DNA of 42,313 nucleotides. It comes from an uncultured delta proteobacterium (GTDB taxonomy: Bacteria > Desulfobacterota > WTBG01 > CAIYCZ01 > CAIRTM01). Shown here in pieces: positions 1-42,313 of this stretch; position 1 is the stretch's first letter, and every line of letters begins with the position of its first letter. The notes under the pieces were generated by a model that ran no database searches, had not been told where the DNA came from, and was given only the letters and a program-made list of their open reading frames with translations. Location: the NCBI GenBank assembly GCA_903881505.1, contig CAIRTM010000130.1:1-42313 (forward strand). The letters run 5' to 3'. The translations under genes were made by a program, and so were the position numbers.

Positions 1-336
1 ATACACATATCAACGCCATGGGCGTACCGCACATTCAGTCAAGATATTATATTGACAAATTCCCATAGAAATATTAATGTTAGTGATTCATTCCGCAGTC
101 TTTCGGATATATGCGGTTTGATGTATAACGATTTTGAGCAGGTGGTGCTGCCCCGATACGGCCAGATTAAACTCCTGAAGGAAGATCTGATTGCCGCGGG
201 TGCTGCCGGTGCGCTGCTGAGCGGAAGCGGTTCATCCGTGTTCGGCGTTTTTGAGAATCGCCAGGCATGCGAGGAGGCCCGGGAAACGATGGCGGGCGTT
301 GAATCGTACCGTGTATTTACGGCGCACAGCCTTTAA
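1..336 (+). CDS. ispE: 4-diphosphocytidyl-2-C-methyl-D-erythritol kinase, C-terminal part
   Basis: This is the 3' end of a gene that begins before the window; the reading frame is open from base 1. The visible 111 residues end with a glycine-rich LLSGSGSSVFGVF segment, which is the third conserved motif of GHMP kinases and sits near the C-terminus of IspE. IspE phosphorylates CDP-methylerythritol in the MEP route to isoprenoids. The assignment to IspE rather than another GHMP kinase rests partly on context: ispE followed directly by prs, rplY and pth is a recurrent order in deltaproteobacteria. The gap to prs is about 70 bases and I found no tRNA in it. Confidence 0.85.
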   Translation: MHISTPWAYRTFSQDIILTNSHRNINVSDSFRSLSDICGLMYNDFEQVVLPRYGQIKLLKEDLIAAGAAGALLSGSGSSVFGVFENRQACEEARETMAGVESYRVFTAHSL

Positions 337-409
337 AAGGGCACACTCAAACTGATCCCTGCTGCTTTTGGGAGCGGGGCGAACGCTGAACCCGTGCAGG
401 AGCACGCTG

Positions 410-1354
410 ATGAATGGCATGAAGATATTTTCAGGCAACTCCAATCTGCCGCTTGCGCGTTCGATATGTTCGTATTTTGACCTGCCGCTGGGACAGGCCA
501 AGGTAAGCACGTTCAGTGACGGCGAAATTCAGCTTGAGATCCAGGAAAACGTGCGCGGTGTGGATGTGTTCGTCGTGCAGTCGACGTGCACCCCCGGCAA
601 TCAGCACATGATGGAACTCCTCATCATGATCGATGCCTTCAAACGGGCCTCGGCCGAGCGCATTACAGCGGTCATGCCCTATTACGGATATGCCCGCCAG
701 GACCGCAAGGTCGCCCCGCGCGCCCCTATTTCCGCAAAGCTGATCGCCGATCTGCTGACCACGGCGGGAGCGGACCGCGTGCTGACCATCGATCTGCACG
801 CAGGCCAGATCCAGGGGTTTTTCAACATACCGGTTGACAACCTGTTTGCCGCCCCTGTGTTTGTATCGTATTTCAAGGAGAAATACCGCGGCGGAGACCT
901 GGTGATCGTATCTCCGGATGCGGGTGGCGTTGAGCGCGCGCGCTCGTATGCAAAATTGATCGGCGCCTCGCTGGCCATCATCGACAAACGCCGGCTGCGC
1001 CCGAATGAGGCCGAGATCATGAATATCATCGGCGACATAGAGGGTAAAAACGCCCTGATTGTCGATGACATGGTCGATACCGCCGGCACCCTGACCAACG
1101 CGGCCAGCGCGCTCAGCGCTCGCGGGGCCAAGTCGGTCGCGGCGTGCTGCACCCACGCGGTTTTTTCTGGGAAGGCCGTTGAACGCATTAGCAGCTCGTG
1201 TCTTGAGGAAATGATCATTACCGATACCATCCCGCTGAGCGACGAGGGCCGCAAACTCGATAAAATCAAGGTACTGTCGATCGCCGAGCTGTTCGCCGAG
1301 GCTATTGAGCGCATAAATAATAACGATTCGGTCAGTTCGCTGTTTCACATATAA
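410..1354 (+). CDS. prs: Ribose-phosphate pyrophosphokinase (PRPP synthetase)
   Basis: Makes PRPP from ribose 5-phosphate and ATP, the precursor for nucleotides, histidine and tryptophan. The 314 residues cover the whole family length. Visible motifs are the FSDGEIQ segment near the N-terminus, the catalytic flexible-loop region with YARQDRK, the [10 protein letters not shown] segment and the PRPP-binding loop [11 protein letters not shown]. The open frame extends upstream to 368, but ATG 410 is preferred: it has a CAGGAG ribosome site at 397–402 with 7-base spacing, and the extra residues do not fit the family. It probably shares a transcript with ispE, rplY and pth. Confidence 0.97.
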
Positions 1355-1404
1355 AACACAGGCGCACAGGGCGCAGGCCACCATTCAAGACCCAAGGAGA
1401 CATC

Positions 1405-2049
1405 ATGAGCGCAATAATCACGATTCATGCGACCAAACGCGACCAATGCGGCAAGGGGCATGCCCGCACGCTGCGACGGGCCGATAAAATTCCGGCCGTG
1501 GTATACGGGCACGGGTATGCGCCGGTCAGCATCACGGTTGACGGTACCCTGCTGAATAAAATGTTCAAGCCCGGCAGTGAAAATGACACTGAGTACCAGC
1601 TTTTCGACCTGAGCATTGAGGGCGATGCCGCCAAGGCTGCCAGAAAGGTCATGATCAGGGAGATCCAGCGGCATCCCCTGCAGGAGTATATAGAACACAT
1701 TGACTTTTTCGCGGTTAAAATGGATGAGGCGGTGCATGCGCCGGTGCACATCAGGCTGCACGGAAAGCCTGAAGGCGTCAAGCTGGGCGGAATTCTGCGC
1801 CATATACTTCGCGAAATCGAGGTCAAGAGCCTGCCCGCTGACATACCGTCGCACATCGACCTTGAGATCGGACATATGCAGATCGGTGATTCAATTCATG
1901 TCAGCGACCTGCAGCTCCCTGAAAATGTTGAACTGCTCACCGACCCTGCCGCTGCGGTTGTCAATATCATGGCCCCGGCGGCTGTCAAGGAAGAGGCTGA
2001 GGCCGAGGCACCCGCCGCGGCAGCTGAGCCTGCTCCGGCTGCCACGTAA
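1405..2049 (+). CDS. rplY: 50S ribosomal protein L25 / general stress protein Ctc
   Basis: Binds 5S rRNA in the large ribosomal subunit. At 214 residues it is the long two-domain Ctc form, not the short E. coli L25. The N-terminal domain contains the GKGHARTLRR..KIPAVVYGHG signature, followed by the beta-rich TL5/Ctc C-terminal domain (about residues 100–185). The protein ends in a low-complexity tail made almost only of Ala, Glu and Pro, which is common in this family. An AAGGAG site precedes the ATG with normal spacing. It lies 50 bases after prs and 23 bases before pth, an arrangement typical of an operon that supplies translation factors. Confidence 0.96.
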   Translation: MSAIITIHATKRDQCGKGHARTLRRADKIPAVVYGHGYAPVSITVDGTLLNKMFKPGSENDTEYQLFDLSIEGDAAKAARKVMIREIQRHPLQEYIEHIDFFAVKMDEAVHAPVHIRLHGKPEGVKLGGILRHILREIEVKSLPADIPSHIDLEIGHMQIGDSIHVSDLQLPENVELLTDPAAAVVNIMAPAAVKEEAEAEAPAAAAEPAPAAT

Positions 2050-2072
2050 GATACCACGGGAACGGGTGCGGG

Positions 2073-2642
2073 GTGAGACTGATTGTCGGCTTGGGTAATC
2101 CGGGCCCGGAGTACAGCACAACGCGGCACAATATCGGATTCCTTGCCGTCGATCAGCTCGCCGAAGAACACGCCATCCCCTTGTGCAGAAGCGGTTTTCA
2201 GGCCGTATACGGCATCGGGTTTGTGGCGGCCTTGGAAACCATTATCGCAAAGCCGCTGACGTACATGAACCGCAGCGGCGAGGCAGTCGCGGCACTGGCG
2301 GCATATTATAACATTTCCCCTGCGCATATCACCGTTATCCACGACGATATGGACATAGCGTTTGGACAGCTGAGAATCAAACTTCGAGGCGGCAGCGCCG
2401 GTCACCGTGGCATCCAGTCAATTGCACATCATACAGGCCAGTCAGGTTTTACGCGCATTCGAGTCGGAATCGGCAAGCCTCCGTCGTCGACCGCTCACGT
2501 CGAGTATGTTTTACGGAATTTTTCTGATGGCGAAACAGCCTGCCTGCAGGAAGTGATCCGCAAAACCAATCATTGTATTGCTCTTCTGTTCACCGACGGG
2601 CCTCATGCAGCCATGAACATTTTCCACCGACCGGGCGCATAA
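2073..2642 (+). CDS. pth: Peptidyl-tRNA hydrolase
   Basis: Releases tRNA from peptidyl-tRNA that drops off the ribosome. The 189-residue protein opens with RLIVGLGNPGPEY, which holds the conserved Asn9, and continues with the catalytic His19 in TTRHNIGF. Further family motifs are PLTYMNRSGEAV, the HDDMD segment with the catalytic Asp, and GGSAGHRGIQSI. The start is GTG; no better ATG is available because the family motif starts immediately after it. It is the last gene of the ispE–prs–rplY–pth run. Confidence 0.96.
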   Translation: MRLIVGLGNPGPEYSTTRHNIGFLAVDQLAEEHAIPLCRSGFQAVYGIGFVAALETIIAKPLTYMNRSGEAVAALAAYYNISPAHITVIHDDMDIAFGQLRIKLRGGSAGHRGIQSIAHHTGQSGFTRIRVGIGKPPSSTAHVEYVLRNFSDGETACLQEVIRKTNHCIALLFTDGPHAAMNIFHRPGA

Positions 2643-2813
2643 ATAGTCGGGAACATGTCTGTAAAGCTGAGGGCATGCAGCGCGCGTCGGCTCCATCTCT
2701 AGCGGACATGTACCGGGATGTACCGATGTGTGGGGGGGCGGTGTTTTCACGAGGGCCGGGTTATTGAATCTTTAACAGGCGATGTGTGCCTGCGGCGGGC
2801 TCCACGGGAAAGA

Positions 2814-2881
2814 GGACTGTCGGGAGGGCAATGAGAGGGCAAGAACGCTCCCGTCAGTCTGGCAGAACCTCTGCCGGTTTT
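2814..2881 (+). terminator. Two consecutive hairpins, possible operon terminator or structured RNA
   Basis: In the 439-base gap after pth there is a long imperfect stem, 2816–2826 pairing with 2848–2858 (10 of 11 pairs, 21-base loop). It is followed at once by a tight perfect hairpin, GGCAGA at 2861–2866 with TCTGCC at 2870–2875 and a 3-base loop, and then TTTT at 2878–2881. The second hairpin plus T-run resembles a weak Rho-independent terminator. It is unusually far (about 170 bases) from the pth stop, so a separate structured transcript is an alternative. The rest of 2643–2813 shows no convincing gene. Confidence 0.45.
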
Positions 2882-2951
2882 AGATGAGAGCAAGGCATGC
2901 CGGTTGTGCTGTATGGATGCACGATGTCAATATATAGGGTCCAAAAAAGTA

Positions 2952-2981
2952 TTGACATACGAATAGGCCGTATTTTATAAT
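2952..2981 (+). promoter_or_regulatory. Sigma70-type promoter for the M23 peptidase gene
   Basis: A perfect TTGACA (-35) at 2952–2957 is followed after 18 bases by a perfect TATAAT (-10) at 2976–2981. The spacer contains the inverted repeat ATACG-N7-CGTAT (2957–2961 and 2969–2973), a possible operator. Transcription would start near 2988, leaving an untranslated leader of about 95 bases before the gene at 3082. Confidence 0.75.
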
Positions 2982-3081
2982 TTCGTATAAAAATAGTTTT
3001 CAGGCGAAGGGGTTACTGCCCGATACTGTAGAGTATGCGACACAAACAGTAGAATAATATCCCGAAATAAAAAGACCACGC

Positions 3082-4575
3082 ATGATTGACAGCCGTTTTG
3101 ATTACAGCCGTGCAAAGGCCTATATCCGATCAGGCCAGCGTTCCGACCTGATCGCTGATACCGGCTTTCTGTGCAGCAGGCTCAAAGCCCGGGTCTGGCT
3201 GATGCTTGTGCCTTCGCTGGTTATGAGCCTTATGCTGAGCGTGGTCGCGGGACGAATGCTGTCAAGCGATCCCATGCACGCCGAGGTGCTTCTTCCCGGA
3301 ACGCTCGAAAAAATTGTAGCCGACTGCGCCGTGCTGACTTCGGCTGTTCCTGCTGACGGCTCAGCCGGTTTGGCTTCCGGTGCGCCGTATGCCGAGCAGG
3401 ATGGCATGGACCGGCAGGCGGTGCAGGAACAGTGCGACCCGAAAGTGCTGACCCGGGACGTTGTCGTCAAACACGGCGACACGCTGATGGATCTGCTGGT
3501 CCGCGAGGGCCTTGCACGTGACGAAGCCCACGGTGTTGTCGGCGCCCTGAAGCGGGTGTTCAATCCGCGAAGGCTGAATAAAGACCACTGCCTGACGATC
3601 ACCTATGAGTCACCGCAGGAAGCATCTCCCGCGTTTAAATCCCTCAATATTAAGCTTGACCCCGCGCGCGAGGTCACGGTTGACCGCAGCGGCACCGATG
3701 GCTTCACGGCGAATGAAATTGTCCGCGAATGTGAATCCCGCACGATGTGTGCCGAGTTCCGGATCGATTCCAGCCTGTACGAGTCGGCTGCCGCCAATGG
3801 CGTTCCCTTTGAAATGCTGCTGCCGGTCGTCAATGCTTACGCCTACGATGTTGACTTCCAGCGCGACCTTCAGCCCGGAGATACATTTGAAATCATGTAT
3901 GACATGAAGGTTGACGGCGACGGCAAGGTCTTCAGCAAGGGCACGGTTTCCTATGCCGCCCTGACGACGGGGGGGCGGCGTCTTGCCCTGTATCAGTACC
4001 GCGACAAGGGAGGCGATATCGACTATTTTGACGCCCAGGGACGCAGCCTGAAAAAGAACCTGATGATAACGCCGATTGAAGGCGCCCGCATCTCTTCGGG
4101 CTTCGGCCGTCGGCGGCACCCGATACTCGGATACAGCCGCATGCACAAGGGCCTTGATTTCTCCGCTTCATCCGGAACCCCGATCATGGCTTCCGGCGAA
4201 GGTGTGATTGAATCAGCCGCATACAGGAGCGACTACGGCAATGTCGTCCGGTTGCGCCATTCCGGCAATTACAGCACGCTCTATGCACATATGCGCCGTT
4301 TTGCCCAGGGTGTACGTCCCGGTGTGCGCGTCAGGCAGGGCCAAGTCATCGGCTATGTCGGTTCGACCGGCCTGTCGACCGGGCCGCATCTGCATTACGA
4401 AGTACTGCATCACGGACGCAATCTTAATCCCGCCGGCATTAAAAGCCAGCCGAACCGTGTGCTGCAGGGCAGTGAACTCAATCGTTTCATTACCGCAAAG
4501 GCTGAGCTGGAGACCCGGTTCGCAGCCCTTAAAAAGCCCGCCGTTTTTGCCGAAATCCCAACGCCTGAAGCCTGA
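3082..4575 (+). CDS. Membrane-anchored M23 family murein endopeptidase (MepM/Csd3-like)
   Basis: A 497-residue periplasmic zinc peptidase predicted to cut peptidoglycan cross-links. An N-terminal cytoplasmic tail is followed by one membrane segment (about residues 38–57). A LysM/OapA-like and Csd3-type region (about 110–300) contains KHGDTLMDLLVREG. The C-terminal M23 domain carries the zinc ligands H355 and D359 (HKGLD), with H403 in the TLYAHM segment and H436 and H438 (HLHYE). All catalytic residues are present, so it should be active. No strong ribosome site is seen before ATG 3082, but it is the first start after the good promoter at 2952–2981. It appears to be transcribed alone. Confidence 0.9.
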   Translation: MIDSRFDYSRAKAYIRSGQRSDLIADTGFLCSRLKARVWLMLVPSLVMSLMLSVVAGRMLSSDPMHAEVLLPGTLEKIVADCAVLTSAVPADGSAGLASGAPYAEQDGMDRQAVQEQCDPKVLTRDVVVKHGDTLMDLLVREGLARDEAHGVVGALKRVFNPRRLNKDHCLTITYESPQEASPAFKSLNIKLDPAREVTVDRSGTDGFTANEIVRECESRTMCAEFRIDSSLYESAAANGVPFEMLLPVVNAYAYDVDFQRDLQPGDTFEIMYDMKVDGDGKVFSKGTVSYAALTTGGRRLALYQYRDKGGDIDYFDAQGRSLKKNLMITPIEGARISSGFGRRRHPILGYSRMHKGLDFSASSGTPIMASGEGVIESAAYRSDYGNVVRLRHSGNYSTLYAHMRRFAQGVRPGVRVRQGQVIGYVGSTGLSTGPHLHYEVLHHGRNLNPAGIKSQPNRVLQGSELNRFITAKAELETRFAALKKPAVFAEIPTPEA

Positions 4576-4794
4576 AGCAACCGATTTTTGTAACGTATTC
4601 TTACGCCTGCCTGCAAGCGTATCCCGGCATTGCCTCGTACGCCCGCCAGTCCTCAGGCATCTCATGCAGTCGTAAAAAGTTCCCGCCTGCCGCCTCGAAC
4701 GAAAAGAAATGCCGTATGCCGGAAGGGGCTGCCATGGCGGTTGCGGACTCGCCGGTATTTAGCCGTATAATTTTTTTTAAAAAATGGTATTTTC

Positions 4795-4808
4795 TTGACT
4801 TATGTCAA
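4795..4808 (+). promoter_or_regulatory. FNR/HcpR-like operator upstream of hcp
   Basis: The 14-base palindrome TTGACTTATGTCAA is a perfect TTGAC-N4-GTCAA. This has the geometry of CRP/FNR-family sites (FNR itself: TTGAT-N4-ATCAA), and HcpR-type regulators of hcp belong to this family. Its centre lies 41–42 bases before the transcription start predicted from the -10 at 4832–4837, the classical position for a class II activator. No regulator gene of this family is in the window. Confidence 0.72.
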
Positions 4809-4831
4809 TGCGATATCTATCCCGCGCAGGC

Positions 4832-4837
4832 TATACT
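4832..4837 (+). promoter_or_regulatory. -10 element of the hcp promoter
   Basis: TATACT at 4832–4837 is a good -10 with no matching -35 at the usual distance; the palindrome at 4795–4808 covers that region instead. This fits a promoter that depends on an activator. Start of transcription would be about 4843. The rest of the 4576–4903 gap holds AT-rich sequence (a T8/A6 run near 4770–4785) and no gene. Confidence 0.6.
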
Positions 4838-4903
4838 TGATTCAGAAAGCAGGATGGTGTATGGGTTGGCCATCACTAAACATGAACAAGAGGAGGAACA
4901 ACC

Positions 4904-6529
4904 ATGGCTGAAAAAATGTTTTGTTACCAGTGTGAACAGACGGCAAAAGGCCAGGGCTGCAGCGTCAGCGGCGTGTGCGGGAAAAACCCGGACGTGGCAG
5001 CGCTTCAGGATCTGCTGGTATACGCCCTGCGTGGCCTTGCGCTTTACGCGGTCGAGGGCGGCAAAAAAGGCATTCAGATTGACGGGCTCGGAGCGTTTAC
5101 GGCCGAGGCTCTTTTCAGCACGCTGACCAACGTGAATTTTGACCCCGATCGATTCCCCGCGCTTATCAACCGGGCGGTCGCATACCGAGAGGAACTCAAG
5201 AAAAAAACCGGCGCCGCATTCGCCGACGATGCGGCAACATTCAAGCCCGCAGGCGATATCGCGGGTCTTGTCGCGCAGGCGGCCGCCGCCGGCCTGAAGG
5301 CTGATACCTCGATTAACCCTGATTTGCTGTCCCTGCAGCACATCGTTTTGTTCGGCATCAAGGGCGTTGCCGCCTATGCGGACCACGCCCGTATTCTGGG
5401 CCAGGAGGATCAGAAGGTGTACGACTTTATTTATGAGGCCCTGGCTGCCCCGTTCAACAAGAGCCTTACAGCTGATGACTGGGTTCAGTATGCCCTGAAA
5501 ACCGGCGAGGTGAACCTGCGGGTTATGGAGCTGCTTGATGCCGGCAATACAGGCGCCTATGGACACCCGGTTCCGACCAGCGTGCCCCTGGGGCACAAAA
5601 AGGGCAAAGCCATTCTTGTATCAGGGCACGATCTTAAAGATCTTGAATCCCTGCTCAAGCAGACCGATGGTACCGGCATCAACGTCTATACGCACGGCGA
5701 GATGCTGCCCTGCCATGGGTATCCGGGCCTTAAGAAATACGGTCATCTGTACGGTCATTACGGTACCGCCTGGCAGAATCAGGCCAGGGAATTCGCCGCG
5801 TTTCCGGGCGCAATCCTGATGACCACCAACTGTATTCAGAAGCCTGCGGATGCCTACAAGGGCAATATTTTTACGACCGGCCTTGTGGGTTTTCCGGGCG
5901 TTGCCCATGTGAAGAACGGCGATTTCGCCGCCGTGATACAGAAGGCCCGGGAACTGCCGGGCTTCACCGACGACGCGCAGGGAAAGTCCGTCATGGTCGG
6001 TTTTGCACGGAATGCGGTTCTGGGCGTTGCGGGCCAGGTGATTGAAGCGGTCAAGGGCAAGGCAATCCGGCACTTCTTCCTGGTCGCCGGCTGCGACGGC
6101 GCCAAGCCGGGCCGCAATTACTACACCGAGATTGTCGAGAAAATCCCCAAAGACTGCGTGGTGCTCACGCTGGCCTGCGGCAAGTTCCGCTTCTTTGACA
6201 AAGACCTCGGCGATATCGGCGGCATACCTCGCCTGCTCGACATCGGGCAGTGCAATGACGCGTATTCCGCTGTACAGATAGCGGTTGCTCTGGCCGGCGC
6301 GTTCAATTGCGGGGTTAATGATCTGCCCCTGTCGCTGATTCTGTCATGGTATGAGCAGAAGGCCGTGGCTATTCTACTGACGCTGCTGCACCTGGGCATC
6401 AAGGATATCCGGCTCGGTCCGTCGCTGCCGGCCTTTATTACGCCCAATATTCTGGGCGTGCTCGTGAAAACGTTCGATATCAAGCCGATCTCAACCCCGG
6501 ATGAGGATTTAAAGGCGATTCTGGGATGA
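4904..6529 (+). CDS. hcp: Hybrid cluster protein (hydroxylamine/NO reductase), class I
   Basis: A 541-residue cytoplasmic protein that reduces hydroxylamine and, as shown for E. coli Hcp, NO. The N-terminal cysteines C7, C10, C19 and C25 are spaced CX2CX8CX5C, the class I pattern that binds a cubane cluster in anaerobes. All expected hybrid-cluster ligands are visible: H242, E266, C310, C397 (the persulfide cysteine, in VAGCDGAK), C425, C450, E484 and K486. A strong GAGGAGG ribosome site precedes the ATG. It is the first gene of a seven-gene co-directional block and lies behind an FNR/HcpR-like operator, so induction by nitrosative stress is likely. Confidence 0.97.
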   Translation: MAEKMFCYQCEQTAKGQGCSVSGVCGKNPDVAALQDLLVYALRGLALYAVEGGKKGIQIDGLGAFTAEALFSTLTNVNFDPDRFPALINRAVAYREELKKKTGAAFADDAATFKPAGDIAGLVAQAAAAGLKADTSINPDLLSLQHIVLFGIKGVAAYADHARILGQEDQKVYDFIYEALAAPFNKSLTADDWVQYALKTGEVNLRVMELLDAGNTGAYGHPVPTSVPLGHKKGKAILVSGHDLKDLESLLKQTDGTGINVYTHGEMLPCHGYPGLKKYGHLYGHYGTAWQNQAREFAAFPGAILMTTNCIQKPADAYKGNIFTTGLVGFPGVAHVKNGDFAAVIQKARELPGFTDDAQGKSVMVGFARNAVLGVAGQVIEAVKGKAIRHFFLVAGCDGAKPGRNYYTEIVEKIPKDCVVLTLACGKFRFFDKDLGDIGGIPRLLDIGQCNDAYSAVQIAVALAGAFNCGVNDLPLSLILSWYEQKAVAILLTLLHLGIKDIRLGPSLPAFITPNILGVLVKTFDIKPISTPDEDLKAILG

Positions 6530-6545
6530 TGTAAACAAGGGTGCA

Positions 6546-6577
6546 CGCTCAGGTGCTTCGTGCGGGGCACCTGAGCG
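6546..6577 (+). other. Strong intercistronic hairpin after hcp
   Basis: CGCTCAGGTGC (6546–6556) pairs perfectly over 11 bases with GCACCTGAGCG (6567–6577) around a 10-base loop. There is no T-run, so it is not a standard terminator. It sits in the only sizeable gap between hcp and the next gene. It may stabilise the hcp part of the transcript or partly reduce read-through. Confidence 0.6.
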
Positions 6578-6596
6578 CGGCAGCCGGGAGGCACGC

Positions 6597-7331
6597 ATGA
6601 AATGCCCCGGACAGGATACGCAGAACTGGAAGCCCGGCGATATCTTTGAAGTGCCGTGCGCTCAGTGCGGCAGGATCGTAGAATTTTTCAAGGATGACAC
6701 ATCCCGGAAATGCAAGGGCTGCGGCGCGCGGGTTTTGAACCCGAAGCTTGACTTCGGCTGCGCAGCCTATTGCGCGTATGCTGATCAGTGCCTGCGTGAG
6801 CTGCCGCCCGAGATGCTCGTGCAGCGTACCAGCCTGTTCAAGGACCGCGTAGCGTGCGAGATGCGGCGCTATTTCGGCACGGACGTGAAGAGAATACGGC
6901 ACGCCGAGCGCGTTGCGCAGGTGGCCGGGCTGATCCTCGATCAGGAGGCGGCTGACTGTGCGGTTGTGATTGCGGCTGCGTATCTGCACGATATCGGCAT
7001 CCGGGAAGCTGAAAAGCGCTATCAAAGCTCGGAGGCCCGCTATCAGGAGGAACTGGGCCCGCACATTGCCCGCGCACTGCTTGAAAGCCTTAAGGCTGAC
7101 GCGAAGCTTATCGATGAGGTGTGCGATATCATCGGCCACCATCACCATCCGCGAACGCAGGAAACTCTAAATTTCAAGGTGCTCTATGATGCTGATTGTA
7201 TCGTCAATCTTGAAGAGTCGGGGGGCGATAAACCGCGCGACACTGACAGGCTTGCGCAGGTAAGCGGTAGAAATCTATTAACTGAAACGGGCAAGGCCCT
7301 GGCACGGGAAAGATTGAGTCTGCCGGTATGA
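6597..7331 (+). CDS. Zinc-ribbon plus HD-domain phosphohydrolase-like protein
   Basis: A 244-residue protein with two parts. The N-terminal zinc ribbon has C21/C24 and C39/C42 as CxxC pairs, followed by more cysteines in FGCAAYCAYADQC. The rest is an HD domain: H102, H131–D132 in YLHDIG, a GHHHHP segment near residue 181 and a YDAD segment near residue 199. HD domains hydrolyse phosphate esters or nucleotides using bound metal. The substrate here is unknown. GGGAGG precedes the ATG. Its place directly after hcp, and a shared transcript, suggest a role in nitrosative stress, for example as a signalling-nucleotide or repair hydrolase; that part is inference. Confidence 0.85.
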   Translation: MKCPGQDTQNWKPGDIFEVPCAQCGRIVEFFKDDTSRKCKGCGARVLNPKLDFGCAAYCAYADQCLRELPPEMLVQRTSLFKDRVACEMRRYFGTDVKRIRHAERVAQVAGLILDQEAADCAVVIAAAYLHDIGIREAEKRYQSSEARYQEELGPHIARALLESLKADAKLIDEVCDIIGHHHHPRTQETLNFKVLYDADCIVNLEESGGDKPRDTDRLAQVSGRNLLTETGKALARERLSLPV

Positions 7332-7368
7332 GCCGCAGCTTATTATTCAAACGTTGGAGAATGGCGGT

Positions 7369-8106
7369 ATGAAGTCAAAACGCAAAATAATACAGATAGA
7401 TGAGGGCCTGTGCGATGGCTGCGGCCAGTGTGCGATTGCCTGCGCGGAAGCTGCCATTGAGATTATTGACGGAAAAGCCCGTGTGGTTGCTGACCGCTAC
7501 TGTGACGGTCTCGGGGCCTGCATAGGCGAGTGCCCGCAGGGGGCCCTGAAAATTGTTGAGCGCGAAGCCGAAGAGTTTGACGAGCAGGCCGTGCGCGCAC
7601 GCGTCAGGCAACAGCAGCAGTGGCAGGAGGCTGAAAAACTCAGCCGGCAGTGCCCGTCGGCGCGCATTCGGCAGTTTGCCCCCCGGCCGCAGGCCGCGGC
7701 TTCTCCGGCGGGTCCGTTACGTTCAGAGTTGTCGACATGGCCTGTTCAACTGCGCCTTGTGTCCCCGGATGCTCCGTTTCTGCAGGGCGCCGACCTGCTG
7801 GTGGCTGCCGATTGCACGGCGTTTGCCTATCCCGATGTGCACCGCAATTTTTTTAAGGGCCGCGTGGTGCTGTGCGGGTGCCCGAAGCTGGATGATCAGG
7901 CCGGATACGTTCAGAAGTTCACTGAGATTTTTAAGCGCAACAGGCTTGCAAGCATAACCGTGCTTGTCATGGAGGTACCCTGTTGCGGCGGCATGCCCAT
8001 GATTATTAAAAAAGCGATGTATGCTGCCGGAACGAAGGTTTCCATGGAAACCGTTACCATAGGGATTGAAGGCGGCCTTGTTAAACGCGACAACAGCGCC
8101 GCTTAG
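7369..8106 (+). CDS. 4Fe-4S ferredoxin-type protein with cysteine-bearing C-terminal domain
   Basis: A 245-residue protein with an N-terminal ferredoxin fold. C15, C18, C21 and C25 form a full CxxCxxCxxxC motif. The second motif (C45, C51, C55) has Leu at the position of the second cysteine, so only one complete 4Fe-4S site, or one plus a modified cluster, is expected. After a charged linker the C-terminal half (about 110–240) carries C169/C171 (CGCPKL) and C205/C206 (PCCGG), which look like further metal or redox positions. I chose ATG 7369, which has a TGGAG site 9 bases upstream, over the in-frame TTG at 7354. Probable electron carrier for Hcp or for the next gene product. Confidence 0.85.
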   Translation: MKSKRKIIQIDEGLCDGCGQCAIACAEAAIEIIDGKARVVADRYCDGLGACIGECPQGALKIVEREAEEFDEQAVRARVRQQQQWQEAEKLSRQCPSARIRQFAPRPQAAASPAGPLRSELSTWPVQLRLVSPDAPFLQGADLLVAADCTAFAYPDVHRNFFKGRVVLCGCPKLDDQAGYVQKFTEIFKRNRLASITVLVMEVPCCGGMPMIIKKAMYAAGTKVSMETVTIGIEGGLVKRDNSAA

Positions 8107-8137
8107 AACGCTGACATTTAAAAAAACGGACGTCGTT

Positions 8138-9007
8138 ATGAACTGGGACGCTGAGGCTGAAAAGATCATTGAAGAAATCCCCCTTCCGCCCATCATGGGG
8201 CGCTTTGCGCGTATGGACGCCGAGCGTCGGGCCCTGCAGAGAGGACTTGATACGGTCAGCCCAGCCATCGCAAAGGCGGTCGAGAAAGGTTACGAGCACG
8301 TGTTCGGCAAAGAGGCGACCGAGATCGTGCGCCGGATGTGCCTGGGTGAAGACGTTGAATTGCCGGATGAATTTTTTGAAGACGATGACGATGAGCTGTT
8401 TAAAATAGAAATCTGCCCGGCAAAATTCGGCGCCTGCACTGACGGCAAGCGCCGCATGATACAGGACATTGTCGCGCCGGTCAGGGCGCTGCTTAAAAAA
8501 CTCGGCACTACGGACATCATCCTGCGCAGGGCGCTCACGCCGCTTATGTCCCACCATGTGCTGCGCGTGGCCGTTATCGGGTGCCCAAACTGCTGCATGT
8601 CCCCCTATTTCGCCGACATCGGCATCATCTGTGCCTTCAGGCCGGGCCTCAGGGAAGGCTGCGTGCAGTGCGGTCTGTGCGTCAAGACATGCGCCGAGGA
8701 GGCACTATGCCTTGAGGATGGCGTACCCTTGATAGATCATGAACGCTGCATCGACTGCGGCGCCTGCGTTGAGGTGTGCCCGAAGGACGCGATTTGCATC
8801 GAACAAAAGGGGTATAAGGTCGTGGCCGGAGGAACCGGATCACGCCATCCGAGGATCGCGTCCACGGTTACGCCGTTTACCGATCTTGGGGGCGTGCTCA
8901 GGATCGTCGAAAAAATTGTGCTGGCGTACCGCGACTATCCGCAGGGTAACAAGGAAATTTCATTCCACGGGATGGTCGAACGCGCGGGGACGCAGAACCT
9001 GGCGTAA
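8138..9007 (+). CDS. Siroheme/4Fe-4S (nitrite/sulfite reductase-type) protein with ferredoxin domain
   Basis: A 289-residue protein. An acidic N-terminal region (about 1–90) leads into CX6C (C93, C100) and then GCPNCC (C149, C152, C153). This resembles the CX5C...CX3C motif that holds the coupled siroheme-4Fe4S centre in sulfite and nitrite reductases, although the first spacing is one residue longer. The C-terminal half is a two-cluster ferredoxin domain (about 174–225) with CxxCxxCxxxC and CxxCxxCxxxCP. It is shorter than full sulfite reductases, which have two such halves. The frame extends upstream to 8066 but ATG 8138 avoids overlap with the gene before. No strong ribosome site is visible. 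Likely partner or parallel enzyme to Hcp. Confidence 0.78.
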   Translation: MNWDAEAEKIIEEIPLPPIMGRFARMDAERRALQRGLDTVSPAIAKAVEKGYEHVFGKEATEIVRRMCLGEDVELPDEFFEDDDDELFKIEICPAKFGACTDGKRRMIQDIVAPVRALLKKLGTTDIILRRALTPLMSHHVLRVAVIGCPNCCMSPYFADIGIICAFRPGLREGCVQCGLCVKTCAEEALCLEDGVPLIDHERCIDCGACVEVCPKDAICIEQKGYKVVAGGTGSRHPRIASTVTPFTDLGGVLRIVEKIVLAYRDYPQGNKEISFHGMVERAGTQNLA

Positions 9008-9112
9008 CGGGCATTGGGTTGCGCACCCTGCTGCGGAGCGCATGCTGATGCTTACTGCCCTGGCGGTACGTGCCGGTGCTGACTGTACAACGAGTGTACC
9101 AGGAGGGATGCC

Positions 9113-10303
9113 ATGGCTTTTAAAATCAACGACAGGATAACCTGGGTCGGCAAGATTGACTGGGAGCTGCGAAAATTTCACGGTGAGGAATATTCCACCC
9201 ATCGCGGCTCAACCTATAATTCGTACCTTGTGCGCGATCAGAAAACCGTCCTGATCGACACCGTATGGCTGAAATTCAGCCGGGAATTTGTAGATAACCT
9301 CAGGCAGGTCGTTCCGCTTGAGAAGATCGACTGTGTTGTCGCTAACCATGCCGAACCTGATCACAGCGGGGCCTTGCCTGAGCTGATGCGCGAGATACCC
9401 GACACGCCGGTTTACTGCACGGCCAACGGGCTGAAATCGTTTAAAGGCTATTATCACAAGGACTGGGATTTCAGGATCGTGAAAACCGGCGACACGCTTG
9501 ACCTGGGTTCCCGCAAGCTCGTATTCGTGGAAGCGCCCATGCTGCACTGGCCTGATTCCATGTTCTGCTACCTGACCGGAGACAACGTGCTGTTCAGCAA
9601 TGACGCCTTCGGACAGCATCTCGCCTCCGAACTCATGTACAATGATCTGGTTGACCAGGCGGAGCTGTTTCAGGAATGCATCAAGTATTACGCCAACATC
9701 CTGACCCCGTTCAGCGCGCTGGTCGCTAAAAAGATAATTGATGTTCTGGCGCTGAACCTGCCGGTCGACATGATCTGCCCGAGTCACGGCGTGATCTGGC
9801 GTACAGACCCCCTGCAGATCGTGAAAAAATATCAGCAGTGGTCGGATAATTATCAGGAGAACCAGATCAGCATTGTTTATGACACGATGTGGGACAGCAC
9901 CCGGCGCATGGCTGAGGCGATTGCCGCAGGCATATCAGAGGCTGACCCTTCCGTTGCCGTGAAATTGTATAACATAGCCCGTTCGGATAAGAACAACGTG
10001 ATAACCGAGATATTCAAGTCCAAGGCCGTTCTTGTCGGTTCCTCCACGATCAATCGGGGCATACTCTATGAAGTGGGCGCTCTGCTCGAAATGATCAAGG
10101 GGCTTGGCTTTAAAAATAAGAAGGCGGCAGCATTCGGCTCTTACGGCTGGAGCGGCGAATCGGTGAAGATTATAACCGACAGGCTCAGGCAAAGCGGTTT
10201 TGAGATTGTCAATGACGGGATACGTGCACCATGGAAACCGGACAGCCGCAGTATTGAGAACTGCATCGCATTCGGGAAGGCCTTTGCGGCGGCCGCGCGG
10301 TAA
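9113..10303 (+). CDS. fprA: Flavodiiron protein (A-type flavoprotein, NO/O2 reductase)
   Basis: A 396-residue soluble enzyme that reduces NO to N2O and/or O2 to water. The metallo-beta-lactamase-like domain (about 1–250) has all diiron ligands: H79, E81, D83 and H84 in HAEPDHSG, then H145, D164 and H225. The flavodoxin domain (about 255–396) starts with SIVYDTMWDST, the FMN phosphate loop. No rubredoxin domain is fused, so an external electron donor is needed; the ferredoxin-type proteins just upstream are candidates. A strong AGGAGG site precedes the ATG. It is separated by 105 bases from the gene before but on the same strand and within the hcp block. Confidence 0.96.
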   Translation: MAFKINDRITWVGKIDWELRKFHGEEYSTHRGSTYNSYLVRDQKTVLIDTVWLKFSREFVDNLRQVVPLEKIDCVVANHAEPDHSGALPELMREIPDTPVYCTANGLKSFKGYYHKDWDFRIVKTGDTLDLGSRKLVFVEAPMLHWPDSMFCYLTGDNVLFSNDAFGQHLASELMYNDLVDQAELFQECIKYYANILTPFSALVAKKIIDVLALNLPVDMICPSHGVIWRTDPLQIVKKYQQWSDNYQENQISIVYDTMWDSTRRMAEAIAAGISEADPSVAVKLYNIARSDKNNVITEIFKSKAVLVGSSTINRGILYEVGALLEMIKGLGFKNKKAAAFGSYGWSGESVKIITDRLRQSGFEIVNDGIRAPWKPDSRSIENCIAFGKAFAAAAR

Positions 10304-10356
10304 ATTATCGCGAGCATACGGCTCCGGTGCGTTCGCTGCAGCCTTGGAAGGAAAGC

Positions 10357-11160
10357 ATGGAACACATGACAGGCGAAAGCATACCTGGTGCAGGTTCACT
10401 ACCCGCATTATCAGACAGCGATATTTATGAGGCCATGGAGGAAATACCCGGTTATCTTGATATCACGCCGGAGGATTTCAGGGAAATATACCGCCATGCC
10501 TATCAGCATGCGTACCAAAAACATGCCGTCGGGATGAACCTGCGGCAGCCTGAAGCTGTATGCGCTGAGACTGGAGCAGAACCAGCAGCAGTCGGCAGCG
10601 CGCCGGCAGGTTCGTTTCTGGAGAGGTACGTTTGTAAAATGCGCGGACCGGACAAAAGCCCTCCCGCGCCGGGGCTGACGGAAGTCTGCTGGTCGTGGCT
10701 CGGGGCTTTTCTGGGTATTGCGGCGGTCGCTGCGCTGCATTACAGCCTTGTGGGGCAGGGGGGTGGATTTGTTACGCTTATTGGTTCGTTCGGCGCGTCG
10801 GCCGTGCTTATCTATGGGGCTGTCAGAAGCCCGCTCGCACAGCCCAGAAATCTCATCGGCGGACACATGCTGTCGGCGCTCATTGGCGTTGCAGCATACC
10901 GGCTTCTGCCGGGCAGTCTCTGGCTTGCCAGCGCCGCGGCTGTTGCAACCGCGATCGCCGTTATGCAGTGCACCAAAACCCTGCATCCCCCCGGAGGGGC
11001 GACAGCGTTAATTGCCGTCATCGGTGGTGACAACATTCATGCGCTTGGCTATCTGTATGCCCTGATACCCGTGGTCTTCGGCGCGCTGCTGATGCTTGTT
11101 GTCGCGCTTGTCGTCAACAATATTCCACGCACGCGCCAGTATCCGGAGTTCTGGTGGTAG
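10357..11160 (+). CDS. HPP family integral membrane protein
   Basis: A 267-residue protein. A soluble N-terminal segment (about 1–90) contains EEIPGYLDITPEDF, a motif I have seen linked to HPP proteins. It is followed by four or five membrane segments and the family signature HPPGGATAL. Some HPP proteins have been linked to nitrite transport in plastids and cyanobacteria; that link, plus the position after hcp and fprA, suggests handling of nitrite or a related ion, but this is inference. ATG 10357 with GGAAGGA upstream is preferred over the GTG at 10327. It ends with the typical short cytoplasmic tail. Confidence 0.85.
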   Translation: MEHMTGESIPGAGSLPALSDSDIYEAMEEIPGYLDITPEDFREIYRHAYQHAYQKHAVGMNLRQPEAVCAETGAEPAAVGSAPAGSFLERYVCKMRGPDKSPPAPGLTEVCWSWLGAFLGIAAVAALHYSLVGQGGGFVTLIGSFGASAVLIYGAVRSPLAQPRNLIGGHMLSALIGVAAYRLLPGSLWLASAAAVATAIAVMQCTKTLHPPGGATALIAVIGGDNIHALGYLYALIPVVFGALLMLVVALVVNNIPRTRQYPEFWW

Positions 11161-11260
11161 CAGGCGATTACACCTCTGCCGGCCGGACAAAGCACGTCTC
11201 GATCGAATGCGCGGGGCGCGCGTGTCCGGTACATTATCTTACATCTACAGGAGGATTCAC

Positions 11261-11593
11261 ATGTCCGAGAATTCGGTAAACCTTGCGGAAAGGGTTCTGC
11301 GCGCGGCCGCCCTGGTCGACTATCAGGAGGGCGCCGTTGTCAGCCGTGAAATACTCAAGAAAGGCACCGGCACGGCGACCGTTTTCGCCTTTGACGCGGG
11401 CCAGGGCCTGAGCGAGCATACGGCGCCGTTTGATGCGCTGGTGCATGTGCTTGACGGCGGGGCCGAGATTACCATAGCGGGAACGGCGCACCGCGTGGGC
11501 GCCGGCGAACTTATTATCATGCCCGCAGGCAAGCCGCATGCGCTCAAGGCTGAAACGCGCTTTAAAATGATGCTGATCATGATCCGGTCGTGA
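11261..11593 (+). CDS. Small single-domain cupin protein
   Basis: A 110-residue protein made of one cupin barrel. The metal-site pattern is partly visible: SEHTAPFDALVHVLDG, then IMPAGKPHAL, giving candidate ligands His and Glu in the first motif and His in the second. Ligand and reaction are unknown. A CAGGAGG site at 11249–11254 fixes the ATG at 11261. It is 100 bases after the HPP gene and may be the last gene of the hcp block; related small cupins are often found near redox stress genes. A hairpin at 11728–11758 follows. Confidence 0.85.
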   Translation: MSENSVNLAERVLRAAALVDYQEGAVVSREILKKGTGTATVFAFDAGQGLSEHTAPFDALVHVLDGGAEITIAGTAHRVGAGELIIMPAGKPHALKAETRFKMMLIMIRS

Positions 11594-11726
11594 ATCAGGT
11601 ATTCCTGACCGCTCGGAATTCCAGCCGGCGCCGCATTTCCTGCTTGTCGAGGTAGGGTTGCAGACGCGCCCGGCAGGCTAGCGCATGTGGGAACAGAACC
11701 CGGTGTTCCTGGGCGTATCAGATACA

Positions 11727-11762
11727 AAAGGAGGCCTTCCTGCATGGAGGGCCTCCTTCGGC
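11727..11762 (-). terminator. Rho-independent terminator for the minus-strand hydrolase gene
   Basis: AAGGAGGCC (11728–11736) pairs with GGCCTCCTT (11750–11758) over 9 bases around a 13-base loop. Read on the minus strand, the stem is followed by TTTT. It lies between the convergent cupin and hydrolase genes and may stop transcription from both sides, but the T-run serves the minus strand best. Confidence 0.7.
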
Positions 11763-11782
11763 TCTGTATGGTATATGCCGCC

Positions 11783-12757
11783 TTATTGCCAGGCGATCGC
11801 GGGATTGAACGTTGTTGCCGGGTTGCCGCCCATGAGATGAAGCAGGGCCGGCACGTAGAAGGCCGTGTCCATGCCGTTCCATTCGGCATCGCCGCCGAGC
11901 ATGCTCTGGGTAAGGCCGGTCCAGCTCAGGATGTCAAACAGCGGGCCCTGGTTGGTTGCCGGGGCCATGTGATCGGCATCACCACTGATGGCAATCAGTT
12001 TTTTCTTGTTGGCGGTGGCGGCGTTGTCCATGAACAGGGAGGCCTGGTAGGCGTCGGCCCAGTCGTCTTCGCTTCCGCCCAGGTACAGCAGGGGAACATT
12101 GATCTGGTCGCCGGCAGCTTCATAGTCAATAAGCTCGACCGCGGGCATTTCGATGCCGGCCGGCATGGTGCCGGCTGCCAGGGCCATGGGGTCCACAACC
12201 GCATTGGCCAGCACGATGCCTTTGATTTTCGACTTCAGGGTCGGGCTGAGAAGCGGAATATTGTAGCCGATGGCACCGCCGACCGAGTGGCCGTAGATAT
12301 AGAGGTTCGGGCTCGGTTTTCTGACGACCGGTGTGTACCAGTTATACCAGTAGGGTATGATTGCATTGAGCGCCCAGTTGATGCCCGTGATGGCATTCTG
12401 TGTCCATTCGATGTGGCTCGGGCTGTCGCCGCCCAGCAGTGAGAGCACGCCCATGCTTGAGAGGATGGCAAATCCTGCTTCCTGGTACTGCGGGAAGATA
12501 ACATCATAGCCCCTGTCGGTCAGGTCGATGATCAGCTGGGCGTAAATTTCAAAGTTGACCAGGATCATACCGTGCAGGATGACAACAGTGCCTTTCGGCG
12601 TTTTTGTTTTTGTCGAGATGAAGACCTGTGTTTTTTCAGGGTTTTCGAAAAACATGGTGTTGGTGCCTGTCACGTAGTTTACCGCATGCACCTCCGCACC
12701 GACCGCGTTGAAGCAGAACATAACCGCAAATGCAATAATACATACTGTCTTTTTCAT
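11783..12757 (-). CDS. Secreted alpha/beta hydrolase
   Basis: A 324-residue protein with a signal peptide (about residues 1–21, MKKTVCIIAFAVMF...). The alpha/beta hydrolase fold shows the oxyanion-hole segment VVILHGM near 60 and the nucleophile S158 in GHSVGG. A likely acid is in the GGSEDDW region and a likely catalytic His in SGDADHMAP. This looks like an esterase or lipase of the exported type; the substrate is unknown. A strong GGGAGGAG ribosome site precedes the ATG. It resembles the second hydrolase at 16607–17941 in the region around LHGM, the GY.VIFP.Y segment and the nucleophile elbow, so the two are probably distant paralogues. It is transcribed alone. Confidence 0.85.
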   Translation of the reverse strand: MKKTVCIIAFAVMFCFNAVGAEVHAVNYVTGTNTMFFENPEKTQVFISTKTKTPKGTVVILHGMILVNFEIYAQLIIDLTDRGYDVIFPQYQEAGFAILSSMGVLSLLGGDSPSHIEWTQNAITGINWALNAIIPYWYNWYTPVVRKPSPNLYIYGHSVGGAIGYNIPLLSPTLKSKIKGIVLANAVVDPMALAAGTMPAGIEMPAVELIDYEAAGDQINVPLLYLGGSEDDWADAYQASLFMDNAATANKKKLIAISGDADHMAPATNQGPLFDILSWTGLTQSMLGGDAEWNGMDTAFYVPALLHLMGGNPATTFNPAIAWQ

Positions 12758-13353
12758 GGCTCCTCCCTCGAAAAAATAGTTAATCTGCTGAGTCGTCCAC
12801 CATAGTGCGTCGTATGCTTCCCTCTTTCGCTTGCTGGATCGTATTTATCTTTCGCTCTCCTTTCTTAAGAATGTTTAATTGCACTAAATTACATCATTTT
12901 TATCCGTTATTGTGCAGGATAAGCAGTATGCGCCAGGTATTTTTTTGCAATAGATGTTTTTTGTTCCGTATTTTTCGTAATCATAAAATTTCAATTAATG
13001 TACTTATTATACTGATTGGTATAATATTGCAAGAAAAAAGTTTACTAGCCGGTCGGTATAATCAATTAGTTCTGGCCTGTATCTCTGACATCGAAACACC
13101 TGATGCACGCCGGCAGGTCAGCGAAGATTTTTCTTCGTTTGTTCATTGTTGCATTTCAGTTTTTTTGAGTGCAGTATTATTTCTTTTGCGCCAATGGCAA
13201 TCCGTAAAAAAAGAATAACATTAACCCGGTCCTGTTGCCGGCATACCCTCTGCGGGAGTTGTCGGCGGTTTTTGGATTGCCGGGACATGCGGGATAAGGT
13301 AGAAAAAGCAGTACGCACTCCACGATCAGAATCCTTAAGGGGCGCTGCAGTAT
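12758..13353. other. AT-rich intergenic region without a convincing gene
   Basis: About 600 bases between the divergent hydrolase and CULT genes. The part 12830–13230 is markedly richer in A and T than the flanks. A 137-codon open frame at 12805–13218 has no ribosome site, an odd composition and no recognisable motif, so I do not call it. The region probably holds the promoters for both neighbours; see the inverted repeat at 13006–13025. The shift in composition could also mark an old insertion. Confidence 0.6.
13006..13025. promoter_or_regulatory. Inverted repeat carrying divergent -10-like boxes
   Basis: ATTATAC-N6-GTATAAT is a perfect 7-base inverted repeat, so it presents TATAAT on both strands. 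A further TATAAT follows at 13057–13062 on the plus strand, preceded by ACTAGCCGGTCGGT (13044–13057), which vaguely resembles a TetR-family operator. On the minus strand a weak -35 (CTTGCA, 13028–13033) lies 16 bases away. It may be a shared promoter/operator for the divergent genes. Confidence 0.4.
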
Positions 13354-13767
13354 ATGGCCTGCACCGGCACTGTATTTTTTTTGCGACGAATGCAATATGA
13401 GAGGCCGCGCCCGGGCAGGCGGCCGGCAGACCAGCCGGGGCAAAGCGATATTTCCGGCGGGGATCAGATTGTGTGCTGCTGCTGCGGCCGGATTATAACA
13501 TCGTCCGGCCAGCGCATTGAAGTCAACGGCTCGCACGAACATACCTTCGCGAACCCTGAAGGCATCGTGTTCCATATCGCCTGTTTTGCCCGCGTTCAGG
13601 GCTGCCTGTTCGCGGGAGAGCCGACCGGGGATTGGACCTGGTTCCGGGGCTACCTGTGGAGCGTCGCCTACTGCGCCGGGTGCGGGTCGCACCTTGGCTG
13701 GAGCTACAGCTCGGGCGATGGTGTTTTTTACGGGCTGGTTCTGCGCAGCATCAGCATCGTCACATAG
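13354..13767 (+). CDS. Cereblon-like CULT domain protein
   Basis: A 137-residue protein whose residues 38–137 form a CULT domain, the fold that binds thalidomide in human cereblon. Zinc cysteines C41/C44 and C107/C110 are two CxxC pairs. The ligand cage is complete: W96, W102, W116 and Y118. The intervals (6, 14 and 2) equal those of human CRBN W380, W386, W400 and F402, and Tyr at the last place is as I recall for the bacterial protein MsCI4. The GSHEHTFANPEGIVFHIACF and TWF.GY.W segments are typical. The first 30 residues are poorly defined and the start may be ATG 13390; no strong ribosome site favours either. The natural bacterial ligand of this family is uncertain. Confidence 0.88.
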   Translation: MACTGTVFFLRRMQYERPRPGRRPADQPGQSDISGGDQIVCCCCGRIITSSGQRIEVNGSHEHTFANPEGIVFHIACFARVQGCLFAGEPTGDWTWFRGYLWSVAYCAGCGSHLGWSYSSGDGVFYGLVLRSISIVT

Positions 13768-13917
13768 CATTCCACGGTTGACCACTCCCCGCCTGTTAAA
13801 ATAGTATCGCTGTGCAGGGCAGGTTTTTTGCATTGTCCGCCCGGGAGGGTTGTGATAGAGCTGTACATCTCGAACGAACGCGGCGGGGCTGGATACCTGT
13901 GATACGGGTTTGGATCT

Positions 13918-16137
13918 ATGAACATATTTAAAAGAGCAGGTTGCGCCGTGCTGCTGATCGCGCTGGCTGCCGGTGCGGCGGTTGTCGTTTCAGCGCGCCT
14001 GTGCATGACCCCTGGGAACGTCATGAGCTCCATGCAGGACGCGCTGGAACTGCAGCTTGGCGCGCGCATGACTTGCGGAGCGCTCGATGTGCGCCCGCTG
14101 TCGGGTTGTGTGCTCAGGGATGTGCAATTGTTTGAAACACGCACTGACAGCGCGGAGCCGTTCCTGCGCTGCAAAGAGGTGCGGCTCACGCACAGCCTGC
14201 TGCCGCTGCTTCTGAAAAAACTCCTGATACGCGATATCGCCGTTGTTGATCCTGTTATGACGTTCACGGTTCGGCAGCGCCGATTTTCCTCGCGAACGGA
14301 TGGAACTCCGCCCCTGCAGGTGAGCCTTATGCCGCGCTCCCTGCATGTGAGCGGCGGCCGTGTGCTGTTTGATGCCCCGTATGGTCCGATGGGGCTTGAA
14401 GATATCGAGTGCGACGCGCAGGGCATATCTTTTTTGCATTCCGCGCCGGTTACTCTTGCCGCCCGGATCATCGGCGACCCCCGAGCTGAGGTGAGCGGCA
14501 GCGGCAGGTATGCGCTTGCCCGCCGGTCGCTGACGCTTGAAATTGTCTGCAGGGGAGCTTCCCTTGCATACTTCAAGGAACATTTAAGTTCCGCAGGCAT
14601 CCCGCTGGTTTCCGGCCTTGTTTCTATCCAGACGGCCATTGAAGCAAAGGGAGATACGATCGGGCTGCAGCTCGCGTGCGGGCTGCGTGACGGCGGCCTG
14701 GCCACGTCTGCATCGGCGGATGCGCAGGAGGAATTTCTTGCGATGGAGGGTTTGCATGCTGAAGCTCAGTTCAATGCCTCCTGGGACATGCGCACAGGAA
14801 CGTGTGAAATTACAGGTATTTCCGGCAAACTCCTCTCAGCTCCCTTCAGAGGCAGGGTAGCGCTGCGCAGCACTCCTGCCGGCACCCGGATCAGAGGCAT
14901 GCTGGATGTCCCTGAAATGCGCGCGGATGAGTTTTTCGCGCATTGTACGCGCCTGCCGGCTTTTATCCCGACGGGCCTTCGCCTTGAGGGAACACTGGGC
15001 GTGCGCATGGAAATTGATGGCATGCCAGGCGCCTTCGATCTGTTTCCGTCCCTGCTGCTGCAGTTTCATGACACCAGGGTGTGCTATCCCGCGCTTGCCC
15101 GTCTGCAGCCCAGCCTGAACGGAACCGTCACGCTTGATGCCGACCGCATGTCAAGCGACGCCCTGAAAATAGGAACCGATGACCTGTGGATTTCGCTGGC
15201 AGGCGATGTGAGCGGATACCGCACGCAGGCCCCGCGCGCTGATTTGCGAGTCGTTTCGTCCTGCATGAACCTGCCCGGACTGTTTACCCCGGATGAGGAT
15301 GCCGGCACAGAGCCGATCGGTCCCCTGGATTTTGGTGCGCTGCAATTACAGGGGCCTGTTGACCTGGGAACGGTCTATTTCCTCGGCATGAAGCTGGGCG
15401 GCGTGCAGGGGAGTTACCGCTTTGAGCGCAATGTGTTCGAGATCCGTGATCTGCGCGGCACGGTTGAAGACGGTCGCTTTACCGCCGGTCTGAGTGTTGA
15501 TTTGGGCGTGCAGGGCCTGGCCTACAGCGCCCGGGTCGATGTTGACGCCGTACCGCTCAGCGAGGCCCTGCAGCTGGTGCCCGGCGATGCGAAGCAGCAC
15601 ATCAGCGGCGCTCTTTATGCTTCATTGAAATTCGCCGGCACAGGCAGCGACCATGCGGACTGCATGCGCAACCTGACGGCGCGAGGCGATCTCCGCCTTG
15701 GTAATGCTGCCGTAAACCTGGCCGGGATGTTGCCGCAGCTGGCAGACGCAGTTAAAAACCCGATGCTGGAACGCGTCAGCTTTGACAGCGCCGGTCTGCA
15801 GCTTGACCTGCGCAAGGGGACCGTGCGGGTGTCGGGTGCCTTCACAGGTCCGGATATCTGCCTGTACCCGGAGGGCAGTATCGGACTTGACGGCAGCCTT
15901 GACCTTGATGTGCCTCTGTATATATCACCTGTGCTGCTGACCGGCAGCGAAGACCTGCCGGCCTGCCTGCCGCGCGAGAAGGGTCTGGCCCTTGTGCCGA
16001 TTGATGTTCTGGGAACCTTCACCGAACCTCGGTTCGAGATAAGCCGCGAAACACTCGGCTGTATCATCGGCGAGGCGCTCAGCAGCATTGCTCGTGAATC
16101 ACTTTCTGCGGCCGTGGAGGCTCAGCCCGGGGGCTGA
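13918..16137 (+). CDS. AsmA-like membrane-anchored protein
   Basis: A 739-residue protein with one N-terminal membrane anchor (about residues 5–27) and a very long periplasmic part built of repeating amphipathic beta-strands. An AsmA-N-like start (VRPLSGCVLRDVQLFE, then VRLTHSLLPLLLKKLLIRDIAVVDP) and a C-terminal AsmA_2-like part (about 560–690, with GDLRLGNAAVNLAG) point to the AsmA/TamB/YhdP superfamily, thought to carry phospholipids between the two membranes. The ATG has only a weak ribosome site (TTGGATCT). The gene lies 150 bases after the CULT gene with no obvious promoter between, so co-transcription is possible. The assignment is by overall pattern, not by an exact motif. Confidence 0.72.
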   Translation: MNIFKRAGCAVLLIALAAGAAVVVSARLCMTPGNVMSSMQDALELQLGARMTCGALDVRPLSGCVLRDVQLFETRTDSAEPFLRCKEVRLTHSLLPLLLKKLLIRDIAVVDPVMTFTVRQRRFSSRTDGTPPLQVSLMPRSLHVSGGRVLFDAPYGPMGLEDIECDAQGISFLHSAPVTLAARIIGDPRAEVSGSGRYALARRSLTLEIVCRGASLAYFKEHLSSAGIPLVSGLVSIQTAIEAKGDTIGLQLACGLRDGGLATSASADAQEEFLAMEGLHAEAQFNASWDMRTGTCEITGISGKLLSAPFRGRVALRSTPAGTRIRGMLDVPEMRADEFFAHCTRLPAFIPTGLRLEGTLGVRMEIDGMPGAFDLFPSLLLQFHDTRVCYPALARLQPSLNGTVTLDADRMSSDALKIGTDDLWISLAGDVSGYRTQAPRADLRVVSSCMNLPGLFTPDEDAGTEPIGPLDFGALQLQGPVDLGTVYFLGMKLGGVQGSYRFERNVFEIRDLRGTVEDGRFTAGLSVDLGVQGLAYSARVDVDAVPLSEALQLVPGDAKQHISGALYASLKFAGTGSDHADCMRNLTARGDLRLGNAAVNLAGMLPQLADAVKNPMLERVSFDSAGLQLDLRKGTVRVSGAFTGPDICLYPEGSIGLDGSLDLDVPLYISPVLLTGSEDLPACLPREKGLALVPIDVLGTFTEPRFEISRETLGCIIGEALSSIARESLSAAVEAQPGG

Positions 16138-16144
16138 AACCGTC

Positions 16145-16180
16145 ATGGGCGGCTGCACCACCGCATTCATGCCCGTTTTT
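16145..16180 (+). terminator. Possible terminator after the AsmA-like gene
   Basis: ATGGGC (16145–16150) pairs with GCCCGT (16171–16176), with an inner GCGG/CCGC pairing possible, followed by TTTTTCTTTT. The loop is long, so the call is moderate. It lies directly behind the stop codon at 16137. Confidence 0.45.
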
Positions 16181-16431
16181 CTTTTACATTCTCCTTCCCT
16201 TGGTCAAGACATGCTTTATATATGGTTTTTCAGAGTAGAGGCGTTTTTTAACCTGCCTTTGTTATAAACCATATTTTACGAAGGCTATCTTTTAATAAAT
16301 CTATAAATACCAGTTTTTGGCAGGTATTAGTAAGGTGTTTTTCAGGTATTGCCTTTCGATGCTCATTTCGGTTATATTTCAAAAATATTTAAAACCTGAT
16401 GTTTTTGTGCTGTGTGTCCTGCGGTCAGGGG

Positions 16432-16606
16432 GGATGAAGAGAGATGCTTTGTGCTCATCCTTGACAAAGCCGATTCATCCATAACTGTTTGTACATCCGG
16501 AGAGAAACGTCCGGCACTGTAGAAAGGGGGTAAGCTGAAGCCCTCCGTGTGTACTTCAGGAAAAAGGGGGTTCATCGATCACCATTTTACGACAGGAGAA
16601 AGAGCA
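16432..16606 (+). other. Structured leader region of the crystallin-hydrolase gene
   Basis: The 175 bases before the gene can fold several times. A long stem has outer arms GGATGAA (16432–16438) with TTCATCC (16474–16480) and inner arms GCTTTGT (16446–16452) with ACAAAGC (16464–16470). It is followed by CCGGA...TCCGG near 16497–16515 and GGGGG...CCCTCC further on. I compared it by eye with the c-di-GMP-I riboswitch and found no convincing match. It may be a structured mRNA leader or protein binding site. The region before it (16181–16431) is AT-rich and holds no gene. Confidence 0.4.
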
Positions 16607-17941
16607 ATGAAAAGAAGTCTTTTAGCGCTTATTGTTTCACTTGCTTTTATCATAACGGGCTCAATGGCCTTTGCTTCGGCTCCGCCGCCAAAACCGCCGG
16701 CAGCGCCCACGACGGGCTTTGGATCGCCCCAGAATTATATCTGCAACAGCCTCTACAATGGCGCCCCGATTGATCATAACAATTGCATAGATTTCGGCAA
16801 TACGGATGCGGGTGAGCGCTGCTGGGTCTATATCCCATCGGTGCTGAAAAACGGAACAACGGCGCCTGTCGTCATTTACCTGCATGGCATGTTCGCCCTG
16901 GTTCCCCCGATTTACGGCCCTCAGATCGAACACCTGGTGCGTCAGGGCTATATCGTCATTTTCCCCGAGTACAACAAGGGCGGCTTCGACGGCATGTTCA
17001 ACGACAGCAATCAGTACGAGCAGCTTGCCCGTGCTGTCAACGCGGTTGACCAGGCGCTGGCGCTTCCGGATGTCGCCGCGCGCGCGGAACTGAATAATAT
17101 CTTCCTTGCCTCCCACTCCAACGGCGGCAACCTGAGCATGGGCTGGATCGCCAACGGCGGCGTGCCCGTTAAGGCCATGATCATGCAGCATCCCTGCATT
17201 TCCAACGAAGCGATTCCTGCGTTTGTGCGCACTCTGTTCCTGGGCGATATGATTGAGATAGACGCCGCAGCCCACGGCCCGGCCATCACCTGCCCGGTGA
17301 TAGTCGTCGGCGGCGTGAAGGATACCATCGCCAAGCCCGTGCAGCTCAACCAGATCATGAGCTACCTGCCCAATGCAGCGACCAAGGTGCAGTATATGTA
17401 CGATGAAGACACCTATGGAGACCCGGATCTCGAGGCCGACCATGTCGTACCCTGCCAGGATGACGGCGTCCTGCCGGGCTGGCTGCTGGACCTCATGGCC
17501 AGCATGGGCTTCAGCGCCTTCGAGGAAAATTCGGATGACTATCGGATTCATTTTGCCGCCGTCGACGCTGCCCTGGCCGGCCTGACCCGCGTGCCCTTTG
17601 ACCGCGGCAAGTGGAGCGACGGCAGGGCGGTAAACCCGGTTGTGAAAGTCTATGATCCGGACATCGCCGGTGTGATGCTCTATGAGCACTGCGATTACAA
17701 TGCCGGCATCACCGGGGCGTATGCCGTTCAGCTGACCAAGGGCGTCTACAATCTCGGCGGCCTTGCGGCCCGCGGCTTTTCAAACGACAGCCTGTCATCG
17801 ATCAAGATCCCTTCAGGCTGGAAGGTGACCCTCTACAAGGATGACAATTTCAGCGGAACCACCAAGGTACTCTACGGCAACAACAGCTGCCTGACCGGCA
17901 TCGGGTTCAATGATGTCGTTTCTTCCATAAAGGTCGAATAG
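16607..17941 (+). CDS. Secreted alpha/beta hydrolase with C-terminal betagamma-crystallin domain
   Basis: A 444-residue protein with a clear signal peptide (about 1–25, ending AFASA) followed by a proline-rich linker. The hydrolase domain (about 60–340) has VVIYLHGM as oxyanion region and S171 as nucleophile in ASHSNGG; the first Gly of the usual GxSxG is Ser here. The C-terminal part (about 350–444) shows two copies of the betagamma-crystallin calcium motif (N/D)(N/D)xxSS: N393–S398 (NDSLSS) and N435–S440 (NDVVSS), with the typical VTLYKDDNFSG strand. Such domains bind calcium and stabilise secreted proteins. ATG 16607 has AGGAG upstream; the longer frame from 16547 would bury the signal peptide. 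It is followed by a strong terminator. Confidence 0.87.
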   Translation: MKRSLLALIVSLAFIITGSMAFASAPPPKPPAAPTTGFGSPQNYICNSLYNGAPIDHNNCIDFGNTDAGERCWVYIPSVLKNGTTAPVVIYLHGMFALVPPIYGPQIEHLVRQGYIVIFPEYNKGGFDGMFNDSNQYEQLARAVNAVDQALALPDVAARAELNNIFLASHSNGGNLSMGWIANGGVPVKAMIMQHPCISNEAIPAFVRTLFLGDMIEIDAAAHGPAITCPVIVVGGVKDTIAKPVQLNQIMSYLPNAATKVQYMYDEDTYGDPDLEADHVVPCQDDGVLPGWLLDLMASMGFSAFEENSDDYRIHFAAVDAALAGLTRVPFDRGKWSDGRAVNPVVKVYDPDIAGVMLYEHCDYNAGITGAYAVQLTKGVYNLGGLAARGFSNDSLSSIKIPSGWKVTLYKDDNFSGTTKVLYGNNSCLTGIGFNDVVSSIKVE

Positions 17942-17962
17942 CACCGCACGCAGCGCACAGCG

Positions 17963-18002
17963 AAAGGGTGCCGGGACGCGATGAACCGGCGCCCTTTTTT
18001 TA
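17963..18002 (+). terminator. Rho-independent terminator after the crystallin-hydrolase gene
   Basis: A GC-rich stem, AAAGGGTGCCGG (17963–17974) with CCGGCGCCCTTT (17986–17997), including one G-T pair, ends in a run of seven T (17995–18001). It lies 22 bases after the stop codon. Confidence 0.9.
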
Positions 18003-18102
18003 TACCTGTCCCGTTAAATTTCTTGCCAATTGCAGCCGGCAATTGTATGTCAAATGACTGGCTGTGTGATATCCCGCTATCCGATCAGACCTGGTATCTT
18101 GG

Positions 18103-19677
18103 ATGTGCTCCATGCGCCGCAGAAAAGAAAAGAACATCCTAAAGCCTGTCGCCGTGCCGAAGATGCCGCTGCTGCGGCAAATGGTGTTGACCGTCGCAGC
18201 GGCTCTGCTGTGCACTGCAGCGTTTCCATCGCTTGAGCTGTGGCCCTGCGCATGGTTCTGTCTTGTCCCGTTCCTGGTTGCACTTGACGGCTCCGGGCTG
18301 CGCGCCTCTTGTGCCTGCGGTGTTCTTTTCGGATTTCTCCACATGCTCGGCCTTGCCTGGTGGGTCTCCAGTGCGCTCTATGTTTACGGGGGAACAGGGC
18401 TTGTGGTAAGCATGCTGTTCGTGATTGTCATCATGGGGCTGCTCGGGCTGTATTATGGCCTGTTTGCCATGAGCGCTTCGGCAATCCTGCGGTCCGGGCT
18501 CGCCTGGTACGCCAAACCGCTCGGTTGTGCGGCCGCCTGGGTGTGCATGGAATATGCGCGCGCCCGCCTTTTTTCAGGTGTGCCCTGGGAACTGCTGGGC
18601 TACAGCCAGTACCGTGTGCTCCCGCTGATACAGGTTGCCGACATCACGGGTGTGTATGGCCTTTCGTTTCTGCTTGTGTTCGCCAACGGCTGCCTGTACC
18701 AGGCCTGCAGGGAGCTGCCGGCGGCGGTCACAGCCCTGCGCAGGCTTGCGCCGGCGCTTGCCATGGTGGCCATTGTGCTGCTCTATGGTTTTGTCCTGCT
18801 CGGCCGGTATCCGGCGGCGGCTGAAAGCGCGGATGGGCCCGGGATTGGTATTGTTCAGTGCAGTTTTCTTCAGGATGAGCGCTGGCGCGAGGACACGCAG
18901 GCAGTGCAGCTCGCACGCTATTGTGCCTTTACGGATGAGGCCTGCCGCAAGGGTGCGCGACTGATAGTATGGCCTGAAGCAGCCCTGCAGTCGTATCTTC
19001 AGGAGCACATTCCGCCAGAGATCATCGAATTGCTGGCCAGATATGACGCCATGCTTGTTCTTGGCGGGCCGCGGTATGCAGGCCGGCCGGGCGCCTATAC
19101 ATTTTATAATTCCGTTTTTTTGCTGACCGGCAGCGGCATCGCGCAGGTGCATGATAAATTGCACCTGCTGCCGTTCGGCGAATATTTTCCTCTCAATTGG
19201 GTTGATGTCCTGCGCACGGGCTATGCCGGCCCCCGTCAGTATTCGGGAGGCCGTCATTACACTGTGCTGCGCACCCCGGCAGGCATGCTCGGAACCCCTG
19301 TCTGCTTTGAAATCGCGTTTCCTGAGATTGCCCGTGATTTCGTCAAAAACGGGGCCGATGTGCTTGTGACCGTCTCAAACGATGCCTGGTTCGGGCGCTC
19401 AAGCGCCCATTATCAGCATTTCAGCATGGCTGTGCTGCGGGCTGTTGAACTGCGCCGTCCTGTGCTGCGATCGGCAAATACCGGCATATCGGGCCATATC
19501 GACAGGGCCGGCCGCGTCCTGTGCAGGCTTGAGCCCTTTCAGGAGGGGCTGGTCCTGACAAGCGCCCTGCCCGGAACAGGCGAAACGTTTTACTGCCGGT
19601 ATGGCGATGCGTTTGCCGGGTTTTGCCTGGCGGTGCTTCTGTGCTGTCTGGCCGCTTCAATGCGCCGGCTTTCCTGA
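18103..19677 (+). CDS. lnt: Apolipoprotein N-acyltransferase
   Basis: Adds the third acyl chain to lipoproteins in the inner membrane, which marks a diderm cell. The 524 residues contain an N-terminal block of about six membrane segments (about 25–240), a periplasmic nitrilase-type domain (about 245–490) and a final membrane segment. The catalytic triad is present as E292 (VWPEAAL), K352 (DKLHLLPFGEY) and C401 (VCFE). Start is either ATG 18103 or ATG 18112; neither has a strong ribosome site and the N-terminus is variable in the family. The terminator before it shows that it begins its own transcript. Confidence 0.95.
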   Translation: MCSMRRRKEKNILKPVAVPKMPLLRQMVLTVAAALLCTAAFPSLELWPCAWFCLVPFLVALDGSGLRASCACGVLFGFLHMLGLAWWVSSALYVYGGTGLVVSMLFVIVIMGLLGLYYGLFAMSASAILRSGLAWYAKPLGCAAAWVCMEYARARLFSGVPWELLGYSQYRVLPLIQVADITGVYGLSFLLVFANGCLYQACRELPAAVTALRRLAPALAMVAIVLLYGFVLLGRYPAAAESADGPGIGIVQCSFLQDERWREDTQAVQLARYCAFTDEACRKGARLIVWPEAALQSYLQEHIPPEIIELLARYDAMLVLGGPRYAGRPGAYTFYNSVFLLTGSGIAQVHDKLHLLPFGEYFPLNWVDVLRTGYAGPRQYSGGRHYTVLRTPAGMLGTPVCFEIAFPEIARDFVKNGADVLVTVSNDAWFGRSSAHYQHFSMAVLRAVELRRPVLRSANTGISGHIDRAGRVLCRLEPFQEGLVLTSALPGTGETFYCRYGDAFAGFCLAVLLCCLAASMRRLS

Positions 19678-19713
19678 TATGCATGCGCACGGGCTGGCGC
19701 TACATAAATTTGC

Positions 19714-19742
19714 TTGGCAGCCATGATGTGATTTGCTATACA
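19714..19742 (+). promoter_or_regulatory. Promoter for the small Cys-rich protein gene
   Basis: TTGGCA (19714–19719) and TATACA (19737–19742) are separated by exactly 17 bases, a good sigma70 pattern. Transcription would start near 19749, about 50 bases before the ATG at 19798. Confidence 0.65.
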
Positions 19743-19797
19743 TTTAACTGAGCGATGCTAACGTTTGGTTATATCTTATCCCGACAGGAGGTCTCCG

Positions 19798-19977
19798 ATG
19801 AGCCAGAATCAACACACATGCAAAGGCGAGCACAGCGGCCATATCTGCATGCTTGCAAGCCAGGACAAATTCGAGGAAATCAAGTCGCTTACGAAAAATC
19901 CGCGTTTTCTGTGCTTTAACTGCGGCCGCGTGGCCGACTCGGATAAAAATCTTTGCAATCCGATGCCCCTGGAGTAA
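19798..19977 (+). CDS. Small Cys/His-rich protein, probable metal binder
   Basis: A 59-residue protein that I cannot name. It has five cysteines (C8, C17, C39, C42, C53) and histidines at 6, 12 and 15. C39 and C42 form a CxxC in LCFNCGR, a zinc-knuckle or rubredoxin-like turn. A strong CAGGAGG site precedes the ATG, a good promoter lies at 19714–19742 and a clear terminator at 20019–20050, so it is a real, independently transcribed gene despite its size. Likely a zinc- or iron-binding regulator or chaperone-like factor; function unknown. Confidence 0.8.
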   Translation: MSQNQHTCKGEHSGHICMLASQDKFEEIKSLTKNPRFLCFNCGRVADSDKNLCNPMPLE

Positions 19978-20018
19978 TGCTGCTTTTGAACCTGCTGAAA
20001 AATACTGGTTTTCATTGA

Positions 20019-20050
20019 GCAGGCCGCACGGTACGGGGGCCTGCTTTTTT
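20019..20050 (+). terminator. Rho-independent terminator after the small Cys-rich gene
   Basis: GCAGGCC (20019–20025) pairs with GGCCTGC (20038–20044), with one further A-T pair outside, and is followed by six T. Confidence 0.88.
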
Positions 20051-20108
20051 GTGTCGGCATGCCCCCGGTGCCGGAGCAACGTACATTATCCGCAAGGAGA
20101 AGCACACA

Positions 20109-20801
20109 ATGTCGATCTCAATTCCTTCAAAACATATCGTCAGGGCCATTGCCCGCTTCGAAGCCCGCAACAGAAAGCCTGCCGTGCGCCCGGCGTCGGC
20201 AGCCCGCAGTCCCAGGATAATTACCATCTCACGGGAGTACGGAACCGAGGGCCGTGCAATCGGCGAAATGGTTGCTAAAAAAGCCGGCTTCAGTCTCTGG
20301 GACCGCGAAATCCTGGACGTTCTGGCAGGCCAGTCGGGATGGGAACTGCAGGCGCGCATGTTCGAGGCCCTTGATGAAAAATCCCAGAGCGCAATTGAGG
20401 CCATGGTCGCGGACTTTTTCGGCGCTGTCGAAAAATACAGCTATTTTCACCTGCTCCCCAAGGCCATCTGCACGATCGCTCAGGAAGACGGTGTTATTAT
20501 CGGACGGGGAGCCCATCTGATACTGCCCCATGCTTTCAGGGTAAGAATCGAGGCATCCGCCGCCACCCGGGTGCGTGCAGCCGCCGCGCTTGACGGCATA
20601 ACCGAAAAGTCAGCCCGCCAGAAAATCGCCCGGATTGACAAGGACCGCGCGGGATTTATCAGGCAACTCAGCGGTGTGATCGGCGCACGGTCCGAGAGTA
20701 TCGAATATGACCTGCGGATCAACACCGACCATATCAGCAGCAAAAATGCCGCTCAAACGATCATCGACGCCTTTGAACGCATGCTAAAAGACAGAAAATA
20801 A
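20109..20801 (+). CDS. Cytidylate kinase-like family protein
   Basis: A 230-residue P-loop protein of the cytidylate-kinase-like family, distinct from true Cmk. A basic N-terminal extension (about 1–35) is followed by IITISREYGTEGRAIGEMVA, a Walker-A-like loop in which the usual GSGG is GTEG, then the LWDREIL segment, IIGRGAHLIL and a C-terminal RIDKDRAGF motif with basic residues where Cmk has its lid. The family is widespread in anaerobes; substrate is not established. An AAGGAG site precedes the ATG. It lies 35 bases before dnaE and may be co-transcribed with it. Confidence 0.85.
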   Translation: MSISIPSKHIVRAIARFEARNRKPAVRPASAARSPRIITISREYGTEGRAIGEMVAKKAGFSLWDREILDVLAGQSGWELQARMFEALDEKSQSAIEAMVADFFGAVEKYSYFHLLPKAICTIAQEDGVIIGRGAHLILPHAFRVRIEASAATRVRAAAALDGITEKSARQKIARIDKDRAGFIRQLSGVIGARSESIEYDLRINTDHISSKNAAQTIIDAFERMLKDRK

Positions 20802-20836
20802 CCCCCTGCCGCCTGCGCGGCCGCAATCTCTTCGTC

Positions 20837-23800
20837 ATGAAACACGCCGAATTCGTCCATCTGCACGTGCACACGCAGTTCAGCCTGCTCGACGGAGCGA
20901 TCCGGCTCTCCGACCTGTACAAAAAAGCCCGCGAGTTTCATATGCCGGCGGTCGCCATAACCGATCACGGCAACATGTTCGGCGCGGTTGAATTCTACCG
21001 CGGCGCCCTTGAAGCGGGATTGCACCCCCTGATCGGGTGCGAGCTGTACATGGCTCCGGGCAGCCGCTTCGACCGCGAAGAACCCGGCAATTATCACCTC
21101 ATTTTGCTTGTCAAGAATCAGAAGGGCTATGAAAATTTGAGCAAACTGGTGACACGGGCGAATTTCGAGGGCTTTTATTACAAGCCGCGCATCGACGTTG
21201 AGCTGCTGCAGGAATGCAACGAAGGGCTGATAGCGCTCTCGGCCTGCCTGCACGGGGAAATTCCCTCAGCGATTCTTGAGGGCAGCATGCAGCGCGCGCT
21301 CGACGTGGCCGACCGGTACCGCTCAATGTTCACGGACAACCGTTTTTTCCTTGAGCTTCAGGACAACGGCATTGCCGATCAGGCGAAGGTCAACGAGGGC
21401 CTGCTGCACATCGCCTCGAAGCTTGATCTGCCGCTGGTTGCCACCAACGACTGCCATTACCTCACGGCTGATGACGCCCTGGCACACGAGGTGCTGCTGT
21501 GCATCCAGACGGGCAAAACCATGAACTCTCCCGAGCGGATGCGGTTTTCAACCGATTCCTTCTATTTTAAATCGCCTCAGGAAATGGAGCGTTCGTTCGG
21601 CCACGTAGCCGGTGCGCTGAAAAACACAGTGGCGATCGCCGAACGATGTTCCCTGGACTTTAAATTCAACGACTATAAGTTTCCCCGCTATGAGAGCGAA
21701 AGCGGCGAAGACAATACCGCGCTGTTTGTCCGTACGGCACGCGAGGGTCTGCAGATACGGCTTGACAGGCTGAAACAGACCCATCCTGATGTGTTTGCAG
21801 CGCGCGAGGCTGAATACCGCCAGCGCCTTGAAGACGAAATCGGGATGATCAGGAAAATGAATTTTACGACGTATTTTTTGATCGTTTCCGATTTTATCCG
21901 CTACGCCAAGCAGAACGGGTGCCCGGTGGGGCCGGGACGCGGATCTGCGGCCGGCAGCCTGGTTGCCTATGCGCTCGAGATCACTGAAATCGATCCGATC
22001 AGATACGGCCTGCTTTTCGAGCGTTTCCTGAATCCCGAGCGCGTGAGCCCGCCTGATATCGACGTTGACTTCTGCATGGACAACCGAGCCCGCGTACTTG
22101 AGTACGTCACGAACAAATACGGCCGTGAAAATGTGGCCCAGATCATCACCTTCGGCAAAATGCTGGCCAAGGGCGTTATCCGCGACGTGGGCCGCGCGCT
22201 TGACATGCCCTATAAAGATGTGGATGCCATTGCAAAGCTCGTGCCCGGCGACCTGGGCATCACGATCGACAAGGCCATCGTGCAGGAGCCGCGCCTGAAG
22301 GAGCGCATCGACAGCGACCCGCAGGTTGCCCGGCTGATAAAAATTTCCCGGTCGCTTGAGGGGCTTCACCGGCATGCCTCCACGCACGCGGCCGGCGTTG
22401 TCATCGCCGATAAGCCGCTTGAGTGCTATCTGCCGCTGTACAAGGGTTCTCACGATGAAGTGCTGACACAGTACTCAATGAACGACGTTGACGCGATCGG
22501 GCTGATCAAGTTTGATTTTCTGGGGCTGCGCACGCTGACCGTGATCGAAAAGGCCGTTAAGCTGATACAGGCCGATCCTGCCCATAGACTGCCTGATATG
22601 AATGATCTGCCGCTGGATGATACCGCAACGTATGAGCTGCTGTGCTCAGGAGAGGCCGAGGGTATTTTTCAGCTGGAAAGCTCGGGCATGAAGGAGCTTT
22701 TGCAGAGGCTCAAGCCGGGTTCCATCGATGACCTGACCGCGCTGATAGCCCTGTACCGCCCGGGGCCCCTCGGCAGCGGCATGGTCGATGATTTTATTCA
22801 GTGCAAGCACGGCCAGAAAAAGGTCGCCTACCCGCTGCCCGAGCTTGAGGATGTGCTGCGTGAAACCTATGGCATTATTCTGTACCAGGAGCAGGTCATG
22901 CAGATCGCCCGGCGGCTGGCCAGCTTTTCGCTGGCTGATGCCGACCTGCTGCGCCGTGCCATGGGCAAGAAAAAGGCCTCCGAGATGGCCAAGCAGAAAA
23001 GCAGGTTTTTGAGCGGTGCCAAGCAGAACAGGATCGATCCCGCCAAGGCCGAGATGATTTTCGAGCTGATGGCCAAGTTCGCCGAATACGGATTCAATAA
23101 ATCCCACAGCGCCGCCTATGCCTATATTGCTTTTCAAACCGCCTATCTCAAGGCGCACTACCCGGTTGAGTTCATGGCGGCGCTGCTGAGCTGCGAAATG
23201 GATACGACCGACAAGGTCGTTAAACACATCAGCGAATGCAGGGAAAAAAATATCGACGTGCTTCCTCCAGACATCAACGCCAGCCGCCAGGATTTCACCG
23301 TTGAGGGAGGAAAAATCCGCTTCGGGCTGGCAGCCGTCAAGAATGTCGGCCTCGGCGCGATCGAATCGATTCTCAGCGCCCGCGACAGCGGCGGGCCGTT
23401 CGCCGGTTTGGCCGATTTTTGCAGCCGCATAGATCTCCGCCGGGTTAATAAAAAGGTTCTGGAGAGCCTGATCAAGTGCGGGGCATGCGACTGCCTCGGA
23501 AAAAACCGCGCGCAGCTCTGGGCCGTGCTCGATGAATCGGTCAGCATGGCACAGCGACGCCAGAAGGAAAAAGAAACGCGTCAGCTGAACATGTTTGAAA
23601 TGATCGCCGAAACAACCGGAGATGATGACGGCTTCGATATCGCCTGGCCCGACATCGGCGAATGGGAGCAGAAGGAGCGTCTGGCGTTCGAGAAGGAATG
23701 CCTCGGTTTTTATGTCACCGGCCATCCGCTCGACCATTATCGCCAGATACTGCGCTCCTGCGCGAACATTACCACCGAAGGCGTTGCCGCGGCAACGACC

Positions 23801-24304
23801 GAGCGCGATGTGCTGATCGGCGGCATGGTCGCGGGCCTCAAGCAGATCACGACCAAAAAGGGTGAGCCCATGGCGTTTGTCACCTTTGAGGACCAGGCCG
23901 GTTCCGTTGAGGTGATCGTGTTTGCCGATGTGTACCGGCAGGTCCGTGCCCTGCTGCAAAGCGAACAGCCCCTCCTGATCAAAGGCCGGCTGGCGATCGA
24001 GTCCGAGAACAGCAACCGCATTCTGGCCGCTGAAGTGCATGAGCTTGACCGGGCGCATGAACTTGCGCATCCCGATGTGCATGTGCAGTGCCCGGTCAAC
24101 CGCCTGAACCACGATGAAATTGACCGTCTCAAGCGGGTGCTGCAGGGCAATCCCGGCAAATCGAAGGTTTTTTTGCACCTTATTGTGCCCAACAGCAGCG
24201 AGACCGTCATCGGTCTCGGCGATGCTTTTCAAACGAGCGCATCACCGCTGCTGGTGAGCGAAGTTGAGTCGATTATGGGAAAACACAGCTTAACGCTGCG
24301 CTAG
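20837..24304 (+). CDS. dnaE: DNA polymerase III subunit alpha
   Basis: Replicative polymerase of 1155 residues, full family length. In order: PHP domain starting FVHLHVHTQFSLLDGA, with intact metal-binding histidines; the polymerase core with GPGRGSAAGSLVAYAL and the catalytic PDIDVDF motif at 406–412; the beta-clamp-binding and helix-hairpin-helix parts around EYGFNKSHSAAYAYIA; and a C-terminal OB fold (about 985–1060, ITTKKGEPMAFVTFEDQ). Retention of the PHP histidines suggests it may still proofread or bind metal. There is no clear ribosome site; translation may be coupled to the gene 35 bases upstream. Confidence 0.98.
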   Translation: MKHAEFVHLHVHTQFSLLDGAIRLSDLYKKAREFHMPAVAITDHGNMFGAVEFYRGALEAGLHPLIGCELYMAPGSRFDREEPGNYHLILLVKNQKGYENLSKLVTRANFEGFYYKPRIDVELLQECNEGLIALSACLHGEIPSAILEGSMQRALDVADRYRSMFTDNRFFLELQDNGIADQAKVNEGLLHIASKLDLPLVATNDCHYLTADDALAHEVLLCIQTGKTMNSPERMRFSTDSFYFKSPQEMERSFGHVAGALKNTVAIAERCSLDFKFNDYKFPRYESESGEDNTALFVRTAREGLQIRLDRLKQTHPDVFAAREAEYRQRLEDEIGMIRKMNFTTYFLIVSDFIRYAKQNGCPVGPGRGSAAGSLVAYALEITEIDPIRYGLLFERFLNPERVSPPDIDVDFCMDNRARVLEYVTNKYGRENVAQIITFGKMLAKGVIRDVGRALDMPYKDVDAIAKLVPGDLGITIDKAIVQEPRLKERIDSDPQVARLIKISRSLEGLHRHASTHAAGVVIADKPLECYLPLYKGSHDEVLTQYSMNDVDAIGLIKFDFLGLRTLTVIEKAVKLIQADPAHRLPDMNDLPLDDTATYELLCSGEAEGIFQLESSGMKELLQRLKPGSIDDLTALIALYRPGPLGSGMVDDFIQCKHGQKKVAYPLPELEDVLRETYGIILYQEQVMQIARRLASFSLADADLLRRAMGKKKASEMAKQKSRFLSGAKQNRIDPAKAEMIFELMAKFAEYGFNKSHSAAYAYIAFQTAYLKAHYPVEFMAALLSCEMDTTDKVVKHISECREKNIDVLPPDINASRQDFTVEGGKIRFGLAAVKNVGLGAIESILSARDSGGPFAGLADFCSRIDLRRVNKKVLESLIKCGACDCLGKNRAQLWAVLDESVSMAQRRQKEKETRQLNMFEMIAETTGDDDGFDIAWPDIGEWEQKERLAFEKECLGFYVTGHPLDHYRQILRSCANITTEGVAAATTERDVLIGGMVAGLKQITTKKGEPMAFVTFEDQAGSVEVIVFADVYRQVRALLQSEQPLLIKGRLAIESENSNRILAAEVHELDRAHELAHPDVHVQCPVNRLNHDEIDRLKRVLQGNPGKSKVFLHLIVPNSSETVIGLGDAFQTSASPLLVSEVESIMGKHSLTLR

Positions 24305-24346
24305 AGCAGATTAATGTTGTGGTGTCCGACACTGCATTGCGTTGCA

Positions 24347-24470
24347 AGGAGATTGCCACGGCCTTACCATGCTCCGTGGCAGGCTGCTGCGCAGGACGGG
24401 ACGGCCACGCAATGACGCGTTTAAACTGGCAGTATGGGTGTGTCATTGCGAACGAAGTGAAGCAATACCA
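24347..24470. repeat. Dispersed palindromic repeat, copy 1
   Basis: This element has arms GAGATTGCC at 24349–24357 and CGCAATGACG at 24408–24417, then GTCATTGCGAACGAAG (24442–24457) and GAAGCAAT. It matches the dispersed GTCATTGCGAG/GAAGCAATC-type repeats that I know from many deltaproteobacterial genomes. A second copy is at 37437–37559. It fills most of the gap between dnaE and the next gene. No coding role; the frame that runs through it is an artefact. Confidence 0.78.
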
Positions 24471-24539
24471 ACCTTGAAATGGTCCAGGCAGCATCCTGCC
24501 GCAGCGCGCAAACAGGCCATTTCCAGCGACTGTACGCCC

Positions 24540-25289
24540 ATGCCCTATGACCATCGAACATACCGTTCATATTCAGCCAGCAAAGGACTGGTTTCGTGTA
24601 CTGCCTGCGTGAAGGAAACCGACCTGTTCATCAGCGCCCGGTCGGACATAACCCCGCAGGCCCTGAGCGCCATACGGGATGCACGCGCCGTGCTTGAGGA
24701 ATACATCCTCAGGCGCCCTGGATTCAAAACAAGCCTTGTACCGCTTGAGGCTGACCCGCAGGCGCACGCGCTCATTCGGGAGATGCTCGAGGCATCCCGC
24801 ACCTGCGGCGTAGGCCCTATGGCTGCGGTGGCCGGAGCGGTGGCCGAGTTCGTCGGCAGGGCGCTGCTGGACTATTCCCCTGAAATTATCGTGGAAAACG
24901 GCGGTGATCTTTTTTTGTCCGCTGAGCGCGAGCTTACCATTGGAATTTTTGCGGGATCGTCACCGTTGAGCGAAAAAATAGGCATCCGGATAGCAGCGCA
25001 GGACATGCCGCTTTCGCTGTGCACGTCCTCGGGAACCGTCGGCCCGTCGCTCAGCTTCGGACGTGCCGACGCGGTGTGCGTGCGCTCGCGCTCAGCCTCG
25101 CTGGCCGATGCCGCGGCCACGGCGGTCGGCAATGCGGTCAAGACCGCAGCGGATATCGCCGCCGCCATAGAGGCCGCGCGCGCCATCGCAATGCTCGACG
25201 GCATTGTCATCGTCAAGGATGACCAGATCGGCGCCTGGGGCGATATCGAACTGGTTGCACTCGAGAGCGCAGAGGCTGCCGGGAGGTAG
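24540..25289 (+). CDS. UPF0280 family (ApbE-like) protein
   Basis: A 249-residue protein of the UPF0280 family, distantly related to the FAD:protein flavin transferase ApbE. The N-terminus YDHRTYRSYSASKGLVSCTACVKETDLFI and the IVENGGDLFL and LCTSSGTVGPSLSFGRADAV segments are characteristic. The last resembles the ApbE active-site region. The open frame starts at 24342, but the first 66 residues are translated repeat, so I set the start at ATG 24540. The ribosome site is poor. The family is frequent in methanogens and strict anaerobes; function unproven, perhaps flavin or cofactor transfer. HIT and cyclo-ligase genes follow closely. Confidence 0.85.
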   Translation: MPYDHRTYRSYSASKGLVSCTACVKETDLFISARSDITPQALSAIRDARAVLEEYILRRPGFKTSLVPLEADPQAHALIREMLEASRTCGVGPMAAVAGAVAEFVGRALLDYSPEIIVENGGDLFLSAERELTIGIFAGSSPLSEKIGIRIAAQDMPLSLCTSSGTVGPSLSFGRADAVCVRSRSASLADAAATAVGNAVKTAADIAAAIEAARAIAMLDGIVIVKDDQIGAWGDIELVALESAEAAGR

Positions 25290-25334
25290 CCTCTGTACCC
25301 CGGCATACCGCTTTTCAGAAGGGAGGTCACCTAT

Positions 25335-25811
25335 ATGCGGACGATGTACGCGCCATGGCGAATCAATTACATACTTGGCCCGAAGGAGAAGGGCTGTTTT
25401 CTGTGTATCAGGCGCAGCCGGGGCTATCAACAGCGCCACTTCATCCTGCGCGAAACGCAGGCGTGTTATGTGCTCCTGAACAGGTATCCGTACAGCGCAG
25501 CCCATCTCATGGTTGTACCCAGGCGCCATACCGCCGATCTTGACGCGCTGTCAGCTGATGAACTGCTTGATTTTATAAGCCTTACCCGTGACGCCGCCCG
25601 GGTTCTTAAAAAGGCCGTGGCCGCGCACGGCATTAACCTGGGCGCCAATCTGGGGCGGGCCGCAGGCGCCGGGCTTGAAGATCATTTTCATTTTCATATC
25701 GTGCCCCGCTGGAACGGCGACCATAACTTCATGCCGGTGCTGGGCGATACCTGCGTGCTGCCCGAGTATCTTGAACAAACCTACCGGCGTTTACTGCCGT
25801 ATTTCGAGTGA
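25335..25811 (+). CDS. HIT family protein (nucleotide hydrolase/transferase)
   Basis: A 158-residue protein with the histidine triad motif HFHFHIVPRW near residues 120–128, where the middle histidine attacks the phosphate. The N-terminal MYAPWRINYI and CFLC segments, the latter a CxxC that could bind zinc, place it with the Ap4A phosphorylase-like HIT branch of bacteria and archaea. GGGAGG precedes the ATG. It probably degrades dinucleoside polyphosphates or similar nucleotides. It is in one row with UPF0280 and the cyclo-ligase gene. Confidence 0.92.
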   Translation: MRTMYAPWRINYILGPKEKGCFLCIRRSRGYQQRHFILRETQACYVLLNRYPYSAAHLMVVPRRHTADLDALSADELLDFISLTRDAARVLKKAVAAHGINLGANLGRAAGAGLEDHFHFHIVPRWNGDHNFMPVLGDTCVLPEYLEQTYRRLLPYFE

Positions 25812-25844
25812 GCCGCTGCTGCGGGCAGCGTCGGGTTTACTGTT

Positions 25845-26438
25845 ATGCAGGAAGACATCAAACAGCTTAAACAGCAGGCACGCGCACAGGCACTGTCGCG
25901 CCGCGACGCTCTGGCTGAAGATCTCCGCGCTGAAAAAAGCGCATTGATCGCGGCCAGGCTTACCGGCATTGATGCTTTCCGGAAGGCGCGCTGCATATTT
26001 GTGTATGTCGCGGTGCGCAGCGAGGTACACACGTGCGCAATCATTCAGGCGGCGCTGCGCCAGGGAACAACTGTCTGCGTGCCGTTGATCGAGCCCGGCA
26101 TTAAGCGCATGAGCGCCTGCGCGATAGCCGACCCCGGCCGCGATCTGCAACCGGGTGTGCTGGGGATACCCGAGCCTGATACCCGCCTGTGCCCGAAGGT
26201 TGAGCCCGGGTTCATAGACCTGACTGTCGTCCCGGGCCTTGCATTTACGCCTGCAGGCTGCAGAATAGGCTATGGCGGCGGCTGGTATGACCGCTTTCTC
26301 GGTGAATGGCTGGGAACGGCCTGCGCGCTTGCTTTTGAAGAGCAGATTGTGGAGCGCCTTCCGTTTGAACCCTCGCGCGACAGGCCCGTCAGCTGCATAA
26401 TAACTGACCGCCGTGTGATTGAATGTCGTACGGGCTAA
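25845..26438 (+). CDS. 5-formyltetrahydrofolate cyclo-ligase
   Basis: A 197-residue enzyme that converts 5-formyl-THF to 5,10-methenyl-THF using ATP. The N-terminal KQQARAQALSRRDAL region supplies the basic ATP-binding residues. The C-terminal signature VVPGLAFTPAGCRIGYGGGWYDRFL is clear, with the glycine-rich GYGGGWYD loop. The length is normal for the family (ygfA/fau type). It is 33 bases after the HIT gene and ends just before the convergent sensor kinase. No strong terminator is seen between them. Confidence 0.93.
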   Translation: MQEDIKQLKQQARAQALSRRDALAEDLRAEKSALIAARLTGIDAFRKARCIFVYVAVRSEVHTCAIIQAALRQGTTVCVPLIEPGIKRMSACAIADPGRDLQPGVLGIPEPDTRLCPKVEPGFIDLTVVPGLAFTPAGCRIGYGGGWYDRFLGEWLGTACALAFEEQIVERLPFEPSRDRPVSCIITDRRVIECRTG

Positions 26439-26472
26439 AAGGCCGGATTATCCATGAGTTGCACAAAAGCGT

Positions 26473-29400
26473 TTACAGGGCGTCCGTACGCGGCGGTTCC
26501 AGAATTCTGCGCAGGGTGTGCGCCATAGTCGTGCGGTCAAGCGGTTTGTGAATGAAGTCGCTGATGCCGGCCGAGCGGGCAGACTGGCCGGTGACCAGGT
26601 CGCTGTATCCGGTACACAGAATAACCGGAATGCCGGGCCGTATCGCAAGCAGCCGCCGCGCAAGCTCAAAACCCGTCATGCCCGGCATGGTTTGATCGGT
26701 GATGACGGCATCAAATGCGGCAGGATCCTGCCTGAAGAGTTCCAGCGCTTCAGCCGGGTTGTGCAGTGCCGTTACCGTATAACCGAGCGAGTTCAAAAGC
26801 CGCATACCCACATCGAGCAGCATCTGCTCGTCATCAACCAGCAGTATGGATTCATGCCCGCGCGGCGCCTCGGGCACGTCCTCCTGTTTCTGCGTTTCGC
26901 CGTCACGCACACGGGGCAGCATAATATGAAACACCGTGCCGCTGCCCGGCCGGCTGTAGACCTTGATATCACCCTTCAGGCTTTTCACGATGCCGTGCAC
27001 AACCGACAGGCCCATGCCGGTGCCGCTGCCGAATGTTTTTGTCGTAAAGAAAGGCTCGAAAATACGGCCGATAATGTCGGGTGCTATACCGGTGCCGGTG
27101 TCCCGTACGCTCAGATGCACATACGCTCCGGGTTCAATGTCGCTGTAGGCAGCTGCGCTGTCCGTGTCAAGCTCAACGGGCTTGAGCGTCACATCAAGCG
27201 TGCCTCCTGACTCGTGCATGGCGTGGGCTGCGTTCGTGCACAGATTGATGATGACCTGGTGAATCTGGGTCGCATCGGCCATGACGGTGTCGTTTGTCTC
27301 CGCGACGTTTGATTGAATCGCGATGGAAGAGGGCAGCGACGCGCGCAGAAGCGAGAGGGCTTCCTTGATGATAAGGTGCATGCGCAGGGGGACCGCCTCA
27401 AATGTGCTTTTGCGGCTGAATGCCAGTATCTGGCGGACAAGGTTTCTGGCGCGTTCGGCCGCTTTAAGTATCTGTGCAAGGTTGTTTGCAAGGGGGGTGC
27501 TGCCCGCAGCCAGCTCCTGCGACAGCTCGGCATACCCGAAGATAACCCCGAGGATATTATTGAAATCATGGGCAATGCCGCCGGCAAGCGTGCCGATGGA
27601 CTCCATCTTCTGCGACTGGCGCAGCTGTTCTTCAAGCTTTTTTCTGTCAGTGACATCGCGGCTCGATGAAATTGCCCCTGCCACGCTGCCGTCGGGATTT
27701 TTCAAAAGCACAATGCTCGACTCGACCTGTATGATCCGGCCGTCCTTGCAGACACGATCGCCTTCTACAACCCGGACGCTGCCCTTTTCAAACAGCTGCT
27801 CCATCACCTCGAAGTTTTCCTGCATCGCCTGTTCAGTGCGCGGAACAAGCACGGAGCTGTGCTGGCCGATAATCTCTTCGGGGGCATAGCCGTAGATTGC
27901 CTTGACCGATTCGTTTGCCGTGATGATGACGCCCTCCGGGTCGGCGACAAGGATGGCGTCGGGTGATGCCCGGAAAATATTGCGCAGGTAGTCGCGGGCC
28001 TGCCTGACCTCGTCTTCGGCCTTTGTGCGCTCGGTGATGTCGATGCCGAAGCCGAATATTTCCGACACCCGGCCGTTTTCGGCGTGGTCGCTCATTGAGT
28101 TCCACATGATCGTGCGCAGCGCTCCTGCTTTTGTCTGCATGGTCATTTCGTAGTTGACCACGTCCCCGCTGCGGGAAAACTCTTCGAACAGGCGGTCCGC
28201 CTGTGCATGCAGTTGGCCGGGGTAAAACGTCTGCCACCAGTTGCGCCCCTTCAGCTCTTCGAGCGTGTAGCCTGTTGTCTCTTCGCCTGCCGCATTGATG
28301 AAGTTGACGGCTCCGTCGGCGGCGATACTGCAGATCACGATCGGGGAGGTCATGATAATGCGCGTGAGGCGTGCGCGTTCCTGCTGCAGGGCTTCTTCAG
28401 CCAGTTTGCGGTCCGTTATGTCGGTGCAGACAACGTAGCGGTTGAGAAAACCGTCGTCACCCGGTTTAACGGCGTAGCGGTTCTGGATGCAGTGCCGGCT
28501 GCCGTCGGGGTGCCTGACCCAGAATTCAGTCTCGGTAGGCAGCCTGCCGGTCGCGCGGGCCTGCTCAAGCATGGCATTCAGACGCTGCTTGCAGTCGGGC
28601 TCAAAAAAATCAAGATCATCGAAACGGGGCAGGGTGTCACCGGGGTATCCGAGGATTTCAGGCATGCGCCTGTTCCAGTAGACGATTTCCCCGTTTTCAA
28701 CAATGGCCAGGCCTTCCTGTATGTTTTCAGCCATACTGGAAAAACGTTCCTGGCTGGTGCGCAGGGCGGTCTCGGCCTGCCTGCGCAGGCTGATATCGCG
28801 TATTATCGTTCCGAAGAAAACGCTGTCGCCCGCCTCCCAGCCGAAGATCGAAAATTCAATGGGAAATTCCGTGCCGTCCCTGCGCACGGCCCATGATTCG
28901 ACGGTGGAGCCCATGAAATCGGAGTCGCCGGTTGCAATATACTGCTGCCGGCCTTCGGCTTCCCCGGGGCGCATCCGCTCCGGCACAAGTTCGATGGCCG
29001 GCCTGCCGATGAACTGGTCATGTTCATAGCCGAACATACGCTCTGCGGCATTGTTGCAGTATAGTACGTTCGTCGTCATGTCGGTAATGAGGATGGCGTC
29101 CGGTGAGTTTTCAGCTATCGCGCTGAAGCGCGTCTGGCTCTCGCTGGCATCGCGCAGGGCCTTTTCAAGATCCAGGGTGCGCTGGCGCACCCGCGACTCC
29201 AGCTCAGCGTTTATTTTTTCAAGGGCGGTCTGCGCCGTGCGCAGGCCGGTTTCAGCCCGCCTTCGAGAACTGATCTGGCGGGCAAGCAGCAGCGCCCAGC
29301 AGCCCACTACCAGGAGCGCTGCAAGCAGGGGCAGCACGATTTTCAACAGCAGGCTGTAATCGGGAGCCGCCGCGTGCGGGAGCGCCATCCAGCGGCGCTG

Positions 29401-30960
29401 CATTTGGGCATGCTTTTCCGGCGGGATGGCGTCGAGGGCCTTCTGCAGAATAGCAGCAAGGGGCGCATAGTCCCGGCGCACGGCCATGCTCACCCGGTAG
29501 GTATAGGGGGTCTGGCCGGAAACCTTGATCTCTTCCAGAGGGTTTTGACTCAAAAAACAGCCTGCTGCCGGCAGGCTTCCCATGCATGCATACACCTCGT
29601 TATTGTTTAAAAGGCCGAACATGGCCTGCACGGATTCAGCCGGCACCACCTCAATGCCTGGATAATCGCGGGCGAGCCATTCCTCCAGGGCATACCCGCG
29701 CACCACAGCCACCCTGCGGCCTTCGAGTTCCCCGGGGCCCGAAACATATGCTATGTCCGGGCGCGTCAGTATTACCACGGGCATTTCAATATAGGGGCGT
29801 GTGAATTCAAACAGATCGGCGCACCGGGGGGTTTTGACAACACCGCTCAGCACATCAACAGTGCCGTGGGTCGCTGTGTCACGAAGGTCGCTCCATGGAC
29901 GATCCGCCAGTATATTGAAACGGATGCCGAGCATGCTTTCGAACTGCCGCAGATAATCAATGGCGATGCCCTGCGTGAGGCCGTCGCTGTCCATGAACTC
30001 AACCGGGGCCCAGTTGGCGTCAATGCCCACGCGTATGACCGGATGCTCCTTGAGCCAGGCGCGATCCCGCGGGAGCAGGTCAAGCATGGTCAGGCTGGCC
30101 GCGGTATCATCCATGAATACGTTCCACTTTTGCAGTATCTTCATGCGTTCCTGCCGCGGTATGGCGGCGAGCGCTTTTTGCAGGGCGCTGTGCAGTTCAG
30201 GATGCTGCCTGCGGATAAAAAAAGCGGCGGGGTATCCCTGATGGTAGATTCTGACCGGCTTGATGTCCTTAATGAAATTTCGTGCGAGCAGGTAGCTTGT
30301 CGCGGCGTGTACGTCGAAAAAAGCATCAGCCCGTCCGTTCAGCACGAGCGTTATGGCCTCAAGATAGGTGTCTGCAAAAACAAACCGGTTGTTGCGCAGC
30401 GGGTCAAGGCCCGGGTTTTTGAGGTCCCAGCCGTCGATAAGGGCGATCGTTTTGCCGGTGATCGTTTCGGGGGTATGCTGCGCAAGCTCCGAATCCGTGC
30501 GCACAAACAGACCGTACGGCATGAACAGCACTTCATCGGTCATCAGATAGTGCGCTTCAACTGAAACATCGAGAGGGTCGACAAGTGCTGCTGCTTCAAC
30601 TGCACCCTCGCGCACACGATCAATAAGGGTGCTGTACGAGACGGGTTTGAACTGTATGCGTATGCCCAGCATCCGAGCGATCCGCGCGGCGATATCAGGT
30701 ATAACGCCGACATAGCTGCCCTGCTCATCGACAAAGCCGTAGGGCGCATTGTCGCTGTCGGTAACGACCTCCAGGGCCGGGTGTTCGGCAATCCATGCGC
30801 GTTCCTGTTCTGTGAGCGCAACGGCAGCGTCCTGATGCGGGGATGTTTCGGCGGCCGGACAGGCCGGGCTGAAGCACAGCAGGAGCACGAGCATGGACAG
30901 GGCCTCTTTGGCGGCCCTCAACACCCTGTGCATGACTGGCCGTGGTCGCTGTGCGTGCAT
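26473..30960 (-). CDS. Hybrid sensor histidine kinase with two periplasmic binding domains and four PAS domains
   Basis: A 1495-residue membrane sensor. A signal sequence is followed by two SBP_bac_3-type domains (about 50–275 and 305–530) in the periplasm, one membrane segment (about 541–562) and a short coiled coil. Four PAS domains follow (between about 610 and 1110), the first opening SPDAILITD. The HisKA box holds phospho-acceptor H1131 in AHDFNNILG. After it come an HATPase with DTGTGIA and GTGMGLSVV, and a C-terminal receiver with D1422 in VITDQTMPG. All phosphorelay residues are intact. The ligand is unknown; SBP_bac_3 domains usually bind amino acids or similar small molecules. No response regulator gene is adjacent. 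The start is uncertain, since Met10 or Met23 are also possible and no ribosome site is strong. Confidence 0.93.
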   Translation of the reverse strand: MHAQRPRPVMHRVLRAAKEALSMLVLLLCFSPACPAAETSPHQDAAVALTEQERAWIAEHPALEVVTDSDNAPYGFVDEQGSYVGVIPDIAARIARMLGIRIQFKPVSYSTLIDRVREGAVEAAALVDPLDVSVEAHYLMTDEVLFMPYGLFVRTDSELAQHTPETITGKTIALIDGWDLKNPGLDPLRNNRFVFADTYLEAITLVLNGRADAFFDVHAATSYLLARNFIKDIKPVRIYHQGYPAAFFIRRQHPELHSALQKALAAIPRQERMKILQKWNVFMDDTAASLTMLDLLPRDRAWLKEHPVIRVGIDANWAPVEFMDSDGLTQGIAIDYLRQFESMLGIRFNILADRPWSDLRDTATHGTVDVLSGVVKTPRCADLFEFTRPYIEMPVVILTRPDIAYVSGPGELEGRRVAVVRGYALEEWLARDYPGIEVVPAESVQAMFGLLNNNEVYACMGSLPAAGCFLSQNPLEEIKVSGQTPYTYRVSMAVRRDYAPLAAILQKALDAIPPEKHAQMQRRWMALPHAAAPDYSLLLKIVLPLLAALLVVGCWALLLARQISSRRRAETGLRTAQTALEKINAELESRVRQRTLDLEKALRDASESQTRFSAIAENSPDAILITDMTTNVLYCNNAAERMFGYEHDQFIGRPAIELVPERMRPGEAEGRQQYIATGDSDFMGSTVESWAVRRDGTEFPIEFSIFGWEAGDSVFFGTIIRDISLRRQAETALRTSQERFSSMAENIQEGLAIVENGEIVYWNRRMPEILGYPGDTLPRFDDLDFFEPDCKQRLNAMLEQARATGRLPTETEFWVRHPDGSRHCIQNRYAVKPGDDGFLNRYVVCTDITDRKLAEEALQQERARLTRIIMTSPIVICSIAADGAVNFINAAGEETTGYTLEELKGRNWWQTFYPGQLHAQADRLFEEFSRSGDVVNYEMTMQTKAGALRTIMWNSMSDHAENGRVSEIFGFGIDITERTKAEDEVRQARDYLRNIFRASPDAILVADPEGVIITANESVKAIYGYAPEEIIGQHSSVLVPRTEQAMQENFEVMEQLFEKGSVRVVEGDRVCKDGRIIQVESSIVLLKNPDGSVAGAISSSRDVTDRKKLEEQLRQSQKMESIGTLAGGIAHDFNNILGVIFGYAELSQELAAGSTPLANNLAQILKAAERARNLVRQILAFSRKSTFEAVPLRMHLIIKEALSLLRASLPSSIAIQSNVAETNDTVMADATQIHQVIINLCTNAAHAMHESGGTLDVTLKPVELDTDSAAAYSDIEPGAYVHLSVRDTGTGIAPDIIGRIFEPFFTTKTFGSGTGMGLSVVHGIVKSLKGDIKVYSRPGSGTVFHIMLPRVRDGETQKQEDVPEAPRGHESILLVDDEQMLLDVGMRLLNSLGYTVTALHNPAEALELFRQDPAAFDAVITDQTMPGMTGFELARRLLAIRPGIPVILCTGYSDLVTGQSARSAGISDFIHKPLDRTTMAHTLRRILEPPRTDAL

Positions 30961-31033
30961 GATGGGCCCGGATGGTTGAAGGGTATGCCCCGATATATAT
31001 AAGATGTCACATGTGAAGTCAACTGCGCCGGGA

Positions 31034-31070
31034 CAAAAAATGGGCCCACCGCGGCAGCGGTGAGCCCATT
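31034..31070 (-). terminator. Rho-independent terminator after the 382-residue gene
   Basis: TGGGCCCACCG (31041–31051) pairs with CGGTGAGCCCA (31058–31068), with one G-T pair. On the minus strand the stem runs into TTTTTT (31035–31040). It separates this gene from the sensor kinase downstream. Confidence 0.9.
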
Positions 31071-31102
31071 GTGAACGGTTCAGTCCTCTACAGCCCGTGA
31101 GC

Positions 31103-32251
31103 CTATTTGACGCTGACGATGATCTCGGTCTTCTTGTCGCCCTGGGCGATGTGGCTCTTGATCTTGACCGTCGCCTTTTTATCCATTTTCGTTTCTTTCA
31201 GAATGCCGGCGATAAAGGCCTCGTCGGCCTTCACCAGCGCCTTGTGGTAGTCCTTCGGCGCGCCGAACATGTCGGCAACCTGCACAAAGGGATCGGCCTC
31301 GGCAACCACTACCGCCTGCATGGCATCGGCCTGAGCCACGGTTCCGGCGATGTATTTTTTACGCATGCAGAAGGCGATGACCTGCGCCAGTTCTTTGGCG
31401 GTTTTCACGCGGCCGATCTCGAGCTCGAGCCGGGCTTCCTTGACCCACATCGGCGGGAATGTGGCCCACAGGGCGTTGTAGACGGCCTGGGCCTTGGCCT
31501 TCACATTCTGGAACAGCTGCAGCCAGGCAAAAAAGTCAACGGCGAAAAAGCCGGAGAACGTTGCCGGGCCCTGCTCTTCAAAGGAGCGTTTCTGCTTTTT
31601 CAGCACGTAGCTGACCGGTTCCTGGGTGCCCATTTCGAGGTCGATGAATGTTTTCTTGACTTCCGGCAGGGGCATGTCAGGATTGGCGGTCCGGGTGCGC
31701 AGGATGATCTGGCAGGCGCAGGCGCTGCCGTCGCGGCAGCGGCCCGAGGGCAGTTCAACCAGCACGTCCTCTTTCAGGCCGCTTTTCTTGGCCTCTTCAA
31801 TCAGGGCCCACAGATACACGTAGGTCAAATACACTTCCTGACGATAATAGTCGTGGCGGCAGTAGGTGTTGTCGCTGGGACCGTAGGCCGGGTTGGCGCA
31901 CCACAGCACATGGCCGACATGCTCGTCTTTTTCATTGCGGCGGGTGATGTAGAGGGCCGGAACGCCGGTGAAGCAGTCTTCGACGATTCTGCCGAGCGTG
32001 GGCAGATCCTTGACTTCTTTGAGGCCGAATTTGGCCATTGCGCCGGCAAATCCGAGCTTGGCGAGTTCGGCCCAGACATTGCCGTAGTACTTCAGGCCGT
32101 CTTCTTCGCCGAGGGCCGGCTTGAACGTGCGCCAGATGTAATACACGTGCCCGAACAGCGAGCGCAGCGCGTCGACGGTTAAATCTTTCAGGGACGTGCC
32201 CAGCAGCTTGCCGTGTGCTTCCATGAACGGGAGTAGTGGATGCTGTGCCAT
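31103..32251 (-). CDS. Unrecognised soluble protein of 382 residues
   Basis: I do not recognise this family. The protein is predicted soluble, with no signal peptide or membrane segment. The N-terminal half (about 1–190) is rich in aromatic residues and has a cysteine cluster GRCRDGSACACQ near 170. Earlier it has C119 and C130 in LWCANPAYGPSDNTYCRHDYYRQ. The C-terminal half is helical with several Lys-rich stretches. One faint idea is the L-2-amino-thiazoline-4-carboxylic acid hydrolase-like group, but I cannot support it. It has a very strong AAGGAGG ribosome site, a near-consensus promoter at 32328–32356 and its own terminator, so it is probably highly expressed as a single gene. Confidence 0.8.
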   Translation of the reverse strand: MAQHPLLPFMEAHGKLLGTSLKDLTVDALRSLFGHVYYIWRTFKPALGEEDGLKYYGNVWAELAKLGFAGAMAKFGLKEVKDLPTLGRIVEDCFTGVPALYITRRNEKDEHVGHVLWCANPAYGPSDNTYCRHDYYRQEVYLTYVYLWALIEEAKKSGLKEDVLVELPSGRCRDGSACACQIILRTRTANPDMPLPEVKKTFIDLEMGTQEPVSYVLKKQKRSFEEQGPATFSGFFAVDFFAWLQLFQNVKAKAQAVYNALWATFPPMWVKEARLELEIGRVKTAKELAQVIAFCMRKKYIAGTVAQADAMQAVVVAEADPFVQVADMFGAPKDYHKALVKADEAFIAGILKETKMDKKATVKIKSHIAQGDKKTEIIVSVK

Positions 32252-32327
32252 GCAGAAAACCTCCTTACGTAACGGTTATAGAATCGTTATACTGTCTGCC
32301 TGTTCAAGGCTGTTCCAAGGACGGTAA

Positions 32328-32356
32328 ACCATAGCCGAATCATGAGGTTTTGTCAA
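32328..32356 (-). promoter_or_regulatory. Strong sigma70-type promoter for the 382-residue gene
   Basis: On the minus strand, TTGACA (complement of 32351–32356) and TATGGT (complement of 32328–32333) are exactly 17 bases apart. The transcript would start near 32321 and have a leader of about 70 bases. Confidence 0.75.
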
Positions 32357-32534
32357 TGCAATTGTGCCCGGCCTTGACAATCGGCCTTTGTTACCGTAGT
32401 GTTTACAAGGGCAGGAGGGCTTGACCCCGAGCAGGTGAGCGCGCAGCGCTTGCCCGTTCCCTCGCGAAGGGGACAGGGCCGCTCCGGCCGCATGCAGGAT
32501 CGACCCTGCTTTCATACGATGGAAGAAGACAGCC

Positions 32535-33518
32535 GTGTTGACCGACAGTTACCACCGCCGCATCAACTACCTGCGCATATCCGTTACGGACCGCTGCAAC
32601 CTGCGCTGTGTGTACTGCATGCCGTCCGAGGGCATCAGGCTGCTTGAGCATGCGGACATTTTGAGTTTTGAGGAGATTGTACGCGTGGCTGCGGCCGCCG
32701 TCAGGCTCGGCATCAGGCGGATACGCATCACCGGGGGCGAGCCGCTTGTGCGCAAGGGCGTTGTCAGCCTCGCGGGCAATCTCGTGCAGCTGCCCGGCGT
32801 GGAGGATGTCAGCCTGACCACGAACGGCCTCCTGCTGGCCGATTACGCGGCCCCGCTGCGCGCTGCCGGCATGCGGCGCATCAATATCAGCCTTGATTCC
32901 CTCGATGCGGAAAAATACAGACGCATTACCCGGGGCGGTGACATACAGCGGGTTCTGGAAGGCATCAGCGAGGCGCGGCGGCAGGGGTTCGCGCCCATAA
33001 AAATCAATGTGGTGGCAATGCGCGGCGTCAATGACGATGAACTGGTGGCCTTTGCCCGGCTGACCGTCGAGCGGCCGGTGGATATACGCTTTATCGAGTT
33101 CATGCCGGTGGGAACCTCGACCGGCTGGGAGCGCGACAGGTTCATTGCAAGCAGCGAAATCAGGGATATGATCAGCAGGATCGGAGCATTGCATCCGGTT
33201 GATGACCGTGCGGTTTCCGGTCCGGCCGAGATGTACCGTTTTGACGGGGCCGCGGGCCGTCTCGGGTTTATTTCGCCCCTGAGCAATCATTTCTGCGACA
33301 CCTGCAACCGCATGCGCCTGACGGCAGACGGCAAGCTGCGCACCTGCCTGTTCTCCGACCATGAAACCGACCTGAAACCGCATGTGCGCGGCGGCTCCGG
33401 CGACGGGGCCCTGGAGCAGGTTATCGCCGAAGCAATCAGGACGAAGCCGAAAGGCCATGACTTGAGTGAGCCGACGTTCGAAACGTGCCGGCGCGCCATG
33501 TCGGCCATCGGCGGGTAG
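32535..33518 (+). CDS. moaA: GTP 3',8-cyclase (molybdenum cofactor biosynthesis)
   Basis: Radical SAM enzyme, 327 residues, that starts molybdopterin synthesis from GTP. The SAM cluster cysteines are C21, C25 and C28 (CNLRCVYC). The second, C-terminal cluster is bound by C254, C257 and C271. The ITGGEPL segment and the terminal Gly-Gly, needed for activity, are present. The start is GTG at 32535 with GGAAGA upstream. No other moa gene is in the window. Its presence implies molybdenum or tungsten enzymes elsewhere in the genome, as expected for an anaerobe with dehydrogenases. Confidence 0.97.
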   Translation: MLTDSYHRRINYLRISVTDRCNLRCVYCMPSEGIRLLEHADILSFEEIVRVAAAAVRLGIRRIRITGGEPLVRKGVVSLAGNLVQLPGVEDVSLTTNGLLLADYAAPLRAAGMRRINISLDSLDAEKYRRITRGGDIQRVLEGISEARRQGFAPIKINVVAMRGVNDDELVAFARLTVERPVDIRFIEFMPVGTSTGWERDRFIASSEIRDMISRIGALHPVDDRAVSGPAEMYRFDGAAGRLGFISPLSNHFCDTCNRMRLTADGKLRTCLFSDHETDLKPHVRGGSGDGALEQVIAEAIRTKPKGHDLSEPTFETCRRAMSAIGG

Positions 33519-33571
33519 AACCGCCGGCAACGTGTGCGTGCCGTCTGCCGGCCGCCCCGGGCATTTCCCCG

Positions 33572-33895
33572 CTAGAGTAAAGAATCAAGCTTCGCTTTCA
33601 GCGCTTCCTTGGGCTGCATGCCTACCATCTGTTCAACGATTTCTCCGCCCCGGAAAACAATAATCGTCGGGATGCTGCGGATGCCGTAGCGCGCCGCCAG
33701 GCTCGGCTGCTGGTCGACGTTGACTTTTGCGATTCTCACGCTGCTGCCGTATGCAGCGGCCAGTTCGTCCAGCACGGGTGCGAGCATCTTGCACGGGCCG
33801 CACCATTCAGCCCAGAAGTCAACCAGCACGGGCACAGCTGATTTCTGTATGATGGCGTCGAAGTCCTGTTCGGTAACATGCATGTCTTCACTCAT
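33572..33895 (-). CDS. trxA: Thioredoxin
   Basis: A 107-residue protein-disulfide reductant. The active site WCGPCKM is intact, as are DFWAEWCG, the cis-proline segment RSIPTIIVF and the C-terminal helix. I place the start at ATG 33895, which has CTGGAG at a 7-base distance; the ATG at 33901 would be too close to that site. It converges with moaA and is transcribed alone. Confidence 0.96.
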   Translation of the reverse strand: MSEDMHVTEQDFDAIIQKSAVPVLVDFWAEWCGPCKMLAPVLDELAAAYGSSVRIAKVNVDQQPSLAARYGIRSIPTIIVFRGGEIVEQMVGMQPKEALKAKLDSLL

Positions 33896-34110
33896 CGGCA
33901 TTCTCCAGTGTGGTCAATAGTGCGTGCCTGTGCCGGCGCGCGGTTGAACCGGCATCATCGCTCCTGCATAAGCACAGAGCGGTTTTTCTGCAGCGGACGG
34001 CAGTGCACTAGTGTGTAACATGCACGGTGTGCCAGTTCAAGCAAAAATTATTTTCAGTGGTGCTGCGCATGAACGCAGGCACGGTTCCTGAAAAAAATAT
34101 TCTGCTGCCC

Positions 34111-34138
34111 TTGACTTGAAAAAAATAGTTTTTATATT
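34111..34138 (+). promoter_or_regulatory. Promoter for the Hsp20 operon
   Basis: TTGACT (34111–34116) and TATATT (34133–34138) are 16 bases apart in an AT-rich stretch. CTTGAA at 34115–34120 recalls the heat-shock sigma32 -35 element, but no CCCCAT-type -10 follows, so the regulation is unclear. The remaining part of the 33896–34207 gap shows no gene. Confidence 0.5.
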
Positions 34139-34207
34139 TTTTTCGGAAGGTGAAATTAATAAAAACAAAGTTATTTTAAATTGTTAGACAGGAAAGGAGG
34201 TATCAGT

Positions 34208-34654
34208 ATGCAGGTACGGTGGTATGACGGCTATGTGCCCACGTTCAACGATTTTTTCAGATTGCGGGACGAACTGGATCAGCTGTTTGATATCGGACTT
34301 CCGCTTTCAAACATTCGCAGTGTGCCCCGCGGGACTTTTCCGGCGATAAACATCGAGGAACAGAAGGAGGCTGTGTGTATCGATGCCTATCTGCCGGGTG
34401 TTGAGCCAAAGGATGTTGAACTGACGATTGAAGAGAACACGCTGGCCATCAAGGGCCGCCGGGAAACCGGAAACGGCGGGCGCAATTATCACCGCAGGGA
34501 GCGCTTCAGCGGGAATTTCTCCCGGATCGTGAGCCTGCCCGAGGGACTTGACCCGGACAAGGCTGAAGCGCGCTATCATGACGGTATTCTGAGCATTACG
34601 ATTGCCCGCGCAGAGGAGAAAAAACCCAAACAGATCACTGTTTCGATCGGTTGA
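34208..34654 (+). CDS. Hsp20/alpha-crystallin family small heat-shock protein (first copy)
   Basis: A 148-residue ATP-independent chaperone. The alpha-crystallin domain (about 45–140) shows FPAINIEEQ, the conserved LPGVEPKDVELTIEENTLAIKGRR core and DGILSITIA. The ITV near the end is an IxI/V-type tail that docks neighbouring subunits. An AAGGAGG site with 8-base spacing fixes the ATG at 34208. It is the first of three tandem Hsp20 genes that probably form one operon. Confidence 0.95.
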   Translation: MQVRWYDGYVPTFNDFFRLRDELDQLFDIGLPLSNIRSVPRGTFPAINIEEQKEAVCIDAYLPGVEPKDVELTIEENTLAIKGRRETGNGGRNYHRRERFSGNFSRIVSLPEGLDPDKAEARYHDGILSITIARAEEKKPKQITVSIG

Positions 34655-34670
34655 GAAAGGAGGGATGGCC

Positions 34671-35066
34671 ATGACAGAAAAAAATACACAGTCTGTAGCG
34701 CGCAAGGACGATGCCGATCTGGCGTCCCGGATTAAGGACACTCTGGTGCCGCATGTTGATATCTGCGAGGACAAGGACAGCGTAACCCTGTATGCGGATC
34801 TGCCCGGCGTTGCCAAGGAGGGCCTTGATGTGCATATCGACAGGGATACCCTGCAGATTTACGGCAGGCGGGTCCCACAGGCGGATGCGGGAACCGGCGG
34901 CAATTACACCGAGATGCCGGCCCGTGACTACTATCGGGCCTTTACAATCGGCGAGGAGGTCGACCGCGAGCATATCGCGGCCCATCTCACAAACGGTGTG
35001 CTGAAGGTGGTGCTGCCGAAAAGCGAGCGGGCAAAGCCGAAGAAGATTGATATTAAATGCGCCTGA
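34671..35066 (+). CDS. Hsp20/alpha-crystallin family small heat-shock protein (second copy)
   Basis: A 131-residue small heat-shock protein. The first 35 residues are short and polar. The crystallin domain has VDICEDKDSVTLYADLPGV, then LQIYGRR and NGVLKVVLPK. AAGGAGG precedes ATG 34671 by 7 bases; an in-frame ATG two codons earlier is too close. The tail ends KKIDIKCA, a weaker IxI. It starts 16 bases after the first copy and is clearly diverged from it, so it may form mixed oligomers with different client range. Confidence 0.94.
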   Translation: MTEKNTQSVARKDDADLASRIKDTLVPHVDICEDKDSVTLYADLPGVAKEGLDVHIDRDTLQIYGRRVPQADAGTGGNYTEMPARDYYRAFTIGEEVDREHIAAHLTNGVLKVVLPKSERAKPKKIDIKCA

Positions 35067-35106
35067 GCAGCCGCATGGCATCAGGCGTCAGGGAGGTGAG
35101 ACATAT

Positions 35107-35586
35107 ATGGCGCTGACGTTGTGGAAAGATAAAAGTCCGGCGCATCTGCTCGATGATCTGAAGGGGCAGCTTGACAGGTGGTTCGGGGACTATTTCGCAA
35201 AAAGCAAGCCATCAGCCGCTTCGCCTGAGAGTATCTTCAGCGAAACAGGCACGCTTATGCGTTTTCCGGCCGTCGATATCGAAGAGCAGGGCAACACCTA
35301 TGTGGTTCATGCCGAGATCCCGGGCATGAAGAAGGACGAAATCGATGTCGAGTACCGCGACGGCTGCCTGGTGATTCGCGGTGAGAAGAAATTCGAGCAC
35401 GAGGACAAGCGCAAGGATTTCCACCGCATCGAGCGGTCCTACGGGAGCTTTCAGCGCACCTTTGAAATTCCCGAGGACATTGACGCCGACGCGGTTAAGG
35501 CTGAGTACAAAAACGGCGTTCTGGAGATCAGGCTGCCGATGCTCAACCCTGAAAAGCGCCGGGTAAAACGCATAGAAATAACCTGA
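35107..35586 (+). CDS. Hsp20/alpha-crystallin family small heat-shock protein (third copy)
   Basis: A 159-residue small heat-shock protein with the longest N-terminal arm of the three (about 55 residues, including LLDDLKGQLDRWFGDYF). The crystallin domain shows FPAVDIEEQGNTYVVHAEIPGMKKDEI, RGEKKFEHEDKRKDFHRIERSYGSFQR and NGVLEIRLP, all near consensus, and the tail IEIT is an IxI motif. This copy is closest to the classical class of Hsp20. GGGAGG stands before ATG 35107. A hairpin terminator follows. Confidence 0.96.
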   Translation: MALTLWKDKSPAHLLDDLKGQLDRWFGDYFAKSKPSAASPESIFSETGTLMRFPAVDIEEQGNTYVVHAEIPGMKKDEIDVEYRDGCLVIRGEKKFEHEDKRKDFHRIERSYGSFQRTFEIPEDIDADAVKAEYKNGVLEIRLPMLNPEKRRVKRIEIT

Positions 35587-35612
35587 ACGCGCGGAACGGC
35601 CGCGTATACGTG

Positions 35613-35645
35613 CGGCGCCGCCCCGGTTACGGGTGGCGCCGTTTG
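35613..35645 (+). terminator. Terminator between the Hsp20 operon and maf
   Basis: CGGCGCCGCCC (35613–35623) pairs with GGGTGGCGCCG (35631–35641) over 11 bases with one G-T pair, then TTTGT. It overlaps the last codons of the convergent maf gene and may act in both directions. Confidence 0.55.
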
Positions 35646-36280
35646 TGTACGCCTGTCGTGCGTGTGGGCCCAGTGCTTCCGCGCGACACGGGGCCCATAC
35701 AGTCAAACAGTGAACAGCCCCACTGCATCAGCATCGTTTCAAGCCGCGCAAGCGGCAATCCCATGACATTATAGTAGCAGCCAGCAATGCGCTCGACGAT
35801 GATCGCACCGTGCCCCTGAATGGCGTATGCGCCTGCCTTGTCGAGCGGGTTGATGAGTTCAAGATAGCGCTCAATTTCATGGGAGCCCAGCTGCCGGAAT
35901 GTGACCCGTGTTTTTTCAGCAGCGGCCAGAACGCGTCCGTGCGCCGCGTCCGCGATGCATATGCCGCTCAGAACATAATGCGTCTGGCCGTTGAGCGCGT
36001 CAAGGTAGCGCCGGGCTTCATTCATCGAGGACGGTTTGCCAAGCACGCGACCGCGCAGCACAACGACGGTATCTGCGCCGATCACGATACCTGCTTTCAG
36101 GCGTGCGGCCACATCCATGGCCTTGCCGCGCGCATTGGACGTGACATGGGTGCGCGGCGTCCGTCCGTCTGCATGGTCGGGCTCGATGAACGCGGAGGGT
36201 ATCGTTTCAAAGACAATGCCCATGTCGCGCAGCAGCGCGCTGCGCCGCGGAGAGGTTGAGGCGAGAACGAGTTTGTGCAT
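35627..36280 (-). CDS. maf: Maf family nucleoside triphosphate pyrophosphatase
   Basis: A 217-residue house-cleaning enzyme that hydrolyses non-canonical or excess nucleotides. The N-terminal LVLASTSPRRSALL loop binds the phosphates. SNARGKAMDVA, the catalytic IGADTVVVL segment and INPLDKAGAYAIQGHGA complete the family pattern. The start is ATG 36280 with AGGAAAG upstream. A longer frame reaches 36949, but its extra 223 codons are the shadow of the PilZ gene on the other strand. The C-terminal 25 residues beyond the fold are a non-conserved tail. Confidence 0.95.
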   Translation of the reverse strand: MHKLVLASTSPRRSALLRDMGIVFETIPSAFIEPDHADGRTPRTHVTSNARGKAMDVAARLKAGIVIGADTVVVLRGRVLGKPSSMNEARRYLDALNGQTHYVLSGICIADAAHGRVLAAAEKTRVTFRQLGSHEIERYLELINPLDKAGAYAIQGHGAIIVERIAGCYYNVMGLPLARLETMLMQWGCSLFDCMGPVSRGSTGPTRTTGVHKRRHP

Positions 36281-36454
36281 GCGCTTTCCTGTGTGCATCG
36301 ACGCGGTGCATGGCCGGCAGTACCGCCGCGGGCCGTGGTTAAAAACATGTTGACCTTTGCCGTTTTTGCAATTAGATTCCTTTACCGGGAGCAATACTAT
36401 CACGGAAACGCGTGCAGGCCAACACGACGCTGCAGAACGATTCAGGAGGCGGTT

Positions 36455-36799
36455 ATGAGGGACAAGCGCAAGCTCAAACGGCGGAACCTGATCTATTATC
36501 TGCACGTGCTGGAACGCGCCTCCGGACGGCTTATCGGGTACCTTGTCGATATATCGACCGACGGCGTCCTGATCATGACCGAAAGCCCGATTGAACTCGG
36601 CACGAAACTCGAACTCAAGATACTGCTCGAGTCCGAATTGAGCGTCAAGCAGTATCTGTATTTTGACGCCCGCGCCGTGCGGTGCGAAAAATGCATCAAC
36701 GGCACCAATTATGATATCGGCTGTCAGCTTCTCAATCTTGCGCCTGAAGATTTTCGTGAAATCGAAGCGATTATCGATGAGCTGGGCTTCAGGGATTAG
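36455..36799 (+). CDS. PilZ domain protein (c-di-GMP effector)
   Basis: A 114-residue single-domain protein. The two c-di-GMP contacts are present: RxxxR as RKLKR near residue 5 and DxSxxG as DISTDG near residue 32. The rest is the beta-barrel, with conserved IGCQLLNL and a final helix. An AGGAGG site precedes the ATG. It is transcribed alone. It probably changes surface, motility or envelope behaviour in response to c-di-GMP, but the partner is unknown. The region directly before it gives no clear promoter. Confidence 0.9.
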   Translation: MRDKRKLKRRNLIYYLHVLERASGRLIGYLVDISTDGVLIMTESPIELGTKLELKILLESELSVKQYLYFDARAVRCEKCINGTNYDIGCQLLNLAPEDFREIEAIIDELGFRD

Positions 36800-36969
36800 C
36801 AGGCGTGCGGCGTCCGGGGCCCGGTCACAGGCCCTGCGGGTCTTCGGTTCGGATATGAAGCGCCCCTGCATAAGCGTCTTTTTTTTGCGTTGTATCTCCG
36901 GGGTGCAGCAGGAAAAACGCCCCGTATTCGATTTCCTGAACAGTTCCAACTGTCATCTCCACGCTCTAG

Positions 36970-37290
36970 TTAATCCCCCTCTACTCTGTGAAGGGCGGGC
37001 CGCATGGCTCGTTCGATATCGGCATATTCGCGGGCCGCGATCCGGGCAGCGTCAAGCCAGACCAGCGCCGGCTGCGGAACATCATGGGGACGCTCCTGCA
37101 GCATATGCTCGATGTGCCTGACCAAAAGCAGCGTGCAGTAGCGCTTGTCCTGGGCGAGATAGTCGCAGCCCGGCCCGCATGAGCGTTTTTTCGAGGCATG
37201 CACGCGGATATCAAAACCGGTGAGTGCGGCCACGCGTTTGATTTCTTCAAAGTCCAGCCGGGCAAAGCCCCGTGCCTGTATCAGTGACAT
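36970..37290 (-). CDS. Small protein with cysteine motif, unknown function
   Basis: A 106-residue protein that I do not recognise. Residues near 35–55 contain CGPGCDYLAQDKRYC, a CxxxC plus a third Cys that might bind metal; the C-terminal half is helical (LVRHIEHMLQERPHD, then an Ala-rich helix). GAGGAA precedes the ATG at a suitable distance and codon use resembles the neighbours, so I take it as real. It converges with the PilZ gene. A hairpin GGGCC/GGCCC near 36816–36833 lies between them. Confidence 0.65.
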   Translation of the reverse strand: MSLIQARGFARLDFEEIKRVAALTGFDIRVHASKKRSCGPGCDYLAQDKRYCTLLLVRHIEHMLQERPHDVPQPALVWLDAARIAAREYADIERAMRPALHRVEGD

Positions 37291-37436
37291 CGTGCATGTT
37301 CCTCGCTTTGCCTGCGAACTCTTGACGAGGGCGTGGAGAGATCAAGCCGTGCGCACTTGATGGCGAATGCGTCAATCGTGATTACATCTGGCCGCACTGG
37401 AAATTTCGGCATGGCTTTTCTTTGTGCTTTTGCATC

Positions 37437-37559
37437 GAGATTGCTTCGTCGGCTGTCCATCTTGAGCGGTCGGCTGCGGAGGGCGGGCGCCTCCGCGTAA
37501 TGACGCTACCCCGGTATTTTTCTGTGGGATCGTCATCGCGGGCGAAGCGTGGTGATTTC
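37437..37559. repeat. Dispersed palindromic repeat, copy 2
   Basis: Arms GAGATTGCTTCGTCGG (37437–37452), CGCGTAATGACG (37494–37505) and CGTCATCGCGGGCGAAGCG (37531–37549) reproduce the order and spacing of copy 1 at 24347–24470, with several base changes. The inner arms are about 25 bases apart (22 in copy 1). It lies in the 388-base gap 37291–37678; no gene is seen in the rest of the gap. Confidence 0.75.
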
Positions 37560-37678
37560 TTGTTTTGGGCACTCCTGAATCGTCATACTTCCCCGGGGAG
37601 CCGGCACACCGTTGAAGACCGGCCCCTGGTTGTGCATGATTCCATCACCATGTAACCATCACCCGGCTCGCCGGCAGG

Positions 37679-40030
37679 CTACCGATAGGGGAATACCATC
37701 GGCAGCAGCAGGGCGCTGACCGCCATGACGATCAGGGCAACGGGCAGGCCGTGTTTGACGTAGTCGCTGAAGCGGTATCCGCCCGGGCTCATGACCAGCA
37801 GCGTTGCCGGGTGGGCGACCGGGCTGAGAAAGCATGCCGCCAGCATATAGGCTATGCCCAGCACGTATGCCTGCGGCTTGATGCCGAGGCTTTGAGCGGT
37901 GTTGAGGGCGATCGGTGTCATGAGCACTGCGGCCGCGGAGCTGGGTATGAACTGGGTGATGATCAGGGTGACGGCCATCAGACCCAGAAAAATACCGGAG
38001 CTGCCGAACGGTCCGAGAGCCTCCACGAGGACCGTGCCGAGCAGCCCGGTTGTCCCCGTCTGCTGCATGGCCGTTCCCAGCGGCATCATGGCGGCGATGA
38101 TAAATATTGTACGCCATTCCACGGACTGATAGGCCTCCTCCATCGGCAGTATGCCGCCGAGGCACATCAGCACACAGCCGGCAAGCGCGGCAATGGAGAT
38201 CGGCACGTCGAACGCGATTGCCGCGATAACGACTCCCAGCATAATCGCGCCGGCAAGCGGCGCTTTGGCAAGCAGGGGCTTTTCCTGCAAGTCCATGTTC
38301 AGCACTACGAAATCACGCACGCGCGCCAGGGCCTTCAGTTTTGCCTGCGTTCCGTAGCACAGCAGCGCGTCGCCGTACTGCAGCGGGATTTCCGCAAGGC
38401 CGCTGCGATGTGAACGCTGACCGCGCCAGATGGCCAGCACGGAAACGCCGTATGTATCGCGGAAGTTGAGGCTTCGCAGCGTTTTTCCCGAGAGCGTCGT
38501 GTGCGGAGAAAGCATGACCTCGACGATGTGCACGGGGCCGCCGGACAGTTCCTGCAAAGGGCCCGCGTGCCGCTCTACGTTCAGGGACTGCAGCCCTTTA
38601 AGCACCTCGATGTCAAGCGGCCGGCCGCTGACGATCAGGACATCTCCGGTCAGCAGCTGCACATCCGCATCCGGCAGACAGTATCCGCCGGAGCCGCGCT
38701 CGATGCGCAGTACCGTCAGGCCGAAGGCGGCCCCCAGACGGGTTTCGGCCAAGGTCCGGCCTGTCAGCGAGGAACCTTCCGGGACGCTGATGCACAGCAG
38801 GCGCTCATCAAGGTTGAATTCGGCTGCGTCCCGGGCATTCATGCTGCGGTAGCCGGGCTGTGACTGCAGCGCGTCAATTTTTTCTTCCGGCCCCTGAGCC
38901 AGCAGCAGGTCGCCGGGGTGCAGGGTGATATCACGCAGGTTTGTCCGGTAGATGACCGTGCCGCGTTTAACTGCGAGCACATTGATGCCGTAGCAAGAGC
39001 GCAGGCCGGCTTCGGCCGGGGTCCGGCCGGCGAAGGGATCACCGGATGAAATTTCAAATGCAGCCAGGCCGATTGTGCCGGCAAGCAGGCGCTCGAGCGC
39101 CGGCATGCCGGTTTCTATGGTGAACATCGGCCGGCGGCAGAGCTCATCAATGCGCTCGAGCCTTCCCAGCACCGGCAGGCGGTCGCCTTCCTCGATAATC
39201 GCGCCGGGTTCGGCAGGTACACGGTCGCCGTTTTTGCGCTGAATGCACAGTATGTTTAAATCAAGCGCACGGCCGATGCGGCTTTCAATCAGGGTCTTGC
39301 CGGCAAGCGGGCTGCCTCCGGGGACGACAAGCAGCGCCAGGCGCTCTTCGAGCGCATACTGCGCCGCGGGGCCGTCCTGCGCGTCATCGGCTGAGAGGGC
39401 CTGCGGGGTCTGCCGTTCCGGCAGAAACCGGCGCCCGATACATGCCATATACAGCATGCTGAGCAGCAGTATCGCCATGCCGCCGGCCGTGAAGTCGAAC
39501 ATGCCAAGCGGTTCATGGCCTGCCTGGCGCATGATGTCGCGTACGACCAGGTTGCTGGTCGTGCCGATCAGCAGGAGAAAGCCGCCCAGCAGGCAGCCGT
39601 AACACATGGGCAGCAGCAGGCGCGAGGCCGGCCGTCCGGTGCGCCGGGACAGCTCGAGCGTAACGGGCAGGAACATGGTCGCGATGCCGGTGATACTCAT
39701 GAAGGTCGACAGCAGGGCGGTGACCGACATCAGCAGAACGATCAAACGCTGTTCGCTTTCGCGGGCCAGCTTGAGCAGCTGCCGGCCGATCGAGGATGAG
39801 ATGCCGGTGCGGGCCAGGCCGGCTGACAGCATGAACATTGCGAGCACGGTGATGACGGCCGGATTGCCGAATCCGGCAAGGGCCTGTTCCGTGTCGATCA
39901 CGCCGGTCAGCGTCAGCGCCAGCAGCACGAGCAGGGCGGTCAGGTCCATGCGGATCAGGCCGGTCACGAAAAGCGCTACGGCTCCGAGCAGAATTGACAG
40001 CACGATGATGATGTCGGGCGTTATGGGCAT
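37679..40030 (-). CDS. SLC13/DASS-type transporter with four internal RCK_C domains
   Basis: A 783-residue inner-membrane transporter. An N-terminal membrane block (about 5–200, starting IIIVLSILLGAVALFVTGL and containing ALAGFGNPAVITVLAMF) and a C-terminal block (about 580–783, with FIPSSAAAVLMTPIAL) flank a soluble middle. The middle contains four RCK_C/TrkA-C-like units, each with the pattern SxLxGxTLxExRxG....VLxIxRG....L..GDxLLxxG. Substrates in this family are sulfate, dicarboxylates or similar anions. I chose ATG 40030, since upstream residues overlap the preceding gene. It is the third gene of a PBP–lipoprotein–transporter row. Confidence 0.9.
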   Translation of the reverse strand: MPITPDIIIVLSILLGAVALFVTGLIRMDLTALLVLLALTLTGVIDTEQALAGFGNPAVITVLAMFMLSAGLARTGISSSIGRQLLKLARESEQRLIVLLMSVTALLSTFMSITGIATMFLPVTLELSRRTGRPASRLLLPMCYGCLLGGFLLLIGTTSNLVVRDIMRQAGHEPLGMFDFTAGGMAILLLSMLYMACIGRRFLPERQTPQALSADDAQDGPAAQYALEERLALLVVPGGSPLAGKTLIESRIGRALDLNILCIQRKNGDRVPAEPGAIIEEGDRLPVLGRLERIDELCRRPMFTIETGMPALERLLAGTIGLAAFEISSGDPFAGRTPAEAGLRSCYGINVLAVKRGTVIYRTNLRDITLHPGDLLLAQGPEEKIDALQSQPGYRSMNARDAAEFNLDERLLCISVPEGSSLTGRTLAETRLGAAFGLTVLRIERGSGGYCLPDADVQLLTGDVLIVSGRPLDIEVLKGLQSLNVERHAGPLQELSGGPVHIVEVMLSPHTTLSGKTLRSLNFRDTYGVSVLAIWRGQRSHRSGLAEIPLQYGDALLCYGTQAKLKALARVRDFVVLNMDLQEKPLLAKAPLAGAIMLGVVIAAIAFDVPISIAALAGCVLMCLGGILPMEEAYQSVEWRTIFIIAAMMPLGTAMQQTGTTGLLGTVLVEALGPFGSSGIFLGLMAVTLIITQFIPSSAAAVLMTPIALNTAQSLGIKPQAYVLGIAYMLAACFLSPVAHPATLLVMSPGGYRFSDYVKHGLPVALIVMAVSALLLPMVFPYR

Positions 40031-40070
40031 GTCCGTCAGGCGATATGAGTCTGATCCCGGCTCAATGCAA

Positions 40071-40547
40071 TCACTGAGCTCCTTCGATCGTTCGGCGCTG
40101 ATGTTCGATGCGCTGCCCCCACAGGGAACTGTCAAGGTACATCCCGGCCAGCCGGTTGAATTCGCCGGCCTGGGCAGCACTGCCCTTGCCCAGCCAGGCC
40201 TCGGCCATGTAGTAGTAATTTTCCCCATTATGGGGGTTCAGGGCGATCGCGCGCTCGAGAATCCTGATGGCGTCATCGTAGTTTTTGCGTTCTATCAATA
40301 TGCGGCCCTGATCGCTCAGCTGCAGAGAGGCTGTCTGGCGCGGGGGCGCGGGAGCCTGCGGCGCGGGAGCCTGCGGGATCGGCGCAGGCGGCGTTGTCGG
40401 CATCGGCCGCGGGGGCGCAGGCGCCTGAGGAGCGGGCGGAAGTGCTGGCGGGCCTGCGCGCCTGGGCGCGCAGGCGCACACGCCCGCCAGCAGTATCACA
40501 ATCATGCCATACATCAGGATCTGGCGGATTTCAGCGTATGCGCTCAT
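40071..40547 (-). CDS. Proline-rich lipoprotein with TPR motif
   Basis: A 158-residue exported protein. The N-terminal hydrophobic stretch MYGMIVILLAG leads to VCAC, a probable lipobox with C26 as the acylated residue. A Pro/Ala-rich spacer (about 30–72) is followed by one or two TPR units (about 78–130, with RKNYDDAIRILERAIALNPHN). The gene starts 17 bases inside the end of the penicillin-binding protein gene, which suggests coupled translation. Position and domain type suggest an outer-membrane factor that assists cell-wall synthesis, as LpoA/LpoB-type proteins do for class A PBPs; that role is inference. Confidence 0.8.
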   Translation of the reverse strand: MSAYAEIRQILMYGMIVILLAGVCACAPRRAGPPALPPAPQAPAPPRPMPTTPPAPIPQAPAPQAPAPPRQTASLQLSDQGRILIERKNYDDAIRILERAIALNPHNGENYYYMAEAWLGKGSAAQAGEFNRLAGMYLDSSLWGQRIEHQRRTIEGAQ

Positions 40548-42313
40548 ACAGTCCTTTTATAACGTTCTGCACGCGGTTGACGGCTCCGCTGCCGCGGCAT
40601 GTCGTGCAGGTGCGATCAGGCGCATTTTCGGCCAGAAAGTATTCCTCGCGGGTCTCGGGACAGGCGCCGGAATCGGCCGCCAGGCCCGAGCGTTTGCAGA
40701 TCGTCAGGCGGACAATGCCCGGCGGCTGCGCCAGCCAGGCGCCGGATATGTGCTGCGGGATTGCCTGCATCAGGTCTGCCCAGATCGGCAGCGCGGCAGC
40801 GGCGCCGGTCGAGCGCGAGCTGCGCCCGTCATCGAAGCCGACCCACACGAGGGCGACTATATCGGGTGTGTAGCCGACATACCAGGCGTCTCTGTTGTCG
40901 TCGGTGGTGCCGGTTTTGCCGGCTGTCGGGAACGCAACTCCCATGGAGCGCAGGCCGCGCGCGGTGCCGTCGCTCACCACGCTTTGCAGAAGCGAGCTGA
41001 TAAGAAAGGCTTTCGCGGGCGTTGTGGCCCGTTTGATCTCCATGTGGCGCTGCTCAAGGATGCGGCCCTGCTCGTCGGTGACCATGCTGAGCGCCCGGGG
41101 GTAGGGTAGCAGCCCGTCGGCAGCGAATGAGCAGTAGGCCCGGGCAAGCTCGATCGGGGCGATTTCAAATGAGCCCAGCGCCATGGATGGATAGGGCTCA
41201 AGCTCCGAGGTGATGCCCAGCGAGCGGGCGCAGTCGATGACGCGCTCAAGGCCGGTCTGCATGGCGGCCGCGACAGCCGCACGGTTGACCGACAAAGCCA
41301 GCGCGTCGCGCAGCAGCAGCGCGCCAGGAGCTTTGTCGTCATAGTTTTTCGGCGACCAGAGCTTACCGTGCAGGTTGTAGGTGATCGGCTCGTTTGCCAG
41401 CATGGTAGCGGGGGTCATGCTGTCAAGGGCGCTCAGGTAGACAATCGGCTTGAACGCGCTGCCGGGCTGTCGATAGGCCTGGGTAATGCGATTGAACTGG
41501 CTCTCGCCGTAATCGCGTCCGCCGACCATGGCGAGAATGGCCCCGGTGCGCGGCTGCATGACTACGATGGCGCCCTGAAGCTTTTTGTCCGGGTCCCGGG
41601 TCTTGAAATCCGGGAAACGGGCCTCGAGCCTCTTGAGCCCGCGCTCGAGGGCCTGTTCGGCAGCGCGCTGCACCTGCGCATCGAGCGTGGTATGGATCGA
41701 AAGGCCGAGAGCCGCCAGGTCGTCGGCGGAATAAAGCTCGTGGAGCTGGCCGGCGACATAGTCCATGAAGTAGGCTGCGATGCGGGGCTGCAGCGTAAAA
41801 CCGGCGGTCATGACCGGCGCTTCGCAGGCCGCGGCCGCATCTTCGGCAGAGAGCCAGCCGTTCTCCTGCATCGCGGCAATCACCGCATTGCGCCGGTCGC
41901 GGCTGCGCTGCGCGTCCGCGTAGGGTGAGTACCGGTTGGGCGCGCGGATAAGCCCGGCAATGGTTGCCGCCTCGGCCACGGTGAGGTCTTCGGCGCGCTT
42001 GCCGAAATAGAATTTCGAAGCCTCGGCGATGCCGCTGATCGAGACCGAGCCCTTCTGCCCCAGGTAGATTTCATTGAGATAGATTTCGAGGATCTCGTCC
42101 TTGCTGTAGCGCAGCTCCATGCTGAACGCTATGCACAGCTCCTTGAACTTGCGCAGGAACGAGCGCTCCGGGGTAAGGAAATAGCATTTGGCCAGCTGCT
42201 GCGTTATGGTGGACCCGCCGGCGCGCACGCTGCCGTGGCGCAGGTTGATGAGGGCCGCCCGCAGGATGCCCACGGGATCGATGCCCGCGTGCTCGTAGAA
42301 GCGGCGGTCCTCG
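40531..42313 (-). CDS. Class A penicillin-binding protein (PBP1A type), N-terminus missing
   Basis: Bifunctional murein synthase cut by the window edge; about 594 residues are visible. The window begins in the glycosyltransferase domain at EDRRFYEHAGIDPVGILRA, which includes the catalytic glutamate. GGSTITQQLAK and RKFKE...EILEIYLNEIYLGQ follow. The transpeptidase domain has the nucleophile in SAFK (GSAFKP), SVN and KTGTT. The C-terminal tail has four cysteines, including CTTC, which is unusual for a periplasmic enzyme and may form disulfides or bind metal. The membrane anchor is beyond the window. First gene of the PBP–lipoprotein–transporter row. Confidence 0.95.
   Translation of the reverse strand, partial: EDRRFYEHAGIDPVGILRAALINLRHGSVRAGGSTITQQLAKCYFLTPERSFLRKFKELCIAFSMELRYSKDEILEIYLNEIYLGQKGSVSISGIAEASKFYFGKRAEDLTVAEAATIAGLIRAPNRYSPYADAQRSRDRRNAVIAAMQENGWLSAEDAAAACEAPVMTAGFTLQPRIAAYFMDYVAGQLHELYSADDLAALGLSIHTTLDAQVQRAAEQALERGLKRLEARFPDFKTRDPDKKLQGAIVVMQPRTGAILAMVGGRDYGESQFNRITQAYRQPGSAFKPIVYLSALDSMTPATMLANEPITYNLHGKLWSPKNYDDKAPGALLLRDALALSVNRAAVAAAMQTGLERVIDCARSLGITSELEPYPSMALGSFEIAPIELARAYCSFAADGLLPYPRALSMVTDEQGRILEQRHMEIKRATTPAKAFLISSLLQSVVSDGTARGLRSMGVAFPTAGKTGTTDDNRDAWYVGYTPDIVALVWVGFDDGRSSRSTGAAAALPIWADLMQAIPQHISGAWLAQPPGIVRLTICKRSGLAADSGACPETREEYFLAENAPDRTCTTCRGSGAVNRVQNVIKGLYERIR

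Follow-up and report, generated by a model that had tools for sequence, protein, structure and literature searches.

What does a cereblon-type protein do in a bacterium? The question has stood since bacterial CULT domain proteins became a crystallographic stand-in for cereblon, and an earlier note on the DNA studied here was correct to call their natural role open. That DNA, referred to below as the window, is a 42,313-nucleotide stretch from an uncultured delta proteobacterium. Its CULT gene (13354 to 13767, plus strand) encodes 137 amino acids from an ATG start, and the protein has a single CULT domain (residues ~37 to 136) behind an N-terminal tail of about 36 residues that is disordered in the AlphaFold model. 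A possible ribosome binding site, AAGGGG, was read by eye at 13337 to 13342 on the same strand, 11 nt before the ATG.

In a phmmer search of the PDB, the window protein matched Magnetospirillum MsCI4 best (E = 4.7e-25, residues 34 to 130), and vertebrate cereblon matched at 2e-10 to 2e-8. In the AlphaFold2 model, built from 14 sequences, every residue from 41 onward had a pLDDT of more than 90. Foldseek aligned MsCI4 structures to this model with an rmsd of 1.0 to 1.5 Å and a TM score of about 0.9 by target (for example 6r0q_A, with an rmsd of 1.0 Å and a TM score of 0.93 by target), human CRBN came next, and the model superposes on ligand-bound MsCI4. By the model and these matches to MsCI4 and CRBN, the protein has the beta-tent fold that is a criterion of the CULT family. 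None of the NCBIfam models matched it. Membership in Yippee/Mis18 (PF03226), a family of related beta-tent fold, was rejected, with a weak match of 21.8 bits lying below the gathering score of 26.6 and the full CULT cage pattern being present. A cereblon-type architecture was also rejected, as the 137-residue ORF has no N-terminal LON domain and no other domain was found in it. A DDB1/Cul4 ligase is not to be expected in a bacterial genome.

We aligned the window protein with MsCI4, human CRBN, and 38 homologues. Because the invariant columns recur in the 38 homologues, chance similarity is excluded. There are 13 such columns, and the window protein keeps every invariant residue. It also has the features by which CULT domains are recognized, namely, two CxxC zinc motifs, three cage tryptophans, and NPxG. 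The first zinc pair, C41-x-x-C44 (run CCCC; 13474 to 13485, plus strand, as are all residues below), is invariant in 39 of 39 sequences and corresponds to human C323/C326; the second, C107-x-x-C110 (13672 to 13683), corresponds to C391/C394. The cage consists of W96 and W102 (13639 to 13659; human W380 and W386) and W116 and Y118 (13699 to 13707; human W400 and F402, MsCI4 Y101). At the tip of an inserted hairpin lies NPEG (residues 67 to 70; 13552 to 13563), equivalent to human NPHG 351 to 354 and to the NPxG motif of CULT domains described in PMC4449219. The claim that the aromatic cage and the four zinc cysteines are complete was thus borne out in the alignment. That their intervals are exactly those of human cereblon was true from W96 to Y118 (W96-W102-C107-C110-W116-118) but not for the first CxxC, which is two residues nearer the cage: C44 to W96 spans 52 residues, versus 54 in the human protein, with single-residue gaps at human positions 330 and 342.

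The ORF is, as the earlier note had claimed, a genuine bacterial CULT protein, upheld by the phmmer matches, the alignment, the AlphaFold model, and Foldseek, and it consists of one domain. Among the bacterial CULT proteins already known, it is complete and ordinary. In group I of Lupas et al. (2015), found mainly in delta-proteobacteria, the whole protein is the CULT domain, as here; the accessible text of that paper describes no gene neighborhood for group I, and the word "operon" does not occur in it. MsCI4 (MGR_0879, "cereblon isoform 4" of Magnetospirillum gryphiswaldense) is likewise a single CULT domain. About 37% identical to the window protein in the structural alignment, it shares the cage (W79, W85, W99, Y101), the zinc cysteines, NPxG, and the hairpin HxH, whereas the window protein has a longer N-terminal tail, which carries the sequence FFLR, and one additional cysteine, C84. 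Fold, cage tryptophans, zinc pairs, and NPxG are also common to the thalidomide-binding domain of human and other vertebrate cereblons, but the window protein lacks the LON domain and the DDB1-binding region and has tyrosine in place of F402.

What might this cage bind? According to the MsCI4 papers (PMC4287342, PMC4449219), that protein binds thalidomide and uridine, and in PMC4449219 also deoxyuridine, folding on binding. Since MsCI4 does so with the same cage, glutarimide or uracil binding by the window protein is fair to infer, and by this analogy it very probably binds an imide or uracil ring. The physiological ligand could, at close to an even chance, be the C-terminal cyclic imide of proteins. 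According to work cited in PMC13001092, this structure is the natural degron of cereblon and is made in human cells by PCMT1. A different reading is that the cage is a pyrimidine or uridine sensor that takes up free uridine, uracil, or deoxyuridine, with folding upon binding as the switch by which it would regulate a partner in metabolism or in DNA uracil damage. Uridine and deoxyuridine do enter the same cage in MsCI4, which becomes structured on binding (structure 4v31), but no pyrimidine gene recurs as a neighbor of CULT genes, and the dihydrouridine synthase adjoining CULT in genome G196 is a single case. We regard such a sensor as unlikely.

The residues around the hairpin differ between CULT groups. 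H61-x-H63 (13534 to 13542) lies in the inserted hairpin, and these two histidines, with C77 and C84 (13582 to 13605), lie around this flexible hairpin as a possible second site; the human counterparts of H61, H63, C77, and C84 are P345, A347, T361, and L368. H63 is invariant in all bacterial CULT homologues. H61 and C77, often with C84, occur together in most proteins of the window type, and H61 and C77 are lost in a divergent clade linked to Lon proteases (described below), which has x-H-T-A/V at the four positions. The four residues could be the ligands of a second metal, or they could act as a redox switch for opening the cage. The invariance of H63 and the pairing of H61 with C77 would fit this, but the pattern runs by clade and may be one event, MsCI4 lacks C84, and the accessible text of its papers reports no second site; we give the idea only a slight chance. 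In the tail, some 30 residues ahead of the first zinc cysteine, lies FFLR (residues 8 to 11; 13375 to 13386). A motif of the form [hydrophobic][F/L][R/K], a pattern chosen post hoc, was found in this N-terminal region in 12 of 31 window-type proteins, versus 3.1 in shuffles; a de novo 6-residue motif was discarded as mainly start methionine signal. Full-length cereblon has a short N-terminal extension that packs along these same flexible regions (PMC4449219), and by analogy the motif could serve as a peptide for self-docking or for docking to a partner. Neither the hairpin histidine/cysteine pattern nor the N-terminal motif appears in the accessible portions of published accounts of CULT.

We looked for CULT across 395 genomes of the phylum and one order of 85 genomes. 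It was present in 39 of the 395 (about 10%), in 11 of 17 genomes of the window's class, and in 10 of 11 genomes of its order, where it spans nine genera. This retention and the 13 invariant columns together indicate that the gene is under selection. A single-sequence search of genome contigs with the window protein found one relative only. Searches of plasmids (72,556 records) and phages (50,697 records) at the sensitivity used, and of IMG/VR contigs with the patterns used, turned up no CULT, and mobile spread was rejected. The gene could be a dispensable orphan that evolves fast and is being lost in the window lineage, its function no longer needed. In line with such loss, G001, the only other genome of the genus and 100% complete, has no CULT and carries other genes at that place, and the end branch of the window protein, 0.78, exceeds the 0.06 to 0.73 of its family mates. 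The frame is intact, however, every invariant residue is kept, and the order retains CULT in all of those nine genera, so that we find this decidedly unlikely.

The earlier note placed CULT between two secreted hydrolases and before an AsmA-like gene. That this neighborhood is informative was not supported: these genes are all missing from the CULT loci of ten related genomes, and in G001 other genes occupy the corresponding place. Between the hydrolase and the DNA polymerase III gene that the two genomes share, G001 has an NtrC-type regulator and a second cupin (product names read from sequence). Set against locus L082 of G001, window positions 12782 to 19703 contain an interval, orf12805-CULT-AsmA-like-hydrolase-Lnt, that is entirely replaced there. 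The hydrolases, the AsmA-like gene, and Lnt were therefore set aside as a functional signal, since they are not conserved among relatives, and no protease was seen among the neighboring genes examined in the window. Just upstream of CULT, positions 12805 to 13218 are a low-GC stretch (about 38%) with a 137-residue ORF without a Pfam match, which may be noncoding or acquired DNA. The secreted alpha/beta hydrolase at 16547 to 17941 has a weak C-terminal beta/gamma-crystallin repeat (PF00030, below the cutoff).

All-against-all clustering of the ORFs at 40 CULT loci yielded family-specific neighbors only, and no Pfam neighbor beyond these was common to all the loci. A CobA-HemD (siroheme/heme) gene lies upstream of CULT in four genomes of family f19 (L045, L048, L060, L061), and three genomes that belong to a single genus have a DksA-like gene beside it. 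Within the family of the window, an alpha/beta hydrolase (Hydrolase_4) lies 2 to 19 bp upstream of CULT on the same strand in G002, G003, G006, and G007, a pairing that spans three genera (L033:1525-2899, L035:8153-9498, L036:9119-10362, L040:8652-9942). CULT might then recruit substrates bearing imides or other rings to the hydrolase of its operon, for repair or clearance and not for proteolysis. This pairing is missing from the window and from G004, G005, and G008, which have no upstream Hydrolase_4, and the window's hydrolases are of another kind, one of them divergently transcribed; we therefore think a hydrolase partnership very unlikely.

The comparison of gene neighborhoods proposed in the earlier note, while negative for the window, gave a lead in another CULT clade. 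In five genomes a divergent CULT adjoins genes for a LonB/LonC-like protease and a protein with a bifunctional nuclease (BFN) domain (L070:9487-12919, L064:9244-13081, L092:3414-6712, L091:1918-5569, L093:4929-8408), across three families and in two gene orders. In G145 and G300, CULT is followed on the same strand by a Lon-like protease of 810 to 830 residues with AAA_32, LonB_AAA-LID, LonC_helical, and Lon_C domains; the BFN gene after it was identified by domain scan in G145, and its homologue is present in G300. Searching the 85 genomes of their order, 8 of which have CULT, added G462, G458, and G459. CULT lies upstream of Lon by 87 bp in G145, 444 bp in G300, and 13 bp in G462, and downstream of BFN in G458 and G459 (Lon-BFN-CULT). 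In G449, a congener of G145, the same metallo-hydrolase-Lon-BFN string recurs but CULT is absent, the Lon gene beginning 10 bp past the hydrolase; CULT is therefore a removable cassette within the operon.

The linked Lon paralog belongs to a high-identity group, 61 to 100% identical to the G145 protein, versus ~40% for the common paralog, and is present in 11 of the 85 genomes of the order and 18 of the 395 of the phylum sample. All eight core genomes of the CULT clade carry it, six within the order and two (G147 and G391) outside, although elsewhere it is rare. Its co-occurrence with CULT had hypergeometric p values of about 1e-6 (order) and 3e-6 (phylum sample), uncorrected for relatedness, and since the Lon-linked genomes are mutually related, their number overstates the independent events. 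BFN homologues accompany the high-identity Lon, and not the common paralogs examined, within the order; in other families there was none within about 1.5 kb of it. Linkage could not be assessed in G391, in which Lon as well as CULT is located at a contig end. The protease also works without CULT, since 14 of the 18 Lon-BFN-type genomes in the phylum sample have none. In the tree the Lon-linked CULTs form a 10-row clade (support 100/99), which also holds two f60 genomes (G318 and G388) without the high-identity Lon and is a subgroup of its own when set beside group I of Lupas et al. (2015). Its members share with human cereblon Thr77 (T361), usually His94 (H378), the FWG end, and a longer preceding loop. 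Common descent may or may not account for this, a tree test of whether human cereblon groups with the clade having given a p-AU of 0.30. We found no report of CULT-Lon linkage in the open-access literature searched, from which most subscription papers are missing.

Does the Lon link apply to the window? Its CULT falls outside the 10-row clade, and a search of its genome at E ≤ 1e-60 found no Lon of the AAA_32 type, which means that this partner does not carry over to it. What may carry over, in line with cereblon, is the idea that a CULT cage recognizes imide ends next to proteolytic machinery. PIMT (PF01135), the bacterial counterpart of PCMT1, is encoded in the genome, but PIMT is nearly universal in the phylum (81 of the 85 genomes of the order, and 38 of 39), so its presence is a prerequisite and not evidence, and CULT-PIMT co-occurrence was dropped as a signal that does not discriminate. 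A second PIMT copy in the window genome (contig C111, 41360 to 41821) has an in-frame TGA.

Our tentative best overall explanation is that the window protein reads imide rings and is probably a receptor for cyclic-imide degrons. It would be a cytosolic, zinc-pinned, single-domain beta-tent whose three tryptophans and tyrosine would cage five- or six-membered imide or uracil-like rings. The cage would recognize damaged proteins by their C-terminal cyclic imides (succinimide or glutarimide), which would arise spontaneously or through PIMT, and CULT would hand these proteins to a protein quality control enzyme, as cereblon does to a ubiquitin ligase. The explanation starts from the observed fold, cage, zinc residues, and PIMT gene and from the Lon-like protease linkage of a related clade; ring binding, the natural ligand, and a partner enzyme other than the Lon-BFN type would complete it. 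That the protein works by delivery to an AAA+ protease is somewhat doubtful, and a protease link for it is something we infer. More speculatively, and with greater doubt, bacterial CULTs in general would be degron receptors that pass cyclic-imide proteins to an AAA+ protease, one clade having a dedicated, adjacent LonB/LonC-like enzyme. If so, cereblon, with its LON-CULT architecture, would carry on an ancient association between CULT and Lon-type proteolysis, and the partner of the window protein would be a different, unlinked one.

The Lon-protease lead raises the interest of the window protein even though it comes from another clade. Lon adjacency in that clade suggests that bacterial CULTs mark damaged proteins for destruction, and the linkage offers a concrete, cheap test of whether cyclic imides were being read for proteolysis before the eukaryotic ubiquitin ligase arose. 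If confirmed, it might provide a way of controlling protein degradation in bacteria through imides.
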